Below are positions 1 to 44,611 of a DNA stretch of 44,611 bases, piece after piece. The translations under genes and the position numbers were made by a program. The first letter of the stretch is position 1, and each line of letters opens with the position of its first letter. The notes under the pieces were generated by a model. The model was not told the DNA's origin and ran no database searches. It saw only the letters and a program-made list of their open reading frames with translations. Source of the stretch: Lentisphaeria bacterium (GTDB lineage Bacteria > Verrucomicrobiota > Lentisphaeria > Victivallales > Victivallaceae); NCBI GenBank assembly GCA_022768375.1, contig JALEMG010000035.1, positions 1-44,611 on the forward strand, given 5' to 3'.

Positions 1-218
1 TCCTGAAGCTGCTCATAGGTCCAATTAGTTTTCTCTGCCACAGTAAAGAATCCTTTCAGTTGTTTCCGTAGCAATTTACAGACTTGCTCTACTTTTTGCA
101 AACTGCGCGAGGGAATCTTCTGGCGAATTTCCCGTTTTTGCCATCTATCAGCCAGTGCTTTGGGCAGACGCATCCGAAAATACAGCACCCCTCGTTTCAT
201 CATTATACACGTGACCAT
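1..218 (-). CDS. tyrosine recombinase/integrase, N-terminal part, cut by window edge
   Basis: This reading frame runs off the left edge, so only about 72 N-terminal residues are visible. It is open throughout and contains a stretch reading VLYFRMRLPKALADRW followed by a basic KREIRQKIPS segment, which resembles the SAM-like N-terminal region of phage-type tyrosine integrases (the 'YYFRRRVPKAL..' pattern). A GAGGAGGG box lies 12 bases before the ATG at 218; ATGs at 203 and 200 are alternatives. It starts about 125 bp from the 3' end of tRNA-Glu, a typical place for an integrase of an element inserted in a tRNA gene. The catalytic R-H-R-Y domain lies outside the window, so the family call rests on the N-terminus and on context. 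The element itself would extend to the left. Confidence 0.6.
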   Translation of the reverse strand, partial: MVTCIMMKRGVLYFRMRLPKALADRWQKREIRQKIPSRSLQKVEQVCKLLRKQLKGFFTVAEKTNWTYEQLQ

Positions 219-242
219 CGGAATGGGTTCCCTCCTCTGGGC

Positions 243-278
243 ATTTGTGACCCCAAATGTGACCCCAAATGTGACCCC
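243..278. repeat. three tandem 12-bp repeats (candidate integrase arm sites)
   Basis: Three consecutive 12-bp units, one ATTTGTGACCCC and two AAATGTGACCCC, lie between the integrase start and tRNA-Glu. Direct repeats in this position are common for arm-type binding sites of tyrosine integrases or for excisionase. The repeat is directly visible; its function is inferred. Confidence 0.7.
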
Positions 279-296
279 AGATTATGCCGTAGCGGG

Positions 297-322
297 AAAA
301 AAGACGCATTCTCGCGAGAATG
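297..322 (-). terminator. terminator downstream of tRNA-Glu
   Basis: Read on the minus strand, a perfect 16-bp palindrome CATTCTCGCGAGAATG (307-322) can fold as a 6-bp stem with a CGCG loop. It is followed after CGTC by six T residues (297-302). It lies 20 bp past the 3' end of tRNA-Glu, as expected for a Rho-independent terminator. The same palindrome could alternatively be an operator for the adjacent integrase. Confidence 0.55.
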
Positions 323-342
323 TTTGAGGGGGAAAATAAAAA

Positions 343-418
343 TGGCATCTCCAATGGGAGTCGAACCCATGTTGCCGGGATGAGAACCCGGTGTCCTAGG
401 CCACTAGACGATGGAGAC
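343..418 (-). tRNA. tRNA-Glu (anticodon CUC)
   Basis: The minus strand folds into a normal cloverleaf of 76 nt with the 3' CCA encoded. The acceptor stem is GTCTCCA paired with TGGAGAT, starting with a G-U pair. The anticodon stem is CCGGG/CCCGG with loop TTCTCAT, giving anticodon CTC, and the T loop reads GGTTCGACTCC. Its promoter lies at 430-458 and a probable terminator at 297-322. An integrase gene begins just beyond its 3' end, so this gene is probably the attachment site of an integrative element. Confidence 0.95.
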
Positions 419-429
419 AACACGTGTAG

Positions 430-458
430 AATATATCACCGCGGCCGGAATTTTGCAA
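430..458 (-). promoter_or_regulatory. sigma-70-type promoter of tRNA-Glu
   Basis: On the minus strand TTGCAA (453-458) and TATATT (430-435) are separated by 17 bp. The tRNA begins 11 bp downstream of the -10 box. It has the same architecture as the other promoters in this window. Confidence 0.75.
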
Positions 459-484
459 GTTGACAGGACAAAAAAAGCCCCGAT

Positions 485-1720
485 TTATTTGCAGCGGCTG
501 ATGACGATGCAGGCGTTGGAGCCGCCGAAAGCGAAACTGTTGGACAGTGCGTGATCGAAACGCACATGCTCCCGGTATTCCCGGCAAATGTCCATGTCCG
601 CGAAATCGGGGTCCGGATTCTCGCAATTGATCGACGGAGAGATGAATTCTCCGGTCAGCATGATCGTGCTGAATATGATCTCCGCCGCGCCCGTCGCCCC
701 CACCATGTGTCCGGTCTGACTTTTGGTACTGTTGATCGCCGGGGATTTTCCCGACCCGCAGAGCCGCCGGATGGCGTCGATCTCCACTTTGTCCCCGACG
801 GGGGTGGCGGTGCCGTGGGTGTTGATGTATCCGATCTGCGCGATGTCGAGTTTCGCATCGGCCAGCGCCTTGGCCATGACCGCGGCACTGGCTTCCGCAT
901 CCGGGACCACCATGTCCGACGCGCTGCTGTTTCCGGCGACGCCGGTGATTTCGCAGATCGGCCGGGCGCCGCGGGCGGCGACGCTCCGCTCCGATTCCAG
1001 CACCATGTACGCCGCGCCGCCGGCCAGCACAAAACCGTTGCGGTCCGCGGCAAAGGGACGGCTGGCCTTTTCCGGCGCGTCGTTGAACTTGGTCGCCAGC
1101 GCCCGGCAGGCGCAGAACCCCAGCGCGGTGGGCCAATCCAATTGTTCGGCGCCGCCCACCAGCACGATATCGTACTCGCCGGACCGGATCAGCCGGGTCG
1201 CCAGCATCACCGCCAGCGCGCTGCTGGAGCAGGCGGCGGAAATATCGTAACTTTCCCCCCGGATCCCGAAAATCAGCGACAGAATGCTGACGGAACTCGA
1301 AGGCATGATCCGGGGCACCGCGAAAGGCGTGACGGCCCGGAGACTGCAGTTGCGCCCGAGGTAGGAATTGGCCAGATGGTGGATCTCCAGCGTGTTGCCC
1401 GCGGCCTGACCGCCGACCAGCGCCATGTTGAGACGGGGGATGTCCTCCAGTGCGATCCCGGCTTCGGCAAACGCTTCCTGCGCCGCGACGACGGACATGG
1501 CGCCCACAGGGGGACAGAAGCGCTTTGTTTTGCGGTCGATCAGCGGAGTTTCCGGGTCCTGATCGGGCATGCCGCCGACCTGACTTTCCATTTTCATTTC
1601 CGCGAATTCCGGCCGGAAGGTGATGCCGCTGACACCGCGGCGCAACGCCGCTTCATTCACCGCCACACCCCGGCCCAGCGGGGTCAGCAGACCGCGCCCG
1701 GTCACGAATACCTTTCCCAT
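485..1720 (-). CDS. beta-ketoacyl-ACP synthase (KAS I/II type)
   Basis: A 411-aa condensing enzyme that joins malonyl-ACP to an acyl chain in fatty-acid elongation; the fold is a thiolase-like double domain. The active-site triad is present: Cys164 in AACSSSA, His302 in NTHGTATPVGD and His338 in KSQTGHMVGATGAAE. The C-terminal SNSFAFGGSNA motif is also present. The length is normal for FabB/FabF. I place the start at the ATG at 1720, which begins MGKVFVTGRGLLTP as the family does; the ATG at 1753 would add eleven residues without homology. The early region (DRKTKRFCPPVGAMSVVAA) resembles FabB-like enzymes somewhat more than housekeeping FabF. No acpP, fabG or fabD is adjacent, so it could serve a specialised pathway. 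Its promoter faces that of the oppD-type gene. Confidence 0.9.
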   Translation of the reverse strand: MGKVFVTGRGLLTPLGRGVAVNEAALRRGVSGITFRPEFAEMKMESQVGGMPDQDPETPLIDRKTKRFCPPVGAMSVVAAQEAFAEAGIALEDIPRLNMALVGGQAAGNTLEIHHLANSYLGRNCSLRAVTPFAVPRIMPSSSVSILSLIFGIRGESYDISAACSSSALAVMLATRLIRSGEYDIVLVGGAEQLDWPTALGFCACRALATKFNDAPEKASRPFAADRNGFVLAGGAAYMVLESERSVAARGARPICEITGVAGNSSASDMVVPDAEASAAVMAKALADAKLDIAQIGYINTHGTATPVGDKVEIDAIRRLCGSGKSPAINSTKSQTGHMVGATGAAEIIFSTIMLTGEFISPSINCENPDPDFADMDICREYREHVRFDHALSNSFAFGGSNACIVISRCK

Positions 1721-1763
1721 TCTCGCCCTCGGATTTGTGTCAAAAAAATACAAACTTTGCTAT

Positions 1764-1792
1764 AATATAGGTTCCAACCGTTTTTTTTTCCA
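1764..1792 (-). promoter_or_regulatory. promoter of the ketoacyl synthase gene
   Basis: On the minus strand TGGAAA (1787-1792), 17 bp and TATATT (1764-1769). The -10 box overlaps TATAAT on the plus strand (1761-1766), whose TGTCAA at 1738-1743 is a possible -35 for the opposite direction. The core reads TATAATATA, so transcription both ways is possible. Confidence 0.55.
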
Positions 1793-1811
1793 GTGCCCGA
1801 CGGAATTTTTG

Positions 1812-1840
1812 TGGAATATTCGCCGGAAGAATGCTATATT
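1812..1840 (+). promoter_or_regulatory. possible promoter of the oppD-type gene
   Basis: TATATT at 1835-1840 lies 43 bp before the ATG. The hexamer 17 bp upstream, TGGAAT (1812-1817), is a poor -35 match. The bidirectional box at 1761-1766 is an alternative. Confidence 0.4.
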
Positions 1841-1883
1841 TGTGTCGATCACATTCAGTCTGAACCTGAGACGGGGTAAAATC

Positions 1884-2867
1884 ATGGCGAAAAATCTGCT
1901 GGAAGTCAACGCGCTCACCGTCGCTTTCGTATCCGGAAACACCCGCACGGAGGTGGTTTCCGGCATCTCGTTCGCCGTTCGCCCCGGCGAGGTGCTGGCG
2001 CTGGTCGGCGAATCCGGCTGCGGCAAAAGTTCCGCGTGTCTGGCGCTGACCGGACTGCTGGGCGGACGAAGCGCCGTCGGCGGCGAAGCATGGTTCGGGC
2101 AAGGAAAAGCGCGGTGCGACCTGCTTCGCCTGACGCCCCGGCAGTTGCGCCGGGTGCGGGGCGCGGGCGTCGCGTATGTGTTTCAGGAGCCCGGCGCTTC
2201 GCTCAACCCGGTCCTGCGGGTCCGGGATCAGATCGCGGAAGTGCTGGACCTCCACCGCCCGGAGGTTCGGGATCGGCGCGGCGAAATGGTCAAACTGCTG
2301 GCGGCGGTGGGCATTCCGGACCCGGAACGGCGGCTGGACGCGTATCCGCACGAACTGTCCGGCGGCATGCAGCAGCGGGTGATGATCGCCATGGCGCTGG
2401 CGGGAAATCCGCAACTGCTCATCGCCGACGAGCCCACCACCGCGCTGGATGTGACGATCCAGGCGCAGATTCTGGAATTGCTGGACCGCCTGCGCCGGGA
2501 ACGCGACATGGCGCTGCTGCTGATCTCCCACAACCTCGGGGTGGTCGGCGCGCTGGCGGACCGGATCGCGGTGATGTACGCCGGCCGGATCGTGGAATCC
2601 GGTCCGGCGGCGGCGGTGCTGGATTCGCCGCGTCACCCCTACACCCGGGCACTGCTGGCGGCCGTACCGCAACTGGGGAACGCTTCCGAAAGACTGCGGA
2701 CGATCCCGGGAACCGTGCCGCCGCCGGGAGAATATCCGCCGGGATGCCGCTTCGCGCCCCGCTGTGAATTCCGTACCGGAACATGCGAAAAAGCCGTGCC
2801 GCCGCCCGTGGAGACCGGAGGCGGACGGTCGGCGGCCTGTTTCCATCTCGACGGAGGGGTACGATGA
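1884..2867 (+). CDS. oligopeptide/dipeptide ABC transporter ATP-binding protein (OppD/DppD type)
   Basis: A 327-aa ATPase that would energise peptide or nickel uptake at the inner face of the membrane. Walker A is GESGCGKS (42-49), the ABC signature LSGGMQQR (158-165), Walker B LLIADEP (178-184) and the switch His is in LLISHNLG. The C-terminus has the oligopeptide-type extension with the PRHPYTRALL motif and the cysteine-containing PPGCRFAPRCEF region. The chosen ATG at 1884 gives the standard MAKNLLEVNALTVAF start; the in-frame extension back to 1620 lies inside the promoter region and the opposite gene. No permease, binding protein or OppF partner is present, so it is an orphan subunit here. 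Its stop overlaps the mutL start by ATGA, so the two are translationally coupled. Confidence 0.92.
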   Translation: MAKNLLEVNALTVAFVSGNTRTEVVSGISFAVRPGEVLALVGESGCGKSSACLALTGLLGGRSAVGGEAWFGQGKARCDLLRLTPRQLRRVRGAGVAYVFQEPGASLNPVLRVRDQIAEVLDLHRPEVRDRRGEMVKLLAAVGIPDPERRLDAYPHELSGGMQQRVMIAMALAGNPQLLIADEPTTALDVTIQAQILELLDRLRRERDMALLLISHNLGVVGALADRIAVMYAGRIVESGPAAAVLDSPRHPYTRALLAAVPQLGNASERLRTIPGTVPPPGEYPPGCRFAPRCEFRTGTCEKAVPPPVETGGGRSAACFHLDGGVR

Positions 2868-4765
2868 GCCGGATCAGAGTGATGAGCCGGCTGCTGAGCA
2901 ACCGGATCGCCGCCGGGGAGGTCATCGAACGCCCGGCGTCGGTAGTCAAGGAACTGGTGGAGAATTCCCTCGACGCCGGGGCCACCGAGATCACCGTCGA
3001 AATCGAACGCGCCGGCAACCGGCTGATCGCCGTCACCGACAACGGCTGCGGCATGGACCCGGAAGACGCGGTGCTGGCGCTCCAGCGCCACGGCACCAGC
3101 AAATTGCTGGACGAGAAGGACCTCGATCACATCATGACCCTCGGCTTCCGGGGGGAGGCCCTGCCCTCCATCGCTTCGGTGAGCAAATTCAGTCTGACCA
3201 CCCGTCCGCCGGAGGCGGCGGGGGGTACGCAGGTCTACTGCGAAGAAGACGGAGAACTGCACTCCCGGCCCGGCGGCGGAGCGCCGGGAACGCGCATCGA
3301 GGTGCGGGACCTTTTCTGCAATCTGCCCGCCCGCCGGAAATTTCTGAAATCCCCGGCCACCGAGGAGCATCACATCGGGGAGGTGCTGACCATGCTGGCC
3401 GTCGCCCACCCGGAGACCGGATTCAAACTGATCATCGACGGGCGGACGGCCATGCACACGCCGGCGGTCCCCGACGTCGCGCCCCGTCTGCGGGAACTTT
3501 TCGGGAAGAACTTCGTGGACAACATGTTGTTCTTTGAACACACGGAACACGACATCCACCTCTCCGGCTGCGTGGCCGCGCCCGGATTCACCCGCCCGTC
3601 CCGCCGGGAACAGCGAATTTTCATCAACTCCCGGCCGGTGGAGCCGCAGGCCGTCTACCGGGGCATCCGGGAAGGCTACGGCGCGCTGGCCGAATCCGGC
3701 CGGTTCAATCCGGTGGTGATCTTCCTTGAGATGCCGCCGGACCAACTGGACGTCAACGTCCATCCGACGAAACGGGAAGTCCGGTTCAAATCGGAATACA
3801 CGGTGAGCCGCGCGGTGGCCGCCGCCGTTTCCGCCGCGCTGCGGCAGGCGCGGGACCCGGCGGCCCTGCCCGCGCCCGACGCGGCGGACGGACTGCCGCT
3901 CTCCGGCAAACTGCCGCTTTCGCTGGTGCTGGACGCGGCGGAGATATCCTACACGCCGCCCACGGCGGTCCAGCACGAACTGCCGGCAGTCGCGCCGCCG
4001 TCCGCGCCCGAAGCCCCGCCCCTGCCGGAGAAACCATCCCCGCCGGAGGAACTGTCCCCGCAGTCCGCGCCGGAGCCGGAACCTTTTCCCGCAACGCCCG
4101 CCGCGACGACGACGGCGGAGGACCTCCCGGCGGCGCGGATGAAATTCTCGCCGCTGGTCAGGGAGAGCCGTCCCGCCGCATTCAGCGGCAACTGGCCGGA
4201 CCGGATCATCGGCGCGGTGGACGAGACCTATATTCTCGGAGAATCCGCCGCCGGACTGGTGCTGATCGACCAGCATGCCGCCCACGAGAGGATCATGTTC
4301 GAGAAAATCCTCGCCGGGGCCGCCGCAAAAAAAGCCGCGGCACAGGCTCTGCTCCTGCCGGAAACGGTGGAACTGCCGCTGGCGATGGTCAAACTGCTGG
4401 AGGGGAACCGGGAGTTGTTCGCCCTGCTTGGCTTCGAAGTGGAGAGCGCCGGAGGCGCCGCGGTGCTGGTCAACTCCATTCCGCTGGTCCCCTGCGCCCA
4501 CCGGCCGGTGGGGGTGTGGCTTTACGACATGCTCAACGAACTGCTGGAGGAGTCCGACCGTTCCGGCATGATCGCCCCGGAATTCGCCGCCCGCGCCGCC
4601 TGCAAAGCCGCGGTCAAGGCACACGAACACCTGACGCTCCCGGAGATGGAGACCCTGCTCGCCCAACTGCGGCAGTGTCGGCAGGGGACGCTCTGTCCCC
4701 ACGGCCGCCCCACGATGGTGGAAGTGCCCAAAAGGGAGATCGAGCGGAGGTTCGGCCGCCGGTGA
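2864..4765 (+). CDS. mutL: DNA mismatch repair protein MutL
   Basis: A 633-aa GHKL ATPase that links MutS mismatch recognition to strand incision. N-terminal motifs are NSLDAGA (34-40), DNGCGM (59-64) and GFRGEAL (94-100), followed by HPTKREVRF in the second domain. A Pro/Ala-rich linker occupies roughly residues 345-440. The C-terminal dimerisation domain contains DQHAAHERIMFE (from Asp469), which fits the DQHA-x2-E-x4-E endonuclease motif, plus an ACKAAVKAHE segment and CPHGRPT (Cys611). This MutL therefore probably has its own nicking activity, as in bacteria lacking MutH. The start at 2864 overlaps the preceding stop (ATGA); the frame is open further upstream only inside the preceding gene. 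No mutS is nearby. Confidence 0.95.
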   Translation: MSRIRVMSRLLSNRIAAGEVIERPASVVKELVENSLDAGATEITVEIERAGNRLIAVTDNGCGMDPEDAVLALQRHGTSKLLDEKDLDHIMTLGFRGEALPSIASVSKFSLTTRPPEAAGGTQVYCEEDGELHSRPGGGAPGTRIEVRDLFCNLPARRKFLKSPATEEHHIGEVLTMLAVAHPETGFKLIIDGRTAMHTPAVPDVAPRLRELFGKNFVDNMLFFEHTEHDIHLSGCVAAPGFTRPSRREQRIFINSRPVEPQAVYRGIREGYGALAESGRFNPVVIFLEMPPDQLDVNVHPTKREVRFKSEYTVSRAVAAAVSAALRQARDPAALPAPDAADGLPLSGKLPLSLVLDAAEISYTPPTAVQHELPAVAPPSAPEAPPLPEKPSPPEELSPQSAPEPEPFPATPAATTTAEDLPAARMKFSPLVRESRPAAFSGNWPDRIIGAVDETYILGESAAGLVLIDQHAAHERIMFEKILAGAAAKKAAAQALLLPETVELPLAMVKLLEGNRELFALLGFEVESAGGAAVLVNSIPLVPCAHRPVGVWLYDMLNELLEESDRSGMIAPEFAARAACKAAVKAHEHLTLPEMETLLAQLRQCRQGTLCPHGRPTMVEVPKREIERRFGRR

Positions 4766-4772
4766 AGCGGCT

Positions 4773-4801
4773 TTGCATTTCGCCCCGGATGGGAGTATAT
4801 T
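4773..4801 (+). promoter_or_regulatory. promoter of the FMN-riboswitch/ribBA transcript
   Basis: TTGCAT (4773-4778), 17 bp and TATATT (4796-4801). The predicted start site near 4808 is just before the first strand of the riboswitch, so the aptamer would be at the very 5' end of the RNA. Confidence 0.7.
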
Positions 4802-4815
4802 ATATGCCGGAAGGT

Positions 4816-4951
4816 TTCTTCAGGGTGAGGTGACGCGGGAACTTCCCGCGAATTCCTGGACCGGCGGTGAAAGTCCGCGAGCGCCAAAGAGTCCGGCGCC
4901 GACATGGTGCGATTCCATGACCGACAGTACAGTCTGGATGGGAGAAGGAAC
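4816..4951 (+). ncRNA. FMN riboswitch (RFN element)
   Basis: The conserved RFN core segments are recognisable in order: TTCAGGGTGAGGTGA at the 5' side, ACCGGCGGTGAAAGTCCGCGAGC, a variable arm, GACCGACAGTACAGTCTGGA and the closing GATGGGAGAAGGA. This is the FMN-binding aptamer that represses riboflavin genes. It is followed at 4952-4985 by a hairpin with stem CCGGACC/GGTCCGG and no T tract, which could be part of the expression platform. The controlled gene is presumably ribBA, but repeat R1 lies between them, so the start codon is about 370 nt downstream of the aptamer. Normally the aptamer lies much closer to its gene. Confidence 0.92.
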
Positions 4952-5057
4952 CCGGACCGGGGCGGACCGCGCCCGGAAGGTCCGGCATCCGTCCTCCGTC
5001 CTCATCCTGCCGGAACATGGGCATGAACCGGAAAGGCTCCGCGCTGAAAAGGGCTGA

Positions 5058-5290
5058 AAAATAAAAAAATTCTGCCGCCGGGTGCTACCCGGACGTGGTC
5101 CAGCGGCTTACTTCTTTTCTCGCGGGAAAAGAAGTAAGACAAGAAAAGGCGACTGCGTTACTTTCTTTCGCAAAAGAAAGTAACCAAAGAAAGGGCGGGG
5201 TTGCTTGTCCGCCGTAGCCTCGGCGAAGGCGGAAGCGGGAGGCGGTATAATGGGCGTACGGAACGGAAAATCAGGCAATGTTTAGTACAG
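5058..5290 (+). repeat. composite hairpin repeat R1 (one module)
   Basis: First of four related intergenic repeats. It begins with an A-rich run, then CGGGTGCTACCCGGACGTG, then a hairpin of CTTACTTCTTTT type (arms at 5107-5138), then a perfect hairpin GTTACTTTCTTT/AAAGAAAGTAAC (5157-5184), a GC-rich segment, and ends AATGTTTAGTACAG. The region between the first block and the first hairpin that is present in R2 and R4 is missing here. It contains one TATAAT (5246-5251) without a matching -35 box. The element separates the FMN riboswitch from ribBA. ORFs inside it are by-products of the repeat. Confidence 0.85.
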
Positions 5291-5319
5291 AGTCAAGCGA
5301 AAATTTGCCGGAGGAGTTT

Positions 5320-6510
5320 ATGGATTTTGCATTCGATCCCGTGGAAGCGGTCATTGAGGACATCCGGGCGGGAAAAATGGTTATCGTCACCGATGACGAG
5401 AACCGGGAAAACGAAGGCGATCTGGTCTGCGCGGCCGGGTTGATCACCCCGGAAAAGATCAACTTCATGATCACCCACGCCCGGGGGTTGGTCTGCGCGC
5501 CGATCACCGAGGCAAGGGCAAGGGAACTGGGCATCCTGCGGCCGCCGTCCACCGATCACTTCAAAACCGCGTTCACCGAAAGTCTGGACGCGCTGAGCGG
5601 AACGACCGGCATCAGCGCTTCCGACCGGGCCAACACGGTCAGAGCGCTGAACGATCCGGCGTGCAAGCGGGAAGATTTCGGCATTCCGGGGCATATTTTC
5701 CCCATCGCGGCCCGGCCGGGCGGGGTGCTCCAGCGCACCGGCCACACCGAAGCCGCCGTGGACCTGGCGAAACTGGCGGGCCTGACCCCGGCGGGGGTGA
5801 TCTGCGAGATCACGAAGGAAAACGGGGAAATGGCCCGGCTTCCCGATCTGATGGCGTTCAAGGCGAAGCACGGCCTGAAGATCATGACCATCGCCGATCT
5901 GGTGGCCTATCGGCGGCGGACGGAACATCTGGTCGTCTGCGAGGAATCGGTCAAACTGCCCACCGCCTACGGCGATTTCCAGATGTACCTGTACCGTTCC
6001 AAGATCGACGGAGCGTCCCATCTGGCGCTGGTCTGCGGTGACGTCCGGGGCAAGGATCATGTGCTGGTGCGGGTCCACAGCGAATGCCTGACCGGGGATG
6101 TATTCGGGTCGGCCCGGTGCGACTGCGGCGACCAACTGCACCGGGCAATGCGGATGATCTCCGCCGAAGGGTGCGGCGTACTGGTCTACATGCGGCAGGA
6201 GGGCCGGGGCATCGGCCTGGAGAATAAACTGCACGCCTACAAACTGCAGGAACAGGGGTGCGACACGGTGGAGGCCAATGAAAAACTTGGCTTCCCCGCC
6301 GATCTGCGGGAGTACGGCATCGGCGCGCAGATATTGCTGGACCTCGGCGTCAAAAGCGTCCGGCTGCTGACCAACAACCCGGCCAAACTCATCGGCATCG
6401 ACGGGTACGGTCTCCGCATCGAGGAAAGGGTCCCCATCGTCATCGACCCGGGCAGGGACAACGCCTTCTATCTGCGGACCAAAAAAGAACGCATGGGGCA
6501 TTTGCTGTGA
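5320..6510 (+). CDS. ribBA: bifunctional DHBP synthase / GTP cyclohydrolase II
   Basis: A 396-aa fusion that makes both precursors of riboflavin: ribulose 5-phosphate to 3,4-dihydroxy-2-butanone 4-phosphate (RibB part, about 1-200) and GTP to the diaminopyrimidine (RibA part, about 205-396). RibB motifs are [12 protein letters not shown] (25-36), [11 protein letters not shown] and [19 protein letters not shown]. The RibA zinc site is Cys256, Cys267 and Cys269 in [15 protein letters not shown], and [12 protein letters not shown] follows. A GGAGGAG box six bases before the ATG at 5320 decides the start; the upstream ATG at 5278 falls inside the repeat. Its stop overlaps the GTG start of the next gene (GTGA). 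It is probably repressed by FMN through the upstream riboswitch. Confidence 0.96.
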
Positions 6511-7352
6511 AACTGCAACTGCCGCGCGGCATGAAAATCGCGGCGGTCGCCCCCGCCGGACGGACGGACATAGAAACCGTGGCCGCCGGAGCGGAGGCTC
6601 TGCGCCGGTCCGGAGCGGATGTCGCGGTCATGCCGCATGTCGGCGCGGGCGCGGCCCTGCCGTTTCTGGACGCGGACGACGCGGCGCGGGCGGCGGACTT
6701 CATGCTCGCGGCGCGGGAAAGCGATCTCGTCTGGGCGGTGCGCGGCGGTTACGGCGGCGCGAGAATGCTGGAACTGCTGGACTGGGAGTTTCTGCGGCGG
6801 CATCCGGTGCGATTGGCCGGATTCAGCGACGTGACCGCGCTGCACTGGGCGCTCGTCGCAAAAAACGCGGGCGAAGCGGTCAGCGCGCCGATGTTCAAAT
6901 TTCTGGCGGAATTGACCGACGAATTCTCCGTGACCTCGCTGGCCGCCGCGCTCGCCGCCGCCCCCGTGGAACTGCGCCTGCCCGCACTGCGGCCCGGCCG
7001 GGCCGAGGGTCCGGCGCTGGCGGGCAATCTGACCGTGGCGGCGTCGCTGGCCGGAACCGCGTACTTCCCCGATCTCGCCGGCCGGGTGGTCTGTCTGGAG
7101 GACGTGGGCGAAAAACCCTACCGGGTCGACCGGGCGCTGAACCAACTGAGACTGGCCGGGGCTTTCGACCGGTGCGCGGCGGTGGTGTTCGGCGACTTCA
7201 CCGACTGCGGGGACCCGGCGGAACTGGCGGCGGTGCTGCGGGAGTTCGCGGGCAAAATCAAAAGCCCGGTTTTCACCGGGCTCGCATTCGGTCACAAACT
7301 GCCGTTTTACGCGCTCTCCTCGCGCCAGAGCGTCACCGTATCTTCTCGATGA
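6507..7352 (+). CDS. LD-carboxypeptidase (MEROPS S66, LdcA/MccF type)
   Basis: A 281-aa serine peptidase of the family that removes the terminal D-Ala from muropeptide tetrapeptides in cell-wall recycling; related MccF enzymes cleave microcin C. The presumed triad is Ser107 in [10 protein letters not shown], Glu198 in [13 protein letters not shown] and His263 in [10 protein letters not shown]. The [10 protein letters not shown] motif (79-88) lies before the nucleophile as in E. coli LdcA. No signal peptide is seen, consistent with a cytoplasmic enzyme. I use the GTG at 6507 that overlaps the ribBA stop; an ATG at 6531 has no ribosome binding site. The C-terminus ends soon after the His region, about 20 residues earlier than E. 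coli LdcA, and the last 20 bp overlap the convergent gene. Confidence 0.85.
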
Positions 7353-8475
7353 CCGCCGCTTTGCGGGCGGAAAAAGGCTTCTCCGCTCCGGAAAACTCCA
7401 CGATCCGCAGCCGGTCCGAACCGAAGAATTTCCGGTCGATGCTGATGACGGCGCAGTAGCAGAACTTGCCCGCAACGGTGTTTTTCTCCGCCGGGATCAG
7501 CACGGCCTCCCCGCCGTCCAGCGTGGCTTTTTCCACTTTGCCCACGGTGAAACCGTGATACTGGGCCAGCGCGCGGACGAACATCCCGCTCCAGAATTCC
7601 AGCGTGCCGTCGTCCGGGATATCCCGCTCCTGCATGACCAGCAGACAGTCGTCGGCGGTGACGGCGGTATAGACGCCGACCCGCCGGAAGCCGGTGGCGG
7701 CGGTGATGAAGTCCGTCGGCGCGGCCAGACCGAACAGCGGCTTTTCCTCATCCCCGGCCGTTGTGGAGGCCAAACTGTCCTGAAGGAAGGGGAAGTAACG
7801 CAGCGTCCCCGCGTCGGCCTGCTCCGGCTCCTCGGCGGTCAGCGTGATATTGAAGGTGACGAAATCCACCCGCTTGCGGCTGTTCTGCAGTTGGGCGGTA
7901 AGTCGTTCGATCTCGGTGGTGACGCGGTTGAGTTCCTTCTCCACCTTGAGCATGTCCTCCACTTGATTCGCCTGACTCAGCAGCGCGGCCAGCCGGTCGC
8001 GGAGTTTTTTCAGATTGTCCAGACGCACGCCCAAATCGGCGATGGTGTCGGTCATGTCCTCGGCGGACAGGGTGAAATCGCTCATCTTGCCCGCGCCGCT
8101 CACGATCCTGACGAAGTTGTCGGCCTGAGCGGTCGGGACCTTCACGGTCATGGCGCGGTTGCGGACCGTCAGGACGTAGCCGCCCAGTTTCTCCGCCTCG
8201 GCCTTGATGAATCCGACGGCGTCCTCGGCGGTACGGACCGTGAGGGTGAAACTGGAGGTATAGGCCATCAGCCGGTCGCCCTGCGGCTTGAAGTAGCCGC
8301 CCGAGTTCGCGGCGGACGCGGACTTGGCCAATCCCTGCGGCGCCGCCCGGAACGAAGCCGTCCGCGCCGCGGGCGCGGAATCCGCCGTTTCGGAATATCC
8401 CGCTCCGATGTCCAAATCACAGCATCCCGCCGCCGCGACCAGCGCGGTCAGCCCGTACAATCCCATCAGTTTCAT
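7333..8475 (-). CDS. DUF4349-type lipoprotein
   Basis: A 380-aa predicted lipoprotein. The ATG at 8475 follows GGAGGAAG and opens MKLMGLYGLTALVAAAGCC, a short signal with a lipobox ending at Cys18 or Cys19. The middle (about 70-250) has the DUF4349 pattern: a conserved beta region (SFTLTVRTAEDAV...GGYVLT), then a Leu/Lys-rich coiled coil (about 150-210, LDNLKKLRDRL...VEKELNRVTTEIERL), and a DFVTFNITL strand. This family is of unknown function and is often envelope-anchored. The last 110 residues form a separate region that I do not recognise. It is transcribed from its own promoter at 8516-8543, divergent from recJ, and overlaps the LD-carboxypeptidase gene tail to tail. Confidence 0.8.
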   Translation of the reverse strand: MKLMGLYGLTALVAAAGCCDLDIGAGYSETADSAPAARTASFRAAPQGLAKSASAANSGGYFKPQGDRLMAYTSSFTLTVRTAEDAVGFIKAEAEKLGGYVLTVRNRAMTVKVPTAQADNFVRIVSGAGKMSDFTLSAEDMTDTIADLGVRLDNLKKLRDRLAALLSQANQVEDMLKVEKELNRVTTEIERLTAQLQNSRKRVDFVTFNITLTAEEPEQADAGTLRYFPFLQDSLASTTAGDEEKPLFGLAAPTDFITAATGFRRVGVYTAVTADDCLLVMQERDIPDDGTLEFWSGMFVRALAQYHGFTVGKVEKATLDGGEAVLIPAEKNTVAGKFCYCAVISIDRKFFGSDRLRIVEFSGAEKPFSARKAAVIEKIR

Positions 8476-8515
8476 ATTCTTCCTCCGTTTTCGGTCTGCC
8501 TGATACTGTGAGGTT

Positions 8516-8543
8516 AATATATCCCCGCCCGGGGCAAATGCAA
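8516..8543 (-). promoter_or_regulatory. promoter of the DUF4349 lipoprotein gene
   Basis: Minus strand TTGCAT (8538-8543), 16 bp, TATATT (8516-8521), ending 41 bp before the ATG. It is back to back with the recJ promoter. Confidence 0.7.
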
Positions 8544-8586
8544 GCGGACCTGCGGCAAAAAACGCGGAAGTTTCGCCCGCCGCGCC

Positions 8587-8615
8587 TTTACAAAACGGCA
8601 AACCGGGTGTATCTT
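8587..8615 (+). promoter_or_regulatory. promoter of the recJ operon
   Basis: TTTACA (8587-8592), 17 bp, TATCTT (8610-8615), 33 bp before the recJ ATG. Confidence 0.6.
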
Positions 8616-8647
8616 ATAGGCATGAACAAAAAGAAAGAACGGAGTCA

Positions 8648-10360
8648 ATGGGTGCTAAGAATTGGAAGCCGGCCGGAAACTTCTCGGCCGGTGAAGTTGA
8701 ACTGATTCAACAGAAGTTCTCGCTGCCGCGCCCGGTCGCGGTGTATCTCGTCGCGCGGGGGATCAAACCCTCCGCCATCCCGGGTTTTCTCGACCCGCGT
8801 CTGGCCAATTTGAGCGATCCCTACCGCTTCCCCCGCATTCGGGAGGCTTGCGCGCGGCTGTGGCAGGCGATCGAAAACCGCGAACCGATCCTCATTCACG
8901 GCGATTACGACACCGACGGCATCACCGCCAGCGCGCTGCTGGCGCTGGTGCTGCGCCAGAACGGAGCGGTGGTCAACTCCTTCATTCCCCACCGGTTCGA
9001 CGACGGGTACGGGTTCACCCCGGAGTCGCTGAATAAAGCGCTGGAGATGTTCGGTCCCTGCGGCGTACTGGTCACCGTCGACTGCGGGATCACCAGTTGC
9101 GACGCGGTGCAGCGCGCCCGGGAACAGGGGATCGACGTCATCATCACCGACCACCACGAAGCCGGAGACGAACTGCCGGACGCGCTGGCGATCATCAATC
9201 CCAAAGTCTACCCGGAGTTGGAGGATCTGCAACTGCTCTCCGGCGCGGGAGCGGCGTTCAAACTCTCCCACGCCTTCATCAAATACGGCCGGGAGATGAA
9301 TCTCGGCGGATTCTCCACCCGTCTGGAGGAGGTGCTGGACTACGTGGCGCTGGGCACCGTGGCGGACATCGTGCCGCTTTTGGGCGAAAACCGCATCATG
9401 GTCAAATACGGCATCGAAGCGCTGCGCAAGCAGTTGCGCCCCGGCATCCGGGCGCTGATCGAGAGTTCCCATCTGCATTCGGACCTCTCGCCGTCGGACA
9501 TCACGTTCCGGCTGGCGCCCCGCATCAACGCCGCCGGGCGGGTGGGCGACGCCAATGTCGCGCTGCAACTGCTGGAGGCCGACTGCATCGTGCCGGCTCA
9601 CGCCTGCGCCGGTATGCTGGAGAACTTCAACCGGGACCGGCAGGAGAAGGAGCAGGAGATCTATCAGGACGCCCGGGAACAGATCGAGCGCGGACTGGCC
9701 TGGCAGAGCCCCTATTCGCTGCTGGTCGCCGGCCGGGACTGGCATCAGGGGGTCATCGGGATCGTCGCCTCGCGGCTGGCCCGGGACTACAACCGACCGA
9801 CGATCGTGCTGACGATCCAGGGCGACGACGCCTACGGTTCGGGGCGGAGCATCGCGAGTTTGAATCTGGTGGAGGTCCTGACCAAAAGCGCCCATCTGCT
9901 GGAGCGTTACGGCGGGCACCCCATGGCGGTGGGCATCGGGCTGAAAACCGAGAACATCGCGCGTTTCTACGAGGAGATGGATCAGGAGATCCGCCGGCAG
10001 ATCGACCCCTCGGAACTGGAGAGTTTCGTTTCTTACGACGGCGAAGTCGAACTGGCGGAGATGAATGCCGAATTTTTCACCTGGCTGGACAAACTGTCGC
10101 CCTTCGGCCACAGCAACCAGAAACCGGTCTACCGCTTCAACGACCTCAAAGTGGTCAAGTGCAATCCCGTCGGCGGCGGCGCCCACACCCGGGGCATCAT
10201 GATCAGCCGCACCGGGCAGATTGAATTCATCGCCTTCAACCGCCCGGCGGCGGAGTTCCACGGCCGGGTGCTGGACGTGCTGGCCACCCCGCAACTCAAC
10301 CGGCGGGCGCCGGACGCGCCCCCGCAACTGAATATCATCGACATCCGCGAAATCTATTAA
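8648..10360 (+). CDS. recJ: single-stranded-DNA-specific exonuclease RecJ
   Basis: A 570-aa 5'-3' exonuclease on single-stranded DNA, used in recombination and mismatch repair. DHH-family metal ligands are visible: HGDYDTDG (Asp86, Asp88, Asp90), VDCGIT (Asp145) and DHH (168-170) in IITDHHEAGDELP. The DHHA1 part contains GRDWHQGVIGIVASRLARDY and GSGRSI, followed by YGGHPMAVGIGL and a C-terminal OB-fold region. The start ATG at 8648 follows ACGGAG. It is the first gene of an operon with ymdB (24-bp gap) and hrpA. The length matches E. coli RecJ (577 aa). Confidence 0.96.
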   Translation: MGAKNWKPAGNFSAGEVELIQQKFSLPRPVAVYLVARGIKPSAIPGFLDPRLANLSDPYRFPRIREACARLWQAIENREPILIHGDYDTDGITASALLALVLRQNGAVVNSFIPHRFDDGYGFTPESLNKALEMFGPCGVLVTVDCGITSCDAVQRAREQGIDVIITDHHEAGDELPDALAIINPKVYPELEDLQLLSGAGAAFKLSHAFIKYGREMNLGGFSTRLEEVLDYVALGTVADIVPLLGENRIMVKYGIEALRKQLRPGIRALIESSHLHSDLSPSDITFRLAPRINAAGRVGDANVALQLLEADCIVPAHACAGMLENFNRDRQEKEQEIYQDAREQIERGLAWQSPYSLLVAGRDWHQGVIGIVASRLARDYNRPTIVLTIQGDDAYGSGRSIASLNLVEVLTKSAHLLERYGGHPMAVGIGLKTENIARFYEEMDQEIRRQIDPSELESFVSYDGEVELAEMNAEFFTWLDKLSPFGHSNQKPVYRFNDLKVVKCNPVGGGAHTRGIMISRTGQIEFIAFNRPAAEFHGRVLDVLATPQLNRRAPDAPPQLNIIDIREIY

Positions 10361-10384
10361 CCGTCAACAGAGGAGCGGGCCGCT

Positions 10385-11176
10385 ATGAATCTGATCTTTC
10401 TGGGAGACGTGGTCGGCAAGGGCGGACGGAACGCCGTGAAGAAACTGCTGCCGGAACTGCGCCGGGAGTTCAACGCCCAGTTCGCCGTGATCAACGGGGA
10501 GAACGCCGCCGCCGGCAACGGCTTGAGCGGCACCTGCCTGACCGAACTGCTGACCGTGGCCGATGTGGTCACTTCCGGCGATCACACCTGGGACCAGAAG
10601 GGTTTCGAGAGCGAGATCGGGCAGTTCGACCGCTGTATCCGTCCGGCGAATTTCTCCGCGCTCCAGCCGGGACGCGGGTACGGGATATTCCGCCATGTCC
10701 TCGGCGGCGAAGTGGCGGTGATCTCCCTGCTGGGCAAAGTATTCATGCGGGATTCGGCCTACTGCCCCTTTGAGACCGCGGAGAGGATACTTTCCGAACT
10801 TCCCTCACGGGTCCGGACCATCCTTGTGGACTTCCACGCGGAGGCCACCAGCGAAAAACTGGCCATGGGCTACTTCCTCGACGGCAAAGTCACCGCCGTC
10901 ATCGGCACCCACACCCATGTGCAGACAGCCGATGCCCGGGTGCTTCCCGGCGGCACCGCGGTTTTGACCGACGCCGGGATGTGCGGCGCGGAAACCAGCG
11001 TGCTGGGACGGGAAGTGGACGCGGTGCTGAAAAAATTCCGCACCGGCATGCCCGTCCGACTGCCGGTGGCGGAGTCCGGTCCCATCCGGGTGGACGGCGC
11101 GGTCCTCGCCTATGACGGCGGGACCGGACGCGCCATGTCGCTCACGCCCTTCTCCCGGATCGTGGAACTCGGATGA
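10385..11176 (+). CDS. ymdB: YmdB-family metallophosphoesterase
   Basis: A 263-aa calcineurin-like phosphoesterase. Its B. subtilis relative hydrolyses 2',3'-cyclic nucleotides and affects biofilm formation and RNase Y activity. Metal-binding motifs seen are FLGDVVGKGGR (Asp8), INGENAAAG (Glu39, Asn40), SGDHTWD (His67), DFHAEATSEK and GTHTHVQTAD. The start ATG at 10385 follows GAGGAG. Its stop overlaps the hrpA start (ATGA). Its place between recJ and hrpA suggests coupling to nucleic-acid turnover, but that is inference. Confidence 0.92.
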   Translation: MNLIFLGDVVGKGGRNAVKKLLPELRREFNAQFAVINGENAAAGNGLSGTCLTELLTVADVVTSGDHTWDQKGFESEIGQFDRCIRPANFSALQPGRGYGIFRHVLGGEVAVISLLGKVFMRDSAYCPFETAERILSELPSRVRTILVDFHAEATSEKLAMGYFLDGKVTAVIGTHTHVQTADARVLPGGTAVLTDAGMCGAETSVLGREVDAVLKKFRTGMPVRLPVAESGPIRVDGAVLAYDGGTGRAMSLTPFSRIVELG

Positions 11177-14100
11177 CCCCGGAAACGCTGCGCACCGAGG
11201 CGGCGGCGAAGTTCCGCATCGCCTACCCGGAACACCTCCCGGTATCCCGGCGGATCGACGACCTGCGCGCACTCTGGCGCGAACACCCGCTGATCATCGT
11301 CTGCGGCGCCACCGGTTCCGGCAAGACCACCCAACTGCCGAAAGTCGCGTTGGAGATCGGCTGCGGCCGGGGCGGGATCATCGGCTGCACCCAGCCCCGG
11401 CGTCTGGCCGCCACCGCCATGGCCCGGTTTCTGGCGCAGGACTTGGGCTGCGCCTACGGCGGGGCCGTGGGCAGTCAGGTCCGGTTCGAGGACCGCACCC
11501 GGGCGGAAACGGTGCTGAAGTTCATGACCGACGGCATTCTGCTGGCGGAACTGCGGAGCGACCCGGAACTGCGGAAGTACGACTGCCTCATCATCGACGA
11601 AGTCCACGAACGGACGCTGAACCTCGATTTCCTGCTGGGCGTGATCAAAAATCTGCTGCCCCGCCGCCCGGACCTGCGCGTCGCCGTCTCCTCCGCCACG
11701 CTGGATACGGCGCAATTGCTCCGGTTTTTCGGAGAGGTGCCGGTCATCGAAGCGGAGGGGCGGACATTCCCGGTGGAAGACATTTTTCTGCCGCCCGGTC
11801 CCGACGAGGAACTGCCCGAACACGTGGCCCGGGCGGTGGAGGAGTTATCCGGGCACGATCCCATGGGCGACGTGCTGGTCTTTCTTCCCGGTGAACGGGA
11901 GATCCGGGAGTGCGCCGAGATGCTCGCCGGACGGAAACCGCGCCGGACCGAGGTCCTGCCGCTCTACTCCCGGCTGAGCAGCGCCGAGCAGCAGAAAGTG
12001 TTCCATCCCGGCCCCCTGCGCCGGATCATTTTAAGCACCAACGTCGCGGAAACGTCGCTGACGATCCCCCGCATCCGGTTCTGCGTCGATTCCGGACTGG
12101 CGCGGATCAGCCGCTACAATCCCCGGACGCGCATTCAGGAACTGCAGATCGAAATGATCTCCCAAGCCTCCGCCGGTCAGCGGCGGGGCCGGTGCGGACG
12201 GCAGAGCGACGGCATCTGCGTCCATCTGTACAGCGAGGAGGAACTGAGCCGGGCCGACGCCTACACCGACTGCGAACTCAAACGCACTTCGCTGGCGGGG
12301 GTGATCCTCCAGATGGCGGCGCTGAATCTGCCGGACATCCGGAATTTTCCCCTGCTGGACCCGCCGGGCGGCGGCGCGATCCGGGAGGGCTTCCGCACAC
12401 TGACCGACCTCCGGGCCATGGACGCCGCCGGACGCATCACCCCGGACGGACGGATGCTGGCCCGACTGCCGGTAGACCCTCATCTGGGGCGGATGCTGCT
12501 GACCGCCTCCAAATTGAACGCGGTGCCGGAACTGCTGGTGCTGACCGCCGGACTGTCGGTGCCCGAAGTCCGGGAACGTCCGGCGGACAAGCCGCAGGCG
12601 GCGGAACAGGCCCACGCCGCGTGGAAGGATGAGAGTTCCGACTGCGTCGCCATGCTGAATCTCTGGAACGCCGCATGGGAAAACGGCGCATTCGCCTCCA
12701 GCGGCGCGCTCCGGCGGTTCTGCCGCAGAAATTATCTGAACTTCACGCGGATGCGGGAGTGGCGCAACCTCGTCTCCGATCTGGCGGACGCCATCCGCTA
12801 CCGGAAGGCGGTGGAACAACTGGACCTCCGGGACCGCGCGGCCATTCACGAGGCGATGCTCAGCGGGGTCCCCCGGAATCTCGCCCTATACGACCGGGAG
12901 AGTCGGCTCTACCGGGGCACCGACGGGCGCAAGTTCGCAATTTTCCCCGGCAGTTGTCTGGCCCGGCGCAAGGAGTTGCCGGAGTGGATCGTCTGCTTCG
13001 CGCTGATGGAGACCAGCCGGGTTTTCGGCCGGACCGCGGCGGCGGCGGACCCCGAAGCGCTGCTCCGGTGCGCGCCCCATCTCTGCACCCGCAGTTACGA
13101 TCAGGCACACTTTGAAACGGCCAGCGGCTTCGTCCGCGCCCGGGAAAAAATCTCGCTGGGCAGTCTGCTCATTCAGGCCGGGCGGCAGGTGGATTTCGCC
13201 AAATACGATCCGGCGGCGGCGCGGGAAATCCTCATTCGGGACGGGCTGGTCGCCGGAGCGGTCCGCGGCGGCGGCCCGGCGGTGGACCGATTCAATTCCC
13301 TGCGGGCGCGTCTGCTGGAATACGAGACCCGGATGCGGAGAAGCGGCGACCTCTACGACGAGACCCGGGCGGCGGAGTTTTTCTTCCGCCGTCTGCCCCC
13401 GGAAACGCTTTCGGTCCGGGCGCTCAAGGAACTGACGCGGCAAAACCCCGCGCTGCTGGAGTGCGGCCGGGAGGATTTCGCCGCGGAAGGAACCGGATTC
13501 GACCCGGCGGACTATCCCGATTTTCTGGAATTCTCCGGGATGAAATTCCCGTTGCACTACACCTTCGACCCCGGAAACGAGCGCGACGGTGCGATGCTGG
13601 CCGTGCCGGAGAGTGCGCTCAACCTCCTGCCCGGCACCGTGACGGCGTACCCGGTGCCGGGGTACTGCGCCGACTTTGCGGAGGCGATGCTGAGGACGCT
13701 GCCCAAGGAGATCCGCCGGAATCTGGGCGGCATTCCCCAATGCGCCGCGCAATTCGCGGCGGCGTTGAAATGTGATCCGACGCTCCGGGAACTGCCCCCG
13801 AGCGAGGTCATGGCGGATTTTCTCCGGGAAACGCTGGACATCGAAATCAATCCCCGCGCCTTCGACGCGGTGAAACTGCCGGAGTATTTGCAACTGAAAC
13901 TCGGCGTCCTCAATGCGGCGGGCCGACTCAAAGCCGTGCTCCGGGAACTGCCGGAGCGGACGGGGAACGCCTCCCGGCTCTCCGCCCGGATCCCCGGAGC
14001 GGACCGCTTCCGGGCGAGCGGATGGACCCACTGGCCGCCGGAGGCCGGGATCATGCCCGAGGCGGTGGAACTGCCCCCTGATTCCGGCCGGAAGTTCCAT

Positions 14101-14862
14101 CCGGCGCTGACGGCGGAGGAATCGGCCCGGACGGTGGGCATGCAGTTGTTTCTGAAACTGCCGGAAGCGCGGCAGACACACCGGCGCGCGGTGGGATTCC
14201 TCTTTACGCTGGAGTACGCGCCGCTGGTGAAAATGATCCGCAAGGACCTCCGCTTCTCCAACGAACTGCGCCTGACGCTGATGCTGAATACCCCGGAGGC
14301 GGAGTTCCAGACGGAACTGATCCTTGCCGCGCTGGGAGAGTGTTCCGACGCGGACCTCTGGGAAATTCGCGGCGGCGCGGATTTCTCGTGCTGGGCGGAA
14401 AAGGTGAAAACCCGCCTCAGCGACACGGCGGACGCCATGCGCGGCGAATTGGAATCCTTCGTGCCGGAAGTCTCCGCCGTCCGCCGCTTCGCCCGCCGCG
14501 CCGGAGACGCCGGGACGGAGATCACCGACCATCTGGACGTGCTGTTCGCGCCGGGATTTCTCCGGCGTCCGACGGTGTGGAGCGATTACCGGCGTTACCT
14601 GCGGGCGCTGAAACTCCGCGCCCAGCGCGCGGCGGACGCCCCCGGCAAAGACCGGCAGAAAGGCGCGGCGCTGGAACCGTGGCTGGAGCGGTTCGACGCG
14701 GCGTGCGCCGCCGTCCCCGATCTCACCGCGTCTCCGGGCCTGTACGAGTTTTGGGAGTTGCTGGAGGAGTGCCGCATCGCCGCATTCGCCCCGGAGGTCC
14801 GAACCGCCGTCAAATCCCCCCTTTCCCGTCTGGCCGACGCCTGGGAAAAACTCCGTTTATAG
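11173..14862 (+). CDS. hrpA: ATP-dependent RNA helicase HrpA
   Basis: A 1229-aa DEAH-box helicase, close to the usual 1300 aa of HrpA. Motif I is GATGSGKTTQLPK (45-57), motif II DEVH (142-145), motif III SAT (174-176), and motif VI QRRGRCGR follows STNVAETSLTIP. After the helicase core come the winged-helix/ratchet and OB parts, then a long C-terminal region (about 560-1229) of the DUF3418 type found in HrpA. In E. coli, HrpA acts in mRNA processing and in rescue of stalled or collided ribosomes. The start at 11173 overlaps the ymdB stop by four bases. No obvious terminator follows; the 134 bp to the next gene hold only that gene's terminator on the opposite strand. Confidence 0.95.
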   Translation: MTPETLRTEAAAKFRIAYPEHLPVSRRIDDLRALWREHPLIIVCGATGSGKTTQLPKVALEIGCGRGGIIGCTQPRRLAATAMARFLAQDLGCAYGGAVGSQVRFEDRTRAETVLKFMTDGILLAELRSDPELRKYDCLIIDEVHERTLNLDFLLGVIKNLLPRRPDLRVAVSSATLDTAQLLRFFGEVPVIEAEGRTFPVEDIFLPPGPDEELPEHVARAVEELSGHDPMGDVLVFLPGEREIRECAEMLAGRKPRRTEVLPLYSRLSSAEQQKVFHPGPLRRIILSTNVAETSLTIPRIRFCVDSGLARISRYNPRTRIQELQIEMISQASAGQRRGRCGRQSDGICVHLYSEEELSRADAYTDCELKRTSLAGVILQMAALNLPDIRNFPLLDPPGGGAIREGFRTLTDLRAMDAAGRITPDGRMLARLPVDPHLGRMLLTASKLNAVPELLVLTAGLSVPEVRERPADKPQAAEQAHAAWKDESSDCVAMLNLWNAAWENGAFASSGALRRFCRRNYLNFTRMREWRNLVSDLADAIRYRKAVEQLDLRDRAAIHEAMLSGVPRNLALYDRESRLYRGTDGRKFAIFPGSCLARRKELPEWIVCFALMETSRVFGRTAAAADPEALLRCAPHLCTRSYDQAHFETASGFVRAREKISLGSLLIQAGRQVDFAKYDPAAAREILIRDGLVAGAVRGGGPAVDRFNSLRARLLEYETRMRRSGDLYDETRAAEFFFRRLPPETLSVRALKELTRQNPALLECGREDFAAEGTGFDPADYPDFLEFSGMKFPLHYTFDPGNERDGAMLAVPESALNLLPGTVTAYPVPGYCADFAEAMLRTLPKEIRRNLGGIPQCAAQFAAALKCDPTLRELPPSEVMADFLRETLDIEINPRAFDAVKLPEYLQLKLGVLNAAGRLKAVLRELPERTGNASRLSARIPGADRFRASGWTHWPPEAGIMPEAVELPPDSGRKFHPALTAEESARTVGMQLFLKLPEARQTHRRAVGFLFTLEYAPLVKMIRKDLRFSNELRLTLMLNTPEAEFQTELILAALGECSDADLWEIRGGADFSCWAEKVKTRLSDTADAMRGELESFVPEVSAVRRFARRAGDAGTEITDHLDVLFAPGFLRRPTVWSDYRRYLRALKLRAQRAADAPGKDRQKGAALEPWLERFDAACAAVPDLTASPGLYEFWELLEECRIAAFAPEVRTAVKSPLSRLADAWEKLRL

Positions 14863-14943
14863 CACAACTTCCCTAAGCAAAACACCCCGATTTTTGGGAA
14901 GAGGAAATAAGTTCGGGAAGGGGAAACACCGTCTCTCTTTCAC

Positions 14944-14983
14944 CAAAAAACCGGCCCGGCGGGACGAAGCCGCAGGACCGGTA
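14944..14983 (-). terminator. Rho-independent terminator of the DUF805 gene
   Basis: On the minus strand a GC-rich hairpin with outer arms ACCGG/CCGGT (outer ends at 14983 and 14950) and an inner GCGG/CCGC pair is followed by six T residues. It lies 14 bp after the DUF805 stop. Confidence 0.8.
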
Positions 14984-14996
14984 CGAAAAGCAGCGC

Positions 14997-15545
14997 TTAC
15001 TTGGTTTCTTTTCGGCAGACCGGCGCGGGACCGAAATCGTTGTCCCCGGTCTGTCCGGCGTAGAGGAAAAGCAGCAGCAGCGCGATCGGCGCTCCGGCCG
15101 GCCAGAGCAGCCACGCCAAAATCCAGCCCAGCCACGAGGAACCGACTTTGGCGATCCGGTCGATCAGCCGTTCCGCGGCCTTGTCCATGCCGAGGATGTA
15201 GACGACATAGACCACCGCCAGTCCGGCGGGCGTGAGATACCAGAACCAGAATCCGGACAGGTTCATGTCATGCAGCCGCCGCACGGCAACCGAAAGTAGC
15301 GGGATCAGCAGCAGGAGCGAGATGACCGCAAAGATCCAGAATAATATCTCCCCCAGTTTGCTTCCGTCCGCCAGATTGAGCAGCAGCGTCTCGACGATCG
15401 CCACGATCACGTCGAAAAGCAGAAACGTCCAGAATTCACACCGAGAGGCGCGCCCCTGAAACGAGAAGGATTTCTTCAGGGTCGATACCACCGAACCGAC
15501 CATGCACTTGCACGTCGCCGCAACCTGATTCAGAAATTCAGCCAT
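14997..15545 (-). CDS. DUF805 family membrane protein
   Basis: A 182-aa integral membrane protein. The DUF805 signatures are present: SFQGRASRCEFWTFLLFD near residue 30, VRRLHDMNLSGFWFW in the middle, and GQTGDNDFGPAP near the C-terminus, the usual 'G-x-N-x-[FY]-G' ending. About four hydrophobic segments can be seen (roughly 40-58, 67-88, 100-120 and 142-165). The function of the family is unknown. The start ATG at 15545 follows AAGGAGAG. It has its own promoter (15625-15653) and terminator, and is separated from the upstream priA operon by repeat R2 and a terminator. Confidence 0.88.
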   Translation of the reverse strand: MAEFLNQVAATCKCMVGSVVSTLKKSFSFQGRASRCEFWTFLLFDVIVAIVETLLLNLADGSKLGEILFWIFAVISLLLLIPLLSVAVRRLHDMNLSGFWFWYLTPAGLAVVYVVYILGMDKAAERLIDRIAKVGSSWLGWILAWLLWPAGAPIALLLLFLYAGQTGDNDFGPAPVCRKETK

Positions 15546-15624
15546 TTTTCTCTCCTTCTGTTTTGGCCGTCGGACGGAATTTTGCCGCGTCGTTCCCCGG
15601 CGCGGCCCCGTCCCCTCCGGCGAT

Positions 15625-15653
15625 ACTGTACCGCGTCAAGCGGATTTTGTCAA
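15625..15653 (-). promoter_or_regulatory. promoter of the DUF805 gene
   Basis: Minus strand TTGACA (15648-15653), 17 bp, TACAGT (15625-15630). It lies just downstream of the terminator that closes the R2 region. Confidence 0.7.
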
Positions 15654-15664
15654 TCCCGGCGATG

Positions 15665-15686
15665 AAAAAAAACGGGAGAAATCCCG
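15665..15686 (-). terminator. terminator at the end of the R2 region
   Basis: On the minus strand CGGGA, loop TTTC, TCCCG, then eight T residues. It would end any transcript that reads through priA and R2, directly before the DUF805 promoter. Confidence 0.75.
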
Positions 15687-15713
15687 ATTTTTCCCGAATT
15701 CTTCCCGAAGGCG

Positions 15714-16219
15714 CTGTACTAAACATTACCTGATTTTTAATCCGCTCGGTCAGCCGCCTCCCGCTTCCGCCGTCGCCGAGGCTATGGCGGACAAGCAACG
15801 CCGCCCTTTCTTTGGTTACTTTCTTTTTCGAAAGAAAGTAACGTTATCGCCTTTTCTTGTCTTACTTCTTTTCCCGCGAGAGCGGCAACGTGCCGCCGCG
15901 AAACAACGGCCCGGCTCCGTTGTCGCCGGGCCGGTTTGCATTTTCCACAGTTTTCTTTGGTTACTTTCTTTTTTGAAAGAAAGTAACGCAGTCGCCTTTT
16001 CTTGTCTTACTTCTTTTCCCGCGAGAAAAGAAGTAAGCCGCCTCCCGCTCAACCGTCCCGGAAAGGATTTCCGGGACATCGCTTCCGGCGGGAGGTGTCG
16101 GCCTGCGCCGACTTGAACGCTTCGCTCTTGTTTCGCCGCGTTAAGCGGCGACCAGCGTTCCGCCGCTGGACCACGTCCGGGTAGCACCCGGAGGCAGATT
16201 TCTTTTTTTTATTTTTTTT
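15714..16219 (-). repeat. composite hairpin repeat R2 (two modules)
   Basis: Read on the minus strand it starts in an A-rich run directly after the priA stop. Next come CGGGTGCTACCCGGACGTG, a GC-rich structured block, and the CTTACTTC-type hairpin (16006-16037). Two GTTACTTTC...GAAAGTAAC hairpins follow (15960-15987 and 15815-15842, 145 bp apart), and the element ends AATGTTTAGTACAG. It carries the most complete 5' block of the family together with R4. The intergenic stretch 15546-16220 holds nothing else but the terminator and promoter listed. Confidence 0.88.
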
Positions 16220-16220
16220 A

Positions 16221-18449
16221 CTACATCAGGTCCTGCGCGTCGACATCCACGGCGACGGAGACCCCGGCGGGCGGAGTACGGTGAAGCGCGAGGATGCGGA
16301 CGGCTTCGCGGATGGTCTTGAGTTTGCGCCCCCGAATGGTCATCAGATAGCGGTACTGATTGCGGATCTTCTCGATGGGCGCGGGCGCGGGCGCGGTGAT
16401 GCGGACCTGATCGTGCTTGTAGACCTGCAGTTCGGCGGCGAAGGCGGCGGCGTAAGCGGCGACGGCCTTCTCGTCCTCCCCCTTGAAAATGACGGCGATG
16501 AGCCGGGAAAACGGCGGAAAATCGAGCATTTCCCGAAACTCCAGATCGAATTTGGAAAACCCGTCGAAGTCCAGATTCGCGGCGAATTGCAGCACTTCGC
16601 TATCCCTGCCGGTCTGGAAGATCACTTCGCCGCGCCTTTCCCCGCGTCCGGCGCGGCCCGCCACCTGCGTGAGCATTTGAAACGTCCGTTCCTGCGCCCG
16701 GAAGTCGGGCATGCTCAGCCCCTGATCGGCGTTGATGACGCCCACCAGCGTGACGCCGGGGAAATGCAGACCTTTGGCGATCATCTGGGTGCCGACGAGA
16801 ATATCCAGTTTGCCTCGGCTGAACTTGTCCAGCACCGCTTCGTAGTCGCCCGGCGTGCGCATCATGTCCGAATCCATCCGGCCGATCCTCGCGTCGGGAA
16901 AAACGGCGTGGACGACGCTTTCCAGTTTCTCCGTGCCGCTGCCCAGATACCGTATCTCCGGCGAACCGCACTGGGGACAATTCACCGGCGCGGGCACGAT
17001 GTTGCCGCAGAGGTGACAACTGAGCACACCCCGGGAACGGCTGTAGGTATAGTTGTAGTTCACCGAACACTCCGGGCAGCGGGCTTCGTAGCCGCACTGG
17101 GGACAGCAGAGCGCCCGGGCGTAGCCCCGGCGGTTGAGAAAAAGAATGGTCTGCTCGGCCCGTTCGATGCGTTCCCGCACCGCGTCGATCAGCATGGGAG
17201 AGAGCAGATTGCTCACGCCCGGTTCCGGCGGCGGGTCGAGCCTGCGGTCCGCGATGCGAATGATCGGCGCGGGCTTGTCCGCCACCTGCGAAGCCATGCG
17301 GCAGAGCCGGAATTTGCCCTGTTTCGCATTGTAAAGGGATTCCGCGGAGGGGGTGGCGGAACCGAGGATGACGCGGGCGTGTTCCAGTTTGCCCCGCATG
17401 ACCGCCACGTCCCGGGCGAGATAGCGGGGGGATTCGGACTGCTTGTAACTGCCGTCATGCTCCTCGTCCACCACGATCAGTCCGAGGTCGCGGAAGGGTG
17501 CGAACAGCGCGGAACGGGCGCCGATGGCGATTTTGACCTGCCCGGAGTTGATGCGGTTCCACTCGTCGAAGCGTTCCCGGTCGGTGAGCCGGCTGTGCAG
17601 AACGCTCAAGTTTCCGCCGAAGCGCGCCCGGAACCGCCGCACCGTCTGGGGGGTGAGCGAGATCTCCGGCACCAGCACGATGGCGGATCGGCCGTGCGCC
17701 AGCGTTTTGGCGATGGCCTGCAGATAGACTTCCGTTTTTCCGCTGTTGGTGTTGCCGTAAAGCAGCAGAACGTGGGGACCGTCCGGGGTCCGCTCCATCT
17801 CCTCGAGCATGTCCAGCGCCTTTTTCTGGTCCGGCGTGGGGGACAGCGGCGCGTCGGGGACCGGTTCCACCCCGGCCAGCGGGTCGGGGGCGATGCTCTC
17901 CTCCCGGGAGGCGATCAGTCCGGCCCGGACCAGCGCGTCGAAGGCCCCGGCGCTGTAGTCCGCGTCGGCGGTGTACTCCGAACGGACCGCGTCGGGACGG
18001 CGGAGGACGAGGCGAAGGACGTTCCGCCGCTTGTCCAGCCGGGCGTCTTCGGCGTGATCGGCGAGATACTTCGCGGCGGCGGCGTGGTCGGGCACGAAGT
18101 ACACTCTGCACTTGCGTTCGCGGACTTTGCCGTTGCGCACCGCCGCGGGAAGCAGGGTGCGGATGGCGTGCTCCTGCGAAGCGCAGTAGTATTCGGCGAT
18201 CCATTTGCCCAGCGCGACGAGATTGGGCGGGATGTCGGCGCGATCGGCGGCCGGCCCCTCCAGCATCCGAAGTTTCGCGGGATCGAAATCGCTCCGTTCG
18301 CTGAAACTTAAAATATATCCGCTCCGGGACGCGCGTCCGAACGGGACCTTGACCGCGCCGCCCACAGCGTATTCGCTTTCGTGCCCGGGCGGGACGAGGT
18401 AGTCGAATTCCCGGTCCAGCGCGAGGTCGGTGATGACTTTGGCGATCAT
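16221..18449 (-). CDS. priA: primosomal protein N' (replication restart helicase PriA)
   Basis: A 742-aa 3'-5' helicase that reloads the replisome at stalled forks. Walker A is GNTNSGKT (232-239), a variant of the usual GVTGSGKT that keeps the GK[ST] core. The DEAH-type box is DEEH (328-331) within VVDEEHDGSYKQ. The zinc-binding insert has eight cysteines (449, 452, 458, 461, 478, 481, 491, 494). Motif V/VI regions GTQMIAKGLHFPGVTLVGVINAD and QVAGRAGRGE are present. The N-terminal DNA-binding domain starts normally (MIAKVITDLALDREFDYLVP). The start overlaps the preceding small gene by four bases. It is the last gene of the nadC-ruvA-small ORF-priA operon, followed by R2. Confidence 0.96.
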   Translation of the reverse strand: MIAKVITDLALDREFDYLVPPGHESEYAVGGAVKVPFGRASRSGYILSFSERSDFDPAKLRMLEGPAADRADIPPNLVALGKWIAEYYCASQEHAIRTLLPAAVRNGKVRERKCRVYFVPDHAAAAKYLADHAEDARLDKRRNVLRLVLRRPDAVRSEYTADADYSAGAFDALVRAGLIASREESIAPDPLAGVEPVPDAPLSPTPDQKKALDMLEEMERTPDGPHVLLLYGNTNSGKTEVYLQAIAKTLAHGRSAIVLVPEISLTPQTVRRFRARFGGNLSVLHSRLTDRERFDEWNRINSGQVKIAIGARSALFAPFRDLGLIVVDEEHDGSYKQSESPRYLARDVAVMRGKLEHARVILGSATPSAESLYNAKQGKFRLCRMASQVADKPAPIIRIADRRLDPPPEPGVSNLLSPMLIDAVRERIERAEQTILFLNRRGYARALCCPQCGYEARCPECSVNYNYTYSRSRGVLSCHLCGNIVPAPVNCPQCGSPEIRYLGSGTEKLESVVHAVFPDARIGRMDSDMMRTPGDYEAVLDKFSRGKLDILVGTQMIAKGLHFPGVTLVGVINADQGLSMPDFRAQERTFQMLTQVAGRAGRGERRGEVIFQTGRDSEVLQFAANLDFDGFSKFDLEFREMLDFPPFSRLIAVIFKGEDEKAVAAYAAAFAAELQVYKHDQVRITAPAPAPIEKIRNQYRYLMTIRGRKLKTIREAVRILALHRTPPAGVSVAVDVDAQDLM

Positions 18450-18694
18450 GATTCCCCGGCTTCGCGCATAAGGTCCGTGAATTCCTCCGGAGACAATTCA
18501 CGGAGGCCCTTGCCCCGGCGAGCCAGTTTTTCGTTGAACTTCACCACCGTCTCGGTCATGCGCTCGTGGGTCTCCTCCGAACCGCCTACGAGCAGGAAAT
18601 CGTCCCCTTTGGTGATCCGCTTCTGCCCGTCGGCATTGTCCAGTCCCAGCCCCAGCAGTATCGCCCGGGCATCGGGATCGTCGGCATTCATCAT
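18446..18694 (-). CDS. small conserved-looking protein of unknown function (82 aa)
   Basis: I do not recognise this family. The 82-aa product is acidic at the N-terminus (MMNADDPDARAILLGLGLDN) and rich in charged residues, with a likely helical C-terminal half (RMTETVVKFNEKLARRGKGLRELSPEEFTDLM). It has no membrane segment and no cysteines. A GGAGGG box precedes the ATG at 18694 by eight bases, and its end overlaps the priA start (ATGA), so it is very likely translated. The place between ruvA and priA suggests a link with DNA recombination or restart, but that is only context. Confidence 0.65.
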   Translation of the reverse strand: MMNADDPDARAILLGLGLDNADGQKRITKGDDFLLVGGSEETHERMTETVVKFNEKLARRGKGLRELSPEEFTDLMREAGES

Positions 18695-18710
18695 GGTGCG
18701 GCCCTCCGGA

Positions 18711-19301
18711 TCAGAAATTGAGTTTGAGCAGCGCGGCGCGAATCAGATTCTCGGTGGTGCGCTCCGCTTCGGGCAGTTCGGCAAGCAGGGCATTGACCAC
18801 TTTGTTCACCGCGTCTTTGCGGAAGCCCAACTGCTCCAGCGCGGCGGCGGCGTCCGCTCCGGCGGTGTCGGCTTCCGGCGGCGCCAGCGCGGGGTCGATA
18901 CCGGCAAGTTTGTCCCGCAATTCCACGATGAGCCTCTCGGCGGTGCGTTTGCCGATGCCGTTGATGCGCGAAAGCGCCTTGGCGTCCCCCGCGCTCACGG
19001 CGGCGCAGAAGGAGGATGCGGGCATGGCGGAAAGCACGTTGAGCGCCAGTTTGCCGCCGACCCCGGAGACCTGGATCAACTGCTGAAAGAGTTTTTTCTC
19101 CTCCGGCGTGGCAAATCCGTACAGCGCGATGGCGTCTTCCCGCACCGCGGTGTGAATGTAGAGCCGGACCGTCGCTTCGCCCGGCGGCAGTTTGTCGAAA
19201 GTGGAAAGCGGGATCGCCACCTCGTAGCCCACCCCGTTCACGTCGATCAGACAGGAGGAAAAATCCCTGTCCGCGATCCGGCCCGTCAGCATCCCGATCA
19301 T
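18711..19301 (-). CDS. ruvA: Holliday junction branch migration protein RuvA
   Basis: A 196-aa protein that binds four-way junctions as a tetramer and recruits the RuvB motor. The family start MIGMLTGRI fits the ATG at 19301, which overlaps the nadC stop as TGATG. The OB-fold domain (1-65), two helix-hairpin-helix motifs (VSGVGGKLALNVLSA near 76 and INGIGKRTAERLIVELRDKL near 111) and the small RuvB-binding domain III (about 150-196, AALEQLGFRKDAVNKVVNAL) are all visible. No ruvB or ruvC is adjacent. Confidence 0.95.
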   Translation of the reverse strand: MIGMLTGRIADRDFSSCLIDVNGVGYEVAIPLSTFDKLPPGEATVRLYIHTAVREDAIALYGFATPEEKKLFQQLIQVSGVGGKLALNVLSAMPASSFCAAVSAGDAKALSRINGIGKRTAERLIVELRDKLAGIDPALAPPEADTAGADAAAALEQLGFRKDAVNKVVNALLAELPEAERTTENLIRAALLKLNF

Positions 19302-20176
19302 CACTTCACCTCAATGTCCAGCGAAATATCCATCGAACGCACCGAATGGGTCAGCGCTCCGGCGGAAACGAAATCCACCCCCAGACGCCCGATGGCCTTG
19401 AGCCGGGAGAGCGTAATGCCGCCGGAGGCCTCCAGTTTCGCCCGGTTGGCGTTGATGGCCACCGCTTTGAGCATCGTGGCGTCGGACATGTTGTCCAGCA
19501 GGATGTATTCCACGCCGCACGCCGCGGCTTCGGCCACCTCCTCCAGTTTGTCGGCCTCCACCTCGATCTCCAGGTCCGGGTAGGCCCGGCGCGCCCTCTC
19601 CACGGCGCGGCGGATGGCGCCGTCGCCCTCCAGCGCGGCCATTTCGCGGTGGTTGTCCTTGATCATGATGCGGTCGTAGAGGCCGATCCGGTGGTTGGAA
19701 GCGCCGCCGACGGCCACGGCGTACTTCTCCAGATTGCGGTAGCCCGGGGTGGTCTTGCGGGTATCCAGCGCCACGCACTTGGAACCCTCCAGTTCGGCGG
19801 CGTAGGCGCGGGACATGGTGGCCACGCCGCAGAGCCGCTGGAGGAAGTTGAGCGCGGTGCGTTCCGCCGTCAGCATGGCACGGGCGGGACCGGTGATCTC
19901 CGCGAGCAGTTCGCCGCGCCCGACGGAATCCCCGTCCCGCTTGAGATACGTGAAGCGCAAATCCGGGCCGATCCGGTGAAAGACCCTTTCGGCCACCGGC
20001 AGTCCGGCGACCACCATCGACGGTTCCTTGCAGCGCAGTACCCCCCGGGCGACGGCGGTTTCCGGCACCACCGCCAGCGTGGTGGTGTCGCCCCGGCCGT
20101 CCAAATCCTCGCTGACGGCCAATTCGATCAGGGCATCGACCCGTTTCCAGTCGATTTCGGGAACAATGCGGCTCAT
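19301..20176 (-). CDS. nadC: nicotinate-nucleotide pyrophosphorylase (quinolinate phosphoribosyltransferase)
   Basis: A 291-aa enzyme converting quinolinate and PRPP to nicotinate mononucleotide in de novo NAD synthesis. Motifs seen include EDLDGRGDTTT near the N-terminus, ERTALNFLQRLCGVAT (105-120), DTRKTTPG (138-145), GGASNHRIGLYD and MIKDNH (171-176), then EVEADKLEEV and LLDNMS in the barrel. The start at 20176 has GGAGGTG six bases upstream; a further in-frame ATG at 20218 lacks one. The stop overlaps the ruvA start. nadA and nadB are not in the window. Repeat R3 lies just upstream and I see no convincing promoter between R3 and the start. Confidence 0.95.
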   Translation of the reverse strand: MSRIVPEIDWKRVDALIELAVSEDLDGRGDTTTLAVVPETAVARGVLRCKEPSMVVAGLPVAERVFHRIGPDLRFTYLKRDGDSVGRGELLAEITGPARAMLTAERTALNFLQRLCGVATMSRAYAAELEGSKCVALDTRKTTPGYRNLEKYAVAVGGASNHRIGLYDRIMIKDNHREMAALEGDGAIRRAVERARRAYPDLEIEVEADKLEEVAEAAACGVEYILLDNMSDATMLKAVAINANRAKLEASGGITLSRLKAIGRLGVDFVSAGALTHSVRSMDISLDIEVK

Positions 20177-20220
20177 TTCAACACCTCCGTCAATATTTTC
20201 ATCTCGGCTCCGTACCAAAT

Positions 20221-20568
20221 CCTGTCTGACTTTTCATTTAACGCGGTCAGCCGCCGCCCGCTTCCGCCGTCGTCAAGGCTATGGCGGACAAGCAACCCCC
20301 ACGTTTTCTTTGGTTACTTTCTTTTGCGAAAGAAAGTAACGTAGTCGCCTTTTCTTGTCTTACTTCTTTTCCCGCGAGAAAAGAGCGGCAACGTGCCGCC
20401 GCGAAACTGAGGCCCGGCTCCGTTGTCGCCGGTCCGGTTTGCATCCCCGCGTTTTCTTTGGTTACTTTCTTTTGCGAAAGAAAGTAACGCAGTCGCCTTT
20501 TCTTGTCTTACTTCTTTTCCCGCGAGAAAAGAAGTAAGCGCCCGGAGGCGGATTTCTTTTTTTATTTT
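20221..20568 (-). repeat. composite hairpin repeat R3 (two modules)
   Basis: On the minus strand it begins in the A-rich run touching the stop codon of the SirB1-like gene. It has the CTTACTTC hairpin (20507-20538) and two GTTACTTTC hairpins (20461-20488 and 20313-20340, 148 bp apart). The GC-rich tail is shared with the others, but the final segment has diverged. The 5' CGGGTGCTACCCGG block is reduced to a short remnant. It fills almost the whole gap between two minus-strand genes. Confidence 0.85.
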
Positions 20569-21399
20569 TCAGTCCTCTTTTGCTTCAGGCTCCGGCGCCG
20601 TGGCCCGGAACGGATACGGGAACCGGTCGAAAACATGCTCGCTGTCGTCGCCGCCCAGCGCCTGCGCAATACTCATCACATACCGGTAACTGTCGCTGTT
20701 CACCGCGCAGGAGAGCAGCGTGGCGGCGACGTAACGCAGGATCATCCGGGAGTTCCAGAACTCCAGCGCCCGGACCTCCGGGGCCGGACAGAGCCGCCAC
20801 GCGCCCCCGCCCAGCAGAATACCGCCCCGACCGTCGATCAGGGCGAATTCGTCCAGCGTCCGCACCACGCGCAAACCCGCGCCGCCGGCCAGTTCCGCCG
20901 CCAGCGCCAGCAGGACCGAACCGGCGCCGGCCCGACGGTCGAGAATGGTGCCGAGGCAGTAACTCTCCGGTACGATGGTGCTTTCCGGTTCCGGCAGGAA
21001 ACTCCGCCGCCGCAGAAAGAACTCCACCTCCTCCAGCGAAGTCGGTCCGCCGGAGCGGAAGTCGGCGGCGAACTCCTCCGCCGCCGTATGCAGCGCCGCC
21101 GCCGAATCCCGGTCGAACCACAGCAGATGCAGTTCCTCCAGTCCGGCCAGCAGGTCCGGATTCGCATCCGCCGTCAGCCGGCGGTGAAAATCCCGCCGCC
21201 GCCGCCGCATGGTCAGCGCGCTCTGCAACTGGTGCGCCCGGCGGCGGACCACCGGGTCGGCGCTCTCCTGCAGCACCGCCGGGAGGTCCTCCAGTTCGTC
21301 GGCCCGTTCCAGAAGTTGCGCCAGCAGATTGACGCCGACATTCTCGTCCGCGTCGTCCAGCATGGAGGCGATGCGCAGGATGTCAGGCGGGATTGCCAT
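20569..21399 (-). CDS. SirB1/transglutaminase-like protein (tentative)
   Basis: A 276-aa protein without signal peptide. The first half is helical (LDDADENVGVNLLAQLLERADELEDLP), reminiscent of the N-terminal part of SirB1-type proteins. Residues around 165-220 (ESYCLGTILDRRAGAGSVLLALAAEL) resemble the SirB1 pattern 'NSYLNRVLERRRGIPISLA', followed by a 'DEFALID' strand where the family has its HFLL. The typical catalytic His is not evident, so activity is doubtful. The ATG at 21399 overlaps the end of the exonuclease gene by 17 bp, so the two are co-transcribed. The C-terminal 70 residues are not recognised. Confidence 0.5.
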   Translation of the reverse strand: MAIPPDILRIASMLDDADENVGVNLLAQLLERADELEDLPAVLQESADPVVRRRAHQLQSALTMRRRRRDFHRRLTADANPDLLAGLEELHLLWFDRDSAAALHTAAEEFAADFRSGGPTSLEEVEFFLRRRSFLPEPESTIVPESYCLGTILDRRAGAGSVLLALAAELAGGAGLRVVRTLDEFALIDGRGGILLGGGAWRLCPAPEVRALEFWNSRMILRYVAATLLSCAVNSDSYRYVMSIAQALGGDDSEHVFDRFPYPFRATAPEPEAKED

Positions 21400-22183
21400 C
21401 TTTTTTGCGCTCCGGGAATTTGCCGAGCAGCGCGTTGCCGGCGATGTCGCGGACATCGTCCGGGAAGTCGTTCTTGATGATCCAGCGGAGGAAGCCCGGC
21501 TCGTTCTCCGCGATGTCGCGGAGCGTCCGTCCGGCGTACTTGCCGAAATTCACGATCACCTCGTCGCCGCTCCACTTGAATCTCCGGCTCCGGTCCACCG
21601 CGTCCGGGTCGCTCATGTCGGAATATTCGGCCAGTTCCGCCAGCGTCCGGGGCAGTTCCGGGTGCTTCGCCAGTTCGCCCTGCAGGACCTCCCAGGTGGC
21701 GGCGGTGTCGGCGGCCGCGCCGTGGGCGTTCTCCAGGTCCTTGCCGCAGAAGAACTTGTACGCCGCCGTCAGCGTCCGGGGATAGAGTTTGCAGAAAATG
21801 GCGTAGGCGTCCACGATCTTGCGTTCGCCGGAGCGGAAATCCAGATTCGCCCGCTTGAACTCGTTCTCCAGCAGCGGCACGTCGAATCCGGCGATGTTGT
21901 ATCCGGCCAGATCGCAGCCGTCGAGATAGGCGTAGAGTTTTTCGGCGATGTCCTCGAACCGCGGACAGTCGGCCACGTCCGCGTCGGTGATCCCGTGGAT
22001 CGCCGTCGCACCGGGAGGGATGGGCATGCCCGGATTCAGCCGCCGCACCGTGGTGCGGGAAGTGCCGTCGGGCATGATCTTCATGACCGCGATCTCCACG
22101 ATCCGGTCGCGCTGGGGGACCACCCCGGTGCTTTCGATGTCAAAAACCGCCAGCGGGCGTTCCAGTTGCAGATGTTCCGGCAT
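21383..22183 (-). CDS. DEDDh 3'-5' exonuclease (DnaQ/RNase T family)
   Basis: A 266-aa exonuclease. The DEDDh residues are Asp15 and Glu17 in FDIESTG, Asp101 in GYNIAGFDVPLL, and His154/Asp159 in AHGAAADT. The AIHGITDADV motif is also typical. After the exonuclease fold, a C-terminal segment (about 207-255, VNFGKYAGRTLRDIAENEPGFLRWI) matches the 'FGKYKGKTL..YLRWI' pattern of DUF3820-type domains, often found attached to such nucleases. The substrate (DNA proofreading, repair or RNA) cannot be decided. It has its own promoter at 22234-22261, divergent from hisB, and overlaps the SirB1-like gene. Confidence 0.9.
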   Translation of the reverse strand: MPEHLQLERPLAVFDIESTGVVPQRDRIVEIAVMKIMPDGTSRTTVRRLNPGMPIPPGATAIHGITDADVADCPRFEDIAEKLYAYLDGCDLAGYNIAGFDVPLLENEFKRANLDFRSGERKIVDAYAIFCKLYPRTLTAAYKFFCGKDLENAHGAAADTAATWEVLQGELAKHPELPRTLAELAEYSDMSDPDAVDRSRRFKWSGDEVIVNFGKYAGRTLRDIAENEPGFLRWIIKNDFPDDVRDIAGNALLGKFPERKKDGNPA

Positions 22184-22233
22184 GATGTATTCACTCCATA
22201 GACGATGATGATGCTTCCCAAGTCAACCGCTAT

Positions 22234-22261
22234 AATATAGTACGGCCCCGCCGGATTGCAA
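22234..22261 (-). promoter_or_regulatory. promoter of the exonuclease gene
   Basis: Minus strand TTGCAA (22256-22261), 16 bp, TATATT (22234-22239). The core again reads TATAATATA (22231-22239), but I see no matching plus-strand -35. Confidence 0.7.
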
Positions 22262-22271
22262 GTTTTCCGGG

Positions 22272-22300
22272 TTGACAACCCGGAGGGAAAGTGCTATATT
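22272..22300 (+). promoter_or_regulatory. promoter of hisB
   Basis: TTGACA (22272-22277), 17 bp, TATATT (22295-22300), 49 bp before the ATG. It is the best match to the consensus on the plus strand and lies back to back with the exonuclease promoter. Confidence 0.8.
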
Positions 22301-22348
22301 AGTCCCCGGGAGTTGCAGTTTTTCACGTTAATCACGCCAGGAGGCACC

Positions 22349-22942
22349 ATGTCCGCGAACCGTTCCGCTCAAGTCAGCCGCAAAACCGCCGAAACCGAGA
22401 TCCGCTGCGCCATCGACCTCGACGGCTCCGGCCGGTCGGAGATCTACACCGGGATACCCTTCCTCGACCACATGCTGACGCTTTTCGCCCGGCACGGGTT
22501 CTTCGATCTGGAAGTCGCCGCAAAAGGCGATCTGGAAGTGGACTGCCATCACACCATGGAGGATCTGGGCCTGGTGCTGGGCGAAGCATTCGCCAAAGCC
22601 GCCGGGGACAAGGCGGGCATCCGGCGTTACGGCAACTTCCTGCTGCCGATGGACGAAACGCTGGTGATGATCGCGCTGGACCTCTCCGGCCGTCCCGGGC
22701 TTTACTACGACGTCACCCCCCCCGCGCCGACGCTGAACGGGATCGACACCCGACTGTTCCATGAGTTCTTTCAGGCGTTCTGCGTCAAAAGCGGCCTCAA
22801 TCTGCACATCCGCATGATCGCGGCCTGCGAGACCCATCACCTTTTTGAAGCCGTTTTCAAAGGACTGGCCAAAGCGCTGGATCAGGCGACGACCGTCGAT
22901 CCGCGGGTGCGGGGCGTACTTTCCACCAAAGGTTCGCTCTGA
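22349..22942 (+). CDS. hisB: imidazoleglycerol-phosphate dehydratase (monofunctional)
   Basis: A 197-aa Mn-dependent enzyme of histidine synthesis that dehydrates imidazole glycerol phosphate. Metal-binding motifs are FLDHM (His41), DCHHTMED (His67, His68, Glu71) and ETHHLFEA (His163, His164, Glu167). The length fits the monofunctional dehydratase; there is no phosphatase domain as in E. coli HisB. AGGAGG precedes the ATG at 22349. The in-frame sequence back to 22256 is leader and promoter. No other his genes are nearby. The next gene starts two bases after its stop. Confidence 0.95.
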   Translation: MSANRSAQVSRKTAETEIRCAIDLDGSGRSEIYTGIPFLDHMLTLFARHGFFDLEVAAKGDLEVDCHHTMEDLGLVLGEAFAKAAGDKAGIRRYGNFLLPMDETLVMIALDLSGRPGLYYDVTPPAPTLNGIDTRLFHEFFQAFCVKSGLNLHIRMIAACETHHLFEAVFKGLAKALDQATTVDPRVRGVLSTKGSL

Positions 22943-22944
22943 CG

Positions 22945-24192
22945 ATGAGATCGCCACTGGTCCTGCTGCTGCTGGCGGCGATCCCTTTCCTCGGCGCCGG
23001 AGAACTCAATGATCTGCTGAGTTCCCCGGAAACGCTCTGGCAGTTGACGCCGAAGGCGCTGAATGAGAAATACCCGAATCTGCTCACCCGGCGCAGCGAC
23101 GGCGCATTCTACGCCGGGCCCGGGACGGTGAAGGAGTTCACGCTGGACGAACAACCCGTCTACGATCTGGATTTCGTCTTTCAGGACGGGACGCTGGCCG
23201 CCGTCCATGTCGCGCTCCACACCCGGGGCGACGTCGGCAAGCCCCTGCCCGCCCGCGAAGGCGGGGAAAAACTGGACGCGCTGGAACGGCGCATCGCCAC
23301 CTTCTATGTCCCGGGTTCCCGGGGGCGGAAACTGCAGGCGGCCAAACTCGGCGGGACCCGGATCAAGACCACGCTGTTCACCGGGAAGCAACTCTCCGCG
23401 GCGCTGATCTGCGGGACGCTGGACGGCGGCGCGCTGGAATTCATCACCGTCGATTTCCTCCGGCCCGGCATCAGCGCCGAACACCTGCGGCGGGCCATGC
23501 GGAGCAAGACCGAAGCCGGGGACCTCCCGGCGCGGCGGCAGGAGGAGGAGGGCGGTTACTTCCTCACGCTGCCCATGGTCGATCAGGGACCGAAAGGCTA
23601 TTGCGTGCCCGCCGCCGTCAACCGGGTCCTGCTCTACTACGGCGGCGAAGTCGACCTGCACGCGCTGGCCGGGATGCTGGGCGCCGACGCCCAAAAAGGC
23701 ACCGATCTGGAAGACGCGGTGCGCCGGCTGAAAAAACTGGATTCCCGGCTCGGCGTCCGGTTCATGGATCTGTACCGGTTTCAGGATTTCGATTCCAACC
23801 GGGTGCGGCAGTTTCTCAAGCGCTACAACCACGCCGCGCGGAAACTCGGCGAGGAGCGGCTCGACCTCAGCCTCCCGCGGGGCGGGCTGAAATTCACCGC
23901 GCCGGTCATGGCGGAAATCCGCCGGGACCCCGGCCGGTGCGACAACTTCTTCCGGCAGGTCAAAACCGCCATCGACCGGGGCGTCCCGCTCTGCTGGGGC
24001 GTGATGGTGTTCCCGAAACAGGCGGGGGACAAATGCGAATTCCACCTCCGGCTCATCACCGGCTACCGGGACAATCCCCGCCGCATCGTCTATTCCGACA
24101 CCTGGGGCGACGGACACGACAAAAGCGTCATGCCGGTGGAGGAGGCGTGGCCCCGGACCATCCGCCTCTTTCTCCTGAACCCCAAAATTTAG
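22945..24192 (+). CDS. secreted C39-like papain-fold peptidase (tentative)
   Basis: A 415-aa protein with a clear N-terminal signal peptide (MRSPLVLLLLAAIPFLGAG). The first 200 residues form a domain that I do not recognise. Residues 205-415 look like a C39-family papain fold: Gln214 and Cys220 in VDQGPKGYCVPAAVNRVLLYYG, His367 in CEFHLRLITGY and Asp385 in VYSDTWGDGH form the expected Gln-Cys-His-Asp set. It therefore probably cleaves peptides outside the cytoplasm. It is not fused to an ABC transporter as bacteriocin-processing C39 proteins are. It begins two bases after hisB, so it is co-expressed with a housekeeping enzyme for no obvious reason. Confidence 0.7.
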   Translation: MRSPLVLLLLAAIPFLGAGELNDLLSSPETLWQLTPKALNEKYPNLLTRRSDGAFYAGPGTVKEFTLDEQPVYDLDFVFQDGTLAAVHVALHTRGDVGKPLPAREGGEKLDALERRIATFYVPGSRGRKLQAAKLGGTRIKTTLFTGKQLSAALICGTLDGGALEFITVDFLRPGISAEHLRRAMRSKTEAGDLPARRQEEEGGYFLTLPMVDQGPKGYCVPAAVNRVLLYYGGEVDLHALAGMLGADAQKGTDLEDAVRRLKKLDSRLGVRFMDLYRFQDFDSNRVRQFLKRYNHAARKLGEERLDLSLPRGGLKFTAPVMAEIRRDPGRCDNFFRQVKTAIDRGVPLCWGVMVFPKQAGDKCEFHLRLITGYRDNPRRIVYSDTWGDGHDKSVMPVEEAWPRTIRLFLLNPKI

Positions 24193-24202
24193 CATTCCCC
24201 CC

Positions 24203-24231
24203 TTGACGAACCCTTTTTTCCGGAGTATATT
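24203..24231 (+). promoter_or_regulatory. promoter of carB
   Basis: TTGACG (24203-24208), 17 bp, TATATT (24226-24231). It predicts a start near 24238 and a 5' leader of about 200 nt. Confidence 0.75.
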
Positions 24232-24237
24232 ACATTC

Positions 24238-24439
24238 CGGTCTCTTGCGGGGGGACCCGTGGTGTGCGCGTGTGTGTGCAACGGGCCGAACGACGCGGGG
24301 GGCCGGAGATGATCATAGTGTCAGGATCTCCGGGAAGTCCCGGCGCGCGCGGGAGCGGCGCACGGGACACGCGGGGACCGGGGTGCGAACGGAACAAAAC
24401 AGTTTTTCATCAAATATTTTTCGGGAAAAGAGGTTCTCC
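24238..24439 (+). promoter_or_regulatory. structured carB leader of unknown type
   Basis: About 200 nt between the predicted start site and the carB ATG. It contains a perfect 8-bp inverted repeat CCGGAGAT (24303-24310) / ATCTCCGG (24326-24333) with a 15-nt loop. Several shorter GC hairpins are also present (CCCGT/ACGGG near 24256-24285 and CCCG/CGGG near 24339-24353). An AT-rich stretch before the ribosome binding site includes GTTTTTCATC. I do not recognise a known riboswitch, PyrR site or attenuator with a T tract. A regulatory role is inferred from length and structure only. Confidence 0.45.
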
Positions 24440-27400
24440 ATGGCGAAACGCGAAGACATCAAGAAAGTTCTCATCATCGGGTCCGGTCCGATCATCATCG
24501 GGCAGGCCTGCGAATTCGACTACTCCGGCACACAGGCCTGCAAAGCGCTCCGGGAACGGGGATACGAGGTGATCCTCACCAACTCCAACCCCGCCACCAT
24601 CATGACCGACCCCGGCATGGCCGACCATACCTATATCGAACCTCTGACCGTGGACAGTCTGGAGCGGATCATCGCCAAGGAGCGTCCCGACGCCCTGCTG
24701 CCCAATCTCGGCGGCCAGACCGCGCTCAATCTGGCCATTTCCCTGCACGACGCGGGGATCCTGGACAAGTACGGCGTGCAGGTCATCGGCGTCGACCTCG
24801 AAGCGATCAAACGGGGCGAGGACCGGATCGAATTCAAGAACACCATGAACCGCCTCGGCATCCCCATGGCCAAAAGCGAACCCTGCTACTCCGTCCCCGA
24901 GGCCGAACAGATCGCCGCCAAACTCGGCTATCCCGTCGTCCTGCGTCCCGCCTACACCATGGGCGGCACCGGCGGCGGCATCGTCTACAATGTGGAGGAA
25001 CTGCGGGAGGTCGTGGCCCGGGGACTGGCCGCCAGCCTCATCGGACAGGTGCTGGTCGAGGAGAGCGTGCTGGGCTGGGAGGAACTGGAACTCGAGGTCG
25101 TCCGGGACTCCAAGGGCCAGAAAATCACCGTCTGCTTCATTGAGAACGTCGACCCCATCGGCATCCACACCGGCGACAGTTTCTGCGTCGCGCCCATGAT
25201 GACCATTCCGGAGGACGTGCAGCAGATCCTCCAGGAGTACAGTTACCGCATCATCGACGCCATCGGCGTCACCGGCGGCACCAACGTGCAGTTCGCCCGC
25301 AACCGGGAGGACGGCCGGATCATCGTCATCGAGATCAACCCCCGCACCAGCCGTTCCAGCGCGCTGGCGTCCAAAGCCACCGGCTTCCCCATCGCCCGGG
25401 TCTCCACGGTGCTGGCCACCGGCGTGACGCTGGACGAGATACCCTACTGGCGCGACGGCAGTCTGGAGAAATACACCCCCTCCGGGGATTACGTCGTGGC
25501 CAAATTCGCCCGCTGGGCCTTTGAGAAGTTCCCGCAGGCCAAAGACCACCTCGGCACCCAGATGAAGGCCGTGGGCGAAGTCATGAGCATCGGCAAGGAT
25601 TTCAAGGAGGCGTTCCAGAAATCCATCCGTTCGCTGGAGATCGGCAAGAGCGGTCCGGGACTGGACCGCAAGATCGAGGCGTTTTCGCTGGAGGAACTCA
25701 AACCCATGGTGGCGACCCCGTCGAGCAAGCGCTTCTTCCACCTTTACGAGGCGTTCAAGAAGGGGTTGAGCGTGGACGAGGCGTTCAAACTCACCAGCAT
25801 CGCCAAATTCTTCCTTTCCGAGATCCGGGAACTGGCCCTCTTTGAACTGGAACTCGCCCGCTACACCTGGATGTCGCTCCCGGACGACATGCTCGTCAAG
25901 GCCAAGAAGTTCGCCTTCGCGGACAAGTATCTGGCCAAACTGTTCAACGTCCGGGAAAAAGAGGTCCGGGAACGGCGGATCGCGCTGGGCTGCGTCGCCA
26001 CGTTCTGCCGGGTCCCGGTCTCCGGCGTCGGCAACGACGAGGACTACTACTACTCCACCTACAGCGGCGCCCCCGACGAGGTGCCGGTGTCCGACCGGAG
26101 AAAGATCATGATCCTGGGCGGCGGCCCCAACCGGATCGGTCAGGGCATCGAATTCGACTACACCTGCGTCCACGCCGCTTTCGCGCTGCGGGACGCGGGC
26201 TACGAATCCGTGCTGGTCAACTGCAACCCGGAAACCGTCTCCACCGACTACGACACCAGCGACAAACTTTACTTCGAGCCGCTGACCACCGAGGACGTGC
26301 TGGCCATCTACGCCAAGGAACAGCCGCAGGGCGTCATCGTCCAGTTCGGCGGCCAGACCCCGCTCAACATCGCGCAGGAACTCAAGGACGCCGGCGTCCG
26401 CATCATCGGCACCCAGCCGGAAGGCATCCGGCTGGCCGAGGACCGCGAATACTTCCGCGAACGGATGATCGCCCTCAAGGTCAACCAGCCCGAGAGCGGC
26501 ACTGCGAGGTCGCTGGACGAGGCCGTCGCCCTCGGACGCAAGATCGGCTACCCGGTGATGGTGCGCCCCTCCTTCGTGCTGGGCGGCCGAGGCATGGCGG
26601 TGCTGTACGATGAAGACATGCTCCGGCGGTATGCCGTGGAAGCCATTCAGGTCAGCCCCGAATATCCCATGCTGATCGACCGCTTCCTCGACCACGCCAT
26701 CGAGTGCGAGGTGGACGCCATCTGCGACGGCGAGGAGGTCTACATCCCGTCGGTCATGGAACACGTGGAACTGGCCGGCATCCACTCCGGCGACTCCGCC
26801 TGCTCCATCCCGCCGGTGACGCTGGCGAAAAAACATCTGGACATCATCGCGGAAAAAGCCGCCGCCATCGCCCGGGACTTCCGGGTGGTCGGCATTCTGA
26901 ATGTCCAGTTCGCCGTCTGCGAGGACAAGGTCTGGATCATCGAAGCCAACCCCCGCGCCTCCCGGACCGTGCCCATCGTCTCCAAAGTCACCGGCGCCCG
27001 GATCGCCCGGATCGCCACCAATCTGATGCTGGGGTCGAAATTGTCCGAGTTCCGCTCCGAACTGCGCAACCCGCCGACGAAGTACTTCGGCGTCAAGGAG
27101 GCGGTCTTCCCCTTCAACATGTTCCCGGAGGTCGATCCCATCCTCGGACCGGAGATGCGCGCCACCGGCGAAGTCATGGGGCTGGCCCCCACGTTCGGCA
27201 TGGCCTACTACAAGGCGCAGCAGGCCGCCGGCAGCAAACTGCCGCTCTCCGGCAAGGTGCTGGTCACGGTGCGCGAACGGGACCGGGAGGAGATGCTGCC
27301 CATCGTCAAGGGGCTCTCCGAAATGGGATTTGAACTCATCGCCACCGAGGGCACCGGCAGATTCCTCGACGCCCACGGCATCGCCCACGGTTCGGTCTGC

Positions 27401-27646
27401 AAACTCAACGAGGGCCGTCCCAACGTGGCCGATCTGATCCGCAACCGCGAAGTGGCGCTGATCATCAACACCCCCATGGGCCGGCTGAGCAAGATCGACG
27501 ACAGTTGCATCCGCATGCTCGCCATCCAGTACAAGATCCCCTACATGACCACCATCGCCGCCGCGAAAGCCACCGAAACCGGCATCCGCGAAGCGCGGCG
27601 GGGCGACTCGGTGCTGAAGTCGCTGCAGGAGTACCTGGCGGACTGA
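24440..27646 (+). CDS. carB: carbamoyl-phosphate synthase large subunit
   Basis: A 1068-aa enzyme making carbamoyl phosphate for arginine and pyrimidine synthesis. It shows the usual duplicated layout: first carboxyphosphate half (IIGSGPIIIGQACEFDYSG at 11-29, GQTALN, then ATP-grasp with GGTGGGIVYN and EINPRTSRSSALASKATGFP), an oligomerisation region, and the second carbamoyl-phosphate half (ILGGGPNRIGQGIEFDY, GGQTPLN, EANPRASRTVPIVSKVTG). The C-terminal MGS-like allosteric domain covers about 940-1068 (GTGRFLDAHGI, INTP). AAGAGG precedes the ATG at 24440; the frame stays open upstream through the leader but without homology. carA is not adjacent. A 12-bp gap leads to the phosphatase gene. 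Confidence 0.97.
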   Translation: MAKREDIKKVLIIGSGPIIIGQACEFDYSGTQACKALRERGYEVILTNSNPATIMTDPGMADHTYIEPLTVDSLERIIAKERPDALLPNLGGQTALNLAISLHDAGILDKYGVQVIGVDLEAIKRGEDRIEFKNTMNRLGIPMAKSEPCYSVPEAEQIAAKLGYPVVLRPAYTMGGTGGGIVYNVEELREVVARGLAASLIGQVLVEESVLGWEELELEVVRDSKGQKITVCFIENVDPIGIHTGDSFCVAPMMTIPEDVQQILQEYSYRIIDAIGVTGGTNVQFARNREDGRIIVIEINPRTSRSSALASKATGFPIARVSTVLATGVTLDEIPYWRDGSLEKYTPSGDYVVAKFARWAFEKFPQAKDHLGTQMKAVGEVMSIGKDFKEAFQKSIRSLEIGKSGPGLDRKIEAFSLEELKPMVATPSSKRFFHLYEAFKKGLSVDEAFKLTSIAKFFLSEIRELALFELELARYTWMSLPDDMLVKAKKFAFADKYLAKLFNVREKEVRERRIALGCVATFCRVPVSGVGNDEDYYYSTYSGAPDEVPVSDRRKIMILGGGPNRIGQGIEFDYTCVHAAFALRDAGYESVLVNCNPETVSTDYDTSDKLYFEPLTTEDVLAIYAKEQPQGVIVQFGGQTPLNIAQELKDAGVRIIGTQPEGIRLAEDREYFRERMIALKVNQPESGTARSLDEAVALGRKIGYPVMVRPSFVLGGRGMAVLYDEDMLRRYAVEAIQVSPEYPMLIDRFLDHAIECEVDAICDGEEVYIPSVMEHVELAGIHSGDSACSIPPVTLAKKHLDIIAEKAAAIARDFRVVGILNVQFAVCEDKVWIIEANPRASRTVPIVSKVTGARIARIATNLMLGSKLSEFRSELRNPPTKYFGVKEAVFPFNMFPEVDPILGPEMRATGEVMGLAPTFGMAYYKAQQAAGSKLPLSGKVLVTVRERDREEMLPIVKGLSEMGFELIATEGTGRFLDAHGIAHGSVCKLNEGRPNVADLIRNREVALIINTPMGRLSKIDDSCIRMLAIQYKIPYMTTIAAAKATETGIREARRGDSVLKSLQEYLAD

Positions 27647-27658
27647 CCGTCCGCCGCC

Positions 27659-29074
27659 GTGGGAGATCAAGTCTTGGAAGCGGTGCTGATCATCCTGTTG
27701 GTTCTGCTGGCGGCGGCGGCCGCCGCCGCGGTATCGTTCTACCGCAAGGCCCGGGAACTGCGCATGGACCTGACCGGGGCGGTGATGAGCCGCACCGAGA
27801 TCGCCAACTTCCTCTCCCGGTTCGCGTCCGGCATCAACTGCGAGGACGGACTGGACGGGGCGATGCACTCCACCGCCTGCTACATCCGGGAACAGATCGA
27901 AGCCGGCAGCGTGGCCATCTACGGGGTTTCCGGCGGCAAACTCGCGGCGCTGGGCGTCTGCGGCGATTTTCCCCTGCTTCCCGGGTCTCCCGGCGAGCGG
28001 GGCGGCAACCGGCAGGTCCTGGAGGAACTGCGCCGCCATCCGCTGCCCATCGGCAGCGGCTTCATCGGCCAGGTCGCGGAGACCCGCCGCAGCGAACTGG
28101 TCCCGCTGGCCAGCATCGACGACCGGTTCGACGACGTGCCGGACAGTGACACGCTGGGCAGCGTCATGGCGACACCGATGGTCAAGGACGGGGTGCTGTT
28201 CGGCGTGATCTGCGCGGTGGACAACCGGATGCTGGAGGGGCGGCCCTTCTCCGCCCCCCAGTACAACCGGTTCCGGGCGCTGGCGCCGCAGGTGCTGATG
28301 GTGCAGCAGCTGGTGCAGGTGTACGCCGAGATCAACCGCCGGGAACGGATCGATCAGGAACTGGCATTCGTCCGGCAGTTCCAGAACTCCCTGCTGCCGC
28401 CGGCGGCGCTGACGCTGGGCGATTTCTCGGTCTGCGCCCGCACCACCAGCGCCAAGGAGGTCAACGGAGACTTTTTCGACATGGTCCGGATCGACGACGA
28501 CCGGCTGCTGGTGATGGTGGGCGACGCCTGCGGCAAAGGCATGCCCGCCTGCATCCTCGCTTCCATGACCCGCAGTTTCGCCCGGGCGCTGGCGTCGGAA
28601 TTCACCACGCTGACCAAGTTTCTCCGGGATGTCAACGCCAACCTCAACCGCGACTCCGACGCCGACCGGTTCATCACCATGGGGTGTTGTCTCATCGACC
28701 GGCGTGGCGGTCTGGTGGAGTTCGGCCGGGCCGGACACACCGACCTCATCATGCACATTCACGGTCATCTGCGGCGGCTGTCGCCCCGGGGCACCGCGCT
28801 GGGCATGCTGCCCAACGAGGACGCCGAATTCGATACCATCTGTCTGGCGGTGGACCACGGTTCCAGTCTGATGCTTTACTCCGACGGCCTGAGCGAAGCG
28901 CTCAACCACGACCGGGAGGAGTTCGGCGCGGAACGGCTGGTCAACGCCTTTCATGTCGCCTGCGCCCACCGGGACACGCCCGGCGCCATCATCGACGAAG
29001 TCATGACCGCGGTGCGCGAATTTGAATACGAGCAGAACGACGATCAGACCATCGTGCTGATCCGCCGGGATTGA
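27659..29074 (+). CDS. membrane-anchored GAF/PP2C (SpoIIE-type) phosphatase
   Basis: A 471-aa protein, probably a regulatory serine phosphatase of a partner-switching pathway. It has one N-terminal membrane helix (about 6-28), a GAF-like sensor domain (about 45-225, with GSGFIGQVAETRR and a MATPMVKDGVLFGVICAVD strand), a linker helix (IDQELAFVRQFQNSLLPP, typical of RsbU/SpoIIE proteins) and a PP2C catalytic domain (about 255-470). Metal ligands are in EVNGDFFDM and VGDACGKGMPA, with further Asp residues in YSDGLSEA and NDDQTI. The start is GTG at 27659 or TTG at 27674; the latter has the better GGGAG box. No anti-sigma factor or anti-antagonist is nearby. It appears to be co-transcribed with carB. 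Confidence 0.88.
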   Translation: MGDQVLEAVLIILLVLLAAAAAAAVSFYRKARELRMDLTGAVMSRTEIANFLSRFASGINCEDGLDGAMHSTACYIREQIEAGSVAIYGVSGGKLAALGVCGDFPLLPGSPGERGGNRQVLEELRRHPLPIGSGFIGQVAETRRSELVPLASIDDRFDDVPDSDTLGSVMATPMVKDGVLFGVICAVDNRMLEGRPFSAPQYNRFRALAPQVLMVQQLVQVYAEINRRERIDQELAFVRQFQNSLLPPAALTLGDFSVCARTTSAKEVNGDFFDMVRIDDDRLLVMVGDACGKGMPACILASMTRSFARALASEFTTLTKFLRDVNANLNRDSDADRFITMGCCLIDRRGGLVEFGRAGHTDLIMHIHGHLRRLSPRGTALGMLPNEDAEFDTICLAVDHGSSLMLYSDGLSEALNHDREEFGAERLVNAFHVACAHRDTPGAIIDEVMTAVREFEYEQNDDQTIVLIRRD

Positions 29075-29096
29075 TCCCGTGCCGGGGGAAAACACA

Positions 29097-30776
29097 GTGA
29101 AGCGGAAAAAAAACAGCCGGGCCGCCGCGATGACGTGGCGCGAGGAGCGGAAGTTTTTCCTGGATGCGGTACGCCCCTTCCGGTGGCAGTTCGCGGGACT
29201 CGTGGCCATGATGCTGGTGCTCTGGGCGGCCAGTTGCGTCTCCCCGGTCCTGCAGAAACACCTGATCGACGCGCTGGGACGGCATGACCGGCAGGACGTG
29301 ATCGTGTTCGGCGCAGTGTCCGCGCTGGCGCTCGGGATCTGGCGCGGCGGCGAACAACTCTGGCTGCTGATGGCTTCCATGCTGGGCATCCGGTTCGGCG
29401 CCAACTTGAAGCAGCGGTACTTCCGGCACCTGCTCCAACTGCCGCTGGGGGTGATCGAATCCGGCGGCGCGGGATATCTGGGCCAGCGGCTGCACTTCGA
29501 CATCGAATGCGTGACCGCGTTTTTCTGCACCGGGGCGCCGTTTCTGCTGCTGAATTTGCTCCGGTTGAGCGGCGCGCTGATCCTGCTGGGAGCGTACGAC
29601 TGGAAAATGATGCTGGCCGGCAGTCCGGTGCTGGCGCTGTTTTTCACCCTGACGTGGCTGTTCCGCCGCCGTCAGTACGACTTGAGCATGCAGATCAGCG
29701 AAGCCGCCGCCGAATACCGGCGCAACATGCAGAACTCGCTGGACCGGATGATCCTCTTCAAAAGCCGGTCCGGAGAGGGCCGGGTGGGACGCCGGGTGGG
29801 ACGGAATCTGGAAAAACTGACCATGCTCCGGCTCTCACGGGTGCGCTGGGAACGGCTCTACACCGTGCTGCTGCAATTGCTTCCCGCGCTCTGGTGCGGC
29901 GGGATATGGTGTTTCGGCGCCGCCAAAGTGCTGAACCGGACGTGGACGCTGGGCGACCTCTGGGCGGTGAGCGGCTACATGCTGCTGGTGTTCGCGCCCG
30001 GCAAGATGTTCTTCACCGGTCTGCTGTCCAAGCGCAATTCCGACGCGGCGGCGGCCCGGCTGTCGGAGTTGAAAACGATGCTGCCGGAGGCGGTGATCGA
30101 CACCCCGGAAAGCCGGAAACCGGCCGCGGGCGGAGAAATCGTCTTCGACCGGATCTCCTTCGCGTATCCCGGCGGCCGGGAGATTTTTCACGAATTTTCG
30201 CTCGCGGTGGCCGACGGCGAGCATCTGGGGATCTGCGGACCATCCGGCGGCGGCAAAAGCACGCTGGGCGCACTGCTGCTGCGGCTCTACGAGGTCTCCG
30301 GCGGCGAGATCCGGCTGGACGGCCGGAGCATCCGGGAATATTCGCTGGACGCGCTGCGGCATTCCGTCGGCTACATCGGGCAGTCGGCGGAACTTTTCCA
30401 CGCCAGCGTCCGGGAAAACCTTTCCCACGGCGGCGGTTATCCCGATCACCGGATCGTCGATGCCCTGCGCCGGGTCGGTCTGGGCAGCCGGGTGGACGAA
30501 AATCCCGCGCTGCTGGATCTGAAAATCCGCGAGGACGGCAGCAACTTCTCCGCCGGAGAGAGACTGAAACTGGCCCTGGCCCGGGAACTGCTCCGCGACA
30601 CCCGGGTGCTGGTCATGGATGAAGCGACCGCCGCGCTGGACCGGGACAGCGAGAATACCGTGTTCGCCCTGCTGAAAGGGGAGTTGCGGAACCGCACGGT
30701 GATCTTCATATCGCACCGGGACTTCGGCGAGGGCGTGATGGACCGGGTGATCCGGATCACGCCGCCGCAACCGTAA
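29097..30776 (+). CDS. ABC exporter half-transporter (membrane and ATPase domains fused)
   Basis: A 559-aa half-transporter with a six-helix membrane domain (about 20-300) followed by an ATPase. Walker A is GPSGGGKST (from about residue 381), the Q loop GYIGQSAELF, Walker B VLVMDEATAALD and the switch His in ISHRD. The signature is FSAGE instead of LSGGQ, a mild degeneration that keeps the Ser and one Gly. The substrate is unknown; lipid, peptide or drug export are all possible. I start at the GTG at 29097, which has a GGGGGA box; a GTG at 29079 is also possible. It follows the phosphatase gene by about 20 bp, so the two may form a signalling and export unit. Confidence 0.87.
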   Translation: MKRKKNSRAAAMTWREERKFFLDAVRPFRWQFAGLVAMMLVLWAASCVSPVLQKHLIDALGRHDRQDVIVFGAVSALALGIWRGGEQLWLLMASMLGIRFGANLKQRYFRHLLQLPLGVIESGGAGYLGQRLHFDIECVTAFFCTGAPFLLLNLLRLSGALILLGAYDWKMMLAGSPVLALFFTLTWLFRRRQYDLSMQISEAAAEYRRNMQNSLDRMILFKSRSGEGRVGRRVGRNLEKLTMLRLSRVRWERLYTVLLQLLPALWCGGIWCFGAAKVLNRTWTLGDLWAVSGYMLLVFAPGKMFFTGLLSKRNSDAAAARLSELKTMLPEAVIDTPESRKPAAGGEIVFDRISFAYPGGREIFHEFSLAVADGEHLGICGPSGGGKSTLGALLLRLYEVSGGEIRLDGRSIREYSLDALRHSVGYIGQSAELFHASVRENLSHGGGYPDHRIVDALRRVGLGSRVDENPALLDLKIREDGSNFSAGERLKLALARELLRDTRVLVMDEATAALDRDSENTVFALLKGELRNRTVIFISHRDFGEGVMDRVIRITPPQP

Positions 30777-30856
30777 TTTCGCGGGACGCGGAACTTCCGG
30801 GCCCGGTTGACGATGCCGGGCAGACATGGACAGCCAACCATGCAACGGAGGATTCC

Positions 30857-31294
30857 ATGATTCAACTGCACGATGTTCCATCCGCCGGAACCGGTCGTTT
30901 CCGGGCGGTTTTCGCGGGGACCGACCTCGGCTCCCTGGCGGCTCCGCCGGTGATCCGGGCGACGTATCAATCGGTGAAAATGCCGATCAGCGATCCCGCT
31001 TCGGCGTCCGGACTGGGGGAAGCGGAAAGCGCGCCCCGGCCGACCGGTACGGCGGACCTGCGGCTGTACGCCACCGCCGCCGTATGGAATCTGCTGAGCG
31101 AAGCGGTCTGGATGGAGGGGGAATTGCGCCTAATCCCGGAGGAACCCCCGGGGGCCCGCGGGACATTGAAGTTCCCGGCGGCCCGACTGCTGCCGGAGTG
31201 GGAATTCGAACCGGCGGCGGTCGGGGTCCACGGGGTGCGCATTCATCTGCGTCTGAGCGCCGATTCCGCGGGGAAATTATTTGTCATCGCTTGA
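30857..31294 (+). CDS. unknown 145-aa protein
   Basis: I do not recognise this family. It has a GGAGG box five bases before the ATG, so it is probably real. The product is 145 aa with no signal peptide, no membrane segment and no cysteines. It looks like an all-beta protein, with alternating hydrophobic strands (RFRAVFAG, GTADLRLYATAAVWNLL, VHGVRIHLRLSAD). It could be a domesticated phage virion or tail protein, but this is a guess from composition and its place near a tRNA. It follows the exporter by 80 bp, and the tRNA-Val promoter begins inside its last codons. Confidence 0.55.
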   Translation: MIQLHDVPSAGTGRFRAVFAGTDLGSLAAPPVIRATYQSVKMPISDPASASGLGEAESAPRPTGTADLRLYATAAVWNLLSEAVWMEGELRLIPEEPPGARGTLKFPAARLLPEWEFEPAAVGVHGVRIHLRLSADSAGKLFVIA

Positions 31295-31319
31295 AAATCC
31301 CGTTCGCGGCGGCTATATT
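31291..31319 (+). promoter_or_regulatory. promoter of tRNA-Val
   Basis: TTGAAA (31291-31296), 17 bp, TATATT (31314-31319). The -35 box overlaps the stop codon of the preceding gene, and the tRNA starts 26 bp after the -10 box. Confidence 0.8.
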
Positions 31320-31345
31320 ATCGTCTTGGACGGGAGGGGAAACGG

Positions 31346-31422
31346 GGGCGATTAGCTCAGTCGGTTAGAGCGTTTGCTTTACACGCAAAATGTCGGCGGT
31401 TCGAGTCCGTCATCGCCCACCA
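31346..31422 (+). tRNA. tRNA-Val (anticodon UAC)
   Basis: A normal 77-nt cloverleaf with encoded CCA. The acceptor stem is GGGCGAT/ATCGCCC, the anticodon stem TTTGC/GCAAA with loop TTTACAC, giving TAC, and the T arm contains GGTTCGAGTCC. A strong terminator follows. The low-GC restriction-modification genes begin about 230 bp downstream. Confidence 0.96.
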
Positions 31423-31430
31423 GCCTTCGA

Positions 31431-31458
31431 AAAATCCGGTCGCCGACCGGATTTTTTT
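31431..31458 (+). terminator. terminator after tRNA-Val
   Basis: Hairpin AAAATCCGGT/ACCGGATTTT with a short CGCCG loop and a run of seven T residues, nine bases after the tRNA. The next 198 bp (31459-31656) contain no gene that I can support. Confidence 0.88.
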
Positions 31459-31656
31459 ACGGCCGGGCAAGCCGTCCGCGTACAGCAACGGATTGTCGGG
31501 GCGGGAACGCATTCGTCCCTCAGGGAAAGACCGGGCAGACCACGGACTTCAGACGTCGAAGCGACTTCGCAGACAGGGCCCGTCTCATGCGGCAATCGCC
31601 AAACCGAATCTGCAGGACAAAAGTCCGCCCAACAATCCGAGCCCAATGCGATAAAC

Positions 31657-34269
31657 TCACAGCAAATTCTTAATGACATCAAAATTTGTGCCGCAAGTCA
31701 TCACGAATAAGCACTTCCCTTTGCTTTGGCTTGCCCAAAACTCACCGATCAAACGTTTTTCCTTGGAATCGTCACTGCTGTAACGGTCTGCGCCCTTGTG
31801 TTCGACGATCAGGATTCTTCCGTCTTTGAGTTTTGCCACAAAGTCAGGATAGAATTTCCGATTATGCAACTGCAAATAGAAGGAATCGTATTCGCGGCTG
31901 TCAAGATTGCGAACCCAGTATTCGACCTCTTCCAGTTGGTCAATGAAGATAGCGCATCGCTCTTCCTCGCCGCCGTCCTTGCCGTCAAAACAGCCAATCA
32001 TGTCGTAATAGTGCTTTTTGAATTTGTACGCCCCCGAATATTGGGCGTTTACCGGGTATGTATTGCCATAGGTAAAACAATATTCAGGGTTGACGACGGC
32101 TTTGCATTCGGATTCAGGAATAAGGAACTGTTGGAATGTCGCTTTGCGCGCCGTTGCTCGTGCGTCTTTGATTTTGCTCTCGACAAGAGTTTTCAAACGA
32201 TAGCGATCAACAACCAGTTGAGCCATGGAAATATTGCGTTGTGTCTGCAAGTCCAAGATCAGACGTGACAGAAAGGCGACCATTTCCTGTGCCGTAATGT
32301 CACGGTGGTCGATTCTTTTATCCAGCCAATGCACCAAATCGGAGAGTTCCCAACTCTGAACATCGTTGAATTCCCACAGCGAAGCATCTTGCTGGATTTT
32401 CTCCACGAATTCGATGGAAATTCTGTCTTTTTCGGCGTCGATTTTTCCACGCTGGATTTCACGATTTTCCGGATCGTATTCCGTTTTGGAAATCTCCGTG
32501 GAAATATCGGCAATACTCCACGGGCTTTCCTCAAGCACATCCTCCACATCGTCGAAAAAATCCCCCTGCTGCACCACAAGTCGCGGCACCGAAAAATCCA
32601 AACCCTGTTCGGCGGGAGACGGACCGGGAATGTTCAGACGGTTACTTTCGAAAAAAGCCTTCTCGATGCTCAACTTTGCCTTGGGAAATATGCGAACCAA
32701 GATGTTTTTGTCGTCGCTGGTCATCGGGGTCTTGAAAACGACGGTATTACTTTTGGCGTCGATCACGACGGCGCTTTCGAAGTCGGCTTCAGACAAAACA
32801 ATATCGTCATGCGCCCCAAGAACGAGCACGGTTTCTTCCTGTTCGGGAGGAAAGGTGAACAAATCCTCTCCATACCGCACGGGAGCCTGCTGAACCATCC
32901 GTTCGACCTCCTGACGGTCAAATCCGTTTTGTGTCAGGGCATCCCGAAGATTTTGGGCGATTTCCGTAAACGATGCGGTCGCAAAGGCATAAGACTGATT
33001 TAATTGCGGATAGTTCTTCTTCTTCGCCCTCGGCATCCGCAGAATGCGTCCCAAAATCTGTTCCACTTGGATTTTTGACCGACTGTCGACGATGGAACAC
33101 AGCACATACGCGAAAGAACAATCCCATCCCTCCTTCAATTTTTGCTGGGTTATGATGTACCGCACTTCGCAATCTTTGGCGAAGAGGTCAAGTTTCTCGA
33201 TTTCGTCAGTGCCGCCGGTGACGATTTTCACCTCATTTTCGTTTAAGCGAAAATCGGTAATCAGCGAATTCTTCAGCCACTTGGCGTGTTTTGTCTCTGT
33301 GTTTTTTGATTCCTTTTCCGCCTGAATCAACATGATGGGGCGAATATACTCTCCGGTTTTGTGCTCTTCCAACTTGGAAATTGCCTCAAGCTGATTCCGC
33401 TGATTGATTGCCGATTGCAATAACTCGTGCCAATCGGAGCGGCCCTCGACGATAATGGGCAGTTTGATCATCTCCTCGGCTTTCAGCTCTTGAGCCGAGA
33501 CGCTGTACAGCACATTGGAGGGATTCACCTTTACATCGGGCGTCGCGGTGAATTCTACGATGCAGGCGGGCTTGAATGTCTCAAGGGTATTGAACGTCAA
33601 CAGCGTTCTCGCGTTGTGCGCTTCGTCGACAATGACGATGGGGTGCTGCATCGCGATCACATTGGCAAGGGATATTGTCGGCTTGCCGGTATTTTCATCA
33701 ATGTCCAACCCATCCGCCGCATGCGTTCCGAAGAACGGCATCAGTGCGCCATTGGCGCGGAAAACCCGCAATCCATCGGTATTATCGCGTCGGAAACTCT
33801 GCATCGTGGCGAGAATAACACAGGTGCATCCGCTGACTTCGGCAAGCGAAAGATTCAATGATTCTTCAACCGTTTTGATTGCCACGTTGGGAAATGCGGC
33901 ATCCAATGCCCGGCGGTACGGATGGTCAACGTCTTTCAACGCCTCCAAGGTTTGATTCAGGATCGGATTGGTCGGAACCAGCCATAAGACCAGGGAAAAA
34001 TCCGCATGCTTGTATTCCTGCGCGGCAATATCAATGGCGTGACAAGCCATGAATGTCTTCCCGCCGCCGGTCGGCACACGGAGACAGACGTAAGGAACCT
34101 CGCTCAATGTGCCGTCGATTGCATGGTACTCGCACGGAAAGCCGAACGCCTCTTCGGTCGTCTGATAAAACGCATGCTTGACGTCTTCCAAATTCCCGCA
34201 CCGCCGCATGAATGTGCGGAATGAATCAAGAGCGCGAGTTTGGTATTGCTTCAGCGGCAGTTCGCTCAT
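31657..34269 (-). CDS. type III restriction endonuclease subunit (Res)
   Basis: An 870-aa helicase-nuclease that, with the Mod subunit, cuts unmodified DNA after ATP-driven movement. Helicase motif I is VPTGGGKT (65-72), motif II DEAH (215-218), and EFTATPD and QILGRILRMPRAKKKNYPQLN follow. The C-terminal PD-(D/E)xK nuclease is visible as YPDFVAKL...ILIVEHKG (Asp809, Glu823, Lys825). The ATG at 34269 follows GAGAGG and lies one base after the mod stop. Its base composition is clearly more AT-rich than that of the flanking genes, indicating horizontal transfer. No frameshift is seen, so the system looks intact. Confidence 0.95.
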   Translation of the reverse strand: MSELPLKQYQTRALDSFRTFMRRCGNLEDVKHAFYQTTEEAFGFPCEYHAIDGTLSEVPYVCLRVPTGGGKTFMACHAIDIAAQEYKHADFSLVLWLVPTNPILNQTLEALKDVDHPYRRALDAAFPNVAIKTVEESLNLSLAEVSGCTCVILATMQSFRRDNTDGLRVFRANGALMPFFGTHAADGLDIDENTGKPTISLANVIAMQHPIVIVDEAHNARTLLTFNTLETFKPACIVEFTATPDVKVNPSNVLYSVSAQELKAEEMIKLPIIVEGRSDWHELLQSAINQRNQLEAISKLEEHKTGEYIRPIMLIQAEKESKNTETKHAKWLKNSLITDFRLNENEVKIVTGGTDEIEKLDLFAKDCEVRYIITQQKLKEGWDCSFAYVLCSIVDSRSKIQVEQILGRILRMPRAKKKNYPQLNQSYAFATASFTEIAQNLRDALTQNGFDRQEVERMVQQAPVRYGEDLFTFPPEQEETVLVLGAHDDIVLSEADFESAVVIDAKSNTVVFKTPMTSDDKNILVRIFPKAKLSIEKAFFESNRLNIPGPSPAEQGLDFSVPRLVVQQGDFFDDVEDVLEESPWSIADISTEISKTEYDPENREIQRGKIDAEKDRISIEFVEKIQQDASLWEFNDVQSWELSDLVHWLDKRIDHRDITAQEMVAFLSRLILDLQTQRNISMAQLVVDRYRLKTLVESKIKDARATARKATFQQFLIPESECKAVVNPEYCFTYGNTYPVNAQYSGAYKFKKHYYDMIGCFDGKDGGEEERCAIFIDQLEEVEYWVRNLDSREYDSFYLQLHNRKFYPDFVAKLKDGRILIVEHKGADRYSSDDSKEKRLIGEFWASQSKGKCLFVMTCGTNFDVIKNLL

Positions 34270-34270
34270 T

Positions 34271-35851
34271 TTAACCTCTCAAATCGTAAGGGATCTGCTT
34301 GAAGATGATTTTTTCCGCTTTCAACCGGGCGGCGGATAAACGGCAGCCGGTTCCGTAAATCACTTTCTCTCCGTCATAATCGGGGAGCATTGCCAGCACT
34401 TCGCGGGTCAGAACATTGCCGTTTTTGGGATTTTTGTCCTTCAGGATGCCATTGTAAAGCAGGAAGATGCCCCGATTGTTGTATTCACCGATAAAGGGAG
34501 TCGTCAAATCATTGGAGTTGGGCAGCGGTGTCCCGGTCTCCGAAAAATAAACATGTTTCGCCAAATCCGCAAACTTTACCTCGCCGAATACATTGCCGAA
34601 TTCATCGAAAAGCGGATTTCCCAGCCGATAATACCGAAAACCGCCGCCGCCTTTCCACTCCAATTCCTTGGAAACGCCGCCCTGCTCACCGTCGATAACT
34701 TTCTTCAAACGCAAGGCGCAGTGTGTTTCACAATGGCTTCCCATTTCGACTCCGATATAACGCCGTCCCATTTTATGCGCAACGGCGCAGGTTGTACCGG
34801 AACCGAGATAAGAGTCCATAACAATATCACCCGGATTGCTCGCAATATGAATGACTCGTTCTACCAGTCGTTCCGGTTTAGGCGTCTCAAATGGATTGTC
34901 CGCGCCAAAAAGTGCATATATCTCTTTTTTTGCCTCGTCAGTATGCCCGACTTCTTCATGGTTCCACCATGTCCACGGAGTAATACCCTCCGCTTCTGAT
35001 AAATAACGAATTATACTTGGTTGAGACTTATTATCCTTACCAAAATATATGCGTCCGGCCTCTTTCAATTTGAGAAATTCGCTTTCGATAGTACTCCAAC
35101 AACGTCCCTTTGGGGGATAATGAACAATACCTTTCGGTGTTTCAATGGGATACATTTGGTTAGGACGCCACCCCTGAGCAGTCATTGGAATCCCGCGCCA
35201 TCTCCCTTTGGGATCGTTGTTAGGGTTCTTGTAGACTTTTGCTTGTTCTTCTGAAAAGGGAACTCTGTTCCGTTTTTCTTTAAAAGCCTCAACGTTTTTT
35301 GCATAAATCAACACATATTCATGGGCATCTCCAATGGCTTCCCGGTTTTCCCTCGAATACCGCTTTTGCCAAATATTGGATGCGACAAAACAACTGCGCC
35401 CAAAGATTTCGTCCAATAGTATGCGCAACACACCGACTTCATTGTCATCAATGGAAATCCAAATGGAACCGTCCTCGCGCAAAAACTCCCTCAGGAGTTT
35501 CAGCCTCGGGTACATCATGCAGAGCCATTTGTCGTGACGGGAAAGATCTTCGGCTTCCTTGCCGACGACGTTGCCGAGCCACTCCCTGATTTCGGGAGAA
35601 TTCACATTGTCGTTGTAGATCCACCCTTCGTTCCCGGTGTTGTACGGCGGATCAATGTAGATGCACTTGACTTTGCCCGCGTAGTAGGGCAGCAGAGACT
35701 TCAACGCGACAAGGTTGTCGCCTTGAATCAGCATGTTGCCGGAATCCTTGTCCCCGTAGGACAGTTCCGGGACTTCGTTCAGCAAATGGAACGGCACCTG
35801 CTTGTCGTGATTGATCACGGCTTTTTTGCCGATCCAATCAAGCGTCGGCAT
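34271..35851 (-). CDS. type III DNA methyltransferase subunit (Mod)
   Basis: A 526-aa N6-adenine methyltransferase that gives the type III system its sequence specificity. Motif IV is DPPYNTG (67-73) and the SAM-binding motif I, DSYLGSGTT (346-354), comes later, so it is of the beta class. The region between them (about 150-340) should include the target recognition part. I place the start at the ATG at 35851, which has GGGAG eight bases upstream; the longer version would need a TTG. The gene has a perfect TTGACA-17-TATATT promoter. Its GC content is low, like that of res. Confidence 0.94.
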   Translation of the reverse strand: MPTLDWIGKKAVINHDKQVPFHLLNEVPELSYGDKDSGNMLIQGDNLVALKSLLPYYAGKVKCIYIDPPYNTGNEGWIYNDNVNSPEIREWLGNVVGKEAEDLSRHDKWLCMMYPRLKLLREFLREDGSIWISIDDNEVGVLRILLDEIFGRSCFVASNIWQKRYSRENREAIGDAHEYVLIYAKNVEAFKEKRNRVPFSEEQAKVYKNPNNDPKGRWRGIPMTAQGWRPNQMYPIETPKGIVHYPPKGRCWSTIESEFLKLKEAGRIYFGKDNKSQPSIIRYLSEAEGITPWTWWNHEEVGHTDEAKKEIYALFGADNPFETPKPERLVERVIHIASNPGDIVMDSYLGSGTTCAVAHKMGRRYIGVEMGSHCETHCALRLKKVIDGEQGGVSKELEWKGGGGFRYYRLGNPLFDEFGNVFGEVKFADLAKHVYFSETGTPLPNSNDLTTPFIGEYNNRGIFLLYNGILKDKNPKNGNVLTREVLAMLPDYDGEKVIYGTGCRLSAARLKAEKIIFKQIPYDLRG

Positions 35852-35889
35852 AACCACTCCCAAACGTTAAATCCACGAAATACCATCCT

Positions 35890-35918
35890 AATATACCCAT
35901 CCAATGCCCTATTGTCAA
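35890..35918 (-). promoter_or_regulatory. promoter of the mod-res operon
   Basis: Minus strand TTGACA (35913-35918), 17 bp, TATATT (35890-35895), 39 bp before the mod ATG. It is a perfect -35 with the same -10 as the native genes. The rest of the gap to 36049 shows no further feature. Confidence 0.8.
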
Positions 35919-36049
35919 GAGTGGATCAAAACAAATCAAACTTCAGCCCGACTGGAGGCCAATTTATCAGGCGGGAGGCCTTCGCGTAACCCAATTCCAC
36001 CGGAGAGGGGCCCGCTTCTCCCCCGAAGGACGCCGGCTCGGGAACGGGA

Positions 36050-36763
36050 TCAGCGCCGCCGGGCGAGACCGGTCCGGACATTGCGGATGCGGGCGGCAAG
36101 TTGAGTCACTTCGTCGCAGATCCGCTCCACCTGCTGTTCTTCCGTGCCGCGTCCGTAAAAGGTCAGCGCGCAGGCGCAGTCGGCGCATAAAAACGGCACC
36201 GTCACGTACCATTGACGCATGGTGCCGATCCGCAGCAGGAGTTTCCGGGCGGCCAGCGCGTCGAATTCCCGGTCGAGGGTGTTGCGTTCCACTTCGGAGA
36301 GGTCGGAATAAAATTTCCGCGCCTCCGTCCGGGCGGCGTCCACGGACAGACCGTAGGCGAAAAGCAGCGCCAGAAACGCGCCGCTGCGCCGCAGGATGTT
36401 GCGGTCCGAACTTTTCTGCGCACAGCCGCAGATGCGGAAGAAGCGGACGCCGTCGTAGCCGGAAAGCAGACCGTTGAGCCCGGTTTCCACCGAAAACGCT
36501 TCGATCAGCGGAAATGCCCGGGCAACGAAAGGCGACAGCCGCTCCGCATGAAATCCGAACCGGATCAGCGCCAGTCCGGGCGCGTAGTGGTGATAATCGG
36601 TTTTCTCCAGCCACCCCATCTCCGCCAGATCACCGCACAGTCTGCTCACCGTGGGCGTCGGCAACCCCAGTTGTCCGGCCAGTTCCCGGACCGTCATCGG
36701 CCCGGCGGCGGCGCACAGAGCGTCCAGCACGGCTCCGGTCTTGGCGAGCAGCCGGTTTTTCAT
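36050..36763 (-). CDS. IclR-family transcriptional regulator
   Basis: A 237-aa regulator. The N-terminal winged helix-turn-helix covers about 10-60 (MTVRELAGQLGLPTPTVSRLCGDLAEMGWLE). The C-terminal part (about 75-237) fits the IclR effector-binding fold, with RRSGAFLALLFAYG where the family often has a 'G..lP.h.ta.GKa.LA' segment. Several cysteines (CGCAQK, CADCACAL) occur in the effector domain and could bind metal or sense redox. The start overlaps the coaD stop (ATGA). The regulated genes cannot be told from context, because the partner coaD is a housekeeping gene. Confidence 0.78.
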   Translation of the reverse strand: MKNRLLAKTGAVLDALCAAAGPMTVRELAGQLGLPTPTVSRLCGDLAEMGWLEKTDYHHYAPGLALIRFGFHAERLSPFVARAFPLIEAFSVETGLNGLLSGYDGVRFFRICGCAQKSSDRNILRRSGAFLALLFAYGLSVDAARTEARKFYSDLSEVERNTLDREFDALAARKLLLRIGTMRQWYVTVPFLCADCACALTFYGRGTEEQQVERICDEVTQLAARIRNVRTGLARRR

Positions 36764-37248
36764 CGGGGTTCCGGTCCGACTTTGGCCCGGAGCGCCGCGG
36801 CCACCGGGGGCGGAACGTACTCCGCGAAGTTGCCGTGGAGCCGGGCGACTTCCTTGACCAGCGTAGAGGAGACAAAGGAATTTTTCAGCGTCGGCATCAT
36901 GAAGATCGTTTCGCAGTTCCTCCGCAGCGTCCGGTTCATCAGGGCCATCTGCAGTTCGTACTCAAAGTCGGAGAATGCCCGCAGTCCCCGCAGAATGGCC
37001 TGCGCGCCGTATTTGTCCAGCGAATCGACCAGCAGTCCGTCGATGGCCACCACCTCCACGTGATCGAGTCCGGCGCAACTGAGGCGGATCAGTTCGCACC
37101 GCTCCTGCATGGTGAACATGGGAGATTTGGCGGCGTTGACCGCCACGGCCACCACCACCCGGTCGAAAAGTTGTCCGGCCCGCTCGACCAGATCGAGGTG
37201 GCCGTTGGTGAACGGGTCGAAGGACCCCGGATACAATACTGTTTTCAT
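36760..37248 (-). CDS. coaD: pantetheine-phosphate adenylyltransferase
   Basis: A 162-aa enzyme of coenzyme A synthesis that adenylates 4'-phosphopantetheine. The nucleotidyltransferase motif YPGSFDPFTNGH (6-17, His17) is at the N-terminus. LRGLRAFSDFEYE and SFVSSTLVKEVARLHGN, the equivalent of the ISST motif, follow. GGGAGG precedes the ATG at 37248; an in-frame ATG at 37290 lies in the promoter region. It is transcribed divergently from ribF, sharing a symmetric -10 region. The downstream IclR gene overlaps it by four bases. Confidence 0.95.
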   Translation of the reverse strand: MKTVLYPGSFDPFTNGHLDLVERAGQLFDRVVVAVAVNAAKSPMFTMQERCELIRLSCAGLDHVEVVAIDGLLVDSLDKYGAQAILRGLRAFSDFEYELQMALMNRTLRRNCETIFMMPTLKNSFVSSTLVKEVARLHGNFAEYVPPPVAAALRAKVGPEPR

Positions 37249-37281
37249 CGTCCCGCCTCCCGGAAAATTTCCCTCTGCGGA

Positions 37282-37310
37282 TTGAATCATCGTCGTTTCG
37301 GGTGTATAAT
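37282..37310 (+). promoter_or_regulatory. promoter of ribF
   Basis: TTGAAT (37282-37287), 17 bp, TATAAT (37305-37310), 42 bp before the ATG at 37352. Its -10 box overlaps that of coaD on the other strand. Confidence 0.7.
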
Positions 37311-37336
37311 ATAAGACTTGAAACGGTTCTTTGCAA
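37308..37336 (-). promoter_or_regulatory. promoter of coaD
   Basis: Minus strand TTGCAA (37331-37336), 17 bp, TATATT (37308-37313). With the ribF promoter it forms a two-way promoter around the core TATAATATA. Confidence 0.7.
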
Positions 37337-37351
37337 CATTGGCACCCCGGA

Positions 37352-38305
37352 ATGAAGGATTTTTTGCAGTTTCACACCGCCGCTTCCGGCGTATGCGCCG
37401 CCGCCGACCGCCCCCGGATCGTGGCGGCGGGGGTGTTCGACGGTGTGCATCTCGGCCACCGGGCCATCGTCCGCGCGGCGAAGGACGCGGCGGCGAAGCG
37501 GGACGCGATCCCGGCGGCGGTGAGTTTCACCCCCCATCCGCGGTGCGTTTTCGCCCCGGATCAGGCCCCTGCGCTGCTCATGCCGGAAGCGGAACGGGTC
37601 CGGCGGCTCCGTCTGGCGGGCGCGGCGGAAACGGCCTTCATCGTCTTCGACCGCGAAGTGGCGATGTGGACGCCGGAGGAATTTCTGGAACATCTGGCGG
37701 CAAACCGGTGCTTCCGCATCGCCGGGATCTGCGTGGGCGAACACTGGCGGTTCGGCCGGGACGGAAGCGGCGACGGCGCGGTCCTGGAACGCTTCTGCGC
37801 GGAGCGGAACTGGTCCTGCAACCGGATCCCGGAGGTCGAATCGGACGGGGAGATCGTTAGTTCCAGCGGCATTCGGCGCGCCGCCGCCGCGGGGGACCTG
37901 GCCAAAGTCCGCCGCCTGACCGGGTCGCCGCTGACGCTGTACGGCCGGATCGTCCACGGGTTTCAGGTGGCGGGCACGGAACTGGCCGCGCCCACGGCCA
38001 ATCTGGAGTTGACCGCCGGAGTGATGCCGCCGGACGGGGTGTACGCCGGGCAGGTCGCGCTGGACGGCGCCGTATTCCCGGCGGCGGTCAATCTCGGATT
38101 CGCGCCGACGTTTCACCGGACCCGCCGCCGGATCGAAATTCACCTCGTCGGATTCTCCGGCACGCTGTACGGCCGGGAACTGGCGGTGGAACTGCTGGCG
38201 TTTCTGCGCCCGGAGCGGGAGTTCTCCTCTCCGGCGGAGTTGAAGCGGCAGATCGCCGCGGACATCGCCCGCGTCGTCGCCGTCCGCGAGAACAATAAAA
38301 ATTAA
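37352..38305 (+). CDS. ribF: bifunctional riboflavin kinase / FAD synthetase
   Basis: A 317-aa enzyme turning riboflavin into FMN and FAD. The FAD synthetase domain (about 20-185) has GVFDGVHLGHRAIV (27-40), FTPHPRCVF and SSSGIRRAAAAGD. The flavokinase domain (about 190-315) has YGRIVHGFQVAGTELAAPTANLEL with the metal- and ATP-binding PTAN, and GVYAG. I use the ATG at 37352; the frame continues to a TTG at 37331, which is in the coaD -35 box. No FMN riboswitch precedes it, unlike ribBA. Repeat R4 begins directly after its stop. Confidence 0.94.
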   Translation: MKDFLQFHTAASGVCAAADRPRIVAAGVFDGVHLGHRAIVRAAKDAAAKRDAIPAAVSFTPHPRCVFAPDQAPALLMPEAERVRRLRLAGAAETAFIVFDREVAMWTPEEFLEHLAANRCFRIAGICVGEHWRFGRDGSGDGAVLERFCAERNWSCNRIPEVESDGEIVSSSGIRRAAAAGDLAKVRRLTGSPLTLYGRIVHGFQVAGTELAAPTANLELTAGVMPPDGVYAGQVALDGAVFPAAVNLGFAPTFHRTRRRIEIHLVGFSGTLYGRELAVELLAFLRPEREFSSPAELKRQIAADIARVVAVRENNKN

Positions 38306-38995
38306 AAATAAGAATAAGAATAAAAATTAAAAAAAGAAACCTGCCACCGGGTGCTACCCGGACGTGATCCAGCGGCGGAACGCTGGGCGCCGCTTAAGGC
38401 GGCGAAACAGGCGCGACGCGTTCAGGTCGGCGCAAGCCGACACCTCCCGCCGGGAGCGATGTTGCGAAAAATCGCAGATTTTTCACAACGGTTGAGCGGA
38501 CGGCGTCTTACTTCTTTTCTCGCGGGAAAAGAAGTAAGACAAGAAAAGGCGACTACGTTACTTTCTTTTGCCAACAAAAGAAAGTAACCAAAGAAAACGT
38601 GGGGGTGCAGACCGGACCGGCGACAACGGAGCCGGGCCGTTATTTCGCGGCGGCACGTTGCCGCTCTCGCGGGAAAAGAAGTAAGACAGGAAAAGGCGAA
38701 TGCGTTACTTTCTTTCGCAAAAGAAAGTAACCGAAGAAAACGCGGGGATGCAGACCGGACCGGCGACAACGGAGCCGGGCCTCTGTTTCGCGGCGGCACG
38801 TTGCCGCTCTCGCGGGAAAAGAAGTAAGACAGGAAAAGGCGAATGCGTTATTTCCTTTCGCAAAAGAAAGTAACCAAAGAAAGGGCGGGGCAGGATTGCA
38901 AAAACCTGCTTGTCCGCCATGGCCTTGACAACGGCGGAAGCGAGAAGCGGTATGATGGGCGTACCGAACAAAAAATCAGGTAACATTCAATACAG
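38306..38995 (+). repeat. composite hairpin repeat R4 (three modules)
   Basis: The longest copy. It begins with an A-rich run directly after the ribF stop, then CGGGTGCTACCCGGACGTG, the structured GC-rich block as in R2, and the CTTACTTC hairpin (38507-38538). Three GTTACTTTC-type hairpins follow at 38557-38588, 38704-38731 and 38847-38874, spaced 147 and 143 bp. It ends in the GC-rich tail and TTCAATACAG. The third hairpin has changes in its left arm (GTTATTTCC). The gap 38306-39017 contains nothing else. Confidence 0.9.
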
Positions 38996-39017
38996 AACTT
39001 AACAGGAAAGAAAAATC

Positions 39018-39917
39018 ATGACCTTTGCCGCATTTTTGCTGATCCTCTGTTCCGTCGCTTTTCACGCCACGTGGAATCTGATCGCCAAAAAAAGCGTTAT
39101 GACCATTTCGTTCTACGGGATGCTCAGCGTCTACACCGTGATCATCATGAGCAATGTGCTTTTCTGGACGCCGGTGCATTACGGTCGGCTGCCGCGGGAG
39201 TTCTACACGGCGCTGCTGCTGGCGGTGGCTTCCGACACGGTCTACGGCTACGGACTGAGCCGCGCTTACCGCAAACTGGACATGTCGTGCGCGTATCCGG
39301 TGATGCGGGCGCTGCCGCTGCTGCTGACCATGCCGTTAAGCGTGATGCTCGGCGGCGCGCCGCTGCCGTTTCACGCCGTGCTCGGGATGCTGATCGCGTT
39401 TGCCGGATGCCTGCTGATGCCGCTCCGGCGCTTCCGGGATTTCAACTGGAAGTTCTACTGCTCGCGGGACATGCTGTTCATTCTGGCCGCCGCCTGCGGA
39501 ACTACCGGGTATACGCTGATGGACAGCCGGGCGCTGGCGGTGATGCGGACAAGTTTCCCCGACTGCGGCAAGACGCTCGTCTCCCTGAGTTACTACGCGA
39601 TCCGGTGCGTTTTTCTCTGTTCGACCCTGGCGATGTGCAATCTGGCCGTCCCCGCCGACCGTCGGACCTATCTCGGACTGCTCCGCCGTCTGGACTGGCA
39701 TCCGCTGCTGGCGGCGCTGGCGGCGGTGCTGGCCTACTCCACGGTGCTGCTGGCGATGAACTATGTGACCAACGTCACCTACGTCCAGATGCTCCGGCTG
39801 CTGGCTCTGCCGGTGGGTGTTTTCGTCGGAGTGGGCATTCTCAAGGAGAAGGGCGCGGCGCCGAAATTCGCCGGGGTCGCGCTGATCCTGACGGGGATGC
39901 TGATGACGGTTTTGTGA
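39018..39917 (+). CDS. EamA/DMT-superfamily transporter
   Basis: A 299-aa membrane protein with about ten hydrophobic helices in two EamA-like halves. The N-terminal half includes AFHATWNLIAKKS, and a SRAYRKLDMSCAYPVMRALPLLL helix resembles the conserved loop of the family. The C-terminal half ends LKEKGAAPKFAGVALILTGMLM, the usual EamA finish. The family exports or imports small metabolites; the substrate is unknown. AGGAAAG precedes the ATG. It follows repeat R4, and I see no clear promoter in between. It is tail to tail with another EamA gene, seven bases away. Confidence 0.85.
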   Translation: MTFAAFLLILCSVAFHATWNLIAKKSVMTISFYGMLSVYTVIIMSNVLFWTPVHYGRLPREFYTALLLAVASDTVYGYGLSRAYRKLDMSCAYPVMRALPLLLTMPLSVMLGGAPLPFHAVLGMLIAFAGCLLMPLRRFRDFNWKFYCSRDMLFILAAACGTTGYTLMDSRALAVMRTSFPDCGKTLVSLSYYAIRCVFLCSTLAMCNLAVPADRRTYLGLLRRLDWHPLLAALAAVLAYSTVLLAMNYVTNVTYVQMLRLLALPVGVFVGVGILKEKGAAPKFAGVALILTGMLMTVL

Positions 39918-39924
39918 ACCGGAT

Positions 39925-40815
39925 TTACAGACTGATGGAGATGATCCCGGCCAGACAGAGCAGAAAGCCCGCCGCGCCCGCCGGAGTGAGTTTTTCCTTC
40001 AGAAAGAGCAGACTGTAGAGGAAAAAGCCGACGATGCACGAACCCAGCATCACCGGGAACCCCACCGAACCGGCCCCCGCGGCGGCCAGTTTGTCCAGCC
40101 CGTTGAACATCAGCACAAAGTAGAGCAGGATGTAGAGCAGACTCAAGCCCGCCGCCGGTTTGAGGACCCCGGTGAAATCAGCCCTGCGTTCGATGGCCCA
40201 CAGCGGCAGGAAGCCCGCCGCGATGCCCAGTTGAAACCAGATCGTCCGGGTCACGGTGTTGATTTTTTTGGCTTCCGCCCAGTAGGAGGGCAAATTGGTG
40301 GTCACCTGCGTAAATCCCGCCGCGAGAAACGCCGCCAGCGCGATCCAGAGCCAGAGCCGGCTGCTTTTGCCTTCGGCGCCGCCGTCGCCTTTGGCCGCGC
40401 CGAGCAGCAGGATGCTGACGATCAGCGCCGTCATCCCGGCCGTCCGGGTCGGGGTCAGTTGTTCCTGAAAGAAAATCACCCCCACCAGAAACGGAAAGAT
40501 CAGCGCCGACTGCACCAGACTCCAGATGATCCCGTTGGGGCCGTGCTTCATGGCCCGGCTCATCAGGTCGTAGGCGGCGAAATTGCCGATGCCGGAGAGA
40601 AACAGCGAGGCATAGGTAAGATAACGGACTCGGGCGGACACCTCCGTCGTCGGCTGAAAGTACAGCAGTGCCAGCCCCACCGCGACGCACAGCAACGCCT
40701 GCACCAACTGGGCTGCGGCGAGATTGATCTTTTTCGCCGCGCAGAAACTGACCACACACCCGACACCGACCCAGCCGAATCCGGCCAGCACCATCAGCAG
40801 AATCCCCGTAACCAT
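39925..40815 (-). CDS. EamA/DMT-superfamily transporter
   Basis: A 296-aa multi-helix membrane protein. The first helix pair (MVTGILLMVLAGFGWVGVGCVV) and the closing LFLKEKLTPAGAAGFLLCLAGIISI are typical of the drug/metabolite transporter fold. The middle loop about 150-165 is hydrophilic and Gly-rich. It is only distantly similar in sequence to the neighbouring EamA protein, so they are not a recent duplication. AGGGAAAG precedes the ATG at 40815, and its promoter is at 40896-40923. The substrate is unknown. Confidence 0.82.
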   Translation of the reverse strand: MVTGILLMVLAGFGWVGVGCVVSFCAAKKINLAAAQLVQALLCVAVGLALLYFQPTTEVSARVRYLTYASLFLSGIGNFAAYDLMSRAMKHGPNGIIWSLVQSALIFPFLVGVIFFQEQLTPTRTAGMTALIVSILLLGAAKGDGGAEGKSSRLWLWIALAAFLAAGFTQVTTNLPSYWAEAKKINTVTRTIWFQLGIAAGFLPLWAIERRADFTGVLKPAAGLSLLYILLYFVLMFNGLDKLAAAGAGSVGFPVMLGSCIVGFFLYSLLFLKEKLTPAGAAGFLLCLAGIISISL

Positions 40816-40895
40816 TTCTCTTTCCCTGCTTTTTGAGAACACACGACCCCGCCGCCCGGCCCCGCACGAAAGGATGCAGAGCCGGCCGCGCGCTT

Positions 40896-40923
40896 ACTAT
40901 AGCACCGTCCGACGGTTTTTCAA
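40896..40923 (-). promoter_or_regulatory. promoter of the minus-strand EamA gene
   Basis: Minus strand TTGAAA (40918-40923), 16 bp, TATAGT (40896-40901), with an ACCGTCGGACGGT palindrome in the spacer that could be an operator. Confidence 0.6.
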
Positions 40924-40969
40924 GCGGAAGGAACGGCGGCGGGCACGGGTGTTTTCCGGCGCGGCGGGT

Positions 40970-41914
40970 CTACCGCTCGACCGGATCGTGGACGGGGACG
41001 CGCCGCCGCTCCCCGGACGCGGCGCTGCGGAAACGGTCCGGCGTCTCCCCGAAGCGCTTCCGGAACAGCATGATGAAGTGCGAACTGCTCCCGAATCCGC
41101 AGCGGAACGCCACCTCCTCCACCCGCAATCCGGAATTGAGCAGCAGTTCCCCGGCGGCCCGCAACCGCAGTTCCCGGATGTAGGCCATCGGCGTCTTGCC
41201 GAACGCCTTGCGGAAGTGCCGCAGCAGCGTGTTGACCGACATGGAACTGACCAGCGCCAGTTCGTCCAGCGAAGTATTCCGGTCGATGTTCCGGGCCATG
41301 TACGCGGTGATGCGGTCCAAACTCAGCGGATTTTTCTCGCTCCGGGAGAGGTCCTCGTCCCGCCAGAGGTCGCAGAGCCGCCCCAGAATGCACATGAAGA
41401 TCCCCAGCATTTCGCAGTCGCGCCCCGGCAGTTCCTGCTGCTGAAAGCGGTCGAAAAGTTGGATCAGATGTTCGAACTCCGCGAACTCCTCCTCCGGGAA
41501 ATCCTGCTGAGGGTAGTTGCGGCCGAGGCTGTCGTAATACTTCTCGTTCCGGCTGAAAAGCCGCCGGTAGTGGGGATGGATGTGCAGATTGAGCAGCGGC
41601 AGCGGCAGTCGGTCGGGAGCAAAGAGAAAGGTGAAGATCGTCAGGTCCCGGCAGTTGACGTATCCGTGGCGGCCGTTCGGCGGAGTGACCATGATGGAGC
41701 CCCGGCCGATCTTCTCCCGCGCGCCCGGGCCGGTGATGTACTCCGCGGTCCCGGAGAGCACGAAAATAAGTTCCGAAAACTTCTGACTGTGCATCGGCAT
41801 GTCCCGCTGGTTGATGCGGACACCCCTCAGCATCGGCCGGTCGTGAACGAAATAATTCTTGTTAGGCAGAAACCGTTCCAGCGGCCTTTGATCGGTTGTC
41901 TTCGTCTTTTCCAT
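40970..41914 (-). CDS. AraC-family transcriptional regulator
   Basis: A 314-aa regulator. The N-terminal half is a cupin-like sensor domain (about 25-110, HSQKFSELIFVLSGTAEYI and RGSIMVTPPNGRHGY). The C-terminal half has the two helix-turn-helix motifs of AraC proteins (SLDELALVSSMSVNTLLRHFRKAFG and VEEVAFRCGFGSSSHFIMLFRKRFGETPDRFR). The ATG at 41914 is preceded by ACGGAAG; an upstream in-frame ATG at 41962 overlaps the promoter. It is divergent from the GH106-like hydrolase gene, so it probably activates that gene in response to a sugar. Confidence 0.92.
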   Translation of the reverse strand: MEKTKTTDQRPLERFLPNKNYFVHDRPMLRGVRINQRDMPMHSQKFSELIFVLSGTAEYITGPGAREKIGRGSIMVTPPNGRHGYVNCRDLTIFTFLFAPDRLPLPLLNLHIHPHYRRLFSRNEKYYDSLGRNYPQQDFPEEEFAEFEHLIQLFDRFQQQELPGRDCEMLGIFMCILGRLCDLWRDEDLSRSEKNPLSLDRITAYMARNIDRNTSLDELALVSSMSVNTLLRHFRKAFGKTPMAYIRELRLRAAGELLLNSGLRVEEVAFRCGFGSSSHFIMLFRKRFGETPDRFRSAASGERRRVPVHDPVER

Positions 41915-41934
41915 CTTCCGTGTTCCCAAAACAC

Positions 41935-41962
41935 AGTATAACACGATAAATCCGGTTTGCAA
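41935..41962 (-). promoter_or_regulatory. promoter of the araC-type gene
   Basis: Minus strand TTGCAA (41957-41962), 16 bp, TATACT (41935-41940), 21 bp before the ATG. Confidence 0.7.
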
Positions 41963-41968
41963 CCAATT

Positions 41969-41996
41969 TGGTGATTCCGCGTTATGAATGGTGATT
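41969..41996. promoter_or_regulatory. candidate AraC-type operator (direct repeat)
   Basis: TGGTGATT occurs at 41969-41976 and again at 41989-41996, 20 bp apart and in the same orientation. AraC-family dimers commonly bind direct repeats about 21 bp apart. The repeat lies just upstream of the regulator's own -35 box and upstream of the hydrolase gene. The repeat is visible; binding is inferred. Confidence 0.45.
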
Positions 41997-42111
41997 TTGT
42001 GATATTTATTTTTTGCGGACGACGAAGTATTTTAAATAGCGGAAACAACGAGGAGAATGCGCCGCCGGACCGTCGGGCGTCCGCGGCGAAACCGTTTGGG
42101 AGAAAAAGCAA

Positions 42112-44424
42112 ATGTCCGTCTGGAAAAAATTTCGCCGCCCGGATGCGGTCCACGCCCCCGGTTACTTCTGGTTTCTCAACGCGAAAATGAGCGAAGACGA
42201 CCTGCGCGCCCAGATCCGGAACATGGCGGCATCCGGGGCGCGGACGGTTTGCCCGCACCCGCTGCCGCGGGGGTTCCGGTCGTTTCTCATGTCCACCATG
42301 GAGCCGGACTATCTGACCGGGGAGTACTTCCGCCTCCATCAAGTCATCGTGGACGAATGCGCCCGACAGCATCTCAACTGCGTCCTGTACGACGAGGGCG
42401 GCTGGCCCTCCGGCGGCGCCTGCGGTCGGGTGGCGGCCAGCGACCCGGAACGGTTCTCCCGGTGGAAACTGGTGAGCGACGGTCACGGCGGCGTGAAAAA
42501 AGTTCAGGACGGCCCGCTGGACGGGCAGGCGCTCCGGCCGGACATCCTGGCCCGGGGAGCCACGGACAAATTTCTGGAACTGACCCACCGCCAATACGCC
42601 CGGCGCGAGAGCCGTCACTTCGGAAAAACGTTGAAGTTCGTTTTCATGGACGAGCCGGAGATGGTGCGGAGCAACGCCTCGCAGTTGACCTGGACGCCGG
42701 ACCTTCTGGAGTATTTCAAGGCGAAAAAGGGGTACGACATCACCCCGTATCTGGGCCGGGTGCTGGACACCTCCGACGTGCTGCCGGAGGCCGAGAAGTA
42801 CCGGATCGACTTCCGGGACGTGTGCGCGTGGATGTTCGTGGACCGGTTCATGCTTCCCATCCGGCAGTGGTGCCGCGAAAACGGGCTCATCTCCTGCGGT
42901 CACATGGGCGGGGAGGACGATCTGACCAACATGGGGACCTACGGACAGGTCCTGCGGACGCTGCGGCATCTGGACGCGCCGGGGATCGACGTCATCTGGC
43001 GGCAGTTGTGGATGGGAACGAGGCTGACGAGTTTCCCGAAACTGGCGTCCGGCGTGGCGGCGCAGAACGGGAGCAAGTTCGTGATCGGCGAATTGTTCGG
43101 CGTGTACGGCAACGGTCTTACTTTCGATCAGATGCGGTTTCTGGTGGACTACTGCTCGGTGTGCGGCGTGAACACCTATCTTTTCTGCGCCAGACCGCTG
43201 GCGACCACCGACGGGCTTTACGAAGGGGAACGGCCGCACTTCGGTCCGGTCAACCCCCAGTGGCGGCACATCCGTCCGCTGCACGAATACATCGCCCGCA
43301 TCTCCATGCTCGGCACGCTCGGAAAACCCGAGGTCGGCACCGCGTTCTTTCTGGACACCCGGTCGCTCTGGGCCAGTCCGCGGGAGGCGAAGTACGCCGA
43401 CGAGAACCGGGAAAAGATCGCGTCCCGCATGACGGAGCGGCAGATCGACTTCGACTACGTCGACGACGATGTGCTGGCGGCCGCCCGGGTCGAACGCGGA
43501 CGGCTGAAAATCGGCCGGGCCGTCTACGACCGGCTGGTGATCCCGGAGGGGGCGCGGATCGCGCCGGAAGCGGAGAAGCGCCTGACGAAACTTCGGGCGG
43601 CGGGGGTGCCGATCCTCTCCTCCGACGACATCGCGGATATCCCGCCCACGCTCAAGTGCGGCGACTGGCGGCTGCAGGTGCGCAAGCGCCGGCTGTCCGG
43701 CGGACGGGCGCTGTACATGGTCTTCAACACCTCAAGCCGCCGGATCCGCACGACGCTGACGGCGGAGGAAAAACTGCCGGTCATCCACTGCGACTGCGAG
43801 AGCGGCCGCATCTTCCGTGCGGGCGACGCGGGCGTCTGGACGTGGGAGTTCGCTCCTTACCGGGCGGAAGTGTTCCTGCTCGACGGCGCCGCCGAAGCGG
43901 AGACGCCCCGGCCGCGGCCGGGCGGGACGGTCGGACAGTTGACGAAGTGGAAACTGCGCCCGGAGGTCCGCCACCGCGCCGGAGCACACGACTACGAGGT
44001 GGAAAAAGTCTCCGCCCGGACCAAAGCGGTGAACCTCGGCGACTGGGCGCCGGCGCTGGGCAGGGATTTCAGCGGCTGCGCCGTCTACACCGCCGAATTC
44101 GACGGAGCGGCGGGGGCCCGGTTCCTCGATCTGGGCGACGTCCGGTACTCCGCCGAAGTCCGGCTCAACGGCAGAAAACTCGGGCTCCGGCTCTGGGCGC
44201 CGTATGTTTTCGATCTGGCGCCGGCGCTCCGGGAGGGGACCAACCGTCTGGAGGTGCGCGTGGTCAACACGCTGGCCAACGCCATCAACGCCGACGGCGT
44301 GTGGGAGATGTGGCATAAACTGCCGCACGAGTGCCCCTACGAGAGAATGCAGCGGAAGTTCAAGCAGGAGAGTCTCTCCGGCGGTCTTTTCGGCCCGGTG
44401 ACGCTGAAATCCGCGGCAAAGTGA
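42112..44424 (+). CDS. GH106-like glycoside hydrolase (putative alpha-L-rhamnosidase)
   Basis: A 770-aa protein whose N-terminal two thirds look like the (beta/alpha)8 catalytic part of GH106-type enzymes: PGYFWFLNAKMSEDDLRAQI (16-35), YLTGEYFRLHQVIVDECARQ, and VLYDEGGWPSGGACG (about 91-105). Candidate acidic residues occur in FMDEPEMVR and IGELFGVYGNG. The last 150 residues form a galactose-binding-like beta sandwich (FLDLGDVRYSAEVRLNGRKLG, LREGTNRLEVRVVNTLAN). There is no signal peptide, so it probably works on imported oligosaccharides in the cytoplasm. It has GGGAG 9 bases before the ATG. It is divergent from an AraC regulator. Rhamnosidase activity is a family-level guess. Confidence 0.7.
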   Translation: MSVWKKFRRPDAVHAPGYFWFLNAKMSEDDLRAQIRNMAASGARTVCPHPLPRGFRSFLMSTMEPDYLTGEYFRLHQVIVDECARQHLNCVLYDEGGWPSGGACGRVAASDPERFSRWKLVSDGHGGVKKVQDGPLDGQALRPDILARGATDKFLELTHRQYARRESRHFGKTLKFVFMDEPEMVRSNASQLTWTPDLLEYFKAKKGYDITPYLGRVLDTSDVLPEAEKYRIDFRDVCAWMFVDRFMLPIRQWCRENGLISCGHMGGEDDLTNMGTYGQVLRTLRHLDAPGIDVIWRQLWMGTRLTSFPKLASGVAAQNGSKFVIGELFGVYGNGLTFDQMRFLVDYCSVCGVNTYLFCARPLATTDGLYEGERPHFGPVNPQWRHIRPLHEYIARISMLGTLGKPEVGTAFFLDTRSLWASPREAKYADENREKIASRMTERQIDFDYVDDDVLAAARVERGRLKIGRAVYDRLVIPEGARIAPEAEKRLTKLRAAGVPILSSDDIADIPPTLKCGDWRLQVRKRRLSGGRALYMVFNTSSRRIRTTLTAEEKLPVIHCDCESGRIFRAGDAGVWTWEFAPYRAEVFLLDGAAEAETPRPRPGGTVGQLTKWKLRPEVRHRAGAHDYEVEKVSARTKAVNLGDWAPALGRDFSGCAVYTAEFDGAAGARFLDLGDVRYSAEVRLNGRKLGLRLWAPYVFDLAPALREGTNRLEVRVVNTLANAINADGVWEMWHKLPHECPYERMQRKFKQESLSGGLFGPVTLKSAAK

Positions 44425-44429
44425 CTTCG

Positions 44430-44468
44430 TCCGGGGCGGCGCGCAATGCGTTCCGCCCCGGATTTGTG
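44430..44468 (+). terminator. terminator after the glycoside hydrolase
   Basis: A very stable hairpin, TCCGGGGCGG (44430-44439) / CCGCCCCGGA (44453-44462), starts six bases after the stop. The T tract is weak (TTTGTG). Confidence 0.7.
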
Positions 44469-44497
44469 TTAAGGGAACCTCTATCAATATCTTTTTG

Positions 44498-44545
44498 ACA
44501 GAAATTCCGATTGTTTCTGTTTGAAAATCTCCGAATGAGATTTTT
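44498..44545 (+). other. two AT-rich inverted repeats at the window end
   Basis: ACAGAAA (44498-44504) / TTTCTGT (44514-44520) is followed by AAAATCTC (44524-44531) / GAGATTTT (44537-44544), the second ending in a run of T. The second resembles a Rho-independent terminator, possibly a back-up for the hydrolase gene. A TTGACA at 44495-44500 overlaps the first repeat, but no good -10 box follows. No gene is seen to the end of the window. Confidence 0.45.
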
Positions 44546-44611
44546 CTGTGTTTTACGTTAACGCTTTGACTTCTCTTCTTCAAGGATCCTCGACTGAAAA
44601 AGCCGACATTT

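Follow-up and report, generated by a model that had tools for sequence, protein, structure and literature searches.

ISL3 elements make target duplications of 8 bp. The pseudoknot of telomerase RNA consists of two stems and a pyrimidine-rich loop 1, which runs along the purine strand of stem 2 and forms U.A-U triples and one C+.G-C triple. Mirror-symmetric purine tracts are a requirement of the third strand of a triple helix, and duplication yields direct or inverted repeats, not mirror repeats. According to the accessible portions of the respective articles, telomerase RNA combines a pseudoknot with a triplex, the latter being pyrimidine-rich in Kluyveromyces lactis (PMC4689454), and U.A-U Hoogsteen triples also occur in a bacterial RNA, the Cas12e tracrRNA (PMC11246509). 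In the available part of the published REP definition, a GT[AG]G foot is a defining trait.

Here, we analyse a stretch of 44,611 nucleotides (termed the window, at its whole length), in which a MITE, probably of the ISL3 type, is present at four loci, R1-R4, together with a second, captured, pan-bacterial structured repeat. The MITE family shares with ISL3-family MITEs a short body, imperfect terminal inverted repeats, 8-bp duplications and a terminus match beside an ISL3 transposase, yet a foreign structured repeat sits in its body in tandem copies, and one terminus is gone in R2 and R4. The captured repeat, termed the hairpin unit, resembles REP/BIME repeats as a dispersed, mostly intergenic palindrome with facing pairs in Caballeronia, but differs from them by the missing GT[AG]G foot in 79/79 units (of this genome and of a Selenomonadales genome, G052), a core conserved across phyla, an X:X' helix and a mirror linker. 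Its predicted topology (two stems, pyrimidine loop 1, triples) would be that of the telomerase RNA pseudoknot; in contrast to telomerase RNA, the unit is a bacterial dispersed repeat with no known reverse transcriptase and no template, and the fold is a prediction. The Cas12e tracrRNA, likened here by its description in the accessible text, is a bacterial RNA with the U.A-U Hoogsteen triples that are predicted for the hairpin unit, but its three triples form between tracrRNA and crRNA repeat, and it is not dispersed. Conservation of the core across phyla, together with pairing and mirror covariation, renders the selection and the mover of dispersed palindromes testable.

Two separable repeats at four loci of the window

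The preliminary description had listed the same ordered parts (an A-rich start, a sequence block, two hairpins and a GC-rich tail) at four loci. These parts indeed recur in the listed order, on the plus strand in R1 and R4 and on the minus strand in R2 and R3, while the ends of all four loci had to be corrected by eye (Table 1). A repeat search returned two families, one of 89 nt with four copies in R2 and R3 (84-98% to its reference), the other of 87 nt in R1 and R4 (78-93%); inverted matches between R1/R4 and R2/R3 extend over 106-152 nt at 89-97% (I1-I6). The hairpin unit occurs in tandem, with one copy of hairpin 2 in R1, two each in R2 and R3 and three in R4, at a spacing of 143-148 nt. 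In R3, the called stop codon of the upstream gene (20569) falls within the MITE end.

Table 1. Coordinates of the repeat loci R1-R4 and neighbouring features in the window
Feature	Coordinates	Strand	Remarks
FMN riboswitch (Rfam RF00050)	4812..4953	+	upstream of R1; separated by R1 from ribBA
R1, putative ISL3-type MITE copy, one hairpin unit	5035..5294	+	between FMN riboswitch and ribBA
R1 ends	~5035 and 5294	+	left terminal repeat starts at ~5035 and is eroded, right one ends at 5294 (by eye)
R1 hairpin 1 unit	5107..5152	+	stem CTTACTTCTTTT/AAAAGAAGTAAG, mirror linker ACAAGAAAA, X' GGCGA
R1 hairpin 2 unit	5157..5192	+	stem GTTACTTTCTTT/AAAGAAAGTAAC, linker CAAAGAAA
ribBA coding sequence	5320..6510	+	downstream of R1
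R2, MITE remnant, two hairpin-2 copies	15710..16219	-	right terminal repeat at 15710, left lost
R2 hairpin 1 unit	15992..16037	-	
R2 hairpin 2, first copy	15952..15987	-	
R2 hairpin 2, second copy	15807..15842	-	
R3, MITE remnant, two hairpin-2 copies	20206..20579	-	GC block reduced
R3 hairpin 1 unit	20493..20538	-	
R3 hairpin 2, first copy	20453..20488	-	
R3 hairpin 2, second copy	20305..20340	-	
R4, MITE remnant, three hairpin-2 copies	38306..~38999	+	full GC-rich body
R4 hairpin 1 unit	38507..38552	+	
R4 hairpin 2, first copy	38557..38596	+	32-nt palindrome
R4 hairpin 2, second copy	38704..38739	+	
R4 hairpin 2, third copy	38847..38882	+	arm changes uncompensated

The notion of a dispersed, modular family that is non-autonomous, mobile and related to repeats in other bacteria was borne out, whereas the single element originally envisaged gives way to two separable repeats. 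The outer element is a MITE of ~240 bp with imperfect terminal inverted repeats (left GGCTCTGTACTAAAAGAG.ACTGAAAAATAAAAAATCTGCC, right ...AAAATCAGGTTTCTTTTAGTACAGAGCC), whose 17-base terminus is found at 24 places of this genome (G000; 2.25 Mb in 64 contigs) with at most two mismatches. Judged by eye, the right end is present with changes in R1-R3; of the left end, R1 and R3 keep an eroded form, and R2 and R4 nothing. Eight loci of this genome (L019, L020, L021, L023, L025, L027, L029 and L031) harbour hairpin-free MITE copies. The relative G020, which is the only other of 34 genus genomes with the MITE terminus (at most one mismatch), contains six loci with related copies, all of them hairpin-free. 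Conversely, about a dozen hairpin units of this genome lie at gene ends without a MITE. Since either repeat exists without the other, there are two repeats and not one, and a single family is ruled out.

The termini suggest that the outer element is of the ISL3 type. A single ISL3 transposase match was obtained in this genome (PF01610, E 2.9e-68), in a gene cut by the contig end, and the segment GGCCGTGTCCTAAAAGAGAACTGAAAAATAAAAAA just past its stop codon agrees with the left MITE end at ~32/35 bases, as compared by eye with a consensus of our own writing and at one end only, as the contig stops there. Also by eye, target duplications of 8 bp are exact in L019 (TTCCCAAA) and L027 (AACTGAAA), agree at 7/8 bases in L029 and L031 and at 6/8 in one L028 copy, and are not clear in L021, L023 and another L028 copy; the flanks of R1 agree at 5/8 bases. 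Shared termini and 8-bp duplications point to the ISL3-family transposase of the same genome as the putative mover of the MITE. No ISL3 gene was found in G020, though the MITE is present there. An IS1595-family mover was discarded, as neither this genome nor G020 contains a PF12762 gene.

R1 separates an FMN riboswitch from a gene which we take to be ribBA, based on the protein sequence and its riboswitch. The protein is encoded in 32 of the 34 genus genomes. From the riboswitch tail to ribBA the distance amounts to 371 nt in this genome, compared to 48-87 nt in eight relatives (11 of 30 loci examined, L241-L251; our own riboswitch-tail pattern is without a match in L244 and L249, and Rfam detects the riboswitch in L249, not in L244). 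The long gap here and the short gap in the relatives demonstrate that R1 was inserted between riboswitch and gene, where it adds ~290-320 bases (window 4812-5320), with a CCTCCGTCC-like segment on one side and the GGAGG start region on the other. R1 is a natural insertion that offers a natural test of riboswitch tolerance.

Distribution and covariation of the hairpin unit

The hairpin unit has the layout GTTACTTTCTTT-X-AAAGAAAGTAAC-CAAAGAAA-X'. A whole-genome search, proposed along with the preliminary description, yielded further copies: the exact palindrome GTTACTTTCTTTN..AAAGAAAGTAAC occurs 35 times in this genome, compared to 0 occurrences of the reversed pattern, and is found in 3 of the 34 genus genomes. 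Far beyond the genus, the 20-mer AAAGAAAGTAACCAAAGAAA is present in at least 118 stretches of species genomes, which among the matches listed belong to Burkholderiales, Xanthomonadales, Methylococcales, Neisseriales, Selenomonadales, Bacteroidota, Desulfuromonadales and others (assigned by way of record titles). Among the matches listed, 131 of 139 anchor matches of genome contigs are accompanied by the left arm (at most two substitutions); 46 anchor matches without it, duplicates still included, were omitted from one of the analyses. In a survey of 30 genomes, 27 of them picked for having the 20-mer, a wider unit pattern was found in 25, and the reversed control gave 0 in 30/30. Copies are most numerous in G052 (91), followed by Chitinophaga skermanii (G043; 48), Selenomonas (G054; 44), Silvimonas terrae (G045; 42) and this genome (34). 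Similar DNA resides on records of Ilyobacter (Fusobacteriota), Pseudoalteromonas, Variovorax and Caballeronia. On Caballeronia stretches (L042, L044, L061, L068 and others), units are arranged as facing pairs ~440-500 bp apart; in L042, the sole pair that was read, the stretches between the units form inverted repeats as well, much as in REP doublets.

Viral DNA was considered as a second source and dismissed. A 51-nt query of a phage collection retrieved no similar DNA, and in viral contigs the left arm accompanies only 5 of 44 matches to the 20-mer, which are therefore mostly not units. GTGAC and GTAAC forms are found there on 1 and 43 stretches, respectively, and most such matches are not units. 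The mirror form of hairpin 1 has 86 sites in viral contigs, two with the left arm and both of these on one contig; the direct form has 31 sites, none with the left arm.

A literature search for core strings, including GTTACTTTCTTT and GAAAGTAACCAAAG, gave no matches or articles unrelated by title and opening of the abstract, and the strings are absent from the main text of PMC2267715, PMC6006769, PMC3733652 and PMC2817692. Rfam returned no family over the units, either in the window at gathering score or in five loci at E 0.5. Among 13 loci, which include two of these five, there was one partial overlap: RF02421 (Bp1_684), a Burkholderia sRNA candidate, matches L042 at 6713-6820 on the other strand (48.6 bits). 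This listed candidate overlaps one of the two Caballeronia units in L042 and may include the hairpin repeat, but it has no match in the other 12 loci, nor in the five loci searched at E 0.5.

In L003 (~4250-4330) and L011 (~7690-7760), the hairpin unit is succeeded by another kind of repeat, CTCTGCCCCGCAGTT.GAACTGC.GGGCGTT-like. L217-L219 (G007, G022) contain paired hairpins, GTTACTTTC../..GAAAGTAAC and CCTACTTTC../..GAAAGTAGG, in which X:X' pairing is not evident; the closing pairs of the latter are changed.

In rows aligned on the anchor, loop X and the stretch after CAAAGAAA, X', vary together (TTCGCC/GGCGA, GCTGC/GCAGC, GGTGC/GCACC, GGCAC/GTGCC, CTTGAT/ATCAAG, GCGGCC/GGCCGC). Across phyla, the helix score was 12.4 (99 distinct rows kept of 133) versus 9.0 +- 0.23 for permuted partners, none of 500 permutations scoring as high. 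When the register was tightened and each distinct loop entered only once (46 rows), the score was 9.9 versus 5.8 +- 0.42 (0/2000). Within G052 alone the effect was modest (2/2000, or 21/2000 with one row per loop). Hairpin 2 of this genome displays no X:X' covariation (6.08 versus 6.23 shuffled), and hairpin 1 is too uniform between copies for covariation to show; an outer helix around hairpin 2 is not supported in this genome. The loops of G007 and Mucilaginibacter (Bacteroidota) do not match X'. A triple-helix pseudoknot calls for pairing of the loop with a distal segment, and it is as covariation that this pairing is seen.

The complementarity of the hairpin arms in the window had been read as a sign of selection on structure. 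Covariation across phyla supports such selection, as do the both-sided changes in G052 and the mirror covariation of linker and stem described below, but the argument from the window copies fails: the arms hardly differ from one copy to the next, so that their complementarity cannot count as a sign of selection, and in the sole window copy with changed arms (the third hairpin 2 of R4) the changes are uncompensated.

The compensatory changes looked for in the wake of the preliminary description were detected in the Selenomonadales genome G052, where pairs vary together beyond shuffled or slid controls. The full element of G052 extends from GTTAC to the hairpin GGCCGTCATCCATGACGGCC and spans 99-106 nt in 39 of 42 copies, three further copies having no GGCCGTCATCCATGACGGCC hairpin by our own pattern; the upstream flanks are unrelated beyond ~11 weakly conserved bases. 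In an alignment of 43 G052 copies (A1), 95.7% of cells hold standard pairs, and 104 cells are changed on both sides versus 30.8 in shuffles. Covariation reached 0.173, compared to 0.078 in shuffles (0/500) and 0.013-0.062 with slid partners. Two of the five measures do not beat the shuffles, namely pairs with both-sided change (10 versus 8.5; 72/500) and further pair types (15 versus 18.9; 500/500). The signal comes mostly from the downstream helix (7 of 13 pairs), and 11 of the 12 main-stem pairs show no change at all; X:X' counts are lowered in A1, where MAFFT misplaced 6-nt loops. Folding z-scores were -7.2 to -8.6 for three G052 copies and -3.4 for a stretch of R1. In the Selenomonadales genome, two tandem units with a duplicated flank of 37-47 nt occupy L227 5725-6011.

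A second type of covariation links the linker to the purine strand of the stem. An element-like filter kept 279 of 541 hairpins; apart from three with a 6-base strand, these comprise six seven-base variants of the purine strand (AAAGAAA, AAAAGAA, AAGAAAA, AGAGAAA, AGAAAAA and AAGGAAA), and in 6/6 the majority linker is the exact mirror of the purine strand. In the five non-palindromic variants, the mirror matches at 35/35 positions, while a direct repeat would give 25, and 1 of 120 permutations, the true order only and hence the smallest possible value, matches as well. Four variants, amounting to 19 hairpins from Selenomonadales, Uhrbacteria, Luteimonas, Marinobacterium, Psychromonas, several betaproteobacteria and others, are contained in no search pattern and obey the mirror rule in 19/19 cases. 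The AAAAGAA variant, which is hairpin 1 of the window, has a mirror linker in 32/36 cases. Beside AAAGAAA, the unforced eighth position of strand and linker is A/A in 56 hairpins, G/G in 29, A/G in 6, G/A in 2 and other in 2; the agreement has a Fisher p of 6e-16, which is optimistic, as p values here generally are, because rows are related. In this genome alone, the counts are (A,A) 12, (G,G) 2, (A,G) 2 and (G,A) 2. The base-by-base match to the purine strand of the stem that a third strand would require is thus seen, again in the form of covariation.

Predicted fold and competing explanations

The explanation that we consider probable combines ISL3-type MITE copies with a captured pan-bacterial repeat that folds as a triple-helix pseudoknot. 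The triple helix is predicted from covariation: one strand of the hairpin repeat would adopt an H-type pseudoknot, in which loop X of a 12-bp hairpin pairs with X' beyond the hairpin, and the linker lies along the hairpin as a third strand. The complementary strand has the order X' - UUUCUUUG - GUUACUUUCUUU - X - AAAGAAAGURAC, and the corresponding RNA of ~60 nt would read X'-UUUCUUUG-GUUACUUUCUUU-X-AAAGAAAGUAAC. Here, the pyrimidine loop 1 is predicted to cross the deep groove of the 12-bp stem parallel to the purine strand, and UUUCUUU beside AAAGAAA would form U.A-U and C+.G-C triples, as in telomerase RNA. Such a fold would bring a telomerase-like pseudoknot into bacterial mobile DNA. If the strand as written were to fold instead, its linker would run through the shallow groove, which does not call for a mirror match. 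The folded molecule is presumably complementary-strand RNA or single-stranded DNA, and the fold may let a trans-acting factor copy or protect the element. With this putative mover and function, the hairpin repeat would be a selfish mobile element that is defined by its structure and encodes no gene. In this genome, it frequently borders the 3' ends of genes, and for the most part it is carried by the MITE.

At position 3, the left arm has T or C (69:63) facing an A, i.e., A.C as written and G.U on the complement, the A being forced by the anchor, which fixed the right arm in most rows. The 28 unanchored units have T-A at this pair in 17 cases, C.A in 6, T.G in 1 and others in 4. Position 3 lends slight support to the complementary strand.

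The most serious competitor, possible and clearly less probable than the pseudoknot, is an element acting at the level of DNA, where a mirror-repeat H-DNA or a single-stranded pseudoknot is read by a replication, repair or transposition factor. A pseudoknot could form in either nucleic acid, and mirror purine tracts, as present in the unit, are the classic signature of H-DNA; however, seven-base mirror arms count as short for duplex H-DNA, and H-DNA does not need X:X' pairing. The placement of units relative to genes, called with our own small codon-usage gene finder (seeded training), is in line with a DNA element insofar as a clear strand preference is missing outside this genome. Across phyla, 33 units are sense, 26 antisense, 35 convergent and 4 divergent (a further 31 at contig edges and 10 without hairpin), and in G052 the numbers are 13, 14, 12 and 2, with 3 at edges. 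Divergent (promoter) gaps are rare: in G052 they hold 2 of 41 placed units, against a background of 33 of 140 gaps, which also fits a DNA element. A sense bias is confined to this genome.

Somewhat more speculative is the idea that the hairpin unit represents an undescribed, SINE-like class of bacterial mobile RNA common to many phyla, with the pseudoknot offering a reverse transcriptase a place to dock or shielding the 3' end. A complementary-strand transcript would then end in a telomerase-type pseudoknot, and the fold, not a DNA terminal repeat, would be under selection. In G052, 7 of 42 copies (two of the seven being one tandem locus) have direct repeats of 12-47 nt in their flanks, versus 2 of 210 swapped controls, which is compatible with target-primed copying.

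It is unlikely that the unit acts post-transcriptionally, as a stabiliser or terminator at the mRNA 3' end on the sense strand of the upstream gene. In this genome, where 34 of 37 hairpin clusters could be placed, 17 are sense and 3 antisense in same-direction gaps, 12 are convergent and 2 divergent, and 29 of the 34, as well as all four window loci, follow a co-oriented gene. The hairpin-free MITE copies of the same genome lean alike (6 sense versus 1 antisense), though, and neither the cross-phyla set (33:26) nor G052 (13:14) supports a sense-strand element. Moreover, the strand for which the triple-helix model works is the complementary one, and this strand runs antisense to the upstream genes.

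It is very improbable that the units are REP/BIME-type repeats moved by a REP-associated tyrosine transposase (RAYT). Such repeats would account for short palindromes in gaps at high copy number and for the facing units of Caballeronia. PF01797 genes are present in 19 of the 30 chosen genomes, including G054 with its 44 units, but absent from 11, several of these PF01797-free genomes being incomplete MAGs. Because copy-rich genomes such as G052, G043, G045 and G000 belong to those without PF01797, RAYT was rejected as a general mover. GT[AG]G lies within 2 nt of the hairpin 5' foot in 7 of 59 complete units on genome contigs, in 0/34 units of this genome and in 0/45 of G052; judged by the accessible part of the published definition, the units are therefore not REP sequences. 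A mover did not emerge from the flanking genes either: when 1248 predicted proteins from 169 loci were compared all against all, no gene common to the flanks was conspicuous, and none of the 25 widest clusters inspected, which by their first residues are presumably generic (transporters, dehydrogenases, kinases, regulators), points to a mover linked to the unit across genera.

There is equally little to suggest that the covariation is an artefact of shared descent or anchoring, and the unit a decaying palindrome without folded function: stem and linker were in part dictated by the 20-mer anchor, relatedness among rows is frequent (Caballeronia; 8 of 12 AAGAAAA hairpin loci appear to come from one Selenomonadales genome) and hairpin 2 of this genome lacks X:X' covariation, but the four pattern-free mirror variants, the unforced eighth position, the X:X' permutation with one row per distinct loop and the both-sided changes in G052, above shuffles and slides, argue against it.

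Hairpin units as gene ends

In nine clusters of this genome (L002, L004, L009, L011, L014, L033, L035, L037 and L039), the called upstream frame stops, by distance, at a TAA inside hairpin 1, the TAA being 17-19 nt ahead of hairpin 2; in two clusters it stops, likewise by distance, at a TAA inside hairpin 2. As these upstream frames end at the hairpin TAA, the unit supplies the stop codon. Stand-alone units would thus provide the called upstream genes with a new stop codon and a shared, LLLFSREKK-like protein tail, as read in L014.
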